Source: Pseudomonadota bacterium
GTDB lineage: Bacteria > Desulfobacterota > Binatia > Binatales > Binataceae
Direction: 5' to 3'
DNA length: 64,000 nucleotides
NCBI GenBank assembly: GCA_021325025.1
Contig: JAJPHZ010000041.1
Location: 124,001 to 188,000, forward strand
Below the pieces are notes generated by a model, which ran no database searches, had not been told where the DNA came from, and saw nothing but the letters and a program-made list of their open reading frames with translations. Position 1 is the first letter of the stretch. Every line of letters begins with the position of its first letter. Both the position numbers and the translations under genes were made by a program. This document shows positions 1-64,000 of the stretch, piece by piece.

Positions 1-436
1 AGCGGGCCAGATACTTGGGCATCTGGTCGACCAATCCCATCGTCGCCCGGTCCGGCATCGGGCCCTCGACCATCTGCGCCGCGATGCCGGCGGTTATCGC
101 AACTCGATTGGTCTCCAGCCATTCGATCGCGCGGCGCATCCAGTCCCGGAAGTCATCGCGCGAGCCGCTTTCGAGCAAATTGTCGAGTTCCGAGTAGAAC
201 TGCTGGACCTCGGGAATCATCCGTAAGCCGAGCTCGGCGATGATGTCCTGCTTGCTGTGGAAGTGAAGATAGAACGTCGCCCGGCTCGCGCCCGCGGCAG
301 CGGCGATATCGTCGGCGGTGGCAGCAACGTAGCCCTTGTGCGCGAAGACCTTTAGCGCCCCTTGGATGAGCCGCTCGCGGGTGAATTCCCGCTGCTGCTC
401 GCGGAGGGAAGGCGCGGCGGTGTCAGCCTTTGGCAT
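1..436 (-). CDS. TetR/AcrR family transcriptional regulator (C-terminus beyond window edge)
   Basis: This gene is absent from the ORF track because it runs off the left edge; I translated it by hand from the ATG at 436, preceded by AGGAACA. About 145 residues are visible. Residues 20-65 form a typical TetR N-terminal domain with a helix-turn-helix (ADDIAAAAGASRATFYLHF), followed by the start of the ligand-binding helices. TetR proteins are cytoplasmic dimers that usually repress nearby genes until a small ligand binds. The gene lies 83 bases behind the LLM monooxygenase on the same strand, so the two are probably co-transcribed and autoregulated. The palindrome at 1747-1761 is a candidate operator. 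The ligand cannot be read from the sequence. Confidence 0.9.
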   Translation of the reverse strand, partial: MPKADTAAPSLREQQREFTRERLIQGALKVFAHKGYVAATADDIAAAAGASRATFYLHFHSKQDIIAELGLRMIPEVQQFYSELDNLLESGSRDDFRDWMRRAIEWLETNRVAITAGIAAQMVEGPMPDRATMGLVDQMPKYLAR

Positions 437-519
437 TGATCGCTGTTCCTTTGTCGCAACACTCCCGGGGTGCGGAGCAACCGAAGCTCGCGGCCCTGCT
501 ATCCACCTCGGTGACGTCC

Positions 520-1716
520 CTAATTGACCACGGTACCTGACTGAACTGCTGTAACGTCACCGGTGTAGCTGATCGGCTCCTGCAGCGGGATGGCATGCAT
601 GGCCGGCAGGACCTCGCGCGCGAACAGGCGCAGGCTGCGGTGCGCAACTTCAAGCGGCATCGAGCCGTACTTGAACACCAGCATGAACTCCTCGGGATGG
701 AAGGCGTCGCACAGCGTTTGGAGTTTGCGCAGGCATTGCTCGGGTGTTCCCCAGACGTGGTTGTTGATGTAGGTGGCGGCCATGTGTTGGGTGAGCACCT
801 CGCGGCTGGGGACGACCCCGGCCTGTGCGGCGTAGTGCTCGTAGCCCTTGATGTGGGCGAAGTGGTCGCCGCCGAGTTCGTACTCCCGCGCCGCGCTGTC
901 GACGTACTGCGGGATGTACTTCCGTGCCAACTCCTCGGCCTGGGACGCCGCCGCAGCGCACATGACGTTTAGGTGGATGCGCGGACGCGCCGGCGGCAGG
1001 CCAATCTGCGCGCGCACCCGCCCGAACGCCTCCAGATCGGCGTGGTAATCCTCGAACGCCTTCTGCGGTATGATCATCGGTCTGAGCCCATGGCGCGCGC
1101 CGATGGGCGCTGACTGCGGGCTTCCCCACGAGAAGTGGAGATTGTCGATGAGCTGGCGCGCATCGCGCGGACGCGGCCGCACCGTGATATCCCGCAAGTT
1201 GTAGATCTCGCCCTCGTAAGAGAACTGCTCCTGCGTCAGCGCCAGCTTGACAATCTCAACGCCCTCATCGAAACGTTGCCGCGACTCGTTCATGTCGATG
1301 CCCAGTTGGCGGAACTCGCGGCGCGCGGCGCCGCGCCCGAAACCGATGAACGGCGTCCGCCCGCGCATCGCGTACTGGAGCATGATGATGTCCTCCGCCA
1401 CCCGGATCGGATGATGCCAGGGCAGCACGACGACCATCGTCCCGAGATCGATTCTGCTCGTGGCGCCGGCGAAGAAGGTCAGGAGCTGCAGCGCGTTCGT
1501 CACCATCGTATACGGTGTCACGTGGTGCTCGATGGTCCACAGCGAGTCGAAGCCCAGTTCCTCGACCTGCAGACCGAACTCGATCTCCTCCTGCCAGATC
1601 CTGGCGTCCGCGGCGGGGTCGAGCGCCGGCGCGTCCTGCCCGCGCTCCTTCGCCTCGTACCGATCCCAGTCCGCGTAGTTCTGCACGTACAATGTAACTC
1701 CAACCCGCATATTCAT
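520..1716 (-). CDS. LLM class flavin-dependent oxidoreductase (luciferase-like monooxygenase)
   Basis: About 398 residues with the bacterial luciferase-like TIM-barrel pattern: an early strand (MRVGVTLY), a SLWTIEHH segment near residue 60, an RIDLGTMVVVLPWHHP strand and an RTPFIGFGRGAARREF phosphate-binding loop. Such enzymes use FMN or F420 to oxygenate or oxidise small organic substrates. It is longer than the approximately 310-residue LLM paralogues elsewhere in the window and belongs to a different subgroup. The ORF track starts at a GTG (1731), but an ATG at 1716 is preceded by GGCGGGA at good spacing and is preferred. It is the first gene of a likely two-gene unit with the downstream TetR regulator. 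Substrate unknown. Confidence 0.88.
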   Translation of the reverse strand: MNMRVGVTLYVQNYADWDRYEAKERGQDAPALDPAADARIWQEEIEFGLQVEELGFDSLWTIEHHVTPYTMVTNALQLLTFFAGATSRIDLGTMVVVLPWHHPIRVAEDIIMLQYAMRGRTPFIGFGRGAARREFRQLGIDMNESRQRFDEGVEIVKLALTQEQFSYEGEIYNLRDITVRPRPRDARQLIDNLHFSWGSPQSAPIGARHGLRPMIIPQKAFEDYHADLEAFGRVRAQIGLPPARPRIHLNVMCAAAASQAEELARKYIPQYVDSAAREYELGGDHFAHIKGYEHYAAQAGVVPSREVLTQHMAATYINNHVWGTPEQCLRKLQTLCDAFHPEEFMLVFKYGSMPLEVAHRSLRLFAREVLPAMHAIPLQEPISYTGDVTAVQSGTVVN

Positions 1717-1746
1717 CTGGTTTCCCGCCACGGTGGTCTCGCTCGC

Positions 1747-1761
1747 TAGACAGTCTGACTA
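1747..1761. promoter_or_regulatory. Candidate TetR operator: 15-base palindrome
   Basis: The sequence TAGACAGTCTGACTA has arms TAG-n-CAG-n-CTG-n-CTA that are symmetric at 12 of 15 positions. It lies about 30 bases upstream of the LLM start, where the -10 region would fall relative to a TTGACA box on the minus strand at 1781-1776. Palindromes of this size next to the regulated gene are typical of TetR-family operators. Binding is inferred. Confidence 0.45.
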
Positions 1762-2382
1762 CTCTTCAGGTATTCTGTCAAATGGTCGGATCAATCTTCA
1801 ACCCATTGCCGGAGTTTCTGCATCCTTCCATCCAACCGTGCTCGGGTCGGGGCGGGTGGTGGCGCGAGCGAACAAACGCTCACGCGGCATGGCGGGGACG
1901 CCCGTCCCGCTCGTTTTTTCTTCGGGCCATGAGTATCTCTGATAAGCGGTCCCAATCAGCGAGCCGAGACAGGCTGCGGCTAGGCCACTCGGGATTGTGT
2001 GGCGCGAACCAAAACAGCGGTTGTCGCATTTCGCGAAAGGCCAAGCGAGCGTTAGATTTTCAGTGCGCACAGGGGGCTTGCCATCACGCCAGCTTCGCAT
2101 TTCGAAAAAGCGGTCCACGATGCGCCCAGGCTTGGTCATCAGCAAAAGCCCCGGAAAATGGCCATTTTATCCCGGAACGCCCCAAGGTACATGAATTGCT
2201 ACAGACTCCGATGCGCTGTTCCCCCAGACAGCGCCATCCCCAGCGGAATGGCCGGGCTGGCGTGACCGTTGGCATCCCCGAATCAGCGGTCGACAACACG
2301 TGCAGCCCGGCCAATCCCATCCTTCGGAAGATTGCGCAGGACGGTGGCCGTGAACGCGCATGTGCGGCGCTGGAGTGTTTGA
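1762..2382. other. Intergenic stretch without a credible gene
   Basis: About 620 bases separate the LLM promoter from the end of the enoyl-CoA hydratase. The listed ORFs here (for example 1782-2444 plus and 1798-2145 minus) have no recognisable domain, no good ribosome site and biased composition. The stretch carries a GGCGGGGACGCCCG hairpin-like motif near 1891, which resembles the GCGGGCAGGACGCCCGC hairpin at 12005. This suggests a dispersed intergenic repeat. Nothing else is seen. Confidence 0.5.
1776..1781 (-). promoter_or_regulatory. Putative -35 box for the LLM/TetR unit
   Basis: A perfect TTGACA reads on the minus strand 60 bases upstream of the LLM start. The matching -10 region is poor by eye and falls inside the palindrome at 1747-1761, which would suit repression by occlusion. 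Confidence 0.35.
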
Positions 2383-3174
2383 CTAGCGTTTACCCGGAAA
2401 CTTCGGCGCCCGCTTCTGCATCATCGCGCGGATGCCCTCTTTGAAGTCCTCGGTCTTGTAGAGCGCGTCGAACGTCGCCATCGCGTCGCGGATCGCGGTG
2501 GGCAGGTCGGTTTCCATATGCTCATAGATTTCGCGCTTGATTTCCGCCACGGCCACCGGTGAGCAGTTCTCCGCGATCTCGGCGGCCAGCTCGCGCGCCT
2601 TGCCCATCAACTCGCCGTCGGGCACGACGTGGTTGACTAGCCCCAGTTCCAGGGCCTCCCTGGCGCTGATGGTGCGGGCGGTGAAGGCCAGCTCCAGCGC
2701 CTTGCCCCATCCGATAAGCCGCGCCAGCATCCAGCTCGCCCCGGCTTCCATCGCCAGTCCCCGCCGCGGGTACATCACCGAGAATTTGGCGCTTTCGGCT
2801 GCAAGGCGGATGTCCCAGAACATCAGCAGCGTGAAACCCCATCCGATTGCCGGCCCGTTGACGGCCGCGATCACCGGCTTGAGAATTTTCTGCGGATAGG
2901 TGAACTGGGTCACCCAATCCTTGAACACCGGCGATACTTCCACGTCCTGCTTGGATTGGCCCGACAGGATCGAGAGGTCCGCTCCCGAGCAGAACGTGCT
3001 GCCCGCGCCGGTGACGATAATCGCGCGGATTTGCCCGTCGGCTTCGGCGTCCTTCATCGCCTGGTAGACTTCCTCGCGCATCCTGAAGGTCCACGCGTTG
3101 CGCCGCTCGGGGCGGTTGAGGGTGATGGTGGCGATGTGGCCGTCCTTTTCAAATATCGTCTCTTTGTATTCCAT
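2383..3174 (-). CDS. Enoyl-CoA hydratase/isomerase (crotonase family)
   Basis: 263 residues, normal length for a crotonase. It opens with the usual strand and LNRPERRNA, followed by the CoA/oxyanion loop GSTFCSGADLS and the second oxyanion segment NGPAIGWGFTLL. The active-site segment reads YPRRGLAMEAGASWML. Here the usual FGQPE glutamate position is Tyr, while the Glu in the later G-L-x-x-E-A position is kept, as in the RRG-type subgroup of hydratases/isomerases. The ATG is preceded by AGGAGGAGCA. It is the last gene of a minus-strand operon (esterase, SDR, dehydrogenase, crotonase) with a 23-base gap. Hydration or isomerisation of an enoyl-CoA in a degradation pathway is likely; the substrate is unknown. 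Confidence 0.9.
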   Translation of the reverse strand: MEYKETIFEKDGHIATITLNRPERRNAWTFRMREEVYQAMKDAEADGQIRAIIVTGAGSTFCSGADLSILSGQSKQDVEVSPVFKDWVTQFTYPQKILKPVIAAVNGPAIGWGFTLLMFWDIRLAAESAKFSVMYPRRGLAMEAGASWMLARLIGWGKALELAFTARTISAREALELGLVNHVVPDGELMGKARELAAEIAENCSPVAVAEIKREIYEHMETDLPTAIRDAMATFDALYKTEDFKEGIRAMMQKRAPKFPGKR

Positions 3175-3197
3175 TGCTCCTCCTGGATAGACGGCGA

Positions 3198-4253
3198 TCA
3201 GAGTGCGTCGATCACCGCGGCGCCAAACTCGCGCGCCGACGCGCGCCCGCCCTGGTCGGGGGTCAGCGTCCTGCCTTGCGCGTAGACCTTGGAGATCGCC
3301 GCGTGCAGGCGATTGGCCGCCGAGGAGAAGCCCAGGTAGGAGAGCATCATCTCGGCCGACAGCAGGGTCGCGGTCGGATTGATGATGCCCAGCCCTTTGA
3401 TGTCGGGTGCTGAGCCGTGGACCGCTTCGAAGTAAGCGTAGGTGTCGCCGTAGCAGCCGCTGGGCGCCAGGCCCAGCCCGCCGATCAGGCCGGCGGCGGC
3501 GTCGGACAGGATGTCGCCGTAAAGATTGGGCAGCACCACGACGTCAAGTTCGTGCGGGGTCTGCACGATGCGGCGGGCAAAGTCGTCGACGATGAACTGC
3601 TGGTAGCTGAGTTCGGGGTAGCCGGCGACGGTCTCCTCAACCACGCGCCGAAACAGGCCGTCGGTATGGCGCAGCATGTTGTATTTGGCCGAGCAGGTGA
3701 CCTTGCCCTTGCCGCCCGCCGCCTTGCGCTGCATCGCAAGCTGGCAGGCGAAGTGCGCGACGCGCCGCGTGTTCTTCTCCGAGATCACCTTGACGGCGAT
3801 TTGCGCGTGCTCGTCGGTGGTGTCCAGCGGCTTGCCGGTCGACGCGCTCATCAGATGGGCCGGCGCCAGCGCCGGCAGCGGCGCCTCGACGCCGAGATAG
3901 AGGTCCTCGAGGTTCTCGCGCACGATGACGAAGTCGATGCCTTCGGGCCGGGCCAGTGGACTGCGGTATCCCTGCTGCCATGACACGGGGCGGACGTTGG
4001 CGTAGGTGCCCTTGCCCCATCGGAGATAGCCGATGCCCTGCGTTTTGCCGGAGGTTGCGCCGAACAGCGTGCTGTCGGAGGCGTCGATCGCACGGCGCAC
4101 CTGGACCACGGTTTCGCCCTTGACCCACTGTTCGCCGGGCGGAAATTCGACGAACTGGATGTCCAGTTCAAGCGCGCGCAGCACCGCCAGCGCCGGGCCC
4201 ATCGCCTCAGGCGCCGCGTCGTCGCCGGGCAACACAACGACCTTCTTGCTCAT
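3198..4253 (-). CDS. Isocitrate/isopropylmalate dehydrogenase family protein
   Basis: 351 residues of the beta-decarboxylating dehydrogenase fold. Visible motifs are the substrate loop with RENLEDLYLG, the catalytic lysine segment VTCSAKYNMLRHTDG, the metal-binding NLYGDILSDAAAGLIGGLG, and the cofactor loop FEAVHGSAPDIKG. These enzymes oxidise a 2-hydroxyacid NAD(P)-dependently and decarboxylate it. The context is catabolic (SDR upstream, crotonase downstream), with no leu or TCA genes nearby, so a role on a different malate-type substrate is possible. AGGAGGT precedes the ATG. Substrate specificity (isocitrate, 3-isopropylmalate, tartrate or other) cannot be settled from motifs. Confidence 0.88.
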   Translation of the reverse strand: MSKKVVVLPGDDAAPEAMGPALAVLRALELDIQFVEFPPGEQWVKGETVVQVRRAIDASDSTLFGATSGKTQGIGYLRWGKGTYANVRPVSWQQGYRSPLARPEGIDFVIVRENLEDLYLGVEAPLPALAPAHLMSASTGKPLDTTDEHAQIAVKVISEKNTRRVAHFACQLAMQRKAAGGKGKVTCSAKYNMLRHTDGLFRRVVEETVAGYPELSYQQFIVDDFARRIVQTPHELDVVVLPNLYGDILSDAAAGLIGGLGLAPSGCYGDTYAYFEAVHGSAPDIKGLGIINPTATLLSAEMMLSYLGFSSAANRLHAAISKVYAQGRTLTPDQGGRASAREFGAAVIDAL

Positions 4254-4278
4254 CGCCGGTACCTCCTGCGCCTGACAA

Positions 4279-5190
4279 TCAGCGGCGCGATGACGGCGGC
4301 GGGCCTTGGAACATCCGGGGTTTTTGCACGTCGCGCGCCATCGTCTTGCGCATCACCTTGAAGAACTGGTCGAGGTCCCACGGGCCCTTGTTGTAGACGG
4401 TCCTCTCGGGACTCATGTGGTAGTAGCGCGTCACGCTGTAGCCTTCCGAGCCGAACACCTGGCCGGTGATATCGCCCGCCTCGTCGCTGGCCAGGAAGAT
4501 CACGATCGGCGCGACGTTGGCGGGATCGTGCACGGTGCCCCGGGCCTCGGTGCTGGGCGTGATGCGAAAGGATTCCTGGTGGATGGTATCGGTCATGCGG
4601 GTGGCGGCCACCGGAAAAATCGCGTTGCAGGTGATTCCGTAGCGGCGCAGGCCGTTGGCGGTGCTCCAGGTCAGGCCCAGAATTCCCGCCTTGGCCGCCG
4701 AGTAGCTGGGCTGTCCCGGACTGCCCAGGGCGGCGTTGGAGGAGAAATTGATGATGCGTCCGTAGCGGCGCTCGCGCATGTGCGCCGAGGCAAACCGGCT
4801 GGTGCAGAAGGTGCCCTTGAGGTGGGAGTTCAACACCTTGTCCCAGTCCTCTTCACCCATGTTGAAGATCATGCGGTCGCGGATGACACCGGCCAGATTG
4901 ACCAGGATGTCGAGTTTGCCGTACTCCTTGAGCGCCTGATCGACCAGCGCTTTGCCGCCCTCCATCGTCGAGATGTCGCCCAGGTTGGCCACCGCCTGTC
5001 CGCCCGCCGCCTTGATCTCGGCGGCCACGTCGATGGCGGGCGAAGTGCGCTCGCGCTCGCCGACCAGCGTCACGCCCAGGTCGTTGACTACGATCGCGGC
5101 GCCCTGTGCGGCCATCGCCTTGGCCAGCGCGCGTCCGATTCCGCGGCCCGCGCCGGTGATGGCCGCCACTTTTCCGTCAAGCTTGCCCAT
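4279..5190 (-). CDS. SDR family NAD(P)-dependent oxidoreductase
   Basis: 303 residues from the ATG at 5190. The ORF track extends a further 75 residues upstream, but that part is an out-of-frame reading of the neighbouring esterase. The Rossmann motif TGAGRGIG is at residues 12-19. The catalytic triad segment is NFSSNAALGSPGQPSYSAAK, with Ser150/151, Tyr163 and Lys167. A C-terminal extension of roughly 50 residues goes beyond the usual 250-residue SDR; it ends in a basic, proline-rich tail. The best general match is the multifunctional-enzyme-type 3-hydroxyacyl-CoA dehydrogenase SDRs, which fits a crotonase in the same operon. It lies 16 bases after the esterase and 25 before the dehydrogenase. 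Confidence 0.88.
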   Translation of the reverse strand: MGKLDGKVAAITGAGRGIGRALAKAMAAQGAAIVVNDLGVTLVGERERTSPAIDVAAEIKAAGGQAVANLGDISTMEGGKALVDQALKEYGKLDILVNLAGVIRDRMIFNMGEEDWDKVLNSHLKGTFCTSRFASAHMRERRYGRIINFSSNAALGSPGQPSYSAAKAGILGLTWSTANGLRRYGITCNAIFPVAATRMTDTIHQESFRITPSTEARGTVHDPANVAPIVIFLASDEAGDITGQVFGSEGYSVTRYYHMSPERTVYNKGPWDLDQFFKVMRKTMARDVQKPRMFQGPPPSSRR

Positions 5191-5206
5191 GAAAGTCGCT
5201 CTTGAT

Positions 5207-6400
5207 TCAGGCCGCGCAGACCGCCGCCATGCTGGAGATCGCCACCACGCGTTTGGCGTGGCGATAATCGTTGCGATCGACACCGTTGGTGCAGTAGCCG
5301 AAGGAAATCCCGGTGGCCGGGTCCGCCCACGCCACCTGACCACCGACGCCATTGTGGCCGAAGGCCTGCGCCGAGTTGGTCTTGCCAAAGCCGCGCACGC
5401 CGGCCTTGCCGTCACCGCCGGCGATCGTCATGCCCAGGCATCGGTTGGGCGGGATGCGGAAGATCGGGTCGAAATAGCCCTCGGTGCGCACGCGCAGCAC
5501 GTCGCGCAGCAGATCCTCGCGCCATACCTGGGTCCCGTCGGGCGCGCGTCCGCCGCGCACCAGCGCCTGGTAGAACATCGCGAGCGCGCCGGCCGTTGCC
5601 ACCGCGCCGCCGCCCGGGCATCCGGCCTCCAACACCTCGGGCTTGTTGAAGCCGAGGATGGTCTCGTCGTTGATTTCCGCCGGCATCACCAGGTTGATGC
5701 CCATGGCCTTCATGTCTTCGGCGGTCATCGGTTCGCCGACGTAGGTGAGTTGCGCCTGCCGGTGCTGCTGCTCGCGCGGCAGTCCCATCATCAGGTTGGG
5801 TATGCCCAGCGGCTCGGCGACCCGCACCCGCACAAAATCGCGGAAGTCCATGCCGCTCAGCCGCTCGACGATCTCCGCCATCACCCAATGCGCAGAGGTG
5901 GCGTGATAGGCGTATTTCTTGCCGGCGGGAAACTGCAACCGCCAGCTCTGAAAGCGCCGCAGGCGCGCCGACCGATCGAGCCATTCGCGCTGCGCGTAAG
6001 GCGCGTCGGGGAAGCCGCCGGTGTGGAGGAACAACTGCTCGACGGTGACCGCTTCCTTGCCGTTGGTGCCGAACTCGGGCACGTACTTGACCACTGGCTG
6101 GGTGATGTCCAGCTTGCCGTCCTGAATCAAAAGCCAGGTGGCAGCGGACATGATGCCCTTGGCGCAGGAGAACACCACGTACAACGTGTCGTTGGTGACG
6201 GGCTTTTTGACCCCGCCCTGCACCGCCTCGCCGAAGGCGCGCGCCGCGCCGATTTTGCCGTGGCGTGCGATCGCCACCTGGCAGGAGGGCAGCAGGCCTT
6301 CTTTGACTTCGCGCTGCGCGCGCTCGAACATCGCCTCGACTTTGGCCGGGTCAAGTCCGGCTTGCGCCGGGCTGCTGGCATAAAACTGCGCTTCTGACAT
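5207..6400 (-). CDS. Serine hydrolase of the beta-lactamase/esterase (class C-like) family
   Basis: 397 residues from the ATG at 6400, chosen over the upstream ORF start because GAGG sits 12 bases before it and homologues begin close to this point. The SxxK nucleophile motif is Ser78-Cys-Ala-Lys81. It is followed by an HTGG segment in the place of the common HTSG and a YHAT segment where Y-x-N usually lies. No signal peptide is visible, so the enzyme is probably cytoplasmic, as for EstB-like esterases acting on esters or lactones. It is the first gene of the four-gene minus operon and could release the hydroxyacid or acid used by the following dehydrogenases. Confidence 0.85.
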   Translation of the reverse strand: MSEAQFYASSPAQAGLDPAKVEAMFERAQREVKEGLLPSCQVAIARHGKIGAARAFGEAVQGGVKKPVTNDTLYVVFSCAKGIMSAATWLLIQDGKLDITQPVVKYVPEFGTNGKEAVTVEQLFLHTGGFPDAPYAQREWLDRSARLRRFQSWRLQFPAGKKYAYHATSAHWVMAEIVERLSGMDFRDFVRVRVAEPLGIPNLMMGLPREQQHRQAQLTYVGEPMTAEDMKAMGINLVMPAEINDETILGFNKPEVLEAGCPGGGAVATAGALAMFYQALVRGGRAPDGTQVWREDLLRDVLRVRTEGYFDPIFRIPPNRCLGMTIAGGDGKAGVRGFGKTNSAQAFGHNGVGGQVAWADPATGISFGYCTNGVDRNDYRHAKRVVAISSMAAVCAA

Positions 6401-6561
6401 CACCTGCACCTCGGTTGTGGGGCAGCGGCGCAAATCCGCTGCGGTTGCAGTAGGTGTTGTAAACCATCCAGCGCGAAAAGTCACAGGCTTGCGGAATCCG
6501 TTGCTTAAACAAAGAACGGGGCTTCGACGCCCGAACGTACACCCATAAAAGAAGTGGAGCG

Positions 6562-9500
6562 CTACTTCAAAGTGAACGCTCCACCCGGATCGTTGCCCGA
6601 ACTGGAGTAGGGCACAAAAGGCGGGTTGAGTGCCTGCACGTACGCAGGACCCGGCAGCGCGCCAGCCGGTACGGTGAAGGTGAACTGTGCATCGTTGACC
6701 AGATGGAGCGGAATCACGGGCTTGCCCGAGTTGAGCCCGCCCAGGTTCAGCACGCCGCCGCCTTGCGCATTGAAGAAGTTGATCACCGTCAGCGCGGAGA
6801 AACCGCTGCCGTTGACGGTGAGCGTCGACACGTTCTGCGAGACCGACGTTACGTGAACATGCGCCCCGATCGGCACCGATACCGCGTTGCTGCTTTTCCC
6901 ATACTTACCGTCGCTGCCTTTGTTGACCACCACCAGCGAGCCCGGTCCTGTCGGTACACCTATCGGCAGTGTGAAGTTGAACGAAGTTGAGCTCAGCCCG
7001 CCGGTGCCCGGGTTGACATAAACCGGGCCGACGTTGCCGGAGGCGCCGAACACGTTGACCGCCACGCCGTCGGCTGCGTCAAACCCGGTGCCGCCTAAGG
7101 TTACGCTGCTGCCCTGCACGATGACGGTCTGGACGTTGTTGGTGGCATAGTTGGGGTCGCTGCTGGTCGCCGCCAGGTCTATCCCGTCGATACTCGTAAG
7201 GCTCGGAATGCCGGCCGGTGCGTAGCCCTGCAACAACGCGTAGAAATTATTGGATGTGGTGTAACCGGCGTCGGTGTTGACGACCACCACCGTGGCGAAC
7301 CCATCTCCAAGCAGGACCGTGTCCGGTACCGGTACTGTCAGCGTGGTAGAGCCGTGGGGAGCGATCGGCTTAAGCGGACCCTCGTTAATCGGTCCCTTGG
7401 CGGTGGCGACGAAGAAGTTGACCACCGAGCCCGCGGTAAAACCGGTTCCGTTGATGGTAAAGCTGCTGCCCACCAGGATTGTTTTCGTGCCCAGCGAGCT
7501 GATATGAGGCGTGACCGGGGTGGCAGTTGGAGTGGCCGTCGGAGCGTTGGCAGTGCCGGTAGCGGTTGGTATCGGTGTTGGTGTACGGCCAAGCGTCGCA
7601 GTGGGTACCGGAGTCCAAGTCGCGGTGCCACTTGGGGTCGGCGTCGGCGAAAGGGTCGGGGTCGGCGACCGGGTGGGCGCAATCGCGTCCGACTCGTACG
7701 CACCGATGTCGCAGGCGGGCGGGTTGTCTCCCGGATCGGGGCGGGCGAAACCGCGCTGGTCGGTCGTCAGCGGATTTGGCGGTGACGACTGGTCGGTGCA
7801 TGAGGCTAGAGGGATAGCGTCGATGGCTGGGCTGCCCGGCAGCAGCGCGACGGTTTGAGTGGGGCCGCCGTTGTCCGCAAGCGGGCCCAGTTTCGGATCG
7901 GTGCCATTCAGGCTGCCAACGGCAGTGAATCCGCACGAGTTGTCATCGGAGATGTTGTAACCTGCATCGTTGATGGGACCGCTGCAATTCCCCGAGCCAG
8001 TCACGCTGCCGGCGGCAAGGATTGTGCCCTTAAGATTCAACATCGCATCAGGCAGCACGTAAATAGCGCTTTGCCAGAACGTGCAGTTGGTAATGGACAT
8101 GTTCCGGCTATAAGTGGCGTTACCTGGGTTGTTCACGAAGGTGCTGTTCGTAATCGCCCCAGTCATAGCGAGTATTACCCTTTGGTTCGCGTCGAACTCG
8201 CTGCCGGTGACCTTCAATGTTCCGAGACTCGAAATGGCGCCCTGATTGTTGGAAAATGTGCTGTTGGTGATGGCCAGCGTTCCTTGGTTTGCAACCGCCG
8301 CATCCGAAGAGGTTTTATGATTGGCAAACGTGCTGTTGGCGATAGTGAGCGTCCCGCCATTGAACAGCGCCCCGCCGCTGGGGCCTGCGTTGTTCGAAAA
8401 CGTGCTGCCCGCGATGCTTAACGCGGCCAGATTGTAAACGGCGCCGCCTAAGGCCGCAGCGGATGTGGCGTTCACGATGTTGTCCGAAAGCGTACTGTTG
8501 ATGATGGTCAACGGGCCCCCATTCCAGATACCGCCGCCCTCACCATTGCCGCCGACCGCCCCGCCGCGTTCCCAGAACCGGCCGGTCGCTATGTTGCCCG
8601 ACACAGAACTGCCGATGAGAGTGAATGGGCCCGTGCTCCAGATCGCGCCGCCACTGCCGCTGGCGTTGAAGTACCCGCCAATGGCCTGGTTAGATGAAAA
8701 CGTAGTGTTGGCTATGGCCAGCGTCCCCTGACTCCAGATCGCTCCCCCGTCGCCCTCTCCGCCAACGCGGCCCTGGGCCGTGTTGGTGGAAAACGAACTG
8801 TTACTGATGCTCAACGTCGCGTCACTCCATATAGCGCCGCCCCGGGCTGAACCGCCGCCCAGCATGCTATAGCCGGCAGCTTGGTTATTGGAGACCGTGC
8901 CATAGACGATGGTCAACGTCCCGTGATTTACGATGGCACCGCCAACTTGGTCGGGCGCGCTTGACGTTCCTGCCACACTGCCATTTGTCAACGTCAGAAA
9001 CTCCAAGTTGACCATGGCGCCCGCAGCCACCTGCATCAGCCGGACCGTGCCGCCACCGTCGATCGTGATGCCGGGCGAGCCGGTCGGCCCAATAATGGTT
9101 AGGTTGCCCAAGATGGTGGGCAGCGTGCTCGCCAACGTGATGGTGCCGGTGACGCTGAATGCGATTGTGCCACCAAATGGCCCGCAACTGCCGGTGCCGG
9201 GCGCTCCGTTGGCCAGGTTGATCGCCTCGCGCAGGGTGCAATGACCGGGGTTGGTGTCGTCGGCAAGCGAATCAACGAACGTCGTACCAGGAGGAAAAGT
9301 TGGCGTTGCGCTCGGTGTGGGGAAAGACGGTGTGCCGCTCGGCGAGGGCGTCAGAGTAGGCGTGGTTGTGGGAGTCGGAGTGGGAATCGGTGTCGGCGTG
9401 GCAGTAGCGGACGGCGACGGCGTGGGTGCAATCGCTCCAGACTCGTACGCCCCTATGTCACAGGCAAGTGGGTTGTCACCCGGGTCGGGGCGGGGAAAGC

Positions 9501-10701
9501 TGCGCTGGTCGGTGGTAAGCAGTTTGGGGGTTGGTGAAGATTGGTCGGTGCATGACGCCAACGGGATAGCGTCGATCCCAGGGCTGCCCGCTAGCAGGGC
9601 GATGGTAAAGGTTGGTCCACCGTTGTTGGCCGGCACGCCAAGGTCGGGATTGGTGTTATTCAGGCTGCCCACCGCACCAAATCCGCAGGAGTTGTCATCC
9701 GATATATTGTAGCCGACATCGGTGATGGCGCCGCCTGGGGAACTGTTGGCGCAATTTTCGGGCAGGCTCGCGGCGAGGATCGTCCCCTTGAGGTTTGCGG
9801 TACCGCCCGCATTGTCGATCGCGGCGCCCATGCCAGTGCTCCCGACCACCTGGTTGCCCGACAATGTATTGTTCGTCATCCTCAACTCCCCGGAGTTGAA
9901 GATCGCGCCGCCCAGGGCGACACCGCCGGTAGCCTGATTGCTATAAAAGGTGTTGTTCGTAGCGACTAAAAGCCCTTGGTTGAAGATGGCGCCCCCGTGA
10001 CCGTCGCCGCTTCCCGCCGCGGCCTGGTTTTGCGAAAAGGTGCTGTTGGTGATCGTCACGCCTCCCGTGGCCGCGTTCCAGATGGCGCCGCCTTCAGCCA
10101 AAGAGCTGCTGGCCTGATTGCTCGAAAACGTGCTGCTGGTAATCGTCAAGGTCGCGATATTGTAGATGGCGCCGCCCGCGCCGCTGCTCCCGGTAACCTG
10201 GTTGGCTGAAACAGTGCTGTTTGCGATCGTCAAGGTTCCGCCATTGCGGATGGCACCACCTTGGCCTGAGACAGCGCCGTGACTCAAGGTGAGAATTTGC
10301 AGATTGAGCGTGGCGCCCGACGCCACGTCCATCAACCCAACGTTGCCGCCGCCGTCGATGACGATTCCGCTGCGCCCGCTGGGTCCAGTAATCGTCAGAT
10401 TGCCGGTGATCGTGGGCAGCGTGCTCGCCAGCGTGATCTGGCCGGTCATGCTGAATACGATTGTGTCGTCACCGGTTCCGGCGCTGCAGTTGTTAGTCGC
10501 GGTTTTGGTGTTGGCCGCGGTAATCGCGTCGCGCAGGCTGCAGGTGCCGGCGGGCCCGGTCGGGTCGGCCAAAGTGTTAACCGTGATCGTGGCCGCACGT
10601 CCGGTGGCGACGCTAAAGAGCAAGGCGATCGCAAACGTCGCCTGGACGGCGGCAGCTTTGCTAACCTCTACTCCTCTGCTCCCAACAGGAGCTTTAGACA
10701 C
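6562..10701 (-). CDS. Large secreted CSLREA/right-handed beta-helix protein with IPT/TIG-like C-terminus
   Basis: 1379 residues. An N-terminal signal peptide (ATFAIALLFSVATGRA) is followed by a CSLRDA box near residue 54, a Ser/Asn-rich parallel beta-helix built of NSTFSxNxA rungs, and a choice-of-anchor block ending CDIGAYESGAIAPT. A Pro/Thr/Ser linker of about 50 residues follows. The same order then repeats: CTLREAINLANG near residue 490, a second and longer helix, CDIGAYESDAIAPT, and a second PT linker around residues 1000-1060. The last 300 residues contain IPT/TIG-like repeats (SFTINGTGF, SVTLGGTGF, TLTVNGSGF). The predicted location is the cell surface or medium, for adhesion or polysaccharide contact. 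The start is an unusual GTG without a clear ribosome site. It is monocistronic. Confidence 0.85.
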   Translation of the reverse strand: MSKAPVGSRGVEVSKAAAVQATFAIALLFSVATGRAATITVNTLADPTGPAGTCSLRDAITAANTKTATNNCSAGTGDDTIVFSMTGQITLASTLPTITGNLTITGPSGRSGIVIDGGGNVGLMDVASGATLNLQILTLSHGAVSGQGGAIRNGGTLTIANSTVSANQVTGSSGAGGAIYNIATLTITSSTFSSNQASSSLAEGGAIWNAATGGVTITNSTFSQNQAAAGSGDGHGGAIFNQGLLVATNNTFYSNQATGGVALGGAIFNSGELRMTNNTLSGNQVVGSTGMGAAIDNAGGTANLKGTILAASLPENCANSSPGGAITDVGYNISDDNSCGFGAVGSLNNTNPDLGVPANNGGPTFTIALLAGSPGIDAIPLASCTDQSSPTPKLLTTDQRSFPRPDPGDNPLACDIGAYESGAIAPTPSPSATATPTPIPTPTPTTTPTLTPSPSGTPSFPTPSATPTFPPGTTFVDSLADDTNPGHCTLREAINLANGAPGTGSCGPFGGTIAFSVTGTITLASTLPTILGNLTIIGPTGSPGITIDGGGTVRLMQVAAGAMVNLEFLTLTNGSVAGTSSAPDQVGGAIVNHGTLTIVYGTVSNNQAAGYSMLGGGSARGGAIWSDATLSISNSSFSTNTAQGRVGGEGDGGAIWSQGTLAIANTTFSSNQAIGGYFNASGSGGAIWSTGPFTLIGSSVSGNIATGRFWERGGAVGGNGEGGGIWNGGPLTIINSTLSDNIVNATSAAALGGAVYNLAALSIAGSTFSNNAGPSGGALFNGGTLTIANSTFANHKTSSDAAVANQGTLAITNSTFSNNQGAISSLGTLKVTGSEFDANQRVILAMTGAITNSTFVNNPGNATYSRNMSITNCTFWQSAIYVLPDAMLNLKGTILAAGSVTGSGNCSGPINDAGYNISDDNSCGFTAVGSLNGTDPKLGPLADNGGPTQTVALLPGSPAIDAIPLASCTDQSSPPNPLTTDQRGFARPDPGDNPPACDIGAYESDAIAPTRSPTPTLSPTPTPSGTATWTPVPTATLGRTPTPIPTATGTANAPTATPTATPVTPHISSLGTKTILVGSSFTINGTGFTAGSVVNFFVATAKGPINEGPLKPIAPHGSTTLTVPVPDTVLLGDGFATVVVVNTDAGYTTSNNFYALLQGYAPAGIPSLTSIDGIDLAATSSDPNYATNNVQTVIVQGSSVTLGGTGFDAADGVAVNVFGASGNVGPVYVNPGTGGLSSTSFNFTLPIGVPTGPGSLVVVNKGSDGKYGKSSNAVSVPIGAHVHVTSVSQNVSTLTVNGSGFSALTVINFFNAQGGGVLNLGGLNSGKPVIPLHLVNDAQFTFTVPAGALPGPAYVQALNPPFVPYSSSGNDPGGAFTLK

Positions 10702-10838
10702 GAGCAGTACGCCTACCCGTCAAGATTGGAGCAACACTATCAAATAATCGTTGAAAAGAAAATTCTTCTGAGGGAAAGCAATGCCGTATTTATCCAGGGT
10801 AGCGATAAACTGACAAGAATAGCAGGTTTTACACGTGG
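10702..10838 (-). promoter_or_regulatory. AT-rich promoter region of the beta-helix protein
   Basis: This 137-base gap is clearly more AT-rich than its surroundings. On the minus strand TTGTCA (10822-10817) is followed after 16 bases by GATAAA, a fair sigma70-like pair pointing at the beta-helix gene. No other feature is seen. Confidence 0.35.
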
Positions 10839-11780
10839 TTACGGCAGATGCGGCAGGACCTCCTGGCCCAGACGTTCCAGGTTCTCCGCCTGCTGTTTGT
10901 AGGTCGCGCCGCCGACACCCAGGTAGATCACGTTGACCCCCAGCTCCTTGAGTTGCTGGGCCTCGTCGATGACTTTCTTTACGTCGAACCTGGGAGTGCC
11001 CCACGGACCCAGCTCGGTCAGCACGCCGCCGATGTCCAGCGGCGGACGTCCCGCAGCCTTGGCCGCCGATTGCGCGTAGTCGATGATTTTGCGCAACTGC
11101 TCGAGCGATTCGATCGCGGCGGTGTGGCGGATTTTGGCAAAGCGCGACGGGTTGAGGAACGGCATGAAGCCGTCGCCCAACTGGCCGGCGCGCCGGGCCG
11201 CGATGCGGCTGTTGCCGCCGACGTAGATCGGCGGATGGGGCTTTTGCACGGGATGGGGCAGCATCGTGTTGCCCCGCGCATTGAAGTGCCGCCCCGTCAT
11301 CTTGACGTTCTCCTGCGTCCAGGCGGCCTTGATGGCGATAATCGCTTCGTCGGTCAGTTCGTTGCGCTCGGCGAAGTTGACGCCCAGCGCCTCGAACTCC
11401 TCCTCCATCCAGCCCACGCCCACACCCATCACCAGCCGTCCGCCCGACACCACGTCCAGGCTGGCCATCGCGCGCGCCGCAATGAAGGGGTTGTGATACG
11501 GGAGCACATATATATAGGTGCACAGGCGTAGCCGGCTGGTCGCCGCAGCGGCCACGCTGAGGGGCACCAGCGGATCGAGCGAATGATGGCCGACACCGGC
11601 CTTAAGCCGCGCGTCGGAGGGAAACGGATGCTCGGTTACATAGACCCCGTAAAACCCGGCCCGCTCCGCCGCCTGCGAGACTGTGGCCAGTGCCTGAACG
11701 CTGAAGAACTCGTTGCCCTGCGCGTGGTCGATTCCGGTCGAGCCGCCGGTGCTCGTGTTGAGATGTACGAAGGTCTTCAT
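10839..11780 (-). CDS. LLM class flavin/F420-dependent oxidoreductase
   Basis: 313 residues from the ATG at 11780. The listed ORF adds 83 upstream residues that translate hairpin-rich intergenic DNA and is rejected. Motifs are the N-terminal strand MKTFVHLNTSTGG, YGVYVTEHPFP, RLRLCTYIYVLPYHNP, the phosphate-binding GGRLVMGVGVGWMEEEFEALG and PHPVQKPHPPIYVGGNS. These are those of the F420-type LLM group. It probably oxidises or oxygenates a small hydrophobic substrate. It lies downstream of the amidohydrolase on the same strand, with 265 bases between, so independent transcription is possible. GGA stands 8 bases before the start. Confidence 0.88.
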   Translation of the reverse strand: MKTFVHLNTSTGGSTGIDHAQGNEFFSVQALATVSQAAERAGFYGVYVTEHPFPSDARLKAGVGHHSLDPLVPLSVAAAATSRLRLCTYIYVLPYHNPFIAARAMASLDVVSGGRLVMGVGVGWMEEEFEALGVNFAERNELTDEAIIAIKAAWTQENVKMTGRHFNARGNTMLPHPVQKPHPPIYVGGNSRIAARRAGQLGDGFMPFLNPSRFAKIRHTAAIESLEQLRKIIDYAQSAAKAAGRPPLDIGGVLTELGPWGTPRFDVKKVIDEAQQLKELGVNVIYLGVGGATYKQQAENLERLGQEVLPHLP

Positions 11781-11939
11781 CATTTCCAAATCCGCCTGTC
11801 CGATGTGGACCGATGCTGCGATTTCCCGATAGCAAGATCGAATCCGCTGGCGCAACATCAGGGCGTCGAAGGAGACAGGCCCGGATCGGCGGCGGGCGGC
11901 TGGGGTTAGTAGGACAGGCGCCCCTGCCTGCCGATGACG

Positions 11940-12025
11940 TGGAGCGTCCTCACTCGCGCTGCCGCTAAAATAATGTGGCGCGAGCACGGATGCTCGGATC
12001 GATCGCGGGCAGGACGCCCGCACCA
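11940..12025. repeat. Intergenic hairpins between LLM and amidohydrolase genes
   Basis: GCGGGC-AGGAC-GCCCGC forms a perfect 6-bp stem at 12005-12021, just past the amidohydrolase stop. A second inverted pair, CTCGCGC with GCGCGAG, frames an AT-rich loop around 11957-11989. The first motif shares the core GGACGCCCG with the motif near 1895, so it may be a dispersed repeat. It may also end the amidohydrolase transcript, although no T-run follows. Confidence 0.4.
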
Positions 12026-12045
12026 CCAATTGCTTTGTCAGTGTG

Positions 12046-13194
12046 TCAGTTCAAGTGCAGGCCGTAGAGCTTGACTGCGTTGTCGAACACGATCTTGCTG
12101 GTGACCTGTTCGGGCACGCCGGCGAAATCGGTGGCGATTACCTTGCGCGAGTTGGGCCAGGTACAATCGCCGTGCGGAAAGTCGGAAGCCCACATGTAAT
12201 TGTCCTGGCCGAAAAAGCTCCAGGTGGCAGGGCCGATCGGATCGTCCTGGAAGGTGGCGTAAACCTGGCGGCGGATGTAATCGGAGGGCATCATCTGGAG
12301 TTTGCGCAGCCCGGAGCTGACCCAATACTTCTTGTAACCGTGATCCAGCCGGTACATGAAGTGGGGCAGCCAGCCCGTGTCATTCTCAGCAGACACGATC
12401 GTCAGTTTTGGAAAGCGCTCCAGCACCCCGCTTATCACCAGCGTATAGAGGGTGGCCTGGATATCGGCCAATAAAAATTGATAGGTGCCCAGTTGCGCGA
12501 TGCCGGGGCTGTCCTTTTCCGACTTCGCGATATGCCCGACCATCTGCCATGCCGGGCTTTTGGTTCCGCCGGTGACGACGTGCAGCGACAGCGGCATTTC
12601 CAGCTCTGCCGCCGCCTGCCAGAAGGGGTCGTAGATGGGGCTGCTGTAGGGCCGGTCCTCAGGCGCCGAGCCCCAGATCATCGCGCCTTTGAGGTTTCGC
12701 TTGCGGCATCGCTCCAATTCTTTGACAGCCAGGCCGAGGTCCTGCAGCGAAATCAGCGGAATGCCGAGCAGGCGCTGGGGGTTGTGGGAACAGAACTCGG
12801 CCAGCCAGTCGTTGTAGACGCGAAAGCAGGCGCGCTGCAACTCGGGGTCCTTCAGCCCAAACAGCGGCATCCCCAGACTGGTGTAAAGCACCTCGGCCTC
12901 CACCCCGTCGAGGTCCTGGTCCTTGATGCGCTCCACCGGATCCCAGCCGCTGGGACGTATTGCCTCGTAGCCGGTCTTCAGATGTTTGGCGTATTCCTCG
13001 CCGTCGCGTCCGGTGGCGGCAATGGCGGCGACCGGAAACGGGCGCAAGCCCTCCGCCATGAAGAACGCCCCCGGCTTATCGGGACGCGTCACCGCCCGCG
13101 GCGCGCGATCCTTAAAGCGGCGGTCGATACGTTCGACCCACAGGTCGGCCGGCTCAATCATATGGGAATCGGCAGATACTATACGAAGCGCCAT
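12046..13194 (-). CDS. Amidohydrolase family protein (amidohydrolase 2, ACMSD-like)
   Basis: 382 residues. It opens with RIVSADSHMIEP, the variant metal-binding strand typical of this family (D-x-H). A mid-region SLHVVTGG supplies a histidine, SAENDTGWLPHFMYRLD follows, and WASDFPHGD provides the conserved D-F-P-H near residue 345. Relatives are metal-dependent decarboxylases or hydrolases of aromatic and other ring-cleavage products (ACMSD and gamma-resorcylate decarboxylase lineage). This fits the aromatic/steroid-like catabolic context, although the substrate is not deducible. GGAGGAGAGATA precedes the ATG. It is divergent from the DUF1329 genes across a 563-base gap. Confidence 0.88.
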   Translation of the reverse strand: MALRIVSADSHMIEPADLWVERIDRRFKDRAPRAVTRPDKPGAFFMAEGLRPFPVAAIAATGRDGEEYAKHLKTGYEAIRPSGWDPVERIKDQDLDGVEAEVLYTSLGMPLFGLKDPELQRACFRVYNDWLAEFCSHNPQRLLGIPLISLQDLGLAVKELERCRKRNLKGAMIWGSAPEDRPYSSPIYDPFWQAAAELEMPLSLHVVTGGTKSPAWQMVGHIAKSEKDSPGIAQLGTYQFLLADIQATLYTLVISGVLERFPKLTIVSAENDTGWLPHFMYRLDHGYKKYWVSSGLRKLQMMPSDYIRRQVYATFQDDPIGPATWSFFGQDNYMWASDFPHGDCTWPNSRKVIATDFAGVPEQVTSKIVFDNAVKLYGLHLN

Positions 13195-13757
13195 TATCTC
13201 TCCTCCCCGGCGGTCAGGCCGGCTCCCGTCACTACGCGTCTACGGCCACTCAGCTATGCACGCCAACTCCGGGCAGCGCAATCGCTCCAGCGTGGACTCG
13301 TCGCGGAAAGCGTTGAGTCAAATTTATACTTCCGATACTGCCAAATTCCATAGTTCGGCGCGGGCCCCGGCGATGTTCAGGATTTCGTACCAGAGAGCGT
13401 ACCGGGGTACGATTTTTCGGCGCCGACCGGCACCGGTCCCGGCGGACGTCGCGGCGCGCGTTTATCGAGTTTATTTGCGCCGATGTGGGCAGTACCCAAG
13501 GCTGGTTCTGAGTACCATCATCCATACTCATAATCAGCATCAGACCGCAGAAACGCAGACTGACAGGAAGATCGGGCGAAGTTGCAGCAGTTCCAAGGTT
13601 TAAAACCGCGCCGGGGCAAAAGAAGCCTCGCTTGACAAATGCCGACGGTTGGACATAGGTAAAGACCGACGCCAGGGGCAAGAGCGTCTGTTATGGGGTA
13701 CTAGGCGCTGTCCCGCTTTGAGTTTCGAAGCGGGCACTAAACAAGGAGTCGGGGAAC
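13195..13757. promoter_or_regulatory. Divergent intergenic region between amidohydrolase and DUF1329 genes
   Basis: No credible gene is present. On the plus strand a perfect TTGACA at 13632-13637 is followed after 16-17 bases by a weak CATAGG/ATAGGT, about 100 bases before the first DUF1329 ATG. A 7-bp hairpin, CCCGCTT (13712-13718) with AAGCGGG (13728-13734), lies in the putative leader just before AAGGAG (13743-13748) and the ATG. The rest of the region shows nothing recognisable. Confidence 0.4.
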
Positions 13758-15101
13758 ATGAAACGGGGAAAGCTTCTAGTAGTCGGGGTACTAGCGAGCG
13801 CACTGCTGTTAGGCGCGATATGGTCGTCGGCCATGGCGCTGGAGATGGTGCCCTGGGATGCCAAGAATTACGATCAGATCGTTTCGGCGGACTCCACCGA
13901 AACGATCGCGCCAGGCACCAAGATCAACATGCAGAACTGGCAGCAATACAAAAAGTTCATGCCCTACGGATTGTGGGTGCTCTGGAGCGGGACGCAGTTT
14001 TATAAGCTGCCGCAGAACGCCGAAATGGAAGTAGTGGCCAACCAGCATATTCCGCTGCCCAAGAAGTATCTCCAGGATACGGAAAAATATTCCAGCCAGG
14101 TCAGCTTGGTCCCCAACGACTTCGGCGGGCTCAGTCCGAAAGGCTATGTCGCCGGCTCACCGTTTCCCAACCCCAGCGGCCCCAATGCCGGTATCGAGAT
14201 CGTCTACAATGAATACTACGCCTACGTCCCCTACGTGATTACCACATACGCGCATCTCGGATTCACCATGGACCAGTTCGGTAACAAGTCCGTGAGCGAA
14301 GTTCGCGAGGTGAATTTCAAGATCAAGCATCTGAGCGACCCAGGCAAACCGATAAATGTACCCGGTTTCGGAGACGTGTTCCTGACCTATAACAATATCG
14401 TTATGGTCCCGGAACAGTCCAAATATACAAATGATCTCGTGATATTCTATGACGATCCGGCCACACTGGGCGAGACCTTCGTGTTTGTGCCCTCGCTGCG
14501 ACGCTCCTTGCGCCTGTCTTCGGCGGCCCGATGCTCGCCGCTGGTGGGAAGCGACTACACGGCTGACGACGAGCGCTCGATGAGTATTCAGCCGCCGCTT
14601 TTTCAGGCGAAATTTCTCGGCTACAAGAAGATCCTCGTCATGTACCCAAAGGTCCCGGGTTACGAGAGCAAGGCCAATTACTATCAGCCGGTCTGGTTTG
14701 CTTCGCCCAAGGCGGCGGTGTGGATGCCGCGCACGGTCGCGCTGGTGGATATCCGGCGCACGGACAAGATGAAGGCCGGATATTGTTACGGCAGCCGCAT
14801 GGCCTATATCGACAAGGAAACCTGGCAGCCGATCTGGATGGATCTGTATGACATCAACCTGAAGCTGTGGAAAACCGGACCCTCGATGTACAAACCGATG
14901 CCGTTGCCCAACACCAATGGCGACGTGTCCACCGGCGGCGGCGGTCCGGGAGACGGCATGTACGAATTCTACGACATCCAGAATGACCACATCACATTCG
15001 ACATCCAGACCGACGCGCTGATCAACGAAAACGTACCCCCCGAATACCAGGACTTCAACCGATGGGGAACTCCCGCGGGTATGCTTCAGGTTATGCAGTA
15101 A
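13758..15101 (+). CDS. DUF1329 domain-containing exported protein (copy 1)
   Basis: 447 residues. A clear signal peptide (VVGVLASALLLGAIWSSAMA) has a likely cleavage after residue 27. The mature part carries DUF1329 landmarks: NPSGPNAGIEIVYNEYYAYV, then NDLVIFYDDPATLGETFVFVPSLRRS, GSDYTADDERSMS, and a C-terminal DFNRWGTPAGML. DUF1329 proteins are envelope proteins related to outer-membrane lipoprotein-sorting folds. They are often encoded near hydrophobic-substrate degradation genes, and their biochemical role is not established. AAGGAG precedes the ATG. A close paralogue of the same length follows after 92 bases. The usual DUF1302 or RND/MMPL transporter partners are not in the window. Confidence 0.85.
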   Translation: MKRGKLLVVGVLASALLLGAIWSSAMALEMVPWDAKNYDQIVSADSTETIAPGTKINMQNWQQYKKFMPYGLWVLWSGTQFYKLPQNAEMEVVANQHIPLPKKYLQDTEKYSSQVSLVPNDFGGLSPKGYVAGSPFPNPSGPNAGIEIVYNEYYAYVPYVITTYAHLGFTMDQFGNKSVSEVREVNFKIKHLSDPGKPINVPGFGDVFLTYNNIVMVPEQSKYTNDLVIFYDDPATLGETFVFVPSLRRSLRLSSAARCSPLVGSDYTADDERSMSIQPPLFQAKFLGYKKILVMYPKVPGYESKANYYQPVWFASPKAAVWMPRTVALVDIRRTDKMKAGYCYGSRMAYIDKETWQPIWMDLYDINLKLWKTGPSMYKPMPLPNTNGDVSTGGGGPGDGMYEFYDIQNDHITFDIQTDALINENVPPEYQDFNRWGTPAGMLQVMQ

Positions 15102-15193
15102 CGGATAGGCTGGGAGTCCGTACCGGCGGTGTCCAGGACTGTCCGGGGATAGAGCCCGCCGGCACGGACTGCAGAAAAGGAGAGTGCGTTATA

Positions 15194-16537
15194 ATGCGTA
15201 GAAGATCGGGATTCGCGGTTATCGGGATGGCGGCGGGCGCGTTGCTGTTAGGTGCGATGTGGTCGTCGGCGATGGCGCAGGTGCAGGTGCCGTGGGATCG
15301 GAAAAACTACGATCAGCTTGCCCCGGCTGATACCACGGAGTCGATTCCGCCGGGGACCCACATTAACATGCAGAACTGGCAGCAGTACAAGAAGTTCATG
15401 CCGGTCGGACTGTGGGTACTGTTCGAAGGCACCCAGCACTGGAAACTGCCGGCCAACGCGGAATTGGTAGTGGAAGCCAACAAGCATATTCCCTTGCCCA
15501 AGAAGTACCTGGCCGACACCGAGAAATATTCCAGCCAGGTCAGCCTGGTTCCCAACGAATTCGGTGGCTTGAGCCCCAAGGGTTACGTGGCCGGAATCCC
15601 GTTCCCAAATCCCAGCGGTCCCAACGCCGGAATGGAGATCGTTTACAACGAATACTATGCTTACGTTCCGTACCTCATTACCACTTACGCCCATGATGGT
15701 TTCAACATGGACCAGTTCGGCAACACGTCGGTCAGTGAGGTGCGCGAGGTAAACTTCAAGGTTAAGCATCTGAGCGACCCCGGCAAACCGGTTAATATCC
15801 CCGGTATGGGGGACGTTTACCTGACCTATAACAACATCGTGATGGTCCCCGAACAGTCGAAGTACACCAACGACCTGGTCATTTTCTATGACGATCCAGC
15901 CACGCTGGGCGAGACCTTCGTGTTCGTGCCGTCCCTGCGCCGCTCGATCCGGTTGTCCTCGGCGGCGCGATGCTCGCCGCTGGTGGGCAGCGATTACACG
16001 GCCGACGACGAGCGCTCGATGAGCATACAGCCGCCGATTTTCCAGGCCAACTTCGTCGGTTACAAGAAGATCCTCGTGATGTACCCGACGGACGATTATT
16101 ACAAACATTCCAATTACTATCAGCCGGTGTGGTTCGCCACGCCGCGCGCCGCCCGATGGCTGCCGCGCGACGTCGCGGTGCTGGACATTCGCCGCACTCA
16201 GAAGACCGCCGCCGGCTACTGCTACGGCAGCCGCATGGCGTACATCGACAAGGAAACCTGGCAGCCGATCTGGATGGACTTGTACGACGTCAATCTGAAG
16301 CTGTGGAAGACCGGTCCCTCCATGTACAAGCCGATGCCCCTGCCGGGCACCAACGGCGATGTTTCCACGGGCGGCGGCGGCCCCGGAGACGGGATGTATG
16401 AATTCTACGACATGCAGAACAACCATCTGACCTTCGATATTCAGCGCGACGCCCTAATCAACGAAAATGCGCCTGCCACCTACCAGGATTTTAACCGCTG
16501 GGGCACGCCTGCCGGCATGTTGCAGGTTATGCAGTGA
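15194..16537 (+). CDS. DUF1329 domain-containing exported protein (copy 2)
   Basis: 447 residues from the ATG at 15194, with AAGGAGA before it. The ORF track starts 44 residues earlier inside the spacer. Its own signal peptide (VIGMAAGALLLGAMWSSAMA) is cleaved about residue 28. By eye most aligned residues match copy 1, without any gap except a few residues around the YYKHSNYYQPVW segment. The pair is therefore a tandem duplication under conservation. Both copies keep a Cys in SSAARCSPLVGSDY and another in AGYCYGSRMAYIDKETWQPI. The gene product is probably periplasmic or outer-membrane associated, possibly handling the substrate of the CoA-transferase operon that follows. Confidence 0.85.
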   Translation: MRRRSGFAVIGMAAGALLLGAMWSSAMAQVQVPWDRKNYDQLAPADTTESIPPGTHINMQNWQQYKKFMPVGLWVLFEGTQHWKLPANAELVVEANKHIPLPKKYLADTEKYSSQVSLVPNEFGGLSPKGYVAGIPFPNPSGPNAGMEIVYNEYYAYVPYLITTYAHDGFNMDQFGNTSVSEVREVNFKVKHLSDPGKPVNIPGMGDVYLTYNNIVMVPEQSKYTNDLVIFYDDPATLGETFVFVPSLRRSIRLSSAARCSPLVGSDYTADDERSMSIQPPIFQANFVGYKKILVMYPTDDYYKHSNYYQPVWFATPRAARWLPRDVAVLDIRRTQKTAAGYCYGSRMAYIDKETWQPIWMDLYDVNLKLWKTGPSMYKPMPLPGTNGDVSTGGGGPGDGMYEFYDMQNNHLTFDIQRDALINENAPATYQDFNRWGTPAGMLQVMQ

Positions 16538-16570
16538 GCAAACGGGCCGCGGATTTGATAGTATGCGCGC

Positions 16571-16597
16571 AAGCCGCGGCGCTCTGCGCCGCGGCTT
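16571..16597 (+). terminator. Strong GC hairpin between DUF1329 pair and CoA-transferase
   Basis: AAGCCGCGGCGC and GCGCCGCGGCTT form a perfect 12-bp stem with a 3-base loop, 33 bases after the DUF1329 stop and 8 bases before the next ATG. There is no T-run, so it is not a textbook intrinsic terminator. It could stabilise the upstream mRNA or restrict ribosome access to the next gene, whose ribosome site is weak. Confidence 0.5.
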
Positions 16598-16605
16598 GAT
16601 GAGTA

Positions 16606-17811
16606 ATGGCGTTGCAGGCGTTGGCAGGAGTTCGGGTGCTGGATTTGACCCGCCACGTGGCGGGTCCCCTCTGCACCAAGCTCCTGGCTGATTACGGCGC
16701 CGACGTCATCAAGATCGAAGTTCCGGGAAGGGGCGATCCGGCACGCTGGATCGCCCCTTTTCTGCATGAGCTGCCCCATCCCGAGCGCAGCGGCCTGTTC
16801 CTGCATCTCAACACCAACAAGCGCGGCATCACGCTCAACCTCAAAACCGAAACCGGCCGCGCGATCTTTCTGAGGCTACTGCCCTCCGCCGACATCGTGG
16901 TGGAAAACTTCCAGCCCCGTGTGATGCCGTCGCTGGGGTTGGATTACGCCACCCTCAGCAAGATCAAGCCGGCGCTGGTCATGACTTCGATCAGCAACTT
17001 CGGCCAGACCGGACCCTATCGGGATTGGCGTGCCTCCGACCTGATCGTGTATGCGATGGGACACGAGATGTGGGGGACGGGGCAACCCGACTGCGAGCCC
17101 GCCGGGATGGCCAACAAGCTGAGTTTGCATATCGCGGGCCTGATGGCGTTTACGGCGACGCTGGGCGCGTTTTGGGAAGCGCAGCTCCAGGGTGTGGGCC
17201 AGCAGGTGGACCTCTCGATCATGGAGGCGATGGCCTCGTCGATCGATCGGCGCGCACCCTCGCTGCTCGCCTACCAATACTGCGGCGAGCGCGCCGAGCG
17301 CATCCCCTCGGTCCACGGCATCGACGCGCCGCCGTTCGTCAACTACTGCGCCGATGGATTTTTCGAGATCACGGTCGGCATCCAGTGGTGGAAGGAATTC
17401 GTGCGCGCGATCGGTGAGGACTGGATCAACGACCCGGCCCTGAGGCCGCCGGTGCGCGACGTCAAGGCTCGCGAGCGCTTCGATGCGCATTGGATTCCCT
17501 GGTGCATGGCGCGCACCAAAAATGAGATCGTGGCGATTTTCCAAAAGGCCGGCATTCCGTGCGCGCCGCTGAATACCACCGAGGACCTGGTCAAGGATCG
17601 GCAACTGGCCGAGCGCGGTTTTTTCATCGAAATCGACCATCCCGCGGCCGGGCGCCTGACCTATCCGGGGGCACCGTTTCGCATGGCGCGCTCGCCGTTT
17701 GAGATTCGCCGGCCGGCCCCGATGCTGGGCCAACATAACGCCGAAGTGCTGGGGGAACTGGGCTACGACGCCAAAGACCTTGCCGCCCTGAGCGCGGCCG
17801 GCGTTATATAA
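16606..17811 (+). CDS. Family III CoA-transferase (CaiB/BaiF) lacking the catalytic aspartate
   Basis: 401 residues of the CaiB/BaiF fold: GVRVLDLTRHVAGPLCTKLLADYGADVIKIE at the N-terminus (read in parts), ADIVVENFQPRV, the loop SNFGQTGPYRDW, and a long linker to the C-terminal CAPLNTTEDLVKDRQLAERGFF. In family members such as formyl-CoA transferase an Asp (Asp169 in YfdW/FRC) carries the acyl group. Counting back from the GVGQQVDLS motif, that position is Leu174 here (SLHIAG). The protein is therefore probably not catalytic alone. The next gene, 22 bases downstream, keeps the Asp, which suggests a heterodimer. The ribosome site is weak (GATGAG). Confidence 0.9.
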   Translation: MALQALAGVRVLDLTRHVAGPLCTKLLADYGADVIKIEVPGRGDPARWIAPFLHELPHPERSGLFLHLNTNKRGITLNLKTETGRAIFLRLLPSADIVVENFQPRVMPSLGLDYATLSKIKPALVMTSISNFGQTGPYRDWRASDLIVYAMGHEMWGTGQPDCEPAGMANKLSLHIAGLMAFTATLGAFWEAQLQGVGQQVDLSIMEAMASSIDRRAPSLLAYQYCGERAERIPSVHGIDAPPFVNYCADGFFEITVGIQWWKEFVRAIGEDWINDPALRPPVRDVKARERFDAHWIPWCMARTKNEIVAIFQKAGIPCAPLNTTEDLVKDRQLAERGFFIEIDHPAAGRLTYPGAPFRMARSPFEIRRPAPMLGQHNAEVLGELGYDAKDLAALSAAGVI

Positions 17812-17833
17812 TCCATCGCAGGAGTGAGCGCCG

Positions 17834-19132
17834 ATGCCGGGGTTGCCGCTGGAAGGCCTTCGCATTGTTGACATGGGCATCGCCCTGGCCGTGCCCTATG
17901 GCACGATGTTGCTGGCCGACCTTGGCGCCCAGGTGATCCGCGTCGAGTCCACCCAGGTCTTCCCCAATCAGACCCGCGGCCTGCTGGCGCGTCCCTCCAA
18001 AGAGGCAATCAAGACGATGGCGCCGGTGTCCGGCGGCTATCCGGACCGGGAGCCCGGCGAGCGGCCCTGGAACCGCTTTCCATGGGCCAACTGCACGGGG
18101 CGCAACAAGCTGGGCATGACCGTGGATCTGCGCAAACCGTCGGGCCTGGAGGTCTTTCGCCGCCTGGTCAAAATCAGTGATGCGGTGGTGGAGAACAACA
18201 CGCCGGCCTCGCTGGAGCGGATGGGCATCACCTACGATTGGATGCGCGCCATCAAAGAGGACATCATTTTTGTTCAGGTCTCCTCCTTCGGCCAGAACGG
18301 TCCTTATCGCGACTACCGCGCCCTGGGCCTGCAAGTCGACGCCTTTTGCGGACACGACATGCTGCGCCGCTACCGCGATCGCGATCCGAGCTACAACACC
18401 TGGGCGGTGCCGTCGGACTACGCGGGCGGCATCGGCGCGGCGGCCGCCTGCCTGCTCGCCCTGATCCATCGCAAACGCACCGGCGAAGGCCAGCATGTCG
18501 ACATCTCGATGGTAGAGAATTTTGTCAACCTGATCGGACACATCGTGATGGATTACACGATGAACGGGCGGGTGCAGGAAAGCCACGGCAATCGCGACCC
18601 GGACATGGTCCAGGGTGTTTACCGCTGCAAGGGCGACGACCGTTGGGTCGCCATCACCATCGCCACCGACGAGCAGTGGCGGGGATTTTTGCGCGCCGCC
18701 GGCGATATGCCGGAGCTGCGCGATGCGCGTTTCGCCACCGTCCCCGAGCGCCTGCGCAACCAGGACGCGCTCGACCCGCTGATTGAAAAATTCACGTCCA
18801 AATACGATCACCGCGAGGTGGCCGAGTTGCTGCAGCGCCACGGCGTTCCTGCCGGTCCGGTGCTCGACGACGCCGACGCCTACGGCGACCCGCAATTGCG
18901 CGAGCGCGGCTTCTTTATCCCGATCACCCACGCCGACGCCGGCCAGCATCTTTATCCGGGGATGCCGTGGAAGATGTCGCGCACGCCGCTTCAGGTCCGC
19001 ACGCCGCCGGTGCGCCTGGGCGAACACAACGAATACATTTACAGGGAACTTCTGGGCTATTCACAGGAAGAGTATCGGCAACTGGAGACCGAAGGGCATA
19101 TCGGCACCGAGTACGCACCGCACATCCGCTGA
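17834..19132 (+). CDS. Family III CoA-transferase (CaiB/BaiF) with catalytic Asp195
   Basis: 432 residues. Family motifs are LRIVDMGIALAVPYGTMLLADLGAQVIRVES (read in parts), DAVVENNTPASLERMG, SSFGQNGPYRDYRALG and RTGEGQHVDISMVE. The Asp that forms the anhydride intermediate is Asp195 (VPSDYAGG), 21 residues before the T of TGEGQ, as in formyl-CoA transferase. The reaction would be CoA transfer between a donor thioester and a carboxylic acid. AGGAG lies 10 bases before the ATG. It starts 22 bases after an Asp-less homologue, a pairing comparable to the two-subunit BbsE/BbsF benzylsuccinate CoA-transferase. The acid substrate is unknown. Confidence 0.92.
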   Translation: MPGLPLEGLRIVDMGIALAVPYGTMLLADLGAQVIRVESTQVFPNQTRGLLARPSKEAIKTMAPVSGGYPDREPGERPWNRFPWANCTGRNKLGMTVDLRKPSGLEVFRRLVKISDAVVENNTPASLERMGITYDWMRAIKEDIIFVQVSSFGQNGPYRDYRALGLQVDAFCGHDMLRRYRDRDPSYNTWAVPSDYAGGIGAAAACLLALIHRKRTGEGQHVDISMVENFVNLIGHIVMDYTMNGRVQESHGNRDPDMVQGVYRCKGDDRWVAITIATDEQWRGFLRAAGDMPELRDARFATVPERLRNQDALDPLIEKFTSKYDHREVAELLQRHGVPAGPVLDDADAYGDPQLRERGFFIPITHADAGQHLYPGMPWKMSRTPLQVRTPPVRLGEHNEYIYRELLGYSQEEYRQLETEGHIGTEYAPHIR

Positions 19133-19196
19133 GTGCCGCTCAGACGACCGAGCTCCAAGCCGCCGGTTTTCTCATTCAAACGGAGGAACAGCACTG

Positions 19197-20378
19197 ATGG
19201 CAGAGAAAGTTGACCAGATCAACATGGAACCGCTCGACACGTCGGAAACCGACAAGTGGGTGGGCAAACCGCTGGGCGGCGGCCAGTTGAAGGAACCGAT
19301 CACGCTGACGGATATCCGGCGCTGGGCGCAGGGTATGCAGAATCCCAATCCGCTGTATTACGACGAGAAATACGCGGCCGAAAGCGCGGTCGGCGAGATC
19401 CTTGCTCCGCAATCCTTCACCGTTAACTGCACCGTGGGCCACGGCGCCGTGCCCGCGATCCAGGGCTATATTCCCGGCACTCACATGTTGTTTGGCGGCG
19501 ACGAATGGTGGTTCTATGGGCCGCGAATCCGCCCCGGCGACAAGATTAGGTCGGATCGGATGCTGTTCGACTACCGGGTAACGCATACCAAGTTCGCCGG
19601 GCCGACGATGTTCTCGCGCGGCGATACCACCTACATCAACCAGCGCGGCGAGGTGATCGCCAAGGGCCGCTCGACATCGATCCGTTATCGGGCCGAGAAC
19701 GCCCGCGCGATGGATTCCTTCGCCGCGCAGCGCAAGGCCCCGCAGTGGACTATCGAGGACCTCGACAATATCGAGGCGCAGAAATTCGCCTACTACAAGA
19801 CCTTCCAGAACCACATGATCCGCTACTTCGAGGAGGTCAAGGAAGGCGAGGAACTGCCGGTACGTCCGATCGGACCCCATACCATCCAGACCTTCAGCAG
19901 CGAATGGCGCGCCTATATCTTCACGGTGTGGGGCGCTGAGGAAGCGGACGACCTGCCCAACTCGACGCTGGAGGCGGGATGGCTGCCCGAGATGTCGCGC
20001 GACATGGAAAAGGCCCGCATCGATCCCACTTACGGCGACGGCCTGTACTATGGTCCCTCGCGCGGCCACGTGCATGAGAAATACGCGCAACTCATCGGCG
20101 TGCCGCGCGGCTATGGATACGGCGCCACGATGGGCGCCTGGGTGCTGGATTACCTGAGCAATTGGGGTGGCGAGCTGGGCTTCGTGGTCCATTGCAACGC
20201 GCGCTACATCGGGCCCGCCTTCGTCGGCGACGCCACCTTCATGACCGGGCGCGTCACCAAAAAGGAAGCCAATCCGCGCGGCAAGAACGGCATCGTCACG
20301 GTCGACTTCGAGATGAAGAACCAGGACGGCATGCTGATGGCCAAGGGACCGGCCGAGATCAGACTGCCGTCGAAGTAA
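19197..20378 (+). CDS. MaoC/FAS1-like double hot-dog dehydratase
   Basis: 393 residues from the ATG at 19197 (CGGAGGAACAG before it). The longer listed ORF reads the CoA-transferase out of frame. Residues 30-180 resemble the N-terminal FAS1-like/MaoC hot-dog half (PITLTDIRRWAQGMQNPNPL, then FGGDEWWFYGPRIRPGD). Residues 220-390 form a second hot-dog ending GRVTKKEANPRGKNGIVTVD and GPAEIRLPSK. Such double hot-dog proteins hydrate enoyl-CoA or dehydrate hydroxyacyl-CoA. It follows the CoA-transferase pair by 64 bases, so it would act on the acyl-CoA they make. Substrate length and stereochemistry cannot be read. Confidence 0.85.
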   Translation: MAEKVDQINMEPLDTSETDKWVGKPLGGGQLKEPITLTDIRRWAQGMQNPNPLYYDEKYAAESAVGEILAPQSFTVNCTVGHGAVPAIQGYIPGTHMLFGGDEWWFYGPRIRPGDKIRSDRMLFDYRVTHTKFAGPTMFSRGDTTYINQRGEVIAKGRSTSIRYRAENARAMDSFAAQRKAPQWTIEDLDNIEAQKFAYYKTFQNHMIRYFEEVKEGEELPVRPIGPHTIQTFSSEWRAYIFTVWGAEEADDLPNSTLEAGWLPEMSRDMEKARIDPTYGDGLYYGPSRGHVHEKYAQLIGVPRGYGYGATMGAWVLDYLSNWGGELGFVVHCNARYIGPAFVGDATFMTGRVTKKEANPRGKNGIVTVDFEMKNQDGMLMAKGPAEIRLPSK

Positions 20379-20407
20379 AAGTCGCGCGCATATCTGCACC
20401 TCTCTTG

Positions 20408-20436
20408 CCCTCTCCCACGTTCACTGTGGGAGAGGG
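20408..20436. repeat. REP-like hairpin CCCTCTCCCAC / GTGGGAGAGGG
   Basis: A perfect 11-bp inverted repeat with a 7-base loop, followed by TGAGGGT, in the 132-base gap between the dehydratase and LLM genes. The CTCTCCC..GGGAGAG palindrome type is common as an extragenic repeat in many high-GC genomes. A related element sits at 23736-23766. Confidence 0.65.
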
Positions 20437-20510
20437 TGAGGGTTCTGAGACACCTGGAGCATCGCCACCCCTGGCATCTTAAGTGCCGCAGCCATCACGG
20501 AGAGCGCCAC

Positions 20511-21434
20511 ATGGCAAAAATGCAAATCGCACTCAACCTGCCCCAGTTTCTTCAATGGGACGACCTGAAGGAGCGCGTCACCCTGGCCGACCGGCTGGGC
20601 TTCCATTCGGTATGGACCTGCGATCACATGTGGCCCCCCTCCGATCGCGGGGGCAACCAGTTGGAGGTGCTGACCACGATGGCGGCGATCGCGGCCTGCA
20701 CCGAGCGCCTGCGCATCGGCACACTGGTCATTTGCAACTCGTTCCGCAATCCGGCACTGCTGGCCAAGTCGCTCAGCACCATCGACAACATCAGCCACGG
20801 GCGCGTCGAGATTGGGCTGGGCGCGGGATGGATGAAGGGCGAGTTCCGCGCCTACGGCTACGAGTTTCCCACCCCGGGCGTGCGGCTCAAGCAGTTCGAG
20901 GAAAGCCTGCAGATTCTCAAGCTGATGTTCACCGAGCCGCAGGCCAGCTTCAAGGGACGCTACTTCACGGTAGACAACGCGCCCAACAACCCCAAGCCCA
21001 CCCAAAAGCCCCATCCCCCGATCACCATCGGCGGCGGCGGCGAAAAGGTGCTGCTACGGCTGGTAGCAAAGTACGCCGATCGGTGGAACTACTCGATTCC
21101 CGAATCCGGGGCGGTGGACCACAAGCTCAAGGTGCTCAAGGAGCATTGCGCGGCGGTCGGGCGCGATTTCAATACGCTTCAGATCTCCGAGCAGATCATG
21201 GTCTGCCTGGGACGCAACAAGGCCGAGGCTGACAGGATGTGGGAGTCGCCGGGCCATCCGATGATCGAAGGGATGAAGCCCAGTGCTATCAAGGGCGACC
21301 CGGACTCGGTCGCCGCCCAGCTGCTCGACCGCGCCCGGCGCGGCGTCAACATGGTGATGATCTGTTTTGGCGATCTCGACCGCCCCGCGACGATGGAGCT
21401 GTTTGGGCGCGAAGTGATGCCGCATCTGCAATAA
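20511..21434 (+). CDS. LLM class F420-dependent oxidoreductase
   Basis: 307 residues from the ATG at 20511, with CGGAGAG upstream. Motifs: MQIALNLPQF, HSVWTCDHMWPP, RLRIGTLVICNSFRNPALLAKSL, GRVEIGLGAGWMKGEFRAYGY, KPTQKPHPPITIGGGGEKVLL. It closely resembles the 58045-58965 LLM in order and wording of these motifs, so the two are paralogues in separate clusters. Family members take hydride from, or oxygenate, a hydrophobic substrate using reduced F420 or FMN. It lies between the dehydratase and an EthD protein; an LLM near an EthD gene recurs at 54-57 kb. Substrate unknown. Confidence 0.9.
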   Translation: MAKMQIALNLPQFLQWDDLKERVTLADRLGFHSVWTCDHMWPPSDRGGNQLEVLTTMAAIAACTERLRIGTLVICNSFRNPALLAKSLSTIDNISHGRVEIGLGAGWMKGEFRAYGYEFPTPGVRLKQFEESLQILKLMFTEPQASFKGRYFTVDNAPNNPKPTQKPHPPITIGGGGEKVLLRLVAKYADRWNYSIPESGAVDHKLKVLKEHCAAVGRDFNTLQISEQIMVCLGRNKAEADRMWESPGHPMIEGMKPSAIKGDPDSVAAQLLDRARRGVNMVMICFGDLDRPATMELFGREVMPHLQ

Positions 21435-21469
21435 CAACTGCGGCCCGGAGTGAATCCGATGAGGCGGTC

Positions 21470-22117
21470 ATGATCCATTACCATTATTTCATCACTCACA
21501 AAGCCTCGCTCAGCCTGGAGGAGTTCTTCCGATACTGGCGCGAGAGGCATCCGCTGGCCGCCCCACGCCACGCGTTGACCCGCCGCTACATCCAGAGCCA
21601 TCGCGTGCACGAACTGGGCGGCAACGCGACCTACGACGGCGTCGCCGAAGTATGGTGGGACAGCCAGGAGGCGATGATCGAGGTGGGGCGTGCCACGGGA
21701 CGCCAGTTCCGCGCCGACGAGCCCAACTTTATCGACATGACCCGGGTCGAGTCGCTGGCCACTACCGACACCGTGATCAAGGAGCGCCCTGAGCCGGGCA
21801 GCGGCGTCAAGGGCGTCTTCATCGTCAAACGCCGCGCAGGGCTGACGCTGGCGAGCTTCCGCAAGCAATGGCGCGACGTGCATGCGCCGGCGGTGCTGAA
21901 GGTGCCCGGCGTCAGCGGCTACGTGCAAAGCCTGACCATCGACGCTGCCTACACCTGGGCGGAGCCGCGATGGGACGGCGTTGCGCATCTGTGGTTCGAG
22001 GACCCGGCCGGCGTGCAGCACGCGATGGCGTCGGCCGAGATGAAGGCAGCGGGCGAAGATAACCTGGTCGGTTCTGCCGCCGTCTTCTTCGCGCGCGAAA
22101 ACCTGATCTGGTCGTAG
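21470..22117 (+). CDS. EthD domain-containing protein, tandem ferredoxin-like domains
   Basis: 215 residues from the ATG at 21470, 35 bases after the LLM. Two alpha/beta dimeric-barrel halves are visible. The first is HYHYFITHKASLSLEEFFRYW with HPLAAPRHALTRRYIQSHRV, and the second GVFIVKRRAGLTLASFRKQW with RDVHAPAVLKVPGVSGYVQS. Each has the W-x(2-3)-H-x-P/A pattern of EthD. The first EthD was found beside a cytochrome P450 that degrades ethyl tert-butyl ether. Related domains include dehydratases and decarboxylases, but the function is mostly unproven. Two other EthD genes are in the window, one at 37684 and one broken at 54346. Confidence 0.85.
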   Translation: MIHYHYFITHKASLSLEEFFRYWRERHPLAAPRHALTRRYIQSHRVHELGGNATYDGVAEVWWDSQEAMIEVGRATGRQFRADEPNFIDMTRVESLATTDTVIKERPEPGSGVKGVFIVKRRAGLTLASFRKQWRDVHAPAVLKVPGVSGYVQSLTIDAAYTWAEPRWDGVAHLWFEDPAGVQHAMASAEMKAAGEDNLVGSAAVFFARENLIWS

Positions 22118-22236
22118 CATCCCTCCGAGCGCAACGCACCCCACCCGTCGCAGCTCGAGGCAAGGCCGGTACCGGGCGCCGATTTGCCGCCGCGGCCGGT
22201 TTGACTTGATCAGCGGGTGTGGACTTAACTCCATTC

Positions 22237-23646
22237 ATGGCGGGAATTGTTTCCTATGGCTCTTATGTTCCATACCGGAGGCTCAAGCGCGCCGCGATCG
22301 CACAGGTGCTCGGCGTCGCGGCGGTCAAGGGCGAGCGCGCCGTGGCCAGCTTCGATGAGGACAGCGTGTCGATGGCGGTCGAGGCTTTGCGCGATGCGCT
22401 GCGCGGGACGCCGGAGCGTGATGTGCAGGCGCTGTTCTTCGCCACCACCACACCGCCCTACGCCGAGAAGCTCAACGCTGCGATTGTCGGTGCGGCGGCG
22501 CAACTGCCGTCTGAAATTCGCGCCGCCGACCTGACCGGGTCGGTGCGTGCCGGGCTGTCCGCGATGCTTCAAGCGGCCGACGCCGTCAATGCCGGTGCGC
22601 AGCATGCGGCGGTGGCGATGGCGGACTGCCGGCTGGCCGCGCCTGAAGCCCGCGCCGAGCAGACCAACGGCGACGCTGCGGCCGCATTCGTGATCGGCGC
22701 ACACGACGTGATCGCCGAAATCGAGGCGACAGCATCGGTCACGCGCGAATTCCTCGATATCTGGCGTGCGCCGGGCGAGCGTTTCGCTCACACCTGGGAG
22801 GAGCGTTTCGCGCTGACTCAGGCATACACGCCGGCGCTGAGCGGCGTGATTCACAACGTGCTGGCCAAGGCCAATCTCGCGCCCTCCGAACTGGCCCGGG
22901 TGATAATCGACGCGCCCAATGCGCGCGCGGCGGATGAATGCTTGCGCGCGCTCAAGATCGATCCAGGCCGAGTGGCCGACCCGTTCGCCGCCACCATCGG
23001 ACAGGCGGGCGCCGCGCATGCGGGCCTGATGCTGGCCGGGGCGCTGCCCGCTGCAAAGCCCGGCGACCGGATCCTGGTGGCCGTGGCGGGCGACGGCGCC
23101 GACGCGCTGCTTTTGCGCGTGACGCCCGCGGCCGCACACTTCCGTCCCCGTCATTCGGTCGGTGGCATGATTGAATCCAAGGGCGACGTATCCTACGCGG
23201 CCTATCTCAAATGGCGCGAGATTCTGCCCACTGAGCCGCCGCGCCGGCCCGATCCCGACCGCCCCGCGGCCCCGCCGATGCTGCGCTCGGAGCAATGGAA
23301 GTTCGGGCTGGTGGGCACGCGGTGCATCGCGTGCGGAACCGCGCAGCTTCCGCCGCAGCGCGTATGCGTCAAATGCCGCACGCGCGATCAGATGGAGCCG
23401 TATCCGTTCGCCGACCGCCGCGCGCGCATCGCAACCTTTGCGCTCGACCGCCTGGCCTATTCGCTCAATCCGCCCACGGTGAACGTGGTAATCGATTTCG
23501 AGGGCGGCGGCCGCTTTTTGTGTGAGATGACCGACTGCGAACCGGAGAAGATCGCAATCGGAGATGAAGTCGAGATGACCTTCCGCCGGCTCTTTACCGC
23601 CGACGGCGTTCACAACTATTTCTGGAAAGCGCGCCCCCGGCGCTAG
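22237..23646 (+). CDS. HMG-CoA synthase-like protein fused to DUF35 zinc-ribbon/OB-fold
   Basis: About 469 residues from the ATG at 22237; the GTG at 22219 is an alternative. Homologues start at M-x-GI-x-SYG. Residues 1-320 have the thiolase/HMG-CoA synthase fold (GIVSYGSYVPYRRL, DEDSVSMAVEALRDAL). The nucleophile position is Ser102 (TGSVRAGL) instead of Cys, and no obvious catalytic His segment is present, so this half may be a pseudoenzyme. Residues 355-469 are a DUF35 module with C-x2-C-x11-C-x2-C (CIACGTAQLPPQRVCVKC), followed by an OB-fold. The thiolase lies 143 bases downstream. In archaea a DUF35 protein bridges thiolase and HMG-CoA synthase, and in steroid degradation DUF35 proteins partner Ltp2 aldolase. 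Confidence 0.85.
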   Translation: MAGIVSYGSYVPYRRLKRAAIAQVLGVAAVKGERAVASFDEDSVSMAVEALRDALRGTPERDVQALFFATTTPPYAEKLNAAIVGAAAQLPSEIRAADLTGSVRAGLSAMLQAADAVNAGAQHAAVAMADCRLAAPEARAEQTNGDAAAAFVIGAHDVIAEIEATASVTREFLDIWRAPGERFAHTWEERFALTQAYTPALSGVIHNVLAKANLAPSELARVIIDAPNARAADECLRALKIDPGRVADPFAATIGQAGAAHAGLMLAGALPAAKPGDRILVAVAGDGADALLLRVTPAAAHFRPRHSVGGMIESKGDVSYAAYLKWREILPTEPPRRPDPDRPAAPPMLRSEQWKFGLVGTRCIACGTAQLPPQRVCVKCRTRDQMEPYPFADRRARIATFALDRLAYSLNPPTVNVVIDFEGGGRFLCEMTDCEPEKIAIGDEVEMTFRRLFTADGVHNYFWKARPRR

Positions 23647-23735
23647 CTAACACGGTGTTGACATGGGCGCGCCGCTTATTGTTCATCCGAATATATTCTC
23701 AACACCTTGGATAAAAACCGGTTGCCTTCCTTAAT

Positions 23736-23766
23736 CCTCTCCCCCTTTAGGGGGAGATAAGAGAGG
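23736..23766. repeat. REP-like hairpin in the thiolase leader
   Basis: CTCCCCCT-TT-AGGGGGAG is a perfect 8-bp stem (23739-23756), nested within CCTCTC...GAGAGG. It is related in sequence to the 20408 element and lies about 25 bases before the thiolase start. Confidence 0.55.
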
Positions 23767-23789
23767 GGGGTCAGGGGAGAAGAAGCATC

Positions 23790-24971
23790 ATGGCGAGCAA
23801 GGGTATCAAGGATCGCGTGGCGATTGTCGGCATGGGATGCACGCCGTTCGGCGAGCATTGGGACAAGAGCGTCGATGACTTGCTGATCGACGCCGCCTAC
23901 GAGGCTTACGAGTCCGCCGGCATCAATCCCGAAGACGTCGACGCCTACTGGCTGGGAACGATGGGCTCTTTGTCCGGGCTGACGCTGTCGACGCCGCTCA
24001 AGATTCCCTACCGTCCGGTGACGCGGGTGGAGAACTTCTGCGCCACCGGCTCGGAGTCGCTGCGCCAGGCCTGCTACGCGGTAGCGTCGGGCGCCTACGA
24101 CGTGGCGATGGCGATCGGGGTGGAGAAGCTCAAGGATTCGGGCTACTCGGGATTGGTGGTGCCCCAACCACCCAACGACGGCACGCTGGGCAACATCACG
24201 CCGCCCGCCTCCTTCTCGCTGCTCGCGCCGGCCTATTTCAAGAAGTACGGCCTGGACCCCGACAAGGGCAAGGACGTCATTTCGCGCATCGCCTGGAAGA
24301 ACCATCGCAACGGTGCCAAAAATCCGCGCGCCCAGTTCCGCAAGGAAGTGCCGATCGAGGCGATCAAAAATTCGCCCAAGGTCGCCGATCCGCTCGGCGT
24401 CATGGACTGCTCGGGCGTGTCCGACGGCGCGGCGGCGGCGATCGTGGTGCGCGCCGAAGATGCGCTCAAGTACCGCAAGGATCCGATCTATATCAAGGCG
24501 CTGTCATTCATCGCCGGGCCCGGCGAGGGCCCGATGTCGCCCGAGTACGACTTCACCACTTTCCCCGAAGTGGTGGCGTCGGCCAAAGATGCTTACGCGC
24601 AGGCCGGGATCAAAAATCCGCGCCAGGAAATCAGCATGGCCGAGGTGCATGATTGCTTTACGCCCACCGAGCTGGTGCTGTACGAGGACATGGGCTTCAG
24701 CCCGCGCGGCACCGCATGGCGCGATGTGATGGAGGGGTTCTTTGATCTGGAGGGCAAGCTGCCGGTCAATCCTGACGGCGGGCTGAAATCGTTTGGCCAT
24801 CCGATCGGCGCGTCGGGGCTGCGCATGATGTACGAGATGTGGCTGCAGCTGCGGGGCGAAGCCGGTCCGCGCCAAATCGACAATCCCAGGCTGGGGCTTA
24901 CCCATAACTTGGGCGGCGCGCCCGGCCGATGCGTCAGCTTTGTCTCGGTGGTCGGCAAGTCGCTGGGCTGA
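23790..24971 (+). CDS. Thiolase family protein (SCP2/lipid-transfer type acetyl-CoA acetyltransferase)
   Basis: 393 residues. The N-terminal KDRVAIVGMGCTPFGEHW and the VENFCATGSESL nucleophile (Cys84) mark the SCP2-type thiolases. AEVHDCFTPTE (His287) and FGHPIGASG (His337) complete the active site, and the C-terminus has HNLGGAPGRC. All catalytic residues seem intact. It should cleave 3-ketoacyl-CoA with CoA, condense acetyl-CoA, or act as a retro-aldolase as Ltp2 does. The preceding DUF35-fused protein is a likely stable partner, because DUF35 proteins are known to complex with SCP2-type thiolases. Placement in an operon with CoA-transferases and a dehydratase favours degradation. GGGGAG lies 10 bases before the start. 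Confidence 0.9.
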   Translation: MASKGIKDRVAIVGMGCTPFGEHWDKSVDDLLIDAAYEAYESAGINPEDVDAYWLGTMGSLSGLTLSTPLKIPYRPVTRVENFCATGSESLRQACYAVASGAYDVAMAIGVEKLKDSGYSGLVVPQPPNDGTLGNITPPASFSLLAPAYFKKYGLDPDKGKDVISRIAWKNHRNGAKNPRAQFRKEVPIEAIKNSPKVADPLGVMDCSGVSDGAAAAIVVRAEDALKYRKDPIYIKALSFIAGPGEGPMSPEYDFTTFPEVVASAKDAYAQAGIKNPRQEISMAEVHDCFTPTELVLYEDMGFSPRGTAWRDVMEGFFDLEGKLPVNPDGGLKSFGHPIGASGLRMMYEMWLQLRGEAGPRQIDNPRLGLTHNLGGAPGRCVSFVSVVGKSLG

Positions 24972-24987
24972 GAAAGGATATGGCGCG

Positions 24988-25881
24988 ATGTTCAAAATCG
25001 GCAAGTTGTTCCATCTGACCCACGTGGTCGACAGCCTGCGCGAGTGCGACCGATGGTACGACGAGGTGTTTGCGGCCTGCCGCTATTACCGCGGCTATAT
25101 GCGGGCGGCGATGCGCAACGCGTCGGTGCTGGCGGTCGGCGACACGCCGCTGGAAGCGATCCAGACCGCGCCGGTGCCGGGCGCGGAGAACTCCGCGATC
25201 GGCAAATTCCACGCCCGCTACGGCCAGCATTTTCATTCCATCGCCTGGTACGTGGAGAGCATCGAGGACTGCTTCAATCATCTAAGCAGACACAATATCC
25301 GTCAGGTTGATATGGTGGGGCGCCCGGCCAAGGGGCCCTTTGGCAAGCGCAACATCGCCGTGTGGACCCATCCCAAGGACACCCACGGCGCCATCGAGTT
25401 CGCGCAGGTCGAGGACTTCAGCATCGACGTCCGCCTGCATCCGTCGTGGTCCGCGGCGTTCTGGCGCGACCGTCATCCGCTGGGCATCGAGCGCGCCTCG
25501 CACATCACAGTGGTGGTGCGCGATCTGGACAAGGCCAAGGCGTTCTACCGGGATGTTCTGGGCGGCAAGCCGTTGCACGAAGAGCAAACCGCGGGACATA
25601 AGAAGAGCGCGTATATAGCGGTCGGTGAAGACACCGTTGTGGAGTTGGCGCAGCCGCTGTCGCCGCAAACTCCCGAAGCGCGCGATTTGGAGCACGCCGG
25701 CGAAGGGCTTTATGCGGTCACATTCAAAACGAAGGACCTGACCCGCGCCGCGGAATTTCTCCAGTCGAAAAAACAGCGCATTGAAACCCACAGCGCCGAC
25801 ACCCTGGTGCTCAATCGCAACGACACCTTCGGCATCGGCATCGCATTCACCGAGCGCCGCATCCCCAACGATCCGAGATAG
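24988..25881 (+). CDS. VOC superfamily protein, two glyoxalase-type domains
   Basis: 297 residues from the ATG at 24988, 16 bases after the thiolase. Two VOC modules are seen. Residues 1-135 (FHLTHVVDSLRECDRWYDEVF to THGAIEFAQVEDF, read in parts) resemble methylmalonyl-CoA epimerase. Residues 160-290 (RASHITVVVRDLDKAKAFYRDVLGG to FGIGIAFTE) form the second module. Each keeps an N-terminal His and a C-terminal acidic or hydrophobic edge strand. Metal-binding residues are incomplete by eye, with no clear Glu at the end of module two. It may isomerise an acyl-CoA or bind a pathway ligand; a dioxygenase role is less likely. Confidence 0.75.
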   Translation: MFKIGKLFHLTHVVDSLRECDRWYDEVFAACRYYRGYMRAAMRNASVLAVGDTPLEAIQTAPVPGAENSAIGKFHARYGQHFHSIAWYVESIEDCFNHLSRHNIRQVDMVGRPAKGPFGKRNIAVWTHPKDTHGAIEFAQVEDFSIDVRLHPSWSAAFWRDRHPLGIERASHITVVVRDLDKAKAFYRDVLGGKPLHEEQTAGHKKSAYIAVGEDTVVELAQPLSPQTPEARDLEHAGEGLYAVTFKTKDLTRAAEFLQSKKQRIETHSADTLVLNRNDTFGIGIAFTERRIPNDPR

Positions 25882-26025
25882 CGTTGTGCCGGGGCTCCGA
25901 TTGCTTCCATCGGCAAACGCGCCACCATCGGCAGCCGCTTAAAAGGCTTCGTCGCGCTCGAAGTCGCTGTTCGCGGACAAGGAAGCTTCTTTTGTCCTGC
26001 AAAGGGCGGTGCTACAGATTCCAAC

Positions 26026-27258
26026 GTGAACCGCGATGTACAGGCCGAACTGGGGGAGCTGCTTGGCCCCGGCCGCATTCGTCAGCCGCGCGGATTCGAG
26101 CAGGCGGTGGCGCGGGTCGTGCTTGAACCGGCAGGGTTGGATGAAATGGGAGAGTTGATGCGAGTGTGCGAGCGCGATCGCATCACGATCGCGCCGATCG
26201 GCGCGTGCCGCACCCTGCGCCATCTGCGGACGCATCCGGTCGATGCCGCCATCTCGTTGAACCACCTGGCGGATGTGATCTCGCATGAGCCCGATGACAT
26301 GACGGTGGCGGTTGGCGCGGGAATCACGCTCGGCGCGCTTGAGGCGGCGCTTGGCCGCCACGGACAGCATCTGCCGGTCGATCCGCCTTTACCCGAACAA
26401 ACTACGGTGGGCGCGATGCTGGGTGCCGCCCAGGGCGGTCCGCTGCGGCTGTCGGCCGGATCGGTGCGCGACTTTTTGATCGGCGTGCAGTTTGTCGGCC
26501 ACGGTGGAAGCGCCGTGCGCGGCGGCGGCCGGGTGGTCAAAAACGTGGCTGGCTATGATTTGATGAAGGTGATGATCGGCTCGTTCGGTACGCTCGGAAT
26601 CATCACCGAGGCCACCTTCAAGGTCACGCCCCTGCCCGAAGTCTATGCAATGGCGCTTAGCTATCACGCCAATCTGAACGACGCTTTCGAAGCCGGCTTT
26701 CAACTGCATGACGCGCTGCCCCTGCTCCATCTGGAAATCCTGAGTCCAGGCCTGCGCACCCCGATGGCGCGCGATGGGCGATACCTGCTCGCGGCCGGAA
26801 TGGGTGGCAACCGCAAGGACGTGGATTATCAGATTGACCAGATACGCAGGACGCTGGCGGGCATTGCGGTCGCCGAAGGTGAGGAAGCGCAGAGGTTCTA
26901 TAGCGCTGTGCGCGACGTGGAATTGCCGGCAGCGGCAATCAGGATGCAGCTATCGGTGATGCCGCGCGAAATGCCGTCGTGCCTGAATGGACTCGCTGTG
27001 CAATTCCGGGCTCATGCCGGGTCGGGAGTCGCGCAGGTGGCATTCGAGGGCGGCGCGGAGGCGGCAGCGCAGTTGCGGCGCGCCGCCGCGCAGGCGCGCG
27101 GCCATGCGCGTGTGCTCGCCCTGGATCCGGCGCTGCGCGGCGCGATTGCGTTTTTCGACCAGCCGGCGGCGGGCGTGATGAAGCTGATGGCCCGGCTTAA
27201 GGCGGCGTTCGATCCGGCGGGCATCTTCAATCCCGGATGCTTCGTGGGAGGCCTGTGA
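26026..27258 (+). CDS. FAD-binding oxidase, glycolate oxidase GlcE-like
   Basis: 410 residues starting at a GTG; no better start is visible, and the ribosome site is poor. The FAD_binding_4 pattern includes VGAGITLGALEAALGRHGQ, TTVGAMLGAAQGGPLR, VRDFLIGVQFV, GRVVKNVAGYDLMK and IGSFGTLGIITEATFKVTP. The C-terminus has the FDPAGIFNPGCF ending of the lactate/glycolate oxidase flavin subunits. Its stop overlaps the start of the GlcF-like gene by one base, so the two are translationally coupled. No GlcD is present upstream, so this flavoprotein with GlcF may be the whole dehydrogenase for a 2-hydroxyacid, or GlcD lies elsewhere. glcE is a homology label only. Confidence 0.83.
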   Translation: MNRDVQAELGELLGPGRIRQPRGFEQAVARVVLEPAGLDEMGELMRVCERDRITIAPIGACRTLRHLRTHPVDAAISLNHLADVISHEPDDMTVAVGAGITLGALEAALGRHGQHLPVDPPLPEQTTVGAMLGAAQGGPLRLSAGSVRDFLIGVQFVGHGGSAVRGGGRVVKNVAGYDLMKVMIGSFGTLGIITEATFKVTPLPEVYAMALSYHANLNDAFEAGFQLHDALPLLHLEILSPGLRTPMARDGRYLLAAGMGGNRKDVDYQIDQIRRTLAGIAVAEGEEAQRFYSAVRDVELPAAAIRMQLSVMPREMPSCLNGLAVQFRAHAGSGVAQVAFEGGAEAAAQLRRAAAQARGHARVLALDPALRGAIAFFDQPAAGVMKLMARLKAAFDPAGIFNPGCFVGGL

Positions 27259-28547
27259 TGGACGCGCCGCATCAGGCCCCAGAGTACACGCCGGCGCGCG
27301 AGGTGGTCGACTACGAACTGCTGTTCGATTGCGTTCACTGCGGCCTTTGCCTGGAAGCCTGCCCGACCTACATCCTGACGCGCACCGAGATGGATTCGCC
27401 GCGCGGGCGTATCTACCAGATAAAGGCGTTGGCCGAGGGCCGTCTCGACGCCGACCCCGACGTGGTGCGCCATCTGGATTTGTGCCTGGGATGCCGCGGA
27501 TGCGAAACCGCCTGCCCCTCGGGTGTCCGTTACGGCGCGCTGATCGAGCAGGCCCGCGCCTGGGTGGAACGCAACTACCGCCGCACCGTGGCGCAGCGGC
27601 TGCGCCGATGGATCGTCGAGATGCTGTTTCCCTACCCGGCACGGCTTGGAATTGCACTGGCGCCGCTCCGATTGATCGAGCGTGCCGGGTTGAGGCCGAT
27701 GCTGCAGCGTGGGATGCCGCAGGCGATGCGCGAATGGCTGGAGTTGCTGCCGCCGCTGACCGCCGATGGTTACGCAGAAGTTCCAGTCCCGAACAACGCT
27801 GAAAGCAGACACGGCCGCGTAGCAGTGCATCGCGGATGTGTCACGCAGGTGCTGGCCGACTCCGCCAATCGCAACGCCGAAAAACTGCTCGCCGGCACGG
27901 GCTACGCAATCGTGCGGCTGGCGCAAACCGTGTGCTGCGGCGCGCTGGACCTGCACAGCGGCAATCGCAAGCGGGCGCTTGAGTTCGCGCGCGCCAACGT
28001 CCGCGCCATCCGCGACAGCGGCGCCGATTTCGTTGTTTCCACGGCCTCGGGATGCTCAACCGCGATCGCCGAGTACGGCGAGTTGCTCAAGGACGATCCG
28101 GAATTAGGCGCGGCGGCGAAAAAAGTGTCGGCAAAGATCAAAGACCTCAGTTCGCTGCTGGTCGATGCGCAGGCGCAGATTTTTCGCGGCGTGGAATGCA
28201 CGGTCACTTACCACGACGCCTGCCATCTGGTGCACGGACTCGGCATCCGCGAGCAGCCGCGTGCGCTGCTGCGTTCCATCCCAGGCGTCAAGCTGGTGGA
28301 GATGGAATCCTCCGACCTGTGCTGCGGGTCGGCAGGCAGCTACAACCTGACCCATCCTGACGCCGCGCGCGAACTGGCGCGGCGCAAGGCCGATACGATT
28401 ATCGCTACCGGCGCCGACTACGTGGTGCTGGCGAATCCGGGATGCCAGTTTCAAATCGCCGCCGAATTGCGCCGCCGCCGCTCCATCGTCAAGGTCGTGC
28501 ACCTGGCGGATTTCCTCGCCATGGCGGCGTCGGGTTCGCGCAAGTAA
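27258..28547 (+). CDS. Iron-sulfur (Fe-S) oxidoreductase, glycolate oxidase GlcF-like
   Basis: 429 residues from the ATG that overlaps the GlcE-like stop. Residues 20-95 carry two 4Fe-4S motifs, CVHCGLCLEACP and CLGCRGCETACP. Two CCG domains follow: HRGCVTQV with QTVCCGAL, and YHDACHLVHG with SDLCCGSAGSYN. This is the architecture of GlcF and heterodisulfide-reductase-like electron-transfer subunits. It would pass electrons from the flavin subunit toward quinone. Ends of the operon are 28547, with only small intergenic elements downstream. Confidence 0.9.
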   Translation: MDAPHQAPEYTPAREVVDYELLFDCVHCGLCLEACPTYILTRTEMDSPRGRIYQIKALAEGRLDADPDVVRHLDLCLGCRGCETACPSGVRYGALIEQARAWVERNYRRTVAQRLRRWIVEMLFPYPARLGIALAPLRLIERAGLRPMLQRGMPQAMREWLELLPPLTADGYAEVPVPNNAESRHGRVAVHRGCVTQVLADSANRNAEKLLAGTGYAIVRLAQTVCCGALDLHSGNRKRALEFARANVRAIRDSGADFVVSTASGCSTAIAEYGELLKDDPELGAAAKKVSAKIKDLSSLLVDAQAQIFRGVECTVTYHDACHLVHGLGIREQPRALLRSIPGVKLVEMESSDLCCGSAGSYNLTHPDAARELARRKADTIIATGADYVVLANPGCQFQIAAELRRRRSIVKVVHLADFLAMAASGSRK

Positions 28548-28655
28548 CGTTGTTAACGTGAAAACTCATTTCAAGGTGTTGCTCGTAGCGCACCTGAACT
28601 CTCACCCACCGGACGATTTCCAGGCAAATCGTTCGGTGGCCTCTCCCAGTTCGTG

Positions 28656-28676
28656 CCTGCGGAAGAGGTCCGCAGG
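28656..28676. repeat. Perfect hairpin CCTGCGGA-agagg-TCCGCAGG
   Basis: An 8-bp stem with a 5-base loop lies in the gap between the convergent glcF-like and small exported-protein genes. A C/T-rich, repeat-like stretch continues to about 28750 (CTCCCACAATCGGCTGTGG). It may be a dispersed extragenic repeat or a bidirectional stop. There is no T-run. Confidence 0.45.
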
Positions 28677-28793
28677 TGCAGGCGAGGCCGAAAAATATGC
28701 CGCCGCCTTTTCTGTCCCCGCTCCCACAATCGGCTGTGGAAGAGGACGACGGTGACTGGCGCACCCGAGCAGCAACAAACGATGTTTCCGGGC

Positions 28794-29177
28794 TCAATTG
28801 CCCGGCGCCTCGTAGAGCGGAAACAACATGTGGCCGATAACCTTGTCGATCTTGCTCTGAGGTACATCCTCGCCGTTCTTGAGCCGGGCGATGAGGTGGT
28901 CGATCTTCACAATCTTCATCTGGCGCAGCGATTCGTGATAGCCGGTGGCCTCGCGCGCCTGGCGCTCCAGCCCTTGCCGGACTGCTTGCAGTTGGGCGAT
29001 TTTGGCCTGCCTGCCCGGCTCCGCCGAAACGGGGCAGGAATCAGGAGCCGGTTGTGCACAAACGAGCCCGTGCGGAATCCACAAGACCCACACACAGAGT
29101 GCAATAAGTGTCGGCAGACGCTTCACACTTTGAAGGGCTCGCAAGAAATCAGGGCCGCTCGAGTGATCTGGCTTCAA
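28794..29177 (-). CDS. Small exported hypothetical protein
   Basis: 127 residues from a TTG that overlaps the stop of the preceding coiled-coil gene (TTGA). An alternative GTG at 29131 would begin VKRLPTLIALCVWVLW. A hydrophobic signal segment (LPTLIALCVWVLWIPHGLVC) ends at VCA|QPAPDS, with no canonical lipobox. The mature part is about 90 residues, helical and charged (RQAKIAQLQAVRQGLERQAR and KIVKIDHLIARLKNGEDVPQ). The family is not recognised. Coupling to the coiled-coil gene suggests joint expression. It could be a false positive, although the signal peptide argues for a real gene. Confidence 0.55.
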   Translation of the reverse strand: MKPDHSSGPDFLRALQSVKRLPTLIALCVWVLWIPHGLVCAQPAPDSCPVSAEPGRQAKIAQLQAVRQGLERQAREATGYHESLRQMKIVKIDHLIARLKNGEDVPQSKIDKVIGHMLFPLYEAPGN

Positions 29178-29548
29178 GCGCCGCCAGCCGTTCGCGGACT
29201 TGCAAAAAAGTCGTCGATGCGCTTGTGAGTTAGAGCTGTCTCATTGCGGACGGCAGCAAAGCCGTCGTCCATCCGCCTTTCGAGTTGGCGCATCTCGCTG
29301 CGCACACCGGCAAGCCCATCCTCCAGCCGCTTTTCAAGTGAACTTATACGCTCATCCACGCGCTTTTCGAGCTGGCGCATCTCGCCGCGCAGACCATCGA
29401 TCTGCCGGTGCAGGCCGTTCACTTCGCCGCGCAGGCCGTTCATTTCGCCGCGTACTGCCACGATCTCGCCTTTGATCTCTTGAAGTTGAGGAGCGATGAG
29501 ATCCTGGAAGGCTTGCTTGATGGTGTCGTATGTCCCCCCCAACGCCAT
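29174..29548 (-). CDS. Small coiled-coil hypothetical protein
   Basis: 124 residues from the ATG at 29548 (the GTG at 29578 is less likely). After TYDTIKQAFQDLIAPQL the protein is almost entirely heptad repeats with alternating charge: VRGEMNGLRGEVNGLHRQID, RQLEKRVDERISSLEKRLED, and LERRMDDGFAAVRNE. It is predicted to form a long parallel coiled coil, similar to DUF1640-like or tropomyosin-like bacterial proteins. Function is unknown. It overlaps the downstream exported-protein start by four bases. It sits between glcF and gltD without an obvious link to either. Confidence 0.65.
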   Translation of the reverse strand: MALGGTYDTIKQAFQDLIAPQLQEIKGEIVAVRGEMNGLRGEVNGLHRQIDGLRGEMRQLEKRVDERISSLEKRLEDGLAGVRSEMRQLERRMDDGFAAVRNETALTHKRIDDFFASPRTAGGA

Positions 29549-29564
29549 GGCGCAAAGCCTAGCA

Positions 29565-29590
29565 TAGCAACCGCTCACCCGCGATTGCTA
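29565..29590 (-). terminator. Hairpin overlapping the gltD stop codon
   Basis: TAGCAATCG (minus strand, starting with the gltD stop TAG) pairs with CGGTTGCTA over 9 bp including one G-U pair, around an 8-base loop. No T-run follows, so rho-independent termination is uncertain. Confidence 0.35.
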
Positions 29591-31036
29591 AATCTGCGGA
29601 TTGGTGGGTAGGGCGCTTTCTCCCATCAGGTATTGATCGACGCAGCGCGCGGCTTCGCGGCCTTCCCAAATCGCCCACACTACCAGCGACTGGCCGCGGC
29701 GCGCGTCGCCGGCGGCGAACACGCCGGGCACGCTGCTCATGAAGTTGGCGTCGCATTCGATGTTGCCGCGCTGATCGAGCTTGAGCCCCAGTTGCGCGAT
29801 CACGCTGTCGGGCTCGGGACCGAGAAATCCCAGTGCCAGCAGCACCAGGTCGCATTCCAGCTCGAATTCGCTGCCGGGTATCTCCTCCATCACCTGGCGG
29901 CCGTTGTCGCTCTTCCAGTTGAGCCGCACGCCGTGCAGCTTCTCGACGCGCCCGTGGCGTCCGGAGAAGCGCTTGGTGTTGATGCTCCAGTCGCGGATGA
30001 CGCCCTCCTCGTGCGAGGTCGAGGTGCGCAGGATCATCGGCCAGTTTGGCCACGGCATGTCGGGCGTGCGCGCCGGCGGCGGCTTGGGCAGCAGCTCGAA
30101 CTGATGCACCGAGACGGCGCCCTGGCGATTGGAGGTGCCCAGGCAATCCGAGCCGGTGTCGCCGCCGCCCAGGATCACCACGCGCTTGCCCTTGGCGCTG
30201 ATCATCTGGCCTTCGGGGATGACGTCGCCGGCGTTGATCTTGTTTTGCAGCGGCAGGAACTCCATTGCGAAGTGAATTCCCTCAAGCTCGCGCCCCGGGA
30301 TGGGCAGGTCGCGCGGTTTGGTGGAGCCGATCGTCAGGCAGATCGCGTCGAACTCCGCGCGCAGGCGCTCAGCCGGATAATCCACGCCGACGTGACAATT
30401 GGTTCTGAACTCCACGCCCTCGGCCTTCATCTGCTCCACGCGCCGGTAGACGTTGGACTTCTCCAGCTTGAAGTCGGGAATTCCGTACATCAGCAGGCCG
30501 CCGACGCGGTCGGCGCGTTCGAACACGGTCACGCTGTGGCCGGCGCGCGCCAGTTGCTGTGCACACGCCAGGCCCGACGGTCCCGAGCCGACCACCGCGA
30601 CCTTCTTGCCGGTGCGCTGGCTGGGCACCACTGGTTTCACCCATCCTTCCGCGAAGGCGCGGTCGATGATGTGCTTTTCGATCATCTTGATCGTGACGGG
30701 CTGGCTGTTGATGTTGAGTACGCAGGCCTCTTCGCAGGGCGCCGGGCAAACCCGGCCGGTAAACTCGGGGAAGTTGTTGGTCCGATGCAGCCGCTCGATC
30801 GCGTCGCGGAAGCGGCCGCGATAGACCAGATCGTTCCAGTCGGGAATTATGTTTCCCAGCGGACAACCCTTGTGGCAGAAGGGGATTCCGCAATCCATGC
30901 AGCGGGCGCCCTGGGCCTTGAGTTTCTCCTCGGGCATCGGGGTTTCGTACTCGCGCCAGTCGCGCACGCGTTCCTTGACCGGACGGCGCGGCGGCGTCTC
31001 CCGCTCAAACTCCAAAAATCCTCCGAGCTTACCCAT
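29588..31036 (-). CDS. gltD: Glutamate synthase (NADPH) small subunit
   Basis: 482 residues, usual GltD length. N-terminal iron-sulfur motifs are [17 protein letters not shown] and [10 protein letters not shown]. The first dinucleotide fold is [21 protein letters not shown] with [20 protein letters not shown], and the second [14 protein letters not shown]. The C-terminal [19 protein letters not shown] binds FAD. The subunit oxidises NADPH and feeds electrons to GltB for ammonia assimilation in the cytoplasm. It is the third gene of an lrp-gltB-gltD operon, 76 bases after gltB. Confidence 0.97.
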
Positions 31037-31112
31037 TCAACCAGTTTCTCCTGCTGAAGCTATTCCTGCACAGTCTGGCGCGTGTCCCCACGGTCAGGGA
31101 CCGCAGTCAGAT

Positions 31113-34100
31113 TCAGACGGACGCCAGTTTCATCGCCTCGGTGTTGAGATGCTGGCGCTCGAGCACCTTGCGATACTCGGAGGGCAGAACCTTGACGAAC
31201 TTGCCCACATAGGCATCCCAGTTGTCCAGCAGCCGGCGCGCGACCTCGCTCTGCGTGTACTGATAATGGCGCGTGATCAGCGTGTGGACGTGGCGGATTT
31301 CGGCGTCGTCCTTGAATCCGACCAGCTCCACCATGCTGGTGTTGCATCGGGTGGGGAAAGTGCCGTCTTCATCCAGCACGAAGGCGACCCCGCCGCTCAT
31401 CCCGGCCGCGAAATTGCGCCCGGTCTTGCCCAGCACGATCGCCATCCCGCGCGTCATGTATTCGCAGCCATGATCGCCCACGCCCTCGACCACCGCGACG
31501 GCGCCGCTGTTGCGCACCGCAAAGCGCTCGCCCGCCACGCCGCGGAAGAACGCCTCGCCACCGGTGGCGCCGTACAGCGCGACATTGCCGATCAGTATAT
31601 TCTCCTCGGCCTTGAAGGTGGCCTCGCGCGGCGGACGCACCACGATTGTGCCGCCCGACAGCCCCTTGCCGCAGTAGTCGTTAGCGTCGCCTTCCAGATA
31701 AAGGGCCACGCCGCGCGCCAGGAACGCGCCGAAGCTCTGTCCGGCCGAACCCTTGAGATGAATCTGAATGGTGTAGGGCGGCAGCCCTTCCTCGCCCCAT
31801 CGGCGCGACACCTCCGAGGACAGGATTGTCCCCACCGTGCGGTTGATGTTGCGTATCGGCAGATGCACCTCGACCGGCTTTTTGTGCTCCAGCGCCTCCT
31901 TGCACAACTCGACGAGCTGGCGGTCCAGCGCCTTGTCCAGGCCGTGATCCTGCGGCTCGACGCAATGGATTGCGACTTCCGGACCGACGTCGGGTTTATG
32001 CAGCAGCGCGCTGAGATCGATATGGCGCGCCTTCCAATGCGAGACCGCGTCATCGGCGTCCAGGCAATCCACGCGCCCGATCATGTCGTCGAGTTTGCGG
32101 AAACCCAACTGCGCCATGTATTCACGCAGCTCCTGCGCGATGAACATCATGAAATTGACGACGTGCTCGGGCTTGCCTTCGAACTTCTTGCGCAGCACCG
32201 GGTCCTGGGTGGCGATTCCCACCGGGCAGGTGTTGAGATGGCATACGCGCATCATGATACATCCCGACGCCACCAGCGCCGCGGTGGCAAACCCGAACTC
32301 GTCGGCGCCCAGCAGCGCGGCGATTGCCACGTCGCGTCCGGTCTTGAGCTGGCCATCGGTCTCCACGCGAATTCGCCCGCGCAGGTCGTTGAGCACCAGG
32401 GTCTGCTGCGTTTCGGCCAAGCCCAGCTCCCACGGCGCGCCGGCATGCTTGATCGAACTCCACGGCGAGGCGCCCGTGCCGCCGTCATGCCCGCTGATCA
32501 GCACCACGTCGGCCTTGGCCTTGGACACCCCCGCCGCGATTGTGCCGACCCCGACCTCGGCCACCAGCTTGACGCTGATGCGCGCGCGGTCGTTGGAGTT
32601 CTTGAGGTCGTGGATCAATTGCGCGAGGTCTTCGATCGAGTAGATGTCATGATGGGGCGGCGGCGAGATCAGGCCGACGCCGGGAGTCGAATAGCGGATC
32701 TTGGCGATAAACTCGTCCACCTTATGGCCGGGGAGCTGGCCGCCTTCGCCGGGCTTGGCCCCCTGCGCCATCTTGATCTGCAACTCGTCGGCATTGACCA
32801 AGTAGTTGCTGGTCACGCCAAAGCGCCCAGACGCGACCTGCTTGATCGCGCTGCGCCGCCAATCGCCGTTGGGATCGCGCGCGAAGCGGGCCGGGTCCTC
32901 GCCGCCCTCGCCGGTATTGCTCTTGCCGCCCAGCCGGTTCATCGCGATCGCCAGGTTCTCGTGCGCTTCCTTGCTGATCGAGCCGAAGGACATGGCACCG
33001 GTCTTGAAGCGCTTGACGATCTCGCTGGCCGGCTCGACCTCTTCGATCGGCACCGGCGGATGATGCGGATGCGGTTTGAACTTGAGCAGGCCGCGCAGCG
33101 TGGCGCGCCGGGTGGCGATTTCGTCCACCTCGCGCGTGTACTCCTTGAACAGCCGGTAGCTGCCGGCGCGCACCGCATGCTGGAGCTTGGCGATGGTGTT
33201 GGGGTTGTACATGTGGAACTCGCCGCTGCGGCGCCATTGATACTGCCCGCCCAGATCCAGATTGCCGTCGAGCTCGGGCGAGAACTTGAACGCGTATTCG
33301 TGGCGCTTGAGCGCTTCGGCGTGGATCACATCGAGCCCGATACCCTCGACCCGCGACGGTGTCCAGGTGAAGTAGCGGTCGATCACTTCGCGATTAAGGC
33401 CGATCGCTTCGAAGATCTGCGCGCCGCGATAACTTTGCAGCGTCGAGATGCCCATCTTGGAGGCGGTCTTGATCATTCCCTTCGTCACTGCCTTGGCGAA
33501 GTTGTGGATCGCCTCTTCCTCCGTCACCCCCTTCAGGATGCCGTCGCGGATCATCCCGCCCAGCGTCTGATAGGCCAGGTAGGGATAGAACGCTCCCGCG
33601 CCGTAACCCATCAGCAGGCAGAAGTGCATCACCTCGCGCGGCTCGCCCGACTCGACCACCAATCCGGCGCGCGTGCGTGTGCCCTCGCGCACCAGATGGT
33701 GATGGACGGCGGCGGTGGCAAGCAGCGAGGGAATCGCCATGTGCTCGGCGTCCACGCCGCGGTCGGACAGGATGATGATCGTGTAGCCGTCGGCGATTGC
33801 TCGGCTGGCGCTCTCGCACAACTTGTCGAGCGCCGCGCGCAGCCCCGCTTCGCCGTCATCCGGGTTGTACAGCGTCGAGAGCGTGATACTGCGCAGACCG
33901 GGCAGCGCCAGGCGCCTGATCTTCTCCATCTGCTCCTCGAGCAGGATCGGTTCCTTGAGCCGCAATTGGCGGCAATGCAGCGGGCTTTCCTCGAACAGGT
34001 TCTGCTCGCCGCCGATGGTCGTCTCGGCCGACATCACCAGCTCCTCGCGGATTGGATCGACCGGCGGATTGGTGACCTGCGCAAAGAGCTGCTTGAAATA

Positions 34101-35675
34101 GTTGAACAGCAGCGGATGGTGATCCGACAGCACGGCCAGCGGCGCATCGTTGCCCATCGAGCCGACTGCCTCCTGCCCGTTGAGCGCCATCGGCATGATC
34201 AACATCTTGAGTTCCTCGATGGTGTAGCCGAACGCCTGCTGCTGCTCGAGCAGGCTGGCGCCCTCGCCGCCATGACCGTTGCGCGGCTCCCCCGCCGCCG
34301 GCGCGGGCAACTGGTCGAGATCGACCAGGTTGTCCTTGAGCCACTGGCGGTAGGGCTTGCGCGCCGCCATCCCTTCCTTGATTTCCTCGTCGTCCACGAT
34401 GCGGCCCTGCACGGTGTCGACCAGGAACATGCGGCCCGGCTGCAGCCGCCCCTTAAGCGCGACCTCCTGCGGCGGGATGTCGAGCACGCCGGTCTCCGAC
34501 GCCATCACCACCAGCCCGCCCTTGGTGACCAGGTAGCGGGACGGGCGCAGCCCATTGCGATCGAGCACGGCGCCGATTTGACGGCCGTCGGTGAACGCGA
34601 TTGAAGCCGGTCCGTCCCACGGCTCCATCATGCAGGAATGGAATTGGTAGAAGGCGCGCTTGGCGTCGCTCATCGACTCGTGGTTCTGCCACGCCTCGGG
34701 GATCATCATCATGACTGCGTGCGCCAGCGAACGTCCGGTGCGCACCAGCAGCTCCAGCGCGTTGTCGAACATCGCCGAGTCGCTGCCGGTGGGCTGGATG
34801 ATTGGCAGCAGCTTCTTGATGTCGTCGCCGAACAGGGGCGAGCTGAACAGTTTCTCCCGCGCATGCATCCAGTTGATATTGCCGCGCAGCGTGTTGATTT
34901 CGCCGTTGTGGCACAGGAAGCGGTAGGGATGGGCGCGATCCCAGCTCGGAAAGGTGTTGGTGGAAAACCGCTGATGCACCATCGCCAGCCCGCTGGCCAT
35001 CAGCGGATCGAGCAGGTCGGGATAGAACTGCGGAATCTGATGCGAAATTAGCTGGCCCTTGTAGACGATGGTCAGCGCGGACAGGCTGCAGACATAGAAC
35101 AGGTCCTTCTCACTAAGTTCCAGCGCGCGGACCTCGTTTTCGACCCGGCGGCGGATGACATACAGCTTGCGCTCGAACGCGTCGCCGTCCTCGATCTCGG
35201 CGCTGCGCCCGATAAAGATCTGGCGCACCGCAGGCATCGCGCGCCGCGCTATATAACCGCAGGCCGATTCGACGGTTGGCACTTCGCGCCATCCCAGGAA
35301 ATGCTGCCCCTCCTCGCGCACGGCGCGCTCGAAAATCTGCTCGCACAAATCGCGCTCCTCGCTGCGCTGCGGCATGAACACCGATCCCACGGCGTATGCG
35401 CCGCGGGGCGGCAATTCAAATTCCAGCTTGTCAGCCTCGCGGCGGAAGAACGCGTCGGGAATCTGCATCAGGATGCCGGCGCCGTCGCCGGTCAGTGGGT
35501 CGCATCCGCAGGCGCCGCGATGGGTCAGGTTGTCGAGCACCTGCAACCCCATGCGGATGATGTCGTGGGAGGCTTCGCCCTTGATGTTGACCACGAAGCC
35601 GACGCCGCAGGCGTCGTGCTCAAAGCCGGGCTGGTAAAGACCTTGGGGGGCGGGGAGAGTTCTCAGTTGATGCAT
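31113..35675 (-). CDS. gltB: Glutamate synthase large subunit
   Basis: 1520 residues, full length. Cys23 ([10 protein letters not shown]) should become the N-terminal nucleophile of the class II glutaminase domain after propeptide removal. The central FMN/synthase domain includes [21 protein letters not shown] and [19 protein letters not shown]. The 3Fe-4S cluster motif is [19 protein letters not shown]. The C-terminal beta-helix GXGXG-type domain contains [14 protein letters not shown]. With GltD it makes two glutamates from glutamine and 2-oxoglutarate. The start is two bases after the lrp stop, which indicates co-transcription and likely local control by the Lrp-type protein. Confidence 0.98.
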
Positions 35676-35677
35676 CT

Positions 35678-36241
35678 TTACGCTCGCTTCGTATGGGATA
35701 CTCCTGACTTGGCGCCGTTATGACGCAGGCGCCGCCCGGCGGCCTCTCCACCCTCCTCTTCCTCCTCTGCCTCGGGCAGCGCGATCGTCACGCGTTCGGT
35801 ATGGGTCGACAGCACCACCATCGTCTCGGTGCGCGACACGCCTTCGATAAAGCGAATCGTGCTGATCAGGCTTTCCAGTGACGCGGTATTGTTGGTCTTG
35901 ACCTTGAGCAACAGGGTGTGCTCGCCGGTCACGTGATGGCATTCCAGCACGTCATCCATGTCGGCCACCGCGCGCTCGAACTCGCCGATCATCTTGGGAT
36001 GGCTGATCGACACGCCGATAAAGGCGGTGACGTCCTTGCCCAGCCGGCGGGCGTCCAAAGTGGCGTGATAACCGGTGATAATACCGCTGTCTTCAAGCTT
36101 CTTGACCCGCTCCACCACCGAGGGGGCGGACAAGCCGACCTGTTCGCCCAACTTGGCCAGCGGGGTCTTACAATGTTCCTGGAGCATGGACAGGATCTGG
36201 AAATCGATCGCATCCAGCTCGGGGGTGGTGCCTAATTTCAT
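35678..36241 (-). CDS. Lrp/AsnC family transcriptional regulator
   Basis: 187 residues from the ATG at 36241; the ORF track adds 12. An N-terminal winged helix ([20 protein letters not shown], then [20 protein letters not shown]) is followed by the RAM/AsnC ligand domain ([32 protein letters not shown]). An acidic [16 protein letters not shown] tail of about 30 residues is unusual for the family. Lrp-type proteins bind amino acids and sense nitrogen status. Its place as the first gene of the gltBD operon implies it controls glutamate synthase and itself. A 9-bp palindrome upstream (36316-36336) is a candidate site. Confidence 0.93.
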
Positions 36242-36315
36242 AAGCCAAAAACCTGTCGGTGCCGTAAAAACAACCAAACTCCGGCACTCCAGTCAAGGTT
36301 TGTTAGGCCATTAAT

Positions 36316-36336
36316 GCGATTTTTCGAAAAAATCGC
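36316..36336. promoter_or_regulatory. Candidate Lrp operator or terminator: GCGATTTTT-CGA-AAAAATCGC
   Basis: A perfect 9-bp palindrome with an AT-rich core lies about 75 bases upstream of the lrp start. Lrp/AsnC sites are often AT-rich palindromes, so autoregulation is plausible. It could also act as a bidirectional stop between the lrp and VWA genes. Confidence 0.4.
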
Positions 36337-36521
36337 GGGTCAGCAGGATCGTCGACGGGCAGGTTGAGACTCCGGACCTATTACAGCGCATAGGCGCCAG
36401 GCCACAAGCGTTATCGAAATATGCGACGCGTGCCCGTGCCTTCGGTGGAGGCGTCAGCGAAAAAGCACTCGTGCGCCGGGTTCCTCGAACACGGAATTCA
36501 GAACAAGCGCTGCTGTTTCAT

Positions 36522-37304
36522 TCAGACGTCATTGGCCCGCCGCCGCTTGGTCTTCGACGAAGGCCTGCCGGAATTCCCCCTGCTTGGCTGGTTTGAGTTG
36601 CCCTGGCTTCCAAAGCCGCAGTTGAGCCCGGCGCGGCTTGCGATGTTGGCTCGGCTCAGGAGCGCGAAAGCCTCGTCAGGCGCCGCGACCGCGTAGGAAG
36701 TGGTGTGCGACGCCGAGAACCCGTATTCTTGTACCGCATCTTCGATCGCCTTGGGTTCGGCGCCGATGAAGAAGAACTGCCAGCCCTCTTTTTTGCGTTC
36801 TTCGATCATTTGGAAAATCTGCCTGCGGCCTTTTTCGCCGCAAAATTCCACGCTCGCGTTCTCCAGGCCATCGGTGATGACCGAAACCAGGATGCATTTG
36901 GGTTTAACGCTGAGCTTTGAGACCTGTTCTGAGGTTGCCGCCACTGCCCTGCCAATGGCGTCAAGCAGTGCCGTACTCCCTCTGGGCTGATAGTTTGCAG
37001 CGGTGCGATGTTCGACGATGTCGATCGGAGCGGCATCGTATAGCACCTCGTACTCATCGTCGAATTGGACCAGGGTAAACAGAGCTTTGCCCGCCGAGCG
37101 CTGTTCGTCGAGGTAGGCGTTGAACCCCTCGATGGTCTTGTTCTTCACCTGCTGCATCGAGCCGGAGCGGTCCAGAATCACGGTGATAAAGTCGAAGCGG
37201 TCCGATTCAAGCGCGCCGTTGCTCTCATGCTCCTGAAGGGTGCGCCTGCAATTCCTGCAATGAAACGGATCGGCGAGGCTCTTGACGAATTCCTTACATT
37301 CCAT
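36522..37304 (-). CDS. VWA domain-containing protein with N-terminal cysteine motif
   Basis: 260 residues with AAGGAGGCGGAAG before the ATG. The N-terminus has MECKEF and HCRNCRR, a possible small zinc knuckle. Residues 37-200 form a von Willebrand A domain: FITVILDRSGSMQQVKNKTI (MIDAS DxSxS), a Thr in GSTALLDAIGRAV, and LVSVITDGLENAS. No signal peptide, so the location is cytoplasmic. The last 40 residues are a basic, disordered SKTKRRRAN tail. VWA proteins of this small type bind partner proteins metal-dependently. Neighbours give no partner. It has its own promoter. Confidence 0.88.
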   Translation of the reverse strand: MECKEFVKSLADPFHCRNCRRTLQEHESNGALESDRFDFITVILDRSGSMQQVKNKTIEGFNAYLDEQRSAGKALFTLVQFDDEYEVLYDAAPIDIVEHRTAANYQPRGSTALLDAIGRAVAATSEQVSKLSVKPKCILVSVITDGLENASVEFCGEKGRRQIFQMIEERKKEGWQFFFIGAEPKAIEDAVQEYGFSASHTTSYAVAAPDEAFALLSRANIASRAGLNCGFGSQGNSNQPSRGNSGRPSSKTKRRRANDV

Positions 37305-37388
37305 CTTCCGCCTCCTTAGTTGCCCGCGTTTGGCTATTGTGCGTTCGTTAGACCGACGAAAACGAGCCTATCCGGATTACAGTCCGGT

Positions 37389-37417
37389 ATAATATAATTG
37401 ACGTAAAGGTAATTCAA
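37389..37417 (-). promoter_or_regulatory. Sigma70-type promoter of the VWA gene
   Basis: On the minus strand TTGAAT (37417-37412) and TATTAT (37394-37389) are separated by exactly 17 bases in a locally AT-rich patch. The transcript would start near 37382, giving a leader of roughly 75-80 bases. This is one of the best consensus promoters in the window. The surrounding gap 37305-37683 holds no gene. Confidence 0.6.
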
Positions 37418-37683
37418 ATCCTTAAAGCTTAGAATTCTCATACTTTTGTCCGCCAGTTTTCGCACAGCGTGTTCTGCTCTTCGCAGCGGCAAACTGCGTT
37501 TAACCTTGGGCAGTTCGTGTCTGAGTCTGCAATCCCACTTGCGGCGGAGGGCGGCGCGCGATCTGCTATCGTCCGCAATCGGCGACCTGGCCGCAATTGT
37601 TCTGTTCGAGTTCCCGCTGGCAGCCGAGCGCACGCCCACGTCGCGGACAGCGGCTTTTCCACCCTGACGGTGAGCGCCGCCGG

Positions 37684-38388
37684 TCAGGATCGGCGGCGGA
37701 AGATTTCGTAGTCTTCGGTCAGGATGATGACGGTGCGCGCGGTGTCGATGAAATTGGGTTCGTCGGCCCGCACAGCCTCCATCTCCGGCGTCTGGTTGGC
37801 TTGCTGCAGCGCCTGGAGGCTGTCGAACCAGGCCTCGGCCACGCAATCGCACAGCGGGGCGTTGCGGCTGCCGTACAGTTCCGGCATCGGATGGTTCTGC
37901 ACATAGCGGCGCAGCCCTGGGATTTGCGTCGCGAGCGGACCGTGATGCTCGCGCCAGTACTGCTGGAAGTCCGCCACGCTCATGCCCGGTTTGCGTTCGC
38001 CCAACGCGATCAGATGCACCGCACCGGGTGTCACGGGTCTATCCTTCAACACTACCTCATGGCAGAGCAGGAAGCGCCGCGCGCTCAGTTCGGTGAAGTT
38101 GGCCTGATCGTCGATGGCGGCCTGCGCCGCCGGCGTCAGGTTGCCCACCCGCCGCTCCTCCAGGCTGTTGAACCACATCGCCGCCATCCCGTCATAAGGC
38201 GGGTCGCTCTCGCAGCCGCCGGGCACATCGGGATTGCCATAACTTTGGAGCAGGGTATGCGACTGAATGTAGCAAAGGATGTGGGTCAACGGTTTGGTCA
38301 GCTCGGCGTGCGTGGTGCGCCAGTAGCGCTGAAAGTCGCGTGGGGTGATTCCCGGTTTTCGTTTGGCAAAAAACAGTCCCTTGATCAT
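37684..38388 (-). CDS. EthD domain-containing protein, tandem domains
   Basis: 234 residues from the ATG at 38388. The first 86 residues of the listed ORF are an out-of-frame reading of the upstream channel gene. Domain 1 is IKGLFFAKRKPGITPRDFQRYW with THAELTKPLTHILCYIQSH, and domain 2 is IALGERKPGMSVADFQQYW with HHGPLATQIPGLRRYVQNH. It is of the same build as the 21470 and 54346 genes but clearly diverged. It is the last gene of the guaB-ddl-rdgB-GT-channel minus series, 40 bases after the channel gene. Its catabolic relevance is unclear there. Confidence 0.82.
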   Translation of the reverse strand: MIKGLFFAKRKPGITPRDFQRYWRTTHAELTKPLTHILCYIQSHTLLQSYGNPDVPGGCESDPPYDGMAAMWFNSLEERRVGNLTPAAQAAIDDQANFTELSARRFLLCHEVVLKDRPVTPGAVHLIALGERKPGMSVADFQQYWREHHGPLATQIPGLRRYVQNHPMPELYGSRNAPLCDCVAEAWFDSLQALQQANQTPEMEAVRADEPNFIDTARTVIILTEDYEIFRRRS

Positions 38389-38428
38389 CGCTGGGGCAAA
38401 CGTCCTGAATTTGCGGGCGCCGGATCGT

Positions 38429-39928
38429 TCAGACGCCGAAAATGATACGCATCTTGTCCAGCAGCCAGCCGCGTCCGCGCCGATCATCCTGGGCGGAAGC
38501 GGCTTCCACGCGCTGGCGGGTTTCGCTGATGCGCCGCGCCACCACTTCGCTGACTTCGTTGAGCGCGTCGGGACGCTCGCGGAAGAGATGGGTGAAGGCC
38601 TCGCGATTGAGCTCCAACACCTCGGCGTCGGAGCGCGCCACGACACTGGCGTTGCGCGGCTCTCCGGTCAACAGTGCGATTTCGCCGAAGAAGGCGGGCG
38701 CCTCCAAGTCGCGGATGTGGACCGCGCCGCCGTTGGCTGTCTGCGCCACCACCTCCACCGTGCCGCGGCGCAGGATGTGGAAGTAGTCGCCGATTTCGCC
38801 CTGATGCATCAGGACTTCGCCGGCGCCGAATTGATGCACGCGGGTGTTGGGCAGCAGCATCTTGAGCTCGTCGTCGGTCAGCTCGGCCAGGAAATCCACG
38901 CGCCGCATCTCCGCCATCAGCCGCTGTTCCTCCTCGGCCCTGACCTCGGCCTGCTCGCGCGCCTGATGCAGATGAACGGTGCGAATCGGGAAGGGGATGT
39001 CCACCGCGTGGCGGCGCAGCGCGTACCACACGTTGCTGATCACGGTGTCGCGCACCGTCTCATGCGTGCCGTAGTCCGACAGCCAGTAACGCAGCTTGTA
39101 CTTGATTGCCGAGTCGCCGAACTCAACCGCCGTCACCTCGGGTTCGGGATGGCGCGCCACGCCCTGGGCGTGGCGCAGTACGCCCAGCAGGACCTCCTTG
39201 ACGCGGTTGGGCGGCTGCTCGTAGGGCAGTCCGACATAGACCGCGTCAGCCACGCCGCCCGCGGTGTAGTTGACCACGATCTCCTTGGCAATCAGGTTGT
39301 TGGGAATCTCCAGGGTTTCGTTCTCGCGCGTCACGATCCGCGTCGCGCGCCATCCTATGCCGTGGACGCGGCCTACGTAGTTGCCGACGTGCACCCAGTC
39401 GCCCGCTTCAAACGGCTTCTGAAGCTGCATCGACAGGCCCGCAAAGATGTTGCCCAACGTGTCCTGCAAAGCGAAGCCGATGATCACCGAGATGACCGCC
39501 GAGGTCGCCAGCAGCGAGGTCAGATCGACATGCACCGTGGCGCGCAGCACCACCAGCAGCACCAGCGCGTACAGTACGATCAGGATCAAGTCCCAGAAGA
39601 TGTTGGAGGCGCGCACCTTGCTGGGCAACACGTAGTCGGCCAAATCCAGCAGCAGGCGGATGACGCCGAAGAAAAACAGCACCAGCCCCAGGGCTTCCAG
39701 CGTCAGCCCCAACTGCGAGGTGCGCTGCACCAGATGCATCAGGACGTCGGCGACGAATCCGGCGCCGATCAGGATCGGACCGGCCGGACCGACGTAACGG
39801 GGGCGTACCCGGTACACGACGAAGGAGGCGAGGATCGCCGCCAGCGCGCCGCCGGCTTCGATCGCCAACCGCAGGTGCGGCGCCAGTGCCGCCAGACCCA
39901 GCACAGTTTGCAGCGAGGTTTCCGTCAT
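38429..39928 (-). CDS. MscS-type mechanosensitive channel fused to cyclic nucleotide-binding domain
   Basis: 499 residues from the ATG at 39928 (TTG at 39934 is the listed start). Residues 20-140 hold several membrane helices. Residues 140-200 form the MscS pore and beta-domain (ATSAVISVIIGFALQDTLGN, PFEAGDWVHVGNYVGRVHGI). The C-terminal 120 residues are a cNMP-binding fold: LPNTRVHQFGAGEVLMHQGE, YFHILRRGTVEVV, FFGEIALLTGEPRNASVVA. The latter has the phosphate-binding cassette with GEIAL and R-N-A-S. Such fusions give nucleotide-modulated osmotic channels in the inner membrane. It starts six bases after the glycosyltransferase-like stop. Confidence 0.92.
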   Translation of the reverse strand: MTETSLQTVLGLAALAPHLRLAIEAGGALAAILASFVVYRVRPRYVGPAGPILIGAGFVADVLMHLVQRTSQLGLTLEALGLVLFFFGVIRLLLDLADYVLPSKVRASNIFWDLILIVLYALVLLVVLRATVHVDLTSLLATSAVISVIIGFALQDTLGNIFAGLSMQLQKPFEAGDWVHVGNYVGRVHGIGWRATRIVTRENETLEIPNNLIAKEIVVNYTAGGVADAVYVGLPYEQPPNRVKEVLLGVLRHAQGVARHPEPEVTAVEFGDSAIKYKLRYWLSDYGTHETVRDTVISNVWYALRRHAVDIPFPIRTVHLHQAREQAEVRAEEEQRLMAEMRRVDFLAELTDDELKMLLPNTRVHQFGAGEVLMHQGEIGDYFHILRRGTVEVVAQTANGGAVHIRDLEAPAFFGEIALLTGEPRNASVVARSDAEVLELNREAFTHLFRERPDALNEVSEVVARRISETRQRVEAASAQDDRRGRGWLLDKMRIIFGV

Positions 39929-39934
39929 TGCCAA

Positions 39935-41107
39935 TCAGAGAGCTAACGCCAGGACCATTTCCTCCAGCAGTTTGGCGGCGTCGAAATATTCCTGCGCCAA
40001 CTCACGCGCCGCGCGCGCATGACGGGGATAATCGGCGTTGACTTTTTTGATCGCCTCGACCGCTTCGGCGGCGTCGCCAAAACCGAGCAAACCCACGCCG
40101 GTGGGCAGATATTTTTCGAAGCCCGTGAACTGCGTGACCACCGGGCGTCCTGCCGCCAGGTAGGTGGCGGTCCGATCGCTGAACCATCCCGAACGCGTCC
40201 TGACGTAGGAATCCTTGGCCACGGTGAATTCGCCGCGTGAGGAGCTGACGTATTCGCGGTATGCCTCAAGGTCGAGCGACATGGGAATCACCGGGCGAAT
40301 CCTGAAGCCGCCTGCCAGCGCACGTTCGTAGTCGGGTCCCGAATCGAGGTCGGTGGCCAGTTCGATTTCCTGACCGGCGCGGCGGGCGACGTCGAGCACC
40401 TGGCGGAAGTTGACGTGCTTGGACCACCAATAGGTCTGGCCGCCGATTTCCAGGTCGTTGCCCTTGTTGGTCCACGTGCCGACGGTGGTGAACGCGGCCG
40501 GCTGCGCCGGACCCACGCCTTGATGCCAGATGTCGAGCAGCACCGGCGGACGCGTGCGATGCCACTTGATCGCGCCCGCGGGCAGCAGGCAGTCGGGAGC
40601 GCCGATGTTGTAGGCGTAGGTGAAGAACTCGTGATGGCGCCGGGCGGTTTCCATCGCCACTTGCTCGCCGCGGGCCAGATTGACCTGGAACGGTCCGGGG
40701 TCGGTCTCCAGGTAGACCAGCCGGCGGCAGGACTGATGCTCCTCGCGCGGCCGGGTCGCGACGCACAAATTGAACACCGCGTCGGCCTCGCGCAGCAGCG
40801 TGCGGCATCGCTCACGGCTCATCCCCAGGTATTCGCCGCTGGCCGGATCCAGAAAGCCCCAGCGTCCGCCAAACCCGTAGCGCTCCAGCGAGGGGATGAC
40901 CAACTTCAGATTGGGCCCCGCGTCGGGCATCGGACTTACCCTGAGCGGGTCATAGACGTACGCCCAGTGATCTTCAAGGTAATAGACCTCGAAGCCCAGG
41001 CGCTCAAAACCGACCAGATGATGGAGCAACTGCCAGACCACGCCGGCGAACGGGTAGCGGATGGCCAGATGCTGAACGACGATCTTCCCTTTATGCTTGC
41101 GTTTCAC
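39935..41107 (-). CDS. Glycosyltransferase-like protein (GT-B C-terminal signature)
   Basis: 390 residues from a GTG at 41107 with GCAGG at good spacing. The listed ORF starts 60 residues earlier inside rdgB out of frame. N-terminus KIVVQHLAIRYPFAGVVWQL and LGFEVYYLEDH resemble the GT-B start. The C-terminal RSGWFSDRTATYLAAGRPVV, TQFTGFEKYLPTGVGLLGFG and DAAEAVEAIKKVNADYPRH form the UDP-sugar-type segment of GT4-like families. No membrane segment. Donor and acceptor are unknown. It is 34 bases after rdgB. Confidence 0.7.
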   Translation of the reverse strand: MKRKHKGKIVVQHLAIRYPFAGVVWQLLHHLVGFERLGFEVYYLEDHWAYVYDPLRVSPMPDAGPNLKLVIPSLERYGFGGRWGFLDPASGEYLGMSRERCRTLLREADAVFNLCVATRPREEHQSCRRLVYLETDPGPFQVNLARGEQVAMETARRHHEFFTYAYNIGAPDCLLPAGAIKWHRTRPPVLLDIWHQGVGPAQPAAFTTVGTWTNKGNDLEIGGQTYWWSKHVNFRQVLDVARRAGQEIELATDLDSGPDYERALAGGFRIRPVIPMSLDLEAYREYVSSSRGEFTVAKDSYVRTRSGWFSDRTATYLAAGRPVVTQFTGFEKYLPTGVGLLGFGDAAEAVEAIKKVNADYPRHARAARELAQEYFDAAKLLEEMVLALAL

Positions 41108-41141
41108 CGAACCTGCAGACACTTGCTCAAGCTTGCATTTT

Positions 41142-41780
41142 TCAGCAAGCGGGTGGCATCCGGGCGATTTCCCGCAAATAGCGATCGGCGCGTTCCACCG
41201 CGTCGCGGCGCTGGCCGATGCGTGCTTCCTCCTCTTCGCCCAGTTGCGCCAGGTAGCATCCGCGCGCGGGCAAATACAGCACGGCACGATAGGGAAATCC
41301 AGCCCGGACCGGACGGTAGATCGCCGGCGCGATCACGCCCTCGATCGCCGCCTCGGTCACGTGCTCAACCGTTTGGTGGTCGCGCTTGTACACCAGCGCC
41401 AGCGCGCAGCGGATACGCGCGCTGCGCCGCCCCTGGGGCACGTCCGCCATCCGGCGGACGATCTCCTCGGCCAGCATCGTGTCGTCAGCCTCGGTACCCA
41501 GCCATCGATGGGAATTGATGCCGGGCGCGCCGCCCAGCGCGTCCACCTCCAGGCCGCCGTCGTCGGCCAGCGTTGCCAGCCGCGCCAGGCGGAAATAAAA
41601 GCGCGCCTTTAGCAGCGCGTTCTCGGCGAAGGTGGCGCCGCTTTCCTCCGGTTCCCGCGCAATTGCCAAATCGCGCAGCGAGACCAGTTCCAGCGGATAA
41701 CGCGCCAGCAGCAGCCGGTACTCGGAAAGCTTGGCAGGATTGGTGGTGGCGATCAGCAGCCGGGCGTTCACGGGCGACAT
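41142..41780 (-). CDS. rdgB: Non-canonical purine NTP pyrophosphatase (RdgB/HAM1 family)
   Basis: 212 residues from the ATG at 41780, which overlaps the ddl stop (TGATG). Motifs are LLIATTNPAKLSEYRLLL, ESGATFAENALLKARFY, LADDGGLEVDALGGAPGINS and DVPQGRRSARIRCALALV. These cover the substrate pocket (T/S-x-N-x-x-K), the metal-binding glutamate and the DDSGL-like loop. It hydrolyses ITP/XTP/dITP to monophosphates, protecting DNA and RNA. A ~15-residue spread of difference from consensus (DDGG for DDSG) is seen. It lies in an operon with guaB, which makes XMP, a suggestive pairing. Confidence 0.92.
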   Translation of the reverse strand: MSPVNARLLIATTNPAKLSEYRLLLARYPLELVSLRDLAIAREPEESGATFAENALLKARFYFRLARLATLADDGGLEVDALGGAPGINSHRWLGTEADDTMLAEEIVRRMADVPQGRRSARIRCALALVYKRDHQTVEHVTEAAIEGVIAPAIYRPVRAGFPYRAVLYLPARGCYLAQLGEEEEARIGQRRDAVERADRYLREIARMPPAC

Positions 41781-42925
41781 CAGGAGCCGGGCCGGCGCTT
41801 GTAGGTGACCTTCAGTGCGGCGCGTTCGCGATGCTCCTCGAGGGCCAACTCGATCAGCCGATCGATCAGCCGCGGCAGCGGCAGACCGGAAACCTCCCAC
41901 AGCTTGGGGTACATACTGATCGAAGTGAAACCCGGGATGGTGTTGACTTCCCCAACGTAGAGCTCGCTCAGGTCGCGCGTGGCCAGGAAGTCCACCCGCG
42001 TCATCCCGCGCAGCGACAGGGCTTTGAAGGCCGCGATGGAAAGGTCGCGGATGCGCCGCGAGACCGGTTCGGGAAGCTCGGCCGGGATTTTGAAGCTGGC
42101 GCCGGCAGGGTCCAAATACTTGGAATCGTAGCTGTAGAAATCGTGGCCGTGCTCGACCATCACTTCGCCGGGCAGCGAGGCTTGCGGGTCGTCGTTGCCC
42201 AGCACCGAGCATTCGAACTCGCGCCCTTCGCAGGCAGCTTCGATCAGCAGCTTGCGATCGTAGGCAAAGGCGTCCTCCAGCGCGGCGGCCAGGTCGGCAC
42301 GGCGCTTGACCTTGGTGACGCCGATCGAGGAGCCGAGCGCGTTGGGCTTGATAAACACCGGGTAGCCAAGTTCGTCAGCCAGGCGCAGGGCGATGGCGGC
42401 GTCGCGCGCGTAGGCGGAGCGCTCCAAGGACTTAAACCGCACCACCGGAACACCGGCATCGCGCAGCACGCGCTTTTGCAGCTCCTTGTCCATCCCGACC
42501 GCAGAACCCAGCACCCCGGAGCCGACGTAAGGGATGCCGGCCAGTTCGAGCAGACCCTGCACGGTGCCATCCTCGCCATAGGTGCCATGGAGCACGGGAA
42601 AGACCACGTCCAGGCCGCGGTGCGCGCCTTCCAGGGATGCGACGCGTCCGCCGCCGAGGCTGACCAGCGCGTTGCCGCCGGGCTGCGGCAGCAGGCTTAC
42701 AGGCGCGTCGGCGCAAGCGAGTTCGCCGACGTCGGCGACCGCCTTGCGCAGCATCGCCAGCGCGTCGTGATAAAGATACCAATGGCCGTCGCGGGCGATG
42801 CCGATGGGCACCACCTCGTAGCGCGCCGGATCCATCGCCGACATGATCGACAGCGCCGAGCGCAGCGAGATTTCGTGCTCGCTGGAGCGCCCGCCGAAAA
42901 TCACCCCCACCCTGATCCTGCTCAC
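41780..42925 (-). CDS. ddl: D-alanine--D-alanine ligase
   Basis: 381 residues. [18 protein letters not shown] is the standard N-terminus. [20 protein letters not shown], the lysine in [19 protein letters not shown], and [18 protein letters not shown] at the C-terminus (metal/substrate loop) are intact. It makes D-Ala-D-Ala for peptidoglycan from two D-alanines and ATP. It lies 54 bases after guaB and overlaps rdgB. No mur genes are nearby. Confidence 0.97.
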
Positions 42926-42979
42926 CCGCCGAACTCCCTTACCCGATCTTGCCGCCCGGAAAACGCCGCGCCTGGCGCT

Positions 42980-44437
42980 CTAATCGAGCCGATAGTTGGG
43001 CGCCTCCTTGGTGATGAAGACGCCATGCACGTGACTTTCGCGCTGGCCCGCCTGGCTTACGCGGATGAAACGGGCGCGGCGGCGAAACGCCTCCAGGCTG
43101 GAGGCGCCGACGTAACCCATCCCGGCCTGCAAGCCGCCGATTAGCTGATCGACGTTGGAGGCCAGCGAACCGCGATACGGGACCCGCCCTTCGATTCCCT
43201 CCGGCACCAGCTTGGCATCGGGCACCGACTCCTGCGAGTAGCGGTCGCGCGTGCGCTCCAGCATCGCGCCCAGCGAACCCATTCCGCGGTAAACCTTGTA
43301 GGTGCGCCCCTGGTACAAAATCGTCTCGCCGGGGCTTTCCTCGGTGCCGGCAAACAGCGAGCCAATCATGACGGTGGCGGCGCCCGCCGCCAGTGCCTTG
43401 GCCATGTCGCCGGAGTAGCGGATTCCGCCGTCGGCGATGACCGGTACCCTGGCCGGCGCCGCCGCCGCCACGCAATCCATGATCGCGGTGATTTGCGGCA
43501 CGCCCACGCCCGACACTACGCGCGTGGTGCAGATCGACCCGGGGCCGATTCCCACGCGCAGCGCGTCGGCGCCCGCGTCGATCAAAGCCTTGGCGCCCTC
43601 CGCGGTGGCGACGTTGCCGGCCACCACTTCCGCCTCGGGCCATTCGCGCTTGGTGGCCTTCAGCGCCTCGATCACGTTGTGCGAGTAGCCATGTGCCGCG
43701 TCGATGCACAGGATGTCGGCGCCCGCGCGGCGCAAGGCCGCAACGCGCTCGGCGCGATCGGCCCCCACGCCAATCGCGGCGCCCACGCGCAGCCGCCCCA
43801 GCCCGTCCTTGCTGGCGGTCGGATAGCGCATCGCCTTGTCCATGTCCTTGACCGTGATCAGCCCGCGCAGCCGCTGCTGGTCGTCAACCAGGGGCAGCTT
43901 CTCGATGCGATGGTGTTGCAGGATGTCCTTGGCCTGCTCCAGGTCGATGCCCAGTTTGGCGGTGATGACCTTGGTGGTCATCACCTCGCTGACCGGCTTG
44001 TCCAGCCGCTTGACGAAGCGCAGGTCGCGATTGGTGAGAATGCCGACCAGGCGGTCGTCCTTGACCACCGGTAGACCCGAAATGCGGTAGCGGCGCATCA
44101 ACTCCAGCGCCTCGCCCACCTTCTGCTCGGGATGGACCGTGACCGGGTCGGTGATCATGCCGCTTTCATACTTCTTGACCACTTCGACTTCGGCCGCCTG
44201 ATTTTCGATCGACAGGTTGCGATGGATGAAGCCGATGCCGCCCAGTTGCGCCATCACGATCGCCGTGGCGGACTCGGTAACCGTGTCCATCGGGCTGGCC
44301 ACCAGCGGTATATTGAGACGGATATTGCGCGAGAGCACGGTGGAGACGTCGCATTGATGGGGCAGCACGTCGGATTCCTGAGGGAGCAGCAACACATCGT
44401 CAAAGGTCAGCCCCTCGCGAAGCTCCTCATACTTCAT
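42980..44437 (-). CDS. guaB: IMP dehydrogenase
   Basis: 485 residues from the ATG at 44437. AGGGAGG is directly adjacent to the upstream ATG (44443) but 7 bases from this one, so the second ATG is favoured. [14 protein letters not shown] opens the barrel. Two CBS domains ([20 protein letters not shown], then [20 protein letters not shown]) are inserted. The catalytic loop is [17 protein letters not shown] with its Cys, and [17 protein letters not shown] binds phosphate. The enzyme oxidises IMP to XMP, the first step to GMP. guaA is not adjacent. A terminator hairpin precedes the gene. Confidence 0.97.
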
Positions 44438-44457
44438 GAGCATCCCTCCCTGAGGTT

Positions 44458-44486
44458 AAAAAAAAGCCCGCACGACCGGCGGGCTT
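44458..44486 (-). terminator. Intrinsic terminator in the guaB leader
   Basis: On the minus strand AAGCCCGC (44486-44479), a 7-base loop CGGTCGT, and GCGGGCTT (44471-44464) form a perfect 8-bp stem, followed by an uninterrupted T-run (through 44458). It ends 20 bases before the preferred guaB ATG. No minus-strand gene lies between it and the divergent acyl-CoA dehydrogenase, so it would stop transcripts within the guaB leader: a candidate attenuator, or the end of a small RNA. Confidence 0.75.
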
Positions 44487-44507
44487 GCAATTCAGGCCTC
44501 GGAACAA

Positions 44508-44513
44508 TGTCAA
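44508..44513 (-). promoter_or_regulatory. Putative guaB -35 box
   Basis: TTGACA reads toward guaB. A -10 at 17 bases would be a weak TTGCAA overlapping the hairpin's first arm, so this promoter might start within or past the terminator. The rest of the 44487-44791 gap contains only a GGCGCC...GGCGCC palindrome and no credible gene. Confidence 0.3.
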
Positions 44514-44791
44514 CCAAAAGCGCCATAATCCAAGGTAACAGATGTGGTGGCGCCGATGCAATTGGCGCCCGCTTGCGGAGCCGAAGGACACGCGTTGGTT
44601 GGCTTGAAAGGCTCTTCAAGAGTTGACGTGCCGGACCTGCCGAAGATAGAACAATTGTTCAGATTGGACCGCCGCGCAAACGAAATTTCGCAGCGGCGCG
44701 GAGTCGATTTTACGAGACCTGTTGGGTTCTGACGCGTAAGCGCCGCAAGGCCGCGGCGCCGCCAACAGCTATAGCGGTGAGGCGCTTCAGC

Positions 44792-45946
44792 ATGGATTTC
44801 AATCTTTCAGCAGAGGACCGGGAACTGGTCGATCTCATCGATCGGGTTGGGGCCGAGAAATTCGCGCCCAAGGCCTTCGAGCGGCGCAACGAAGACGGCC
44901 ATCCGGCCGACAATATGCGCCTGCTGGGTGAATTGGGTGTGCTGGGCGTCTGCCTGCCGGTGGAGGTGGGTGGGGCGGGACGCGACGCCTTGTCGGGGAT
45001 ACTGGCCATTGAACACATCGCGCGCTGGTGTCCGCGCACCGCGATCAGCGCCACGATGGCGATTGCGGGGCCGGGGATGTTCATCGCCAGATGGGGTACC
45101 GCAGAGCAGAAGGCAAAGTATCTGCCGGCAATCCGCAGCGGCGAGGCCAACATGGCCATTGCACTGACTGAACCGCAGGCCGGCAGCGCGCTGACCGACC
45201 TGGCCACGCGCGCGGAGATCAGGGACGGGGTTTGCGTGCTCAACGGCCACAAGACCTTTTGCAGCCACGCCGGCTGGGATCGGCACATCCTGGTATTTTG
45301 CCGCTTTGCGCCGGGTACGGGCGGTATCGGCGCGGTGATAGTGGAACGTGGTACACCCGGATTTACGCTGAGCCAGCCGCATTATCACATGAGCGGCAGC
45401 CCCTGGTGGGAGTTGTTTTTCGACAACGCCGAGGTTGCGCTGGACAATGTGCTGTTTGCCGGCGACGGCTTTCGCAAGCTGATGTCGAGCTACAGCCTGG
45501 AGCGATGCGCCGCCGGGGCATCGTCGATCGGCATCGCCCAGGCGGCATTCGAGCTGGCTCGCCAGCATTCCGTGGAGCGCAAACAGTTCGGCCGTCCGAT
45601 CTGCGATTTTCAATTCGTTCAGGACAAGCTCGCCAACATGTATCTGGCCCTCGAGCAGGCCCGGCTGCTGCTTTATAAAGCGGTCAAGGGCGGCCATGGC
45701 AGCGTCGGACGCCTGGAATCGTCAGCGGCCAAAGTGGCGGCCACGGAGGCAGCGGTGTTTGTGTGCGATCAGGCCATGCAGATCTTCGGCGGCTCCGGAA
45801 TGTCCCAGGAGATGCCCCTGGAATGGATGTATCGGATGGTCAGGACCGCCACGGTGGCAGGCGGCACCTCCGACATCCATCGCGGCATGATCGCAAGCGA
45901 ACTGGTGGGCCGGCGCTTCGAGCACCGCCCCCTCGCTCCCGGTTAG
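44792..45946 (+). CDS. Acyl-CoA dehydrogenase
   Basis: 384 residues from the ATG at 44792 (GGTGAGG upstream). Family motifs: GELGVLGVCLPVEVGGAG, ALTEPQAGSALTDLATRA, RKQFGRPICDFQFVQDKLA (read from VERKQFG), and a C-terminal MQIFGGSGMSQEMPLEWMYR with AGGTSDIHR. The usual catalytic Glu of the MCAD type (in E-G-T-S) is Gly357. A Glu is found instead at residue 237 (YSLERCAAG), the position used by isovaleryl-CoA and long-chain dehydrogenases. That points to a branched- or long-chain substrate. The enzyme puts a double bond between C2 and C3 using FAD. It is divergent from guaB. Confidence 0.93.
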   Translation: MDFNLSAEDRELVDLIDRVGAEKFAPKAFERRNEDGHPADNMRLLGELGVLGVCLPVEVGGAGRDALSGILAIEHIARWCPRTAISATMAIAGPGMFIARWGTAEQKAKYLPAIRSGEANMAIALTEPQAGSALTDLATRAEIRDGVCVLNGHKTFCSHAGWDRHILVFCRFAPGTGGIGAVIVERGTPGFTLSQPHYHMSGSPWWELFFDNAEVALDNVLFAGDGFRKLMSSYSLERCAAGASSIGIAQAAFELARQHSVERKQFGRPICDFQFVQDKLANMYLALEQARLLLYKAVKGGHGSVGRLESSAAKVAATEAAVFVCDQAMQIFGGSGMSQEMPLEWMYRMVRTATVAGGTSDIHRGMIASELVGRRFEHRPLAPG

Positions 45947-46083
45947 AAACTGTTACAAGATGCGCGGCTACGGGTCATGTACCCCGGGTGCCTGAATCTG
46001 CCGCGAAACGTACCGCCCGCAGGTATTTCTGTCCGCCGGGTGAAGATCCCTCAAACTCGCCGCGCTGTGCTAACCTGAGGTTG

Positions 46084-47457
46084 ATGAGATCGCGCAGAGC
46101 AGCGCAGCAAGCCAGTCTGTTTCCCACCAAGCCGGCCCGCGGGCAGCCGCTGGCCGATCGGATGCGCCCGCGCACGCTCGATGAGCTGGTCGGGCAGGAG
46201 CATCTGCTTGGACCCGGCAAGCTGCTCAGCCAGATGGCAGCCTCGCACACGCTGCACTCGATCATCCTGTGGGGTCCGCCGGGCAGCGGCAAGACCACGC
46301 TGGCGCGGCTGGTCGCGGATCAGTCGGGAGCGGTGTTCAAATCGATCTCAGCGGTGCTCTCGGGCGTGGCCGATCTGCGCGAGGTAATCGAACTGGCGCG
46401 CCGCCAGCTTGCCGCCGACGGCCAGCGCACGGTGCTGTTCGTCGACGAGATCCATCGATGGAATCGGGCGCAGCAGGACGCATTTTTGCCGCACGTCGAA
46501 AGCGGGTTGATCACGCTGATCGGCGCCACCACCGAAAACCCCTCCTTCGAAGTGATCGGACCGCTGCTGTCGCGCACCAAGGTGCTGGTGCTCAACCCGC
46601 TCTCAGAGGCGGATTTGGCGATTCTAATCAAGCGCGCCCTGACCGACTCCGAGCGCGGCCTGGGCGCCTTCAACCTCACTCTTGAAGATCCGGCGATGGA
46701 CGAACTGGTTGGGCAGGCGGGCGGCGACGCGCGCAAGGCGCTCAATGCGCTGGAGATCGCCGCCGAACTGGCGCGCCAGGCGGGCTGTTCGACAATCACG
46801 GCCGAGCACGTGCGCGAAGCCACGCAGCACAAGGCGCTGATTTACGATCGCGCCGGCGAGGAACACTACAACGTGATCTCCGCCTTTATCAAAAGCATGC
46901 GCGGCAGCGACTGCGATGCGGCGTTGTACTGGATGATGCGGATGGTGGAGGCGGGAGAAGATCCGATGTTCATCGCACGCCGAATGGTGATCTTCGCCGC
47001 CGAAGATGTCGGCAACGCGGACCCGCGCGCGCTGACGGTGGCGACCTCGGTCAAGGAGGCGGTGGAATTTGTCGGGATGCCCGAGGGCGTCATTCCGTTG
47101 GCGCAGGGCGTCACCTACCTGGCCAGTGCGCCCAAATCCAACGCGTCGTATCGCGCGATGCTGGCGGCGCGCGAGGACGTGCGCAAGCTGGGCGCGCTGC
47201 CCGTCCCGATGCATCTGCGCAACGCGCCCACGCCGCTGATGAGGGAGCTGGGCTACGGCTCTGGCTATCGCTACCCGCACGATTACGAAGGCGCCCTCAC
47301 CGAGCAGGACTACCTGCCCGAAGAGCTCCTGGAGCGGCACTATTACGAGCCGTCGGAGCGCGGCTACGAAACTCGCATCCGCGAGTACCTCCAACGTGCC
47401 CGCCAGATGCGCTCCAACCGCGCACAGCCGCGCAACCCCGATAAAGACAGCAAGTGA
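46084..47457 (+). CDS. rarA: Replication-associated recombination protein A (AAA+ ATPase)
   Basis: 457 residues from the ATG at 46084, with TGAGG eight bases upstream. The listed ORF adds 107 out-of-frame residues. LADRMRPRTLDELVGQEHLL is the RarA/WRNIP1 start. Walker A is GPPGSGKTT, Walker B LFVDEIHRW, and sensor 1 LIGATTENPSFEVIGPLLSR. The C-terminal MgsA domain shows MRRMVIFAAEDVGNADPRAL-like wording and PKSNASYRAM. It acts at stalled forks with SSB and the clamp loader. It is a stand-alone plus gene 137 bases after the acyl-CoA dehydrogenase. Confidence 0.95.
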   Translation: MRSRRAAQQASLFPTKPARGQPLADRMRPRTLDELVGQEHLLGPGKLLSQMAASHTLHSIILWGPPGSGKTTLARLVADQSGAVFKSISAVLSGVADLREVIELARRQLAADGQRTVLFVDEIHRWNRAQQDAFLPHVESGLITLIGATTENPSFEVIGPLLSRTKVLVLNPLSEADLAILIKRALTDSERGLGAFNLTLEDPAMDELVGQAGGDARKALNALEIAAELARQAGCSTITAEHVREATQHKALIYDRAGEEHYNVISAFIKSMRGSDCDAALYWMMRMVEAGEDPMFIARRMVIFAAEDVGNADPRALTVATSVKEAVEFVGMPEGVIPLAQGVTYLASAPKSNASYRAMLAAREDVRKLGALPVPMHLRNAPTPLMRELGYGSGYRYPHDYEGALTEQDYLPEELLERHYYEPSERGYETRIREYLQRARQMRSNRAQPRNPDKDSK

Positions 47458-47554
47458 GACCAGCGTCGGCGGCACGGAGCGCGCCCAGATGGCCCGCAGC
47501 CGCGGGATAGGCTGACGCCCGCTTCAACCGGGATCATCAACTAGGGGTGTTGGC

Positions 47555-48325
47555 CTAAATCAGCGACCGGCCCTGTGCGCCGTCTACCGGCAGCGTGGCG
47601 CCGGTGATCCAACTGGCCCTGGGCGACGCGAGCATCACCACCGCGTAGGCCACTTCTTCGGGGCGGCCCAGGCGGCCGGCGGGAAAATCATGGCTGATGA
47701 AGTCGCGCTCGAAATCAGGGTTTTCCCTGAAGATCCGCTCCCACACTCCGCCCGGATAAATGATCGAGCCGGGCGCGACCGAATTGACCCGGATGCTTTT
47801 GGGAGCGAACTCGCGCGCCAGCATCTTGGTCAGCGAAATCAGCGCCGCCTTGGCGGCGTTGTAGGCGATCGGTCCGCCCGCTTCGCGCCCGTAGATCGAG
47901 CTGATGTTGACGATCGCTCCGCCGCCGCGCCGCTCCATCTCGACCGCCGCGATGCGGCTGAGGGTCACCGGGGCGAAGAAGTTGGTGGCGAAGGATTCCT
48001 GCCAGGCGGAGTCGGGCAGCTCGGCCAGTGTGCCGACCACCGCTCCGCCGGCGTTGTTGATCAGGATGTCGATGGCGCCCCAATGGGCCGCGGTGCTGCG
48101 GACCCATCGCGCCGCCTGCGCCTCGTCGGTGACGTCGGCCGGCATCGAAAAGACCTCGTGGCCTTGCGCGCGCAATTCGCCGGCCGCACGTTCCAGCGCC
48201 TCCGCGGTGCGCGCGCACAGGCTTACCCGCGCGCCTTCCTGCGCCAGCGCCTGCGCGATGGCGCGGCCGATCCCGCGGCTGGCGCCGGTTATCAGCGCCA
48301 CCTTGCCCTTCAAGCCCAGATCCAT
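47555..48325 (-). CDS. SDR family oxidoreductase
   Basis: 256 residues. TGASRGIG at residues 13-20, NNAGG near residue 90, and the catalytic NISSIYGREAGGPIAYNAAK with Ser142/143, Tyr155 and Lys159. The last part (SIIYPGGVWERIFRENP, WITGATLPVDGAQGRS) is a FabG-like C-terminal substrate loop. It is a classical SDR, reducing or oxidising a hydroxyl/keto group; the cofactor-determining acidic residue is not clear. Convergent with rarA and on the opposite strand from its neighbours, so it is probably transcribed on its own. ATG preceded by GGAGGTGTCGC. Confidence 0.9.
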   Translation of the reverse strand: MDLGLKGKVALITGASRGIGRAIAQALAQEGARVSLCARTAEALERAAGELRAQGHEVFSMPADVTDEAQAARWVRSTAAHWGAIDILINNAGGAVVGTLAELPDSAWQESFATNFFAPVTLSRIAAVEMERRGGGAIVNISSIYGREAGGPIAYNAAKAALISLTKMLAREFAPKSIRVNSVAPGSIIYPGGVWERIFRENPDFERDFISHDFPAGRLGRPEEVAYAVVMLASPRASWITGATLPVDGAQGRSLI

Positions 48326-48480
48326 GCGACACCTCCAAAAACCGGCAGACTCTCAACCTACCCTGCACGCACAGAAAAGTGGAGCGTGCCGGATGATTTC
48401 AAGCCTTTGCCGACGACCGGATGGCTTGCCTTGCAGGAGAAATCGTTTACAAGTAGCTGCACGAGTGAAAAGTTAAACCG

Positions 48481-49599
48481 ATGATCCTCGATGCGCGCTC
48501 CGCGGACTGCACTGCAATGGTTCAGTCGCCGATTGTCCGGCCAATCAGGTTTGCCTGGCGGATGCGGATCGCGCTGGCTTTGGCGCTATGCTTCACTGCC
48601 GCTTGCAGCAGCACCGCCGGACAGGGTCCCAAGCTCTGCGGACCGTTCGGCGACCCGCCCGCCGATACCATCGAGGCCCCCGCGCCGCTTTGCCTGGGTG
48701 GTGTGCGGCTGGGACCGTGGCAGGATTCCGACGGCACCCCGCGTCACGCCTGCCTGTACGAGCCGGGCCCCAAAGCCACAAGCGGCCCCCTTCCGCTGAT
48801 CGTTTATTTGCATCCGTCGCTGTTCGGAACCGAGACGATTTATCTGACCAATCTCCTCCATTACCAGGATTCGATGCAGGTGGGGCAAAACGGCACGCGC
48901 GGTTTTATCGTGCTCGAACCCAGCGGCCGCAAGACCACCCATTTCTACCCGTTCCCCGATCAGAAGGGACTGGGATGGGACAACTGGTATCGGCAGTTCA
49001 ATCCCGCGGGTGATGTCAGGGTCGGCGCCGCCGTTTACAAGGAGAACGTTGACGCGGCCGCCATCGATCACTTCATCGCCGAAGTAGCGGCCACCGGCAA
49101 GGTCGACCCCAGGCGCATCTATCTCACCGGATGGTCCAACGGCGCCGCGATGGCTTATCTGTACGGGTTGAGCCGGCCCAAGATCGCCGCCATCGCCGTC
49201 TATTCGGCGCCCAATCCGTTCGGTGCCTTCGGCGATCCCTGTCCGCAAAAGCCGGTCGCTGGTCCGCCGAAGGAAGACACGGAGATCCAGATCTTCAATC
49301 CCCGCCTTGCCAGTCTGCACATCCACAACAACTGCGACGCAGTCGGCATCTGCCCCAATTCCGAGCAGCTCGCCACCCAACTGACCGCGGCCGGAGTCGG
49401 CGTATCCGATGTGATCGTCGATTCATTGGGTATCCAGGTCAAATCGTGCATGCGCGCCTGCGGCGTCGATCCCAAAGGCGACGCCGATCCGGTGTCGAAT
49501 CCGCTGGGATGGACGCTGGGGCTGGCCAATCACAGCCGCTGGCCGTTGAGCTGGACGCGCACGATGCTGGAATTCTTGCGCGACCATCCGCTGAAGTGA
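48481..49599 (+). CDS. Exported alpha/beta hydrolase, PHB depolymerase-like
   Basis: 372 residues at the first ATG. An alternative ATG at 48562 would start the protein MRIALALALCFTAACSS, a compact lipoprotein-like signal peptide with Cys as the possible lipidation site. The hydrolase core has PLPLIVYLHPSLFG, FIVLEPSGRKTTHF, and the nucleophile elbow TGWSNGAAMAYLYGL (GxSxG). A late His is in ANHSRWPLSW. Cys residues around HNNCDAVGICPNSE may form disulfides, which fits export. The family includes PHB depolymerases and feruloyl esterases. An envelope esterase is likely; substrate unknown. It is followed by the atypical SDR after 117 bases. Confidence 0.78.
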   Translation: MILDARSADCTAMVQSPIVRPIRFAWRMRIALALALCFTAACSSTAGQGPKLCGPFGDPPADTIEAPAPLCLGGVRLGPWQDSDGTPRHACLYEPGPKATSGPLPLIVYLHPSLFGTETIYLTNLLHYQDSMQVGQNGTRGFIVLEPSGRKTTHFYPFPDQKGLGWDNWYRQFNPAGDVRVGAAVYKENVDAAAIDHFIAEVAATGKVDPRRIYLTGWSNGAAMAYLYGLSRPKIAAIAVYSAPNPFGAFGDPCPQKPVAGPPKEDTEIQIFNPRLASLHIHNNCDAVGICPNSEQLATQLTAAGVGVSDVIVDSLGIQVKSCMRACGVDPKGDADPVSNPLGWTLGLANHSRWPLSWTRTMLEFLRDHPLK

Positions 49600-49716
49600 T
49601 CTTGGCACTGGATTGAACGCGGTATCAGTCCGCTCGGGTTGGACAAAATCCCCTTACCGGGAGCATCCTTTAGGGGGCGACGAGCCGGAGGAATTGCGCC
49701 TGGCGGAGAGATAACG

Positions 49717-50502
49717 ATGGAGCTCGGGTTGCAGGGCAAAACGGCACTGGTGCTGGGAGGCAGCAAAGGGCTGGGTCGGGCAATCGCGCAGGCGCTGGGC
49801 GCCGAAGGGGTGGCGGTGGCGATGCTGGCGCGCGGTCAGCAGGCGTTGGACGAGGCGGTCGGCGCGATCGGCGCGCGCGGCGGCAACGCTATTGGGCTGG
49901 CGGCCGATCTGACGCAGTGGGATACCGTCGAGCGCGCGGCCCGGGTGGCGCGCGAGCAGCTCGGTCCGATCGACATCCTGGTCAACAACTGCGGCGGCCC
50001 GCCCCCGGCGCGTGTGATTGGTATCGCGCCCGAGCTGTGGCTGGAGCAGTTCCACGCGATGGTGCTGGTGTTTATCCGGCTCACCGACCTGCTGCTCCCT
50101 GACATGCGCCGGCGCAAATGGGGCCGGATCATCAATGTGGCCTCCGAAAGCGTGATTCAGCCGATACCCAACCTTGCCATTTCCAACACCTTGCGCGGCG
50201 CGGTGGCCGGATGGGCCAAGACGTTGGCCGGCGAAGTCGCCGCCGACGGCATCACCGTCAACACCCTGCTGCCGGGCGCATTCGAAACCGACCGTGTGCT
50301 GCAATTCCAACGCATCGCGTCCGAGCGCGAGGGCGTCTCGTCCGAAGAGTTCATGCGCCGCGCGGTGCGCAATATCCCGGTCGGCCGGCTCGGCCAGCCC
50401 GCCGAGTTCGGTGCCGCCGCCGCGTTTTTGGCCAGCCCGCTGGCGGGCTATATTACCGGCTCGATGATCCGGCTGGACGGCGGCTCGATCCGCTCGGTAT
50501 GA
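49717..50502 (+). CDS. Atypical SDR without the Tyr-Lys catalytic pair
   Basis: 261 residues from the ATG at 49717 (GGCGGAGAGATAACG upstream). The cofactor motif LGGSKGLG (residues 13-20) and NNCGGPPPA are normal for SDRs. At the active site the sequence is NVASESVIQPIPNLAISNTLRGAV. Aligning with Y-S-A-A-K, the Tyr becomes Ser and the Lys becomes Arg. This SN..R variant is a recognised divergent SDR subgroup with unclear chemistry. The C-terminus (YITGSMIRLDGGSIRSV) is typical. It precedes the extradiol dioxygenase by 66 bases, so the two may act together. Confidence 0.88.
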   Translation: MELGLQGKTALVLGGSKGLGRAIAQALGAEGVAVAMLARGQQALDEAVGAIGARGGNAIGLAADLTQWDTVERAARVAREQLGPIDILVNNCGGPPPARVIGIAPELWLEQFHAMVLVFIRLTDLLLPDMRRRKWGRIINVASESVIQPIPNLAISNTLRGAVAGWAKTLAGEVAADGITVNTLLPGAFETDRVLQFQRIASEREGVSSEEFMRRAVRNIPVGRLGQPAEFGAAAAFLASPLAGYITGSMIRLDGGSIRSV

Positions 50503-50568
50503 CTTGTTCAACGAGCTGATGGGCATCAGAAAACGCGAGCGCCGTGCGAGCATTTCCCGGAGGCGAAC

Positions 50569-51462
50569 ATGGTGGGTGTAACCGAGTTGGGTTATATCGG
50601 AATCGAGGTAAGCAACCCTCAGGAATGGAAGACCTTCGCCACCGAGGTGCTGGGGCTGGAGATGGCCGACGAGGGCGAGGCAGACCGCTGCTATCTGCGG
50701 ATGGACTACTGGCACCATCGGATCGTGATGCACGTCGGGACCGGCGACGACTTGCTCTACCTGGGATTCCGGGTCGCCGGCGGCGAAGAATTCCGCGAGA
50801 TGCAGCGCCAACTGGCCGATGCCGGCGTCGGCTTCCGCGTCGGCTCTGACGAAGAAGCCGCCGAACGCCACGTGCTGGAAGTGCTCAAGCTGACCGACCC
50901 GGGCGGCAATCCGGTCGAGATCTTCCACGGACCCGAAATCCAGGCCAACAAGCCGTTCCATCCGGGACGCCGGATGCACGGGCGCTTCAAGACCGGCGCC
51001 GGCGGATTGGGTCATTGCATAATCCGCCAGCCCGATCCGAACGCTGCCTACCGATTCTACACTTTGTTAGGGATGCGCGGCGGAATTGAATACAAGATGC
51101 GGATGGGCAAGCAGGTCGCGCAGCCAGTGTTTATGCATTGCAACGAGCGCGACCACACGGTGGCGTTCTTCGATATCGGCGGCACCGCCGGCCCGCGCCT
51201 CAACCATATCATGCTCGAGGTCGAGAACTTCGACGACCTCGGCCTGACCTATGAAATCGTGACCGAGCGCAAGATTCCGCTCGTCATGGGCCTGGGCAAG
51301 CATTCCAACGATCAGATGTATTCGTTCTACTTCAAAAACCCGTCAGGCTGGGCCTTCGAATACGGCTGGGGCGGCCGCCCCGCAACCTATCAGTCCGAGT
51401 ACTTCGTCAAGGACATGTACCGCCAGGCGGTTGCGGGCGGCGGCGCGGAGCCCAAGCGCTGA
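50569..51462 (+). CDS. Extradiol ring-cleavage dioxygenase (VOC family, BphC/HsaC type)
   Basis: 297 residues, two VOC domains, the size of BphC. The C-terminal catalytic domain keeps the 2-His-1-Glu iron site: His149 (GGLGHCIIR), His213 (RLNHIMLEV) and Glu264 (PSGWAFEYGWGG). The spacing closely matches His146/His210/Glu260 of BphC. It should cleave a catechol ring next to the hydroxyls with O2 and Fe(II); BphC-like enzymes act on biphenyl diols or steroid catechols. GGAGG precedes the ATG. This is the strongest evidence in the window for aromatic-ring or steroid-A-ring breakdown. Confidence 0.92.
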   Translation: MVGVTELGYIGIEVSNPQEWKTFATEVLGLEMADEGEADRCYLRMDYWHHRIVMHVGTGDDLLYLGFRVAGGEEFREMQRQLADAGVGFRVGSDEEAAERHVLEVLKLTDPGGNPVEIFHGPEIQANKPFHPGRRMHGRFKTGAGGLGHCIIRQPDPNAAYRFYTLLGMRGGIEYKMRMGKQVAQPVFMHCNERDHTVAFFDIGGTAGPRLNHIMLEVENFDDLGLTYEIVTERKIPLVMGLGKHSNDQMYSFYFKNPSGWAFEYGWGGRPATYQSEYFVKDMYRQAVAGGGAEPKR

Positions 51463-51468
51463 ACGGCG

Positions 51469-53826
51469 TTACAGACGGCTGAAGATGGCGCCGCAGTCGC
51501 GCAGTTGTGCGATGCGTTGGGCGTCGTAGCCGAGCAGTTGGCTGAGGACTTCTTCTGAATGTTCGCCCAGGCGCGGCGCGGGCGTGATGGTTGGGTTTGT
51601 GCCGTCGAATTTGATGAACGGGGCGGCTTGTTCGACTGCGCCTACTTCCGGATCATTCACCACGACTTTCAGATCATTGGCGATTACCTGGGGATCGTCC
51701 AACATCTGCGTCAGATGCGGAACCGGCGATACCGGGACGCCGCCCGCGAGCAGCGACTGGAAGAGCGCATCGAATGAAGAGCCCGCGCAATATGCCGCCA
51801 ACGCTTGTGCCAAGTCACCGTCAGGCCCTTCGTTGCGGGCCTGCTCGTAGCTCATCGCGCCAAGCTGTGGGATGTGCGAGCGCAGCGCATCCCATGACAC
51901 GGCGTCGGACACCGACAGGTACAGCCATTGGCCGTCGCGGCATTGATAGACGCGATGGAGCGCCGCGGGACCACGCGATTCCGGCGCGCCGGTTTCCAGG
52001 TTGGGACGCTCCTTGTAGAAGACAAACTCTCCCGCTTGCAGGGACATAACGGCGTGGATCAGCGAGGTCTCGCACAACTGCCCCTTGCCGGTCAGTTGGC
52101 GTGCGCGCAGCGCCAGGATACATCCCAGCGCCGACAGCGTGGCGGCGCCGTAATCGCTGATTGGCACCGTCATGTAAATCGGATGCCGCGGCGAAGCGCC
52201 GCTGCCGCCCGGATAACCGTCGCCGCCATGCGCCGCCATCGTACCGGAAATCGCCTGCGTCAGCGGGTCCAGCCCGGGACGGTCGTAGTCGGGGCCGCTG
52301 CTGCCGAACCCCGTCACCGACATGTAGATGAGGCGCGGATTGATCGCGGACAGCCGCTCGTAGTCGATACCCAAGGCCCGCGTGCGTCCGGGACGGAAGT
52401 TTTCCACGAAGACGTCGGCCTTGCGTACCAAATCGTATACCACTTGCAGTCCGTGCGGTGACTTGAGGTCAACGCCGAGCGCGCGCTTGTTCTGGTTCCA
52501 CGCCCTGAACCCGGTCACGTGGCGCAAAGAGTCGCCCTCGGGTCCCTCGATCTTGATCACGTCGGCGCCCAGATGCGCCAGCAGCATCGGTCCGAACGAA
52601 CCGGCGATGTAGCTCGACGCGTCGATCACCGTGATGCCCGCCAATGGCCCTTTGCCGCCGCCCGGCGGCGCGCCGGGGCGCGAAGCGTCCTTGCGCGCAC
52701 GAGCCTGTTCGAGCAGCGCCGGCAGCAGAGGATTTGCCGGGTCTACGATCGGTGCCGGACCGGCGATTTCCCCCGGGGTCGCACCAAGCCTGATCGGCGG
52801 ACCCATCTGGATTGTCGCTCCGAGGGCGGGATCATGGACTTCCCGGCGCATACCCAGATGGCGCACCTGCGGGTCGTCGAGAAATTGCTCGCGCGTCAGC
52901 ACCGGCGCGGCCGGCACCTCGTATTGCTTGAGGATGTGCACCCATTCGTCGCGCGGACGCTGCAGGAACGCCGCGTCGAGCAGCGCCTTGAGTTCATCGA
53001 CGTGGGCGCGCGCAACGCGCCACGGCGCCTGGTTGAAACGCGGATCGTCGAACAGCGCCGGCCGACCGATTGCCGCGGCCAGGCGCTGGCAAAAACGCAC
53101 GCTGGTGCAATCGACGATCAGGTACAGACCGTCCGATGCTTTGAACAGACGGATCACGGCATACGGGCCCATCGGGTCCGTCGGTCCGGGCTGCGAGGTC
53201 GGCAGATGCGGGTTGCGAATGAAATCGCCGCTTTGCAGCGCGAGCGCGCCGGCCAGCAGCGACACCTCCGCAGGGCCGTATCCGGCGCCGTCCTCGCGCG
53301 CGACAAGTCCGGCAACGGCGGCCGCGGCACCCATCAATCCGGCCTGGTAGCTCGGCGCGGGGAACGTAGTCACGACTGGTTTGCCGCTGCGCGCGATCTG
53401 GCTGGCGAAGATGCCGCTCCACGCCCGCACCAGGTCGTCTTCCAACTGCAGGCCGGCGTACGGACCGCGGCTGCCCAGCGGCGGCATCCGCAACGCCACC
53501 GCGGCGGGATTCGCGCGGCGAATCGATTCGCAGTCAAGCCCCAGCGCGCGAGCGCGGTCGGACGTGAAGCCGCTTACCACCACGTCGGCGATTTTCAAAA
53601 GGTCATGCGCTTTGGCCAAATCCGCGGGCGCGTCGAGGTCCAGGAACAACGCCTGCTTGCTGCGATTGAGCACGTGAAAATGGGGCGTGCCGCGCGCTGC
53701 ATCGCCGCCGCGCGGTTCGATCCTGATGGTCCTGGCGCCATACTCGGCCAGCAGCATCGCCGCGTAGGAGGAACCCAGATGCCCGGCAAACTCGATGACT
53801 GTAATTCCGTCCAGCGGTTTGACCAT
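51469..53826 (-). CDS. Double-length fused family III CoA-transferase
   Basis: 785 residues made of two CaiB/BaiF halves. The first (1-370) has LDGITVIEFAGHLGSSYAAM and PLGSRGPYAGLQLEDDLVRA; the second (395-785) has LAGITVIDASSYIAGSFGPM, ADVFVENFRPGR and GFGSSGPDYDRPGLDP. The halves are homologous but diverged. Counting back from the G-x-G-Q motif, the catalytic Asp is Asp558 (ISDYGAAT) in the C-half. In the N-half the position is Tyr160 or a neighbour (APSYQAG), with no Asp. The fusion therefore couples one active and one inactive half. Convergent with the dioxygenase, and upstream of nothing on its strand until the cupin at 53870. Confidence 0.93.
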   Translation of the reverse strand: MVKPLDGITVIEFAGHLGSSYAAMLLAEYGARTIRIEPRGGDAARGTPHFHVLNRSKQALFLDLDAPADLAKAHDLLKIADVVVSGFTSDRARALGLDCESIRRANPAAVALRMPPLGSRGPYAGLQLEDDLVRAWSGIFASQIARSGKPVVTTFPAPSYQAGLMGAAAAVAGLVAREDGAGYGPAEVSLLAGALALQSGDFIRNPHLPTSQPGPTDPMGPYAVIRLFKASDGLYLIVDCTSVRFCQRLAAAIGRPALFDDPRFNQAPWRVARAHVDELKALLDAAFLQRPRDEWVHILKQYEVPAAPVLTREQFLDDPQVRHLGMRREVHDPALGATIQMGPPIRLGATPGEIAGPAPIVDPANPLLPALLEQARARKDASRPGAPPGGGKGPLAGITVIDASSYIAGSFGPMLLAHLGADVIKIEGPEGDSLRHVTGFRAWNQNKRALGVDLKSPHGLQVVYDLVRKADVFVENFRPGRTRALGIDYERLSAINPRLIYMSVTGFGSSGPDYDRPGLDPLTQAISGTMAAHGGDGYPGGSGASPRHPIYMTVPISDYGAATLSALGCILALRARQLTGKGQLCETSLIHAVMSLQAGEFVFYKERPNLETGAPESRGPAALHRVYQCRDGQWLYLSVSDAVSWDALRSHIPQLGAMSYEQARNEGPDGDLAQALAAYCAGSSFDALFQSLLAGGVPVSPVPHLTQMLDDPQVIANDLKVVVNDPEVGAVEQAAPFIKFDGTNPTITPAPRLGEHSEEVLSQLLGYDAQRIAQLRDCGAIFSRL

Positions 53827-53869
53827 CCGACTACCTCGACGGTGCCTTATGAGCGCCGCAACTGTGCGT

Positions 53870-54247
53870 CTAACCGATCGCCGTCGTCAACAGCAATACG
53901 CTGTCCTCCAATGCCTCGACGCTGTGGACGATCTCGCGGTCCAGCGCGAACATCGTTCCGGGCGTGATTTCATGCGGCACGCCGGCGGCCGCAAAGTTGA
54001 CGCGGCCCGACATGACCTGCACCGTCAGCGGGCCGCGGGTACGATGCTCGTGCAGGCGCGCGCCGCGCCGCAGCGCCATCAGCATCACGTTAAGCCCGTA
54101 GTCCTTGACCAGGCTTTTGGCTTCGCGATCGCCGCCCGAGGCGCCCAGTTTCGACTTGAGCTGGTCGATCTCCGCGGTCACGTCGATCATCGCAAAGCCG
54201 CCCGGCGCAGGCCGCAGCGCCTGTCCGATGTTCTCGTCATCAGCCAT
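53870..54247 (-). CDS. Small cupin-domain protein
   Basis: 125 residues from the ATG at 54247 with GGGAGGG eight bases before. The longer listed ORF is rejected. After a helical N-terminus (IDVTAEIDQLKSKLGAS), the cupin barrel shows LMALRRGARLHEHRTRGPLT, VQVMSGRVNFAAAG, PGTMFALDREIVHSVEAL. Two histidines near HEH and one in VHS form a possible metal site. Small cupins may bind ligands or protect quinones; the role is not known. It is 98 bases after the EthD remnant and before the fused CoA-transferase on the same strand. Confidence 0.82.
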   Translation of the reverse strand: MADDENIGQALRPAPGGFAMIDVTAEIDQLKSKLGASGGDREAKSLVKDYGLNVMLMALRRGARLHEHRTRGPLTVQVMSGRVNFAAAGVPHEITPGTMFALDREIVHSVEALEDSVLLLTTAIG

Positions 54248-54345
54248 TGCAAGACCCTCCCTGGCTGCGTGAAACCTCAGTCGAGCCGTCAAGCACGGTC
54301 GGCTTGCGAGCCGCTCCGGTTCGCGAACCGCCCGTGCTACCGATT

Positions 54346-55117
54346 CTACTCCAGCCAGGGCTGTTTGACGCGCTCGGCGATTTCGGCCAGCGCCTGAGCC
54401 TTGGATTTTCCGGGCCACATCACCAGCCGCGCCTCGGAGAAGAAGTACCACGGCGGCTCGCTGAAGTTGGCGAAGTCGGGCAGCAAGCTGCGCTGAAACT
54501 CGGTCGAGGCGAGTGCTCGGCGCGCTGCCTCATAGTTGTCGAACCAGATCTCTTCGGCGCCGTCCCATCGCGGGTCGCCCCAGTGGTACGCCTCGTCGAG
54601 CACGGTGCATTGCTGGTAGTAGCGCAGGCCCGGGATCGACTTGACGATCGGCGCGTGGACATCAGCCCAGTAGGCGCGGAAGTCCTCCACCGTCATGCCC
54701 ATCTTGTGCTGTAGCTGAAAGATGCCCTGGATCATTCCCGAAGCCAGGCCGCCCGCCCATCATCGGCGTGTCCTGCGTGAACATCCAGCCGATGCGGGAG
54801 AGGTCGATGAAATTGAACTCGTCGCGTTTGAAAGGCGAATTGGGATGCTCCTTGACTGAGAGCTGACCGATCATGCGGTTTTCCGGCTCCTCGCCCCAGA
54901 CCTCGCTGACCGCGTCGAACGGCGAATCGCCGCCCAGCGAATGGACGCGATGGTTCTGGATGTAGCGGCGCATCCCGCGCGGCCGCGTCTCGCCGCCCCT
55001 GGTGCCCAGTTCCGCCTGCCGCATCCCCGCTTGCGTGTGGAGCGCCAGGTAATGGTGATGGAAGCCGGCCGAACTCAACGAAGGCTTGCGCGCGAAGAAA
55101 TAAAACATGTGGTACAT
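54346..55117 (-). pseudogene. EthD tandem-domain gene interrupted by a frameshift
   Basis: Two overlapping reading frames together make one EthD protein like the 21470 gene. The N-half starts at the ATG 55117 (GGAGGAAATACCG before it) and runs MYHMFYFFARKPSLSSAGF... to DEFNFIDLSRIGWMFTQDTP. The other frame, from about 54735, continues MIQGIFQLQHKMGMTVEDFR ... to VKQPWLE. The frames meet in a GC run (GGGCGGGCGG, about 54751-54760) where one extra base shifts the frame. Either it is a recent pseudogene, or an assembly or sequencing error; the split halves are otherwise well preserved. If the second half starts at its own ATG it could still be expressed. Confidence 0.75.
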
Positions 55118-55220
55118 CGGTATTTCCTCCGATACCGCTGCTGTCCCCTTTTCCACATTCAGTTACAACCACGGCTACGCCGCCTCGAGCCGGAAGAACT
55201 GAACGGGCTGGGGTGGCGTC

Positions 55221-56048
55221 TTACTTTTTCTTGAACGCGCGGTCGCGCTCGGCCAGCGCGCCCTTAAGTCCCATCTTGCGCTGATTCCTGACCCACGCCT
55301 TGACCGCCTCGGTGTTGTGGAAGATGACGTCGATATCGCCACCCGACTGCTGCGCGGCGCGAAAGCCCGTCACCTCCAGGTAGCGGTTGACGGCCGCCTT
55401 GTGCAGCACCAGCAGCTCGGGCGAGACCAGCGCCACGCGCCGCGCGTAGGCCAGCGTCTCCTCTTCCAGCTTCTCGCGCGGATAGACGCGGTTGACCAGA
55501 TGCCACTCCAGCGCCTCCTGGGCGGTCATCGAGTCGCCGGTGAAGAAATACTCCTTGGCCTTGCGCGGACCCATCAGCACCGGCCACAGCGCCATCGTCG
55601 GCAGCACCCCCAGTTGACGGCCGGCGGGATGGCCGAAGGTGGCATCTTCGCTGGCAAACACCACATCGCAATGACCGACCAGTTCGTTGGCGCCCGCCAG
55701 GCAATAGCCGTGAACCTGCGCGATGGTAGGTTTGCTGAGCGACCACAACCGCTGCCATCGCTGCGTCACGCGCAGGCAGTCGATAAAGTCCCGGCTGACG
55801 GTGTAGCGCCGGCCCGCGCCGGCGTTGCCGTAATCCGAGGCGAGATCGTAGCCGGCGCAAAAGCCGCGCCCCGCGCCGCGGATTATCAGCACGCTGGCTT
55901 CGGGGTCATTGTCGAAAGCCTGCGTGGCATCCTCGAATTCGGCCAGCAACTGCGGCGACAGCGCGTTGATCTTTTCGGGGCGGTTGAGCGTGATGCGGAA
56001 GATCTTGTCCTCGACCTTCTCGTAGATGATGGTTTGATAATCGGCCAT
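55221..56048 (-). CDS. Enoyl-CoA hydratase/isomerase (crotonase family)
   Basis: 275 residues from the ATG at 56048 (GGAGC upstream). FRITLNRPEKINALSPQLL, the oxyanion GAGRGFCAGYDLASDYG and HGYCLAGANELVGHCDVVFA, then ATFGHPAGRQLGVLPTMALW. The usual FGQPE glutamate position reads as GHPAG, so classical hydratase Glu residues are not clear. A hydrolase, isomerase or thioesterase-like crotonase is possible. The C-terminal KGALAERDRAFKKK is basic. It sits between the EthD remnant and an LLM gene on the same strand. Confidence 0.88.
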   Translation of the reverse strand: MADYQTIIYEKVEDKIFRITLNRPEKINALSPQLLAEFEDATQAFDNDPEASVLIIRGAGRGFCAGYDLASDYGNAGAGRRYTVSRDFIDCLRVTQRWQRLWSLSKPTIAQVHGYCLAGANELVGHCDVVFASEDATFGHPAGRQLGVLPTMALWPVLMGPRKAKEYFFTGDSMTAQEALEWHLVNRVYPREKLEEETLAYARRVALVSPELLVLHKAAVNRYLEVTGFRAAQQSGGDIDVIFHNTEAVKAWVRNQRKMGLKGALAERDRAFKKK

Positions 56049-56140
56049 GGGCTTGCTCCGTTCCTGATAGTGGTCAAACCATCGCATTGCGCGCGCACGC
56101 TGACAAGGCTTGGGATGCGGCAGCGGGGCGCGGAACTCGC

Positions 56141-57115
56141 TCAGCCGCCAAACTCCGGCATCACCTGCCGTGCGAACAGCTCGAGCGACTCGTCGGACAT
56201 GAACGACAGAATGAAATAGGTAATGTTGAACTCCTCAATACGCGACCGGATCTCGCGCCGTACCTCCTCCGCGGTGCCGACCAGCAGCATCGGGAAGTTG
56301 CGCGCGCCCTCGGCGTCGGGCAGGCCCATGTTCTCCGCGGCCCGGCGCGCCATCGCGTCGCTCTGCGCCTTGTCGGCGGCGATGAAGGTGGTCGACAGCG
56401 ATGAGATTTCGATCGCACCTGGATCGCGTCCGCACTCGCGCGCATACTTGTGCAGCAGTGCCAGGCGCCGCTTGAGATCGGGCTTGTCGAAGCGCGCCGA
56501 CTCCTTGTAGTCGACGAATCCGCGCGTGACCGGCGCAATCAGGTTGAGGATGTCGGCGTAGCGCGCCGCGACCTTCAGCACCGCGCTGCCTGCGCCGCCC
56601 ACCAGGAGGGGCGGATGCGGTTTCTGGACGGGCTTGGGAAAGTTGTAGGCCTTGTCGATCGAGAAGTAGCGCCCATGAAAGGCCGGCTCCTCCTGCGTCC
56701 ACATCGCCTTGAGCACCTCGATCCCCTCGGCGAGCTGCTCGATGCGCTGCGCGTTGGACGGATAGGGGTAGCCGTAGGCGTCGTACTCGCGCCGCAGCCA
56801 TCCCGAACCCAGCCCGGCGATAAACCGTCCGCCGCTGATGTTATCGACCGAAGATGTGATTTTGCCCAGCAGCGCGGGGTTGCGATAGGACATTGCGGTG
56901 ACCAACGGCAGCAAACGCACGCGGCGCGTGACCAGTGCCAGACCGGTCAGCGCCGCGTAGCATTCCAGCTCGGGCAGCCGTTTGCCGTGGGTATTGATCA
57001 AATGGTCGGGCACTGAGACCGAATAAAAGCCCAGCGCTTCGGCCCGCTCGGCCAGCGTCCGGGCTTTGGCGAAATCGGCGACCGGCGCCAGAGCGCCGAA
57101 CTTTATCTGCGGCAT
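56141..57115 (-). CDS. LLM class F420-dependent oxidoreductase
   Basis: 324 residues from the ATG at 57115. KFGALAPVADFAKARTLAER, FYSVSVPDHLINTH, RVRLLPLVTAMSYRNPALLGK, GGRFIAGLGSGWLRREYDAYGY and KPVQKPHPPLLVGGAGSAVL are the standard LLM motifs. A long insertion (RFDKPDLKRRLALLHKYARE) and a FNITYFILSFMSDESLELFA end make it a separate subgroup from the 20511 and 58045 genes. It lies 114 bases behind the SDR and 92 ahead of the crotonase. Substrate unknown. Confidence 0.9.
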   Translation of the reverse strand: MPQIKFGALAPVADFAKARTLAERAEALGFYSVSVPDHLINTHGKRLPELECYAALTGLALVTRRVRLLPLVTAMSYRNPALLGKITSSVDNISGGRFIAGLGSGWLRREYDAYGYPYPSNAQRIEQLAEGIEVLKAMWTQEEPAFHGRYFSIDKAYNFPKPVQKPHPPLLVGGAGSAVLKVAARYADILNLIAPVTRGFVDYKESARFDKPDLKRRLALLHKYARECGRDPGAIEISSLSTTFIAADKAQSDAMARRAAENMGLPDAEGARNFPMLLVGTAEEVRREIRSRIEEFNITYFILSFMSDESLELFARQVMPEFGG

Positions 57116-57229
57116 GGGATCTGCGGTTCGCCACCTCTCGAAGATGAGTTCGGCTAACAAGCTATTACACGCGCGCTTGGGCGGTAAAGCACCGACGGCG
57201 ACGGCTTCGCGTTGGGTAATCGCCCTACG

Positions 57230-57988
57230 CTAGCCGCGCCCGACCAGCGGCATCTTGGTGGCCATCACGGTCATGAACTGGACGTTGGCGTCAAGCGGCA
57301 AATTGGCCATGTAGCGGATCGCTTCGGCGACGTGGCGCATGTCCATGGTCGGTTCGGGCATGATCGTGCCGTTGGCCTGCGGCACGCCTTTGCTCATCCG
57401 GGCGGTCATCTCGGTGGCGGCATTGCCGATGTCGATCTGGCCGCAGGCGATGTCGTACTTGCGGCCGTCAAGCGAAGTGGACTTGGTAAGCCCGGTCAGC
57501 GCGTGCTTGGTGGCGGTGTAGGGAGCGGAATTGGGACGCGGTGCATGGGCGGAGACCGAGCCGTTGTTGATGATCCGGCCGCCCCGCGGCGTCTGCTCCT
57601 TCATGATTTTGAAGGCCTCCTGCGTGCATAAAAACGCGCCGGTGAGATTGGTGTCCACTACGCCCTTCCATTGCTCGTAGGTCAGTTCCTCCAGCAGCCT
57701 GGGCGGTCCGCCCGTGCCCGCGTTGTTGAACAGCAGATCGAGCCGCCCAAACACCTCGCGCACTTTGGCGAAAAGATTTCTTACCGACTCCGGATCGCCG
57801 ACATCGGTGGCGACCGCGATCGCCTGCACGCCCCGCTCCCGCGTGCCGCGCGCGGTTTCCTGCAGCGGCTCGATGCGCCGCCCGGCCAGTGCCAGGCTCC
57901 ATCCGTCGGCCGCCAGCGCCAGCGCCGCCGCCCTGCCGATTCCGCTGCCCGCCCCGGTGATCAGGGCGACCTTTTGGGTTGTGCTCAT
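57230..57988 (-). CDS. SDR family oxidoreductase
   Basis: 252 residues. TGAGSGIG at residues 11-18, [13 protein letters not shown] near 89, and the active-site [21 protein letters not shown] with Ser144, Tyr157 and Lys161. [17 protein letters not shown] is the usual Gly/Thr-rich substrate loop. Short, classical-type SDR ending [14 protein letters not shown]. It is between two LLM genes, a combination that fits oxidation of a hydroxylated product. 56 bases separate it from the LLM at 58045. Confidence 0.9.
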
Positions 57989-58044
57989 GAGGCTACTACA
58001 ATGCTGCCCGAAGGCTCGTCATCCGGTGTCGCCCGATTCAGCGG

Positions 58045-58965
58045 TCACTGCAATGCCGGCATCACTTCGCGGGCGAACAGTTCGATGGTTTCGGGGCGGC
58101 CGTAGTCGGCGAACCATAGGATCAGCATCTGGACGCCGCGGCGTTCGCGCTCGCGCAACTGCTCGGCGACCGCGGCCGGGACGCCCCTGATGGCGCTGAC
58201 CTGGCGCATCTCGGCGACCAGCGGATGGCGTCCGGCTTCGTCCCACACGCGCTGGACGTCGGACTCCGTCGTGCCCAGGAAAATCAGCACCTGTTCGGAG
58301 ATTTCCAGTGTCTGTGGGTCGCGCTGGACCGCCGCGCAATGCTCCCGCAGCACGCGCAGCTTGCGGTCGAACTCCTGCGCGTCGCTCACCACCGCGTTCC
58401 ATCGATCGGCGTAGTGCGCGACCAGCCGGAGCAGAACTTTCTCGCCCTTGCCGCCGATGGTGATCGGCGGATGCGGCTTCTGCACCGGCTTGGGAAAGTT
58501 GTAGGCGCGATCGATCCGGTAGTAGCGTCCCTCGAAGCTGGGCGCGGCCTGCGTAAACAGCAGCTTCATGATTTGCAGCGCCTCTTCCAACTGCGCCAGC
58601 CGCACGCCGGCGCTGGGAAACTCATAGCCGTAGGCCTCGTATTCGCGCCGGAACCATCCCGCGCCGATTCCGATTTCAAGCCGCCCGCCGCTGATGTCGT
58701 CGATGGTGCTCAGCGTCTTGGCCAACAAGGCCGGATTGCGATAGGAATTGCACAGCACCAAATTGCCGATTCGAATCCGGTTGGTGCGCGCCGCCAGCGC
58801 CGCCATCGCCGCGATCGCCTCGGGATGGTCCAGTTCGGGCGTACGCAGTTGCCACATGTGGTCCTGCAACCACACCGAGTGGTAGCCCAGCCGCTCAGCC
58901 ATCAGCGTGCGCTGCAGGACCGAGCGAAAGTCCATGAATTGAGGAAGATTGAGCGCCAGCTTCAT
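58045..58965 (-). CDS. LLM class F420-dependent oxidoreductase
   Basis: 306 residues. KLALNLPQFMDFRSVLQRT, YHSVWLQDHMWQLRTPE, RIRIGNLVLCNSYRNPALLAK, GRLEIGIGAGWFRREYEAYGY and KPVQKPHPPITIGGKGEKVLL closely follow the 20511 protein, with the same QDHMW/CDHMW signature. The gene starts 23 bases after metG, so it is probably an extension of the pilD-tmk-holB-ricT-metG transcript. A catabolic monooxygenase behind an essential gene cluster is unusual. Substrate unknown. Confidence 0.92.
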   Translation of the reverse strand: MKLALNLPQFMDFRSVLQRTLMAERLGYHSVWLQDHMWQLRTPELDHPEAIAAMAALAARTNRIRIGNLVLCNSYRNPALLAKTLSTIDDISGGRLEIGIGAGWFRREYEAYGYEFPSAGVRLAQLEEALQIMKLLFTQAAPSFEGRYYRIDRAYNFPKPVQKPHPPITIGGKGEKVLLRLVAHYADRWNAVVSDAQEFDRKLRVLREHCAAVQRDPQTLEISEQVLIFLGTTESDVQRVWDEAGRHPLVAEMRQVSAIRGVPAAVAEQLRERERRGVQMLILWFADYGRPETIELFAREVMPALQ

Positions 58966-58988
58966 CGGCTCGCTGCCGCGGTAACTTC

Positions 58989-60533
58989 CTATCCGGCCTT
59001 CCGGTCGATACGCGGAAAGAGCGGAGTTGCCGGCTTTACTTTGTGCCCCTGCTTGAGGCCCCGGCCGTAAGGCGCGGCAGCGGCGGTTTCGTCCACTTGC
59101 AGCAGGTCCAGGATGCGGCGCGAGGTTACCGGCATGAACGGCTCCAGTGCGGCCGCCACCACGCGCAGGCTTTCGGTCAGATTGGCGAGAATCTGCGCCA
59201 CGCGCGGAAGTTTCGCCTGATCCTTGGCCAGCGTGAAGGGGGCGGTCTGCACGATGTATTTGTTGGCGACGTCCAATGCCTGCCAGATCGCCTCCAGGCC
59301 GCGATTGAAGGCCAGCTCTTGCACCTGCGCGTCAACCCGTTCCTCAAGCCCGCTCATCACGTCAGCCAACGCCGCGTCGTCTGGCTCGCCCTCCAGTACC
59401 GGGTCGCAGGTCAGTTCGCCGCCGAAGTAGCGCGCCGCCATCGACAGCACGCGGCTGGTGAAGTTGCCCAGGTCGTTGGCGAGGTCGGCATTGTAGCGCT
59501 CGATCAGGCGCTGTTCGGAGAAGTCGCCGTCCAGGCCGTAGACCACTTCACGCAACAAAAAGTAGCGCAGCACGTCGGGCCCGAACGCGGCCTCGTAGCT
59601 GACCGGATCGGCGACGTTGCCCGAACTCTTGGACATCCGCTGCCCGCCGAAGTTGACCCAGCCGTGGACGTCCAGATGGCGGAACAGGGGCAGCCCCGCC
59701 GACAGCAGCATCGGCGGCCAGTACACCGCATGGGTCTTGAGGATGTCCTTGCCGATGAAGTGCTCGGTAGTGGCAAAGACCTCGCTGATAAAGTTGGGAT
59801 CACGGCTGGCAGGCGCGCTGACGTAGGCCCAGAACGCATCATACCAGACGTAGGTCACATAGTTGTGATCGAAGGGCAGCTCGATGCCCCATTCCAGGCG
59901 CGACTTGGGGCGCGAGATGCACAGGTCGCCCAGCGGCTCGGCCAGCATGTTGAGCGCTTCGTTGCGATAGCGCTCGGGCCGGATGAAGTCGGGGTTGCGC
60001 TGGATATGCTCGAGCACCTGCGCGCGGTACTTGTCGATGCGCAGGAAGTAGTTGCCCTCGCTGATGCGCTCCACGGGCCGGTTGTGGCTGGGGCAAATTC
60101 CGCCTGGCAGCAGTTCCTTTTCGGTGTAAAAACGCTCGCAGCCGATGCAGTAAAGCCCCTCGTAATCCTTGAAGTAGATGTCGCCGCGCGCGTGGCTGCG
60201 CTCGAGCATCTGCTGGACGAATTTTTCGTGCTCGGGGTCGGTGGTGCGCACGAAGTAGTCGTAAGCAACGTTGAGCCCGTCCCAGGCGCGGCGGAAGACC
60301 GCGCTGGTGCGATCGGTAAACTCCCTGGGCGGCACCCCTTCGGCCTGTGCGGCGCGCCTGATCTTGTCGCCATGTTCGTCGGTGCCGGTCAGGAAGCTTA
60401 CGTTGGCGCGGCCCAGGCGCCGGCGGCGCGAGCGCGCGAAGGCGTCAGCGGCCAGCGCCTCGTAGGCGCTGCCCACGTGGGGCGGCGCGTTGCAATAGAA
60501 AATCGCCGTGGTGATATGGACCCGCTCTGCCAT
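58989..60533 (-). CDS. metG: Methionyl-tRNA synthetase
   Basis: 514 residues. The HIGH-equivalent (PPHVGSAYE) is near residue 17, the KMSKS-equivalent is QRMSKSSGN near residue 303. A metal-binding knuckle is visible (YCIGCERFYTEKELL and ICPSHN). The anticodon-binding helices fill the C-terminus. The Trbp111-like tRNA-binding domain seen in many bacteria is missing, so this is the short MetRS form. It charges initiator and elongator tRNA-Met. It lies 27 bases after ricT. Confidence 0.96.
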   Translation of the reverse strand: MAERVHITTAIFYCNAPPHVGSAYEALAADAFARSRRRRLGRANVSFLTGTDEHGDKIRRAAQAEGVPPREFTDRTSAVFRRAWDGLNVAYDYFVRTTDPEHEKFVQQMLERSHARGDIYFKDYEGLYCIGCERFYTEKELLPGGICPSHNRPVERISEGNYFLRIDKYRAQVLEHIQRNPDFIRPERYRNEALNMLAEPLGDLCISRPKSRLEWGIELPFDHNYVTYVWYDAFWAYVSAPASRDPNFISEVFATTEHFIGKDILKTHAVYWPPMLLSAGLPLFRHLDVHGWVNFGGQRMSKSSGNVADPVSYEAAFGPDVLRYFLLREVVYGLDGDFSEQRLIERYNADLANDLGNFTSRVLSMAARYFGGELTCDPVLEGEPDDAALADVMSGLEERVDAQVQELAFNRGLEAIWQALDVANKYIVQTAPFTLAKDQAKLPRVAQILANLTESLRVVAAALEPFMPVTSRRILDLLQVDETAAAAPYGRGLKQGHKVKPATPLFPRIDRKAG

Positions 60534-60560
60534 CTTGCGTTTGGAGCCGGAGTTGAGATC

Positions 60561-61364
60561 TTATGGCACGCGCCGCTCGACGATATCGGCCAGCTCCGCC
60601 TCGACGACGCCGCCTTCCTCATCGACCTGGATGAGAACGGTCTGCTTGAGGATGTTCTGGCGCAGCACCTTGCCGTTGCCCTTGACCGACTCGACCCGTT
60701 TGCCGACCGCGGGCAGGCCGCGCTTGAGTTCGACGTAGGTGGCGTATTCGTAGCGCAGGCAGCATTTGAGCCGCCCGCACATGCCGGCCAGACGCGAGGG
60801 ATTGAGCGCCAGGCCTTGCTCGCGCGCCATCCTGACCGTGACCGCCTCGAAATCGCGCAGCCATGACGAACAGCACAGCTCGCGTCCGCAGGGGCCGATG
60901 CCGCCGGTGGCCTTGGTCTCGTCGCGCGCCCCAATCTGCTGCATCTCCACCCGCACGCGCAGTGCGCCGGCCAGGTCGCGCACCAGGTTGCGGAAATCGA
61001 CCCGCTTTTCCGCCACGAAGTAGAACACCGCCTTGCGCCCGTCATAGGTCATGCTGACGTCGACCAGCTTCATCTCCAGCCCGCGCTGGCGGATTCCTTC
61101 GACACAAAGCCGGCGCGCCTGACGCTCGCGATAGCGGTTTTCCTCCTCGACGCGCAGGTCGTTTTCGTTGACGATTCGAACCACCGGCTTGAGTTGCGCC
61201 AGGTCAACACCGGGCGCGGGCGGGTGGGGTTCGGTTTCGACCGTGGCAAAGCAGGCGCCCGCGTCGGTTTCGACCACTACGCGGTCCCCGCGCTTAAGCG
61301 CCATCGCACCGCTGAGGTAGCTTGAGATATGTCCCACCGGTTGCAGGCTGACGCCCACCACCAT
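60561..61364 (-). CDS. ricT: PSP1-domain protein (RicT/YaaT family)
   Basis: 267 residues from the ATG at 61364, chosen because AGGAG precedes it at 7 bases; the ORF start at 61448 would overlap holB. GVSLQPVGHISSYLSGAMAL opens the protein. The signature is FYFVAEKRVDFRNLVRDLAG, the Cys-rich GIGPCGRELCCSSWLRDF and MCGRLKCCLRYEYATY. RicT in Bacillus forms a complex with RicA/RicF that binds Fe-S and controls RNase Y and phosphorelay. Position next to holB is widely conserved. The gene symbol is by family. Confidence 0.9.
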   Translation of the reverse strand: MVVGVSLQPVGHISSYLSGAMALKRGDRVVVETDAGACFATVETEPHPPAPGVDLAQLKPVVRIVNENDLRVEEENRYRERQARRLCVEGIRQRGLEMKLVDVSMTYDGRKAVFYFVAEKRVDFRNLVRDLAGALRVRVEMQQIGARDETKATGGIGPCGRELCCSSWLRDFEAVTVRMAREQGLALNPSRLAGMCGRLKCCLRYEYATYVELKRGLPAVGKRVESVKGNGKVLRQNILKQTVLIQVDEEGGVVEAELADIVERRVP

Positions 61365-61405
61365 CGGGCGCTCCTGACCAGATGCTGCTGCGCCGTTGAA
61401 TTCGT

Positions 61406-62466
<1,061 letters not shown>

Positions 62467-62476
<10 letters not shown>

Positions 62477-63117
62477 CGCTGCCTCACCAACTCGTCCACC
62501 AGCCGCATGATGTCGGCGAATACTTCCTCTCTGCTGCGCTCGGAGTTGACCACGCGCACGCGGGCGGCGTCGTTTTTGGCCAGCGTCAGGAAGCCGTTGC
62601 GGACGCGGCGATGGAAGTCGAGGTCGGCGCCTTCGAAGCGATCGGGTCCGCGGTCGCCGGCGTTGGTGCGCAAGCGAGTGCGCGCCAGGCCCGTCTCCAC
62701 CGCGCAATCGAGCAGGATGGTCAGGTCGGGAAAGAGGTGGTCGGCGGCCAGACGGTTGAGTTCGCCCAGCAGTTTGAGATCGAAGCCCCGCCCGTAACCC
62801 TGGTAGGCGGTGGTGGAATCGGCATAACGATCGGAGATCACGATTTCCCCGCGCGCCAGTGCCGGTTTGAGCGTCTCGGCGACATGTTGGGCGCGATCGG
62901 CGAGCACCAGCAGCAATTCGGCGACGACCTGCAGTGACACCGCGGGGTCCAGGAAAATCGCGCGAATCGCCTGGCCCGCGCGCGTGGCGCCCGGCTCATG
63001 CGTGAGCAGCACCGGGCGGCCCTGCGCGCGCAGCCGTTCGGCCAGCATCGCAGCATGGCTGGTTTTGCCCGACCCTTCGATCCCCTCCAGGGTGATGAAC
63101 AGACCGTTTGACATCAT
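62467..63117 (-). CDS. tmk: Thymidylate kinase
   Basis: 216 residues. P-loop LEGIEGSGKT (residues 10-19), DRYADSTTAYQGYGRGFD, HEPGATRAGQAIRAIFLD, and a TRLRTNAGDRGPDRFE lid. It phosphorylates dTMP to dTDP. Its ATG (63117) overlaps the pilD stop (TGATGATG), and its end overlaps holB by 10 bases; the three are tightly coupled. Confidence 0.97.
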
Positions 63118-63998
63118 CAGGATAAATACCAGCGGACCAGATCGGGCTGGAAGAGCGCGTAAATTGCGGCTGCGATCGACAGGAACGGCCCGAACGGCAC
63201 CGGCGTCTGCAGCAGTCCGTGATTGGAGACCGGCGCCTGAGGGAATTCAGCGCCGGGGTGGTTTGCTCCGCCGCCCACCGCAACCGGGTCCGCGGCTTCG
63301 CCTTCAAGCCCGATGTAACCCGGCTGCCAGTGGAGCAAGTTCAGCACCACTCCGCCCACCGCCCCCAGGCAGGAGCCAACGAAAATCGTGAACAGCATGC
63401 CTTGCCATCCGATGAACGCACCGATCATGGCCAACAGTTTGACGTCACCCATCCCCATTCCCTCCTTGCCGCGCACCAACTGGTAGATTTCTCCCACAAT
63501 GAGTAGCAGCCCGCCGCCCAACGCGATGCCCAGCAACGAGCTCTTCCACCCGATGTCGGGCATCAGCAGGGTGGCGGCCGCCGCCCCGATAGCAATTCCT
63601 GGCAGGCTGATGGCGTCGGGGATGATGCGCCAGTCGAGGTCCACCCAGCTTGCGACGAACAGTGCCGCGCACAGCACCAGGCGGGCCAGCGCATCGGCCG
63701 GATCGAAGGTGACGAACAGATGGACCGCGATGAGTCCCATCGCGGCTTCGGTGATGAAGTAGCGCAGCGGAATCCTGCCGCGGCAACCGACGCATCGGCC
63801 GCGCAGCATCAGGTAACCCAGCACGGGCACATTGGACCAAAGCGGCACCGGACGGCGGCAGTGGGGGCAGAACGAGCGCGGCCGAACGATGGAGATTTCG
63901 CGCGGCAGCCGGTAGGCGAGGACGTTGACGAAGCTGCCCATCGAGGCGCCGAGCAGGAAGACCACAATGTTGAGCAGCAGGGCGCCATGGTCGGTCAT
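63117..63998 (-). CDS. pilD: Prepilin leader peptidase/N-methyltransferase
   Basis: 293 residues, starting at the ATG two bases inside the window edge; the promoter is outside. The N-terminal methylation domain has the zinc-binding CPHC and CVGC pairs. Membrane helices follow, with aspartates in WVDLDWRIIPD and the GMGMGDVKLLAMIG (GxGD) motif. It cleaves and N-methylates type IV pilin-like preproteins, so the organism probably makes type IV pili or a type II secretion system. An extra ~35-residue soluble loop follows GYIGLEGEAADPVAVG. Confidence 0.94.
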   Translation of the reverse strand: MTDHGALLLNIVVFLLGASMGSFVNVLAYRLPREISIVRPRSFCPHCRRPVPLWSNVPVLGYLMLRGRCVGCRGRIPLRYFITEAAMGLIAVHLFVTFDPADALARLVLCAALFVASWVDLDWRIIPDAISLPGIAIGAAAATLLMPDIGWKSSLLGIALGGGLLLIVGEIYQLVRGKEGMGMGDVKLLAMIGAFIGWQGMLFTIFVGSCLGAVGGVVLNLLHWQPGYIGLEGEAADPVAVGGGANHPGAEFPQAPVSNHGLLQTPVPFGPFLSIAAAIYALFQPDLVRWYLS

Positions 63999-64000
63999 GC

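Follow-up and report, generated by a model that had tools for sequence, protein, structure and literature searches.

A two-domain family III CoA-transferase with a single catalytic Asp, and related asymmetric pairs and fusions in the genome of a soil bacterium

The window analysed here, a 64-kb stretch of DNA from a soil bacterium (G000 C1:124001-188000), carries on its minus strand a gene for a fused two-domain family III CoA-transferase of 785 amino acids (P0001; positions 51469..53826), delineated by its open reading frame, by Pfam and by its fused relatives. The Pfam profile CoA_transf_3 (PF02515) matches the protein with 549.8 bits (cut-off 23.3) in two stretches, one in each half, and Pfam detects no domain besides these two, in agreement with an earlier note on this DNA that described two CaiB-like halves. 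The N-half (approximately residues 1-388, 52663..53826, minus strand, as are all features within the gene) has the family fold according to Pfam, AlphaFold and Foldseek, lacks the catalytic Asp and is proposed to be a pseudo-subunit. The C-half (approximately residues 389-785, 51472..52662), with its best Pfam stretch at residues 395-757 and an invariant Asp558, is the catalytic domain, and a linker placed approximately by its poor conservation (52654..52728) joins the two. Among the NCBIfam equivalogs none scores over its cut-off for the fusion, the best being succinate-glutarate CoA-transferase (275.2 bits against 750), and an Rfam search of the 64-kb window returned no match.

Upstream of the fused gene, on the same strand, lie a small cupin-like gene that is kept in the genus (53870..54250), an EthD-domain gene (54349..55220), an enoyl-CoA hydratase family gene (55221..56087) and a luciferase-like monooxygenase gene (56141..57160). 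The EthD-domain gene is frameshifted in the window and intact in two congeners (L031, L032), so that either a pseudogene or an assembly error is involved. These four genes precede the fusion fully in one congener and partly in the other, and a gene for a BphC-like extradiol dioxygenase (50569..51462, plus strand) is arranged tail to tail with the fusion in the window and in one congener. As a guide to the substrate, this neighborhood is conserved within the genus only, with different neighbors outside it; the substrate is perhaps an acid of a degradation pathway that would also employ the luciferase-like, enoyl-CoA hydratase and EthD proteins.

The catalytic column was read from two alignments, one of the 121 domains of this family in the genome and a second that adds Escherichia coli Frc, YfdE and CaiB and the chains of PDB 9fn0. 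Asp558 (codon 52153..52155) shares a column with the catalytic Asp of Frc (Asp169), YfdE (Asp173), CaiB and BbsF, and the corresponding place in the N-half is occupied by Ser159 (codon 53350..53352); the two sites align without gaps, TFPAPS159Y160QAG in the N-half versus TVPISD558Y559GAA in the C-half, with the neighboring Tyr common to both. Fused relatives turned up when 148 genomes of the class were searched, with identities of 72-75% in two congeners, about 47-56% through much of the family and about 36-45% outside it. Asp558 is kept in all of 40 full-length fusions, and the N-half site is occupied by Ser in 32, Gly in six, Ala in one and Cys in one, never by Asp, which argues that the asymmetry is not due to chance and bears out the assignment of the single catalytic Asp to the C-half in the earlier note. 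An apparent two-gene version of the fusion in genome G027 (L126, 4480-4680) proved to be a frameshift in the repetitive linker and not a genuine gene pair.

The ENxRPG motif forms part of the CoA site in family III CoA-transferases. It is present in the C-halves of the fused relatives (ENFRPG, residues 475-480, 52387..52404, assigned from conservation) and lost from the N-halves, where the 785-residue protein has SGFTSD. What the N-halves keep is a [DN]PxG loop (Asp217-Pro-Met-Gly220 in this protein, 53167..53178, identified by conservation and by alignment to YfdE), in which Pro218 and Gly220 are invariant, together with the likewise invariant Tyr160 next to Ser159. Over the 40 fusions the mean conservation is 0.67 in the N-half and 0.69 in the C-half, with 35 and 65 invariant residues, respectively; judging from the sequences, both halves are under constraint. 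Such clear constraint on the N-half, and the Glu or Asp that some further fusions of the genome carry at the equivalent position, would fit a second active site that uses another residue, but in the fused family the N-half has neither a conserved acidic residue at this place nor the CoA motif, which makes a working N-half site very improbable. A catalytic Asp in the N-half, which the earlier note had named as a possible objection to its reading, was not found by sequence alignment.

Modeled by itself in AlphaFold, the N-half (residues 1-383) reached a pLDDT of 86 and a pTM of 0.85, and Foldseek comparison of this model with Rv3272, human SUGCT, YfdE and BbsF gave TM values of 0.79-0.85; a model of the full chain built from four sequences had a pLDDT of 50 and was not used. 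Among solved structures the best match of the N-half in both sequence and fold is Mycobacterium tuberculosis Rv3272 (5yiy, 5yx6), which differs from it in being a single-domain protein with its own Asp175. YfdE and Frc (YfdW) of E. coli share the fold, but as symmetric homodimers they have two equivalent active sites. In the YfdE dimer the two ring-shaped subunits are threaded through one another and the GNxH loop reaches the active site of the partner; Asp173 of the active site is supplied by one subunit and His233 of the loop by the other (PMC3720670). The [DN]PxG loop of the N-half falls at the place of this GNxH loop in the sequence alignment, in a low-confidence part of the N-half model.

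Taken with these structures, the fusion is probably a single-chain form of an asymmetric family III CoA-transferase dimer with one working site per chain; the interlocked arrangement, the cross-subunit loop and the CoA-transfer reaction itself are proposed by analogy with solved relatives. The two halves would interlock as the subunits of a normal dimer do. The C-half would bind CoA, and Asp558 would form the covalent intermediates, first a mixed anhydride and then an Asp-CoA thioester, while the N-half would take no part in covalent chemistry and would provide a scaffold and a substrate-facing loop (residues 217-220) that extends across the interface to Asp558. Since the covalent chemistry would thus be confined to the C-half, each chain would have one working site, and if the halves pack like a dimer, the loop of the C-half would face the empty site of the N-half.

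Two-domain enzymes with a single C-terminal catalytic Asp, namely DddD and PtmU4, are already known. Like the fusion, both consist of two family III domains in tandem, joined by a linker of low conservation (PMC6006322), and in PtmU4 the need for Asp430 of the C-terminal domain has been demonstrated by mutation (PMC6006322). PtmU4 catalyzes a thiolation and DddD a transferase/lyase reaction. An asymmetric division into one active and one Asp-less unit is also found in BbsEF, the succinyl-CoA:(R)-benzylsuccinate CoA-transferase (PDB 9fn0, 9fol, 9fun), which was compared through PDB titles and chain sequences: the 9fol entry names a D178-CoA adduct, and chain A of BbsEF has Tyr at the Asp place. 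BbsEF differs from the fusion in having separate subunits and in belonging to another lineage, that of a gene pair in the window (P0002/P0003). As PtmU4, DddD and BbsEF are known, the asymmetric layout of the fusion is not new.

These comparisons also bear on the reaction. Both characterized two-domain enzymes have unusual chemistry (PMC6006322), no NCBIfam model reaches its cut-off for the fusion, and the gene neighbors are not conserved beyond the genus, all of which would be compatible with the described fold and asymmetry serving a non-classical reaction, such as a thiol transfer or a lyase or isomerase reaction of the kind seen in PtmU4 and DddD. CoA transfer is nevertheless what the family usually catalyzes, and the C-half has both its CoA motif and its Asp intact, so that a non-classical reaction appears possible but rather unlikely, and CoA transfer by a single-chain asymmetric dimer is retained as the preferred interpretation.

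The window also contains the two subunits of such an enzyme as separate genes on the plus strand, a Leu-type (a) subunit of the BbsE lineage (16606..17811) followed by an Asp-type (b) subunit of the BbsF lineage (17834..19132), both assigned from alignments and tree; Pfam identifies two DUF1329 genes directly upstream of this pair (13758-16537, plus strand). The catalytic column holds Leu in the first protein and Asp in the second, so the earlier note was right in seeing here the same asymmetry as in the fusion, which it attributed to convergent or shared evolution of a pseudo-subunit. A phylogenetic tree of 79 sequences separates the two cases. The N-halves of the fused family fall into one group with those of other fusions and with the first gene of each of two separate pairs (18 rows, 100/98), the C-halves likewise form one group (18 rows, 85/67, not starred), and the Leu/Asp pair of the window belongs to a lineage other than that of the fusion. 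When BbsE and BbsF of PDB 9fn0 are added, they are placed in the lineage of the window pair (12 rows each, 99/96 and 100/100). Tyr occupies the Asp place in BbsE and in several first genes of its lineage. AU tests under LG+C20, whose p-values somewhat favor rejection because some of the groups were named after the first tree had been seen, rejected trees in which the N-half was joined to the Leu-type lineage (p-AU 9e-5) or the C-half to the Asp-type lineage (p-AU 9e-4), as well as trees that united all pseudo-subunits of both lineages (p-AU 6e-7) or all active partners (p 0.002) in a single clade, and rejected less strongly a grouping of the N- and C-halves of the fused family with each other (p-AU 0.008).

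The proposal that the fusion joined the ancestors of the Leu-type and Asp-type genes of the window, with a shared origin of the pseudo-subunit, could draw on the same asymmetry and on the same order of the members, the inactive one being first. Given that the three pertinent groupings, of either half with its supposed counterpart and of all pseudo-subunits, are rejected and that the pair groups with BbsE/BbsF and the fusion does not, it is extremely improbable; the expectation that each half would group with the corresponding gene of the pair thus failed, and of the two readings offered in the earlier note the convergent one is favored by the tree. With the window pair grouping with BbsE/BbsF and the fusion in a second asymmetric lineage, the asymmetry arose at least twice.

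The other route considered is a recent internal duplication within the fused family, after which one copy would have lost the Asp; such a duplication is what the earlier note had listed as contrary to its reading. The closest sequence to the N-half in the genome is its own C-half (31%), and both lineage-B groups fall in one unstarred set (85/85), which makes an old duplication likely. The separate grouping of N-halves and C-halves, though, fits a split before the fusions diverged, and the enforced union of the two halves of the family is rejected, so that a recent duplication is improbable. Two of the separate pairs in the lineage of the fusion have a ribosome-binding site and an ATG between the genes and are therefore considered real. 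The presence of these two genuine pairs makes it plausible that separate genes, forming a pair other than that of the window, gave rise to the fusion, with both fusion and fission as possible directions.

The asymmetric enzymes of the window are part of a much larger set. The 5.36-Mb genome contains 122 matches to PF02515, and a second search gives 121 domains in 103 genes; about 121 family III CoA-transferase domains is an extreme number for a genome of this size. First-look candidates number 134 and 109 in two congeners and 20-85 in other members of the family. The genome has 18 genes with two domains and 18 pairs of adjacent genes, and the Asp is absent from the first member in 30 of these 36 as against three of 84 other domains (Fisher p 5e-19, a value that ignores shared ancestry). 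Six first members of the BbsEF lineage have Asp in the aligned column in an HQADFQ-like context (L024, L023, L019, L014, L051 and L086). The inactive member comes first in 36 of 36 cases in this genome; as a general rule this order was discarded, the reverse being found in L034 and in G001, G002, G005 and G019. In one two-domain fusion (L076:10011-12506) Glu replaces the catalytic Asp in both halves (AESV in the C-half), and judging by these residues the protein is possibly inactive or of changed chemistry. An 881-residue fusion (o7, L084:2742-5384) carries Glu at the N-half site and Asp at the C-half site and groups with SUGCT-like single genes; it apparently represents a separate duplication and an independent third origin of the asymmetry.

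The two members of the asymmetric enzymes appear to have evolved in step. The distances that separate first members from one another were compared with those that separate their partners; the correlation is 0.90 for 25 pairs of the BbsEF lineage and 0.85 for 10 pairs of the lineage of the fusion, and none of 10,000 permutations reaches either value. A lone Asp-less gene (o326, L067:9155-10345, C35:97654-98844) and a lone Asp gene (o166, L048:2438-3781, C25:76937-78280), located on different contigs, hold equivalent positions in the two trees. The congeners G001 and G002 have the orthologs of both (81-88% identity) next to each other, which indicates that the pair has been split in this assembly by rearrangement or misassembly, and their nearest homologs lie side by side in two other members of the family. 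The matching trees thus allowed the partner of an isolated inactive gene to be predicted, and the relatives bore this out.

The interest of these observations lies in the repeated origin of the asymmetric layout and in its scale, dozens of paired and fused enzymes in one genome of a soil bacterium; a limited literature search found no account of such a layout arising repeatedly and being amplified in a single genome. Lineages of separate origin in this genome have long retained, in parallel, a catalytically empty half, and the coevolving halves constitute a natural experiment on the role of a pseudo-subunit, with the prediction that covalent chemistry resides in one half and substrate choice in the other. 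It may tentatively be suggested that asymmetric CoA-transferases are a repeatedly evolved design, used at least three times in the genus and multiplied to about 36 enzymes in this genome, and that their substrate is chosen by the "dead" half. If so, dividing the CoA and Asp site and the substrate loop between unlike halves would leave the loop-bearing half free to diverge, and would provide a single genome with a large set of acid-CoA specificities.
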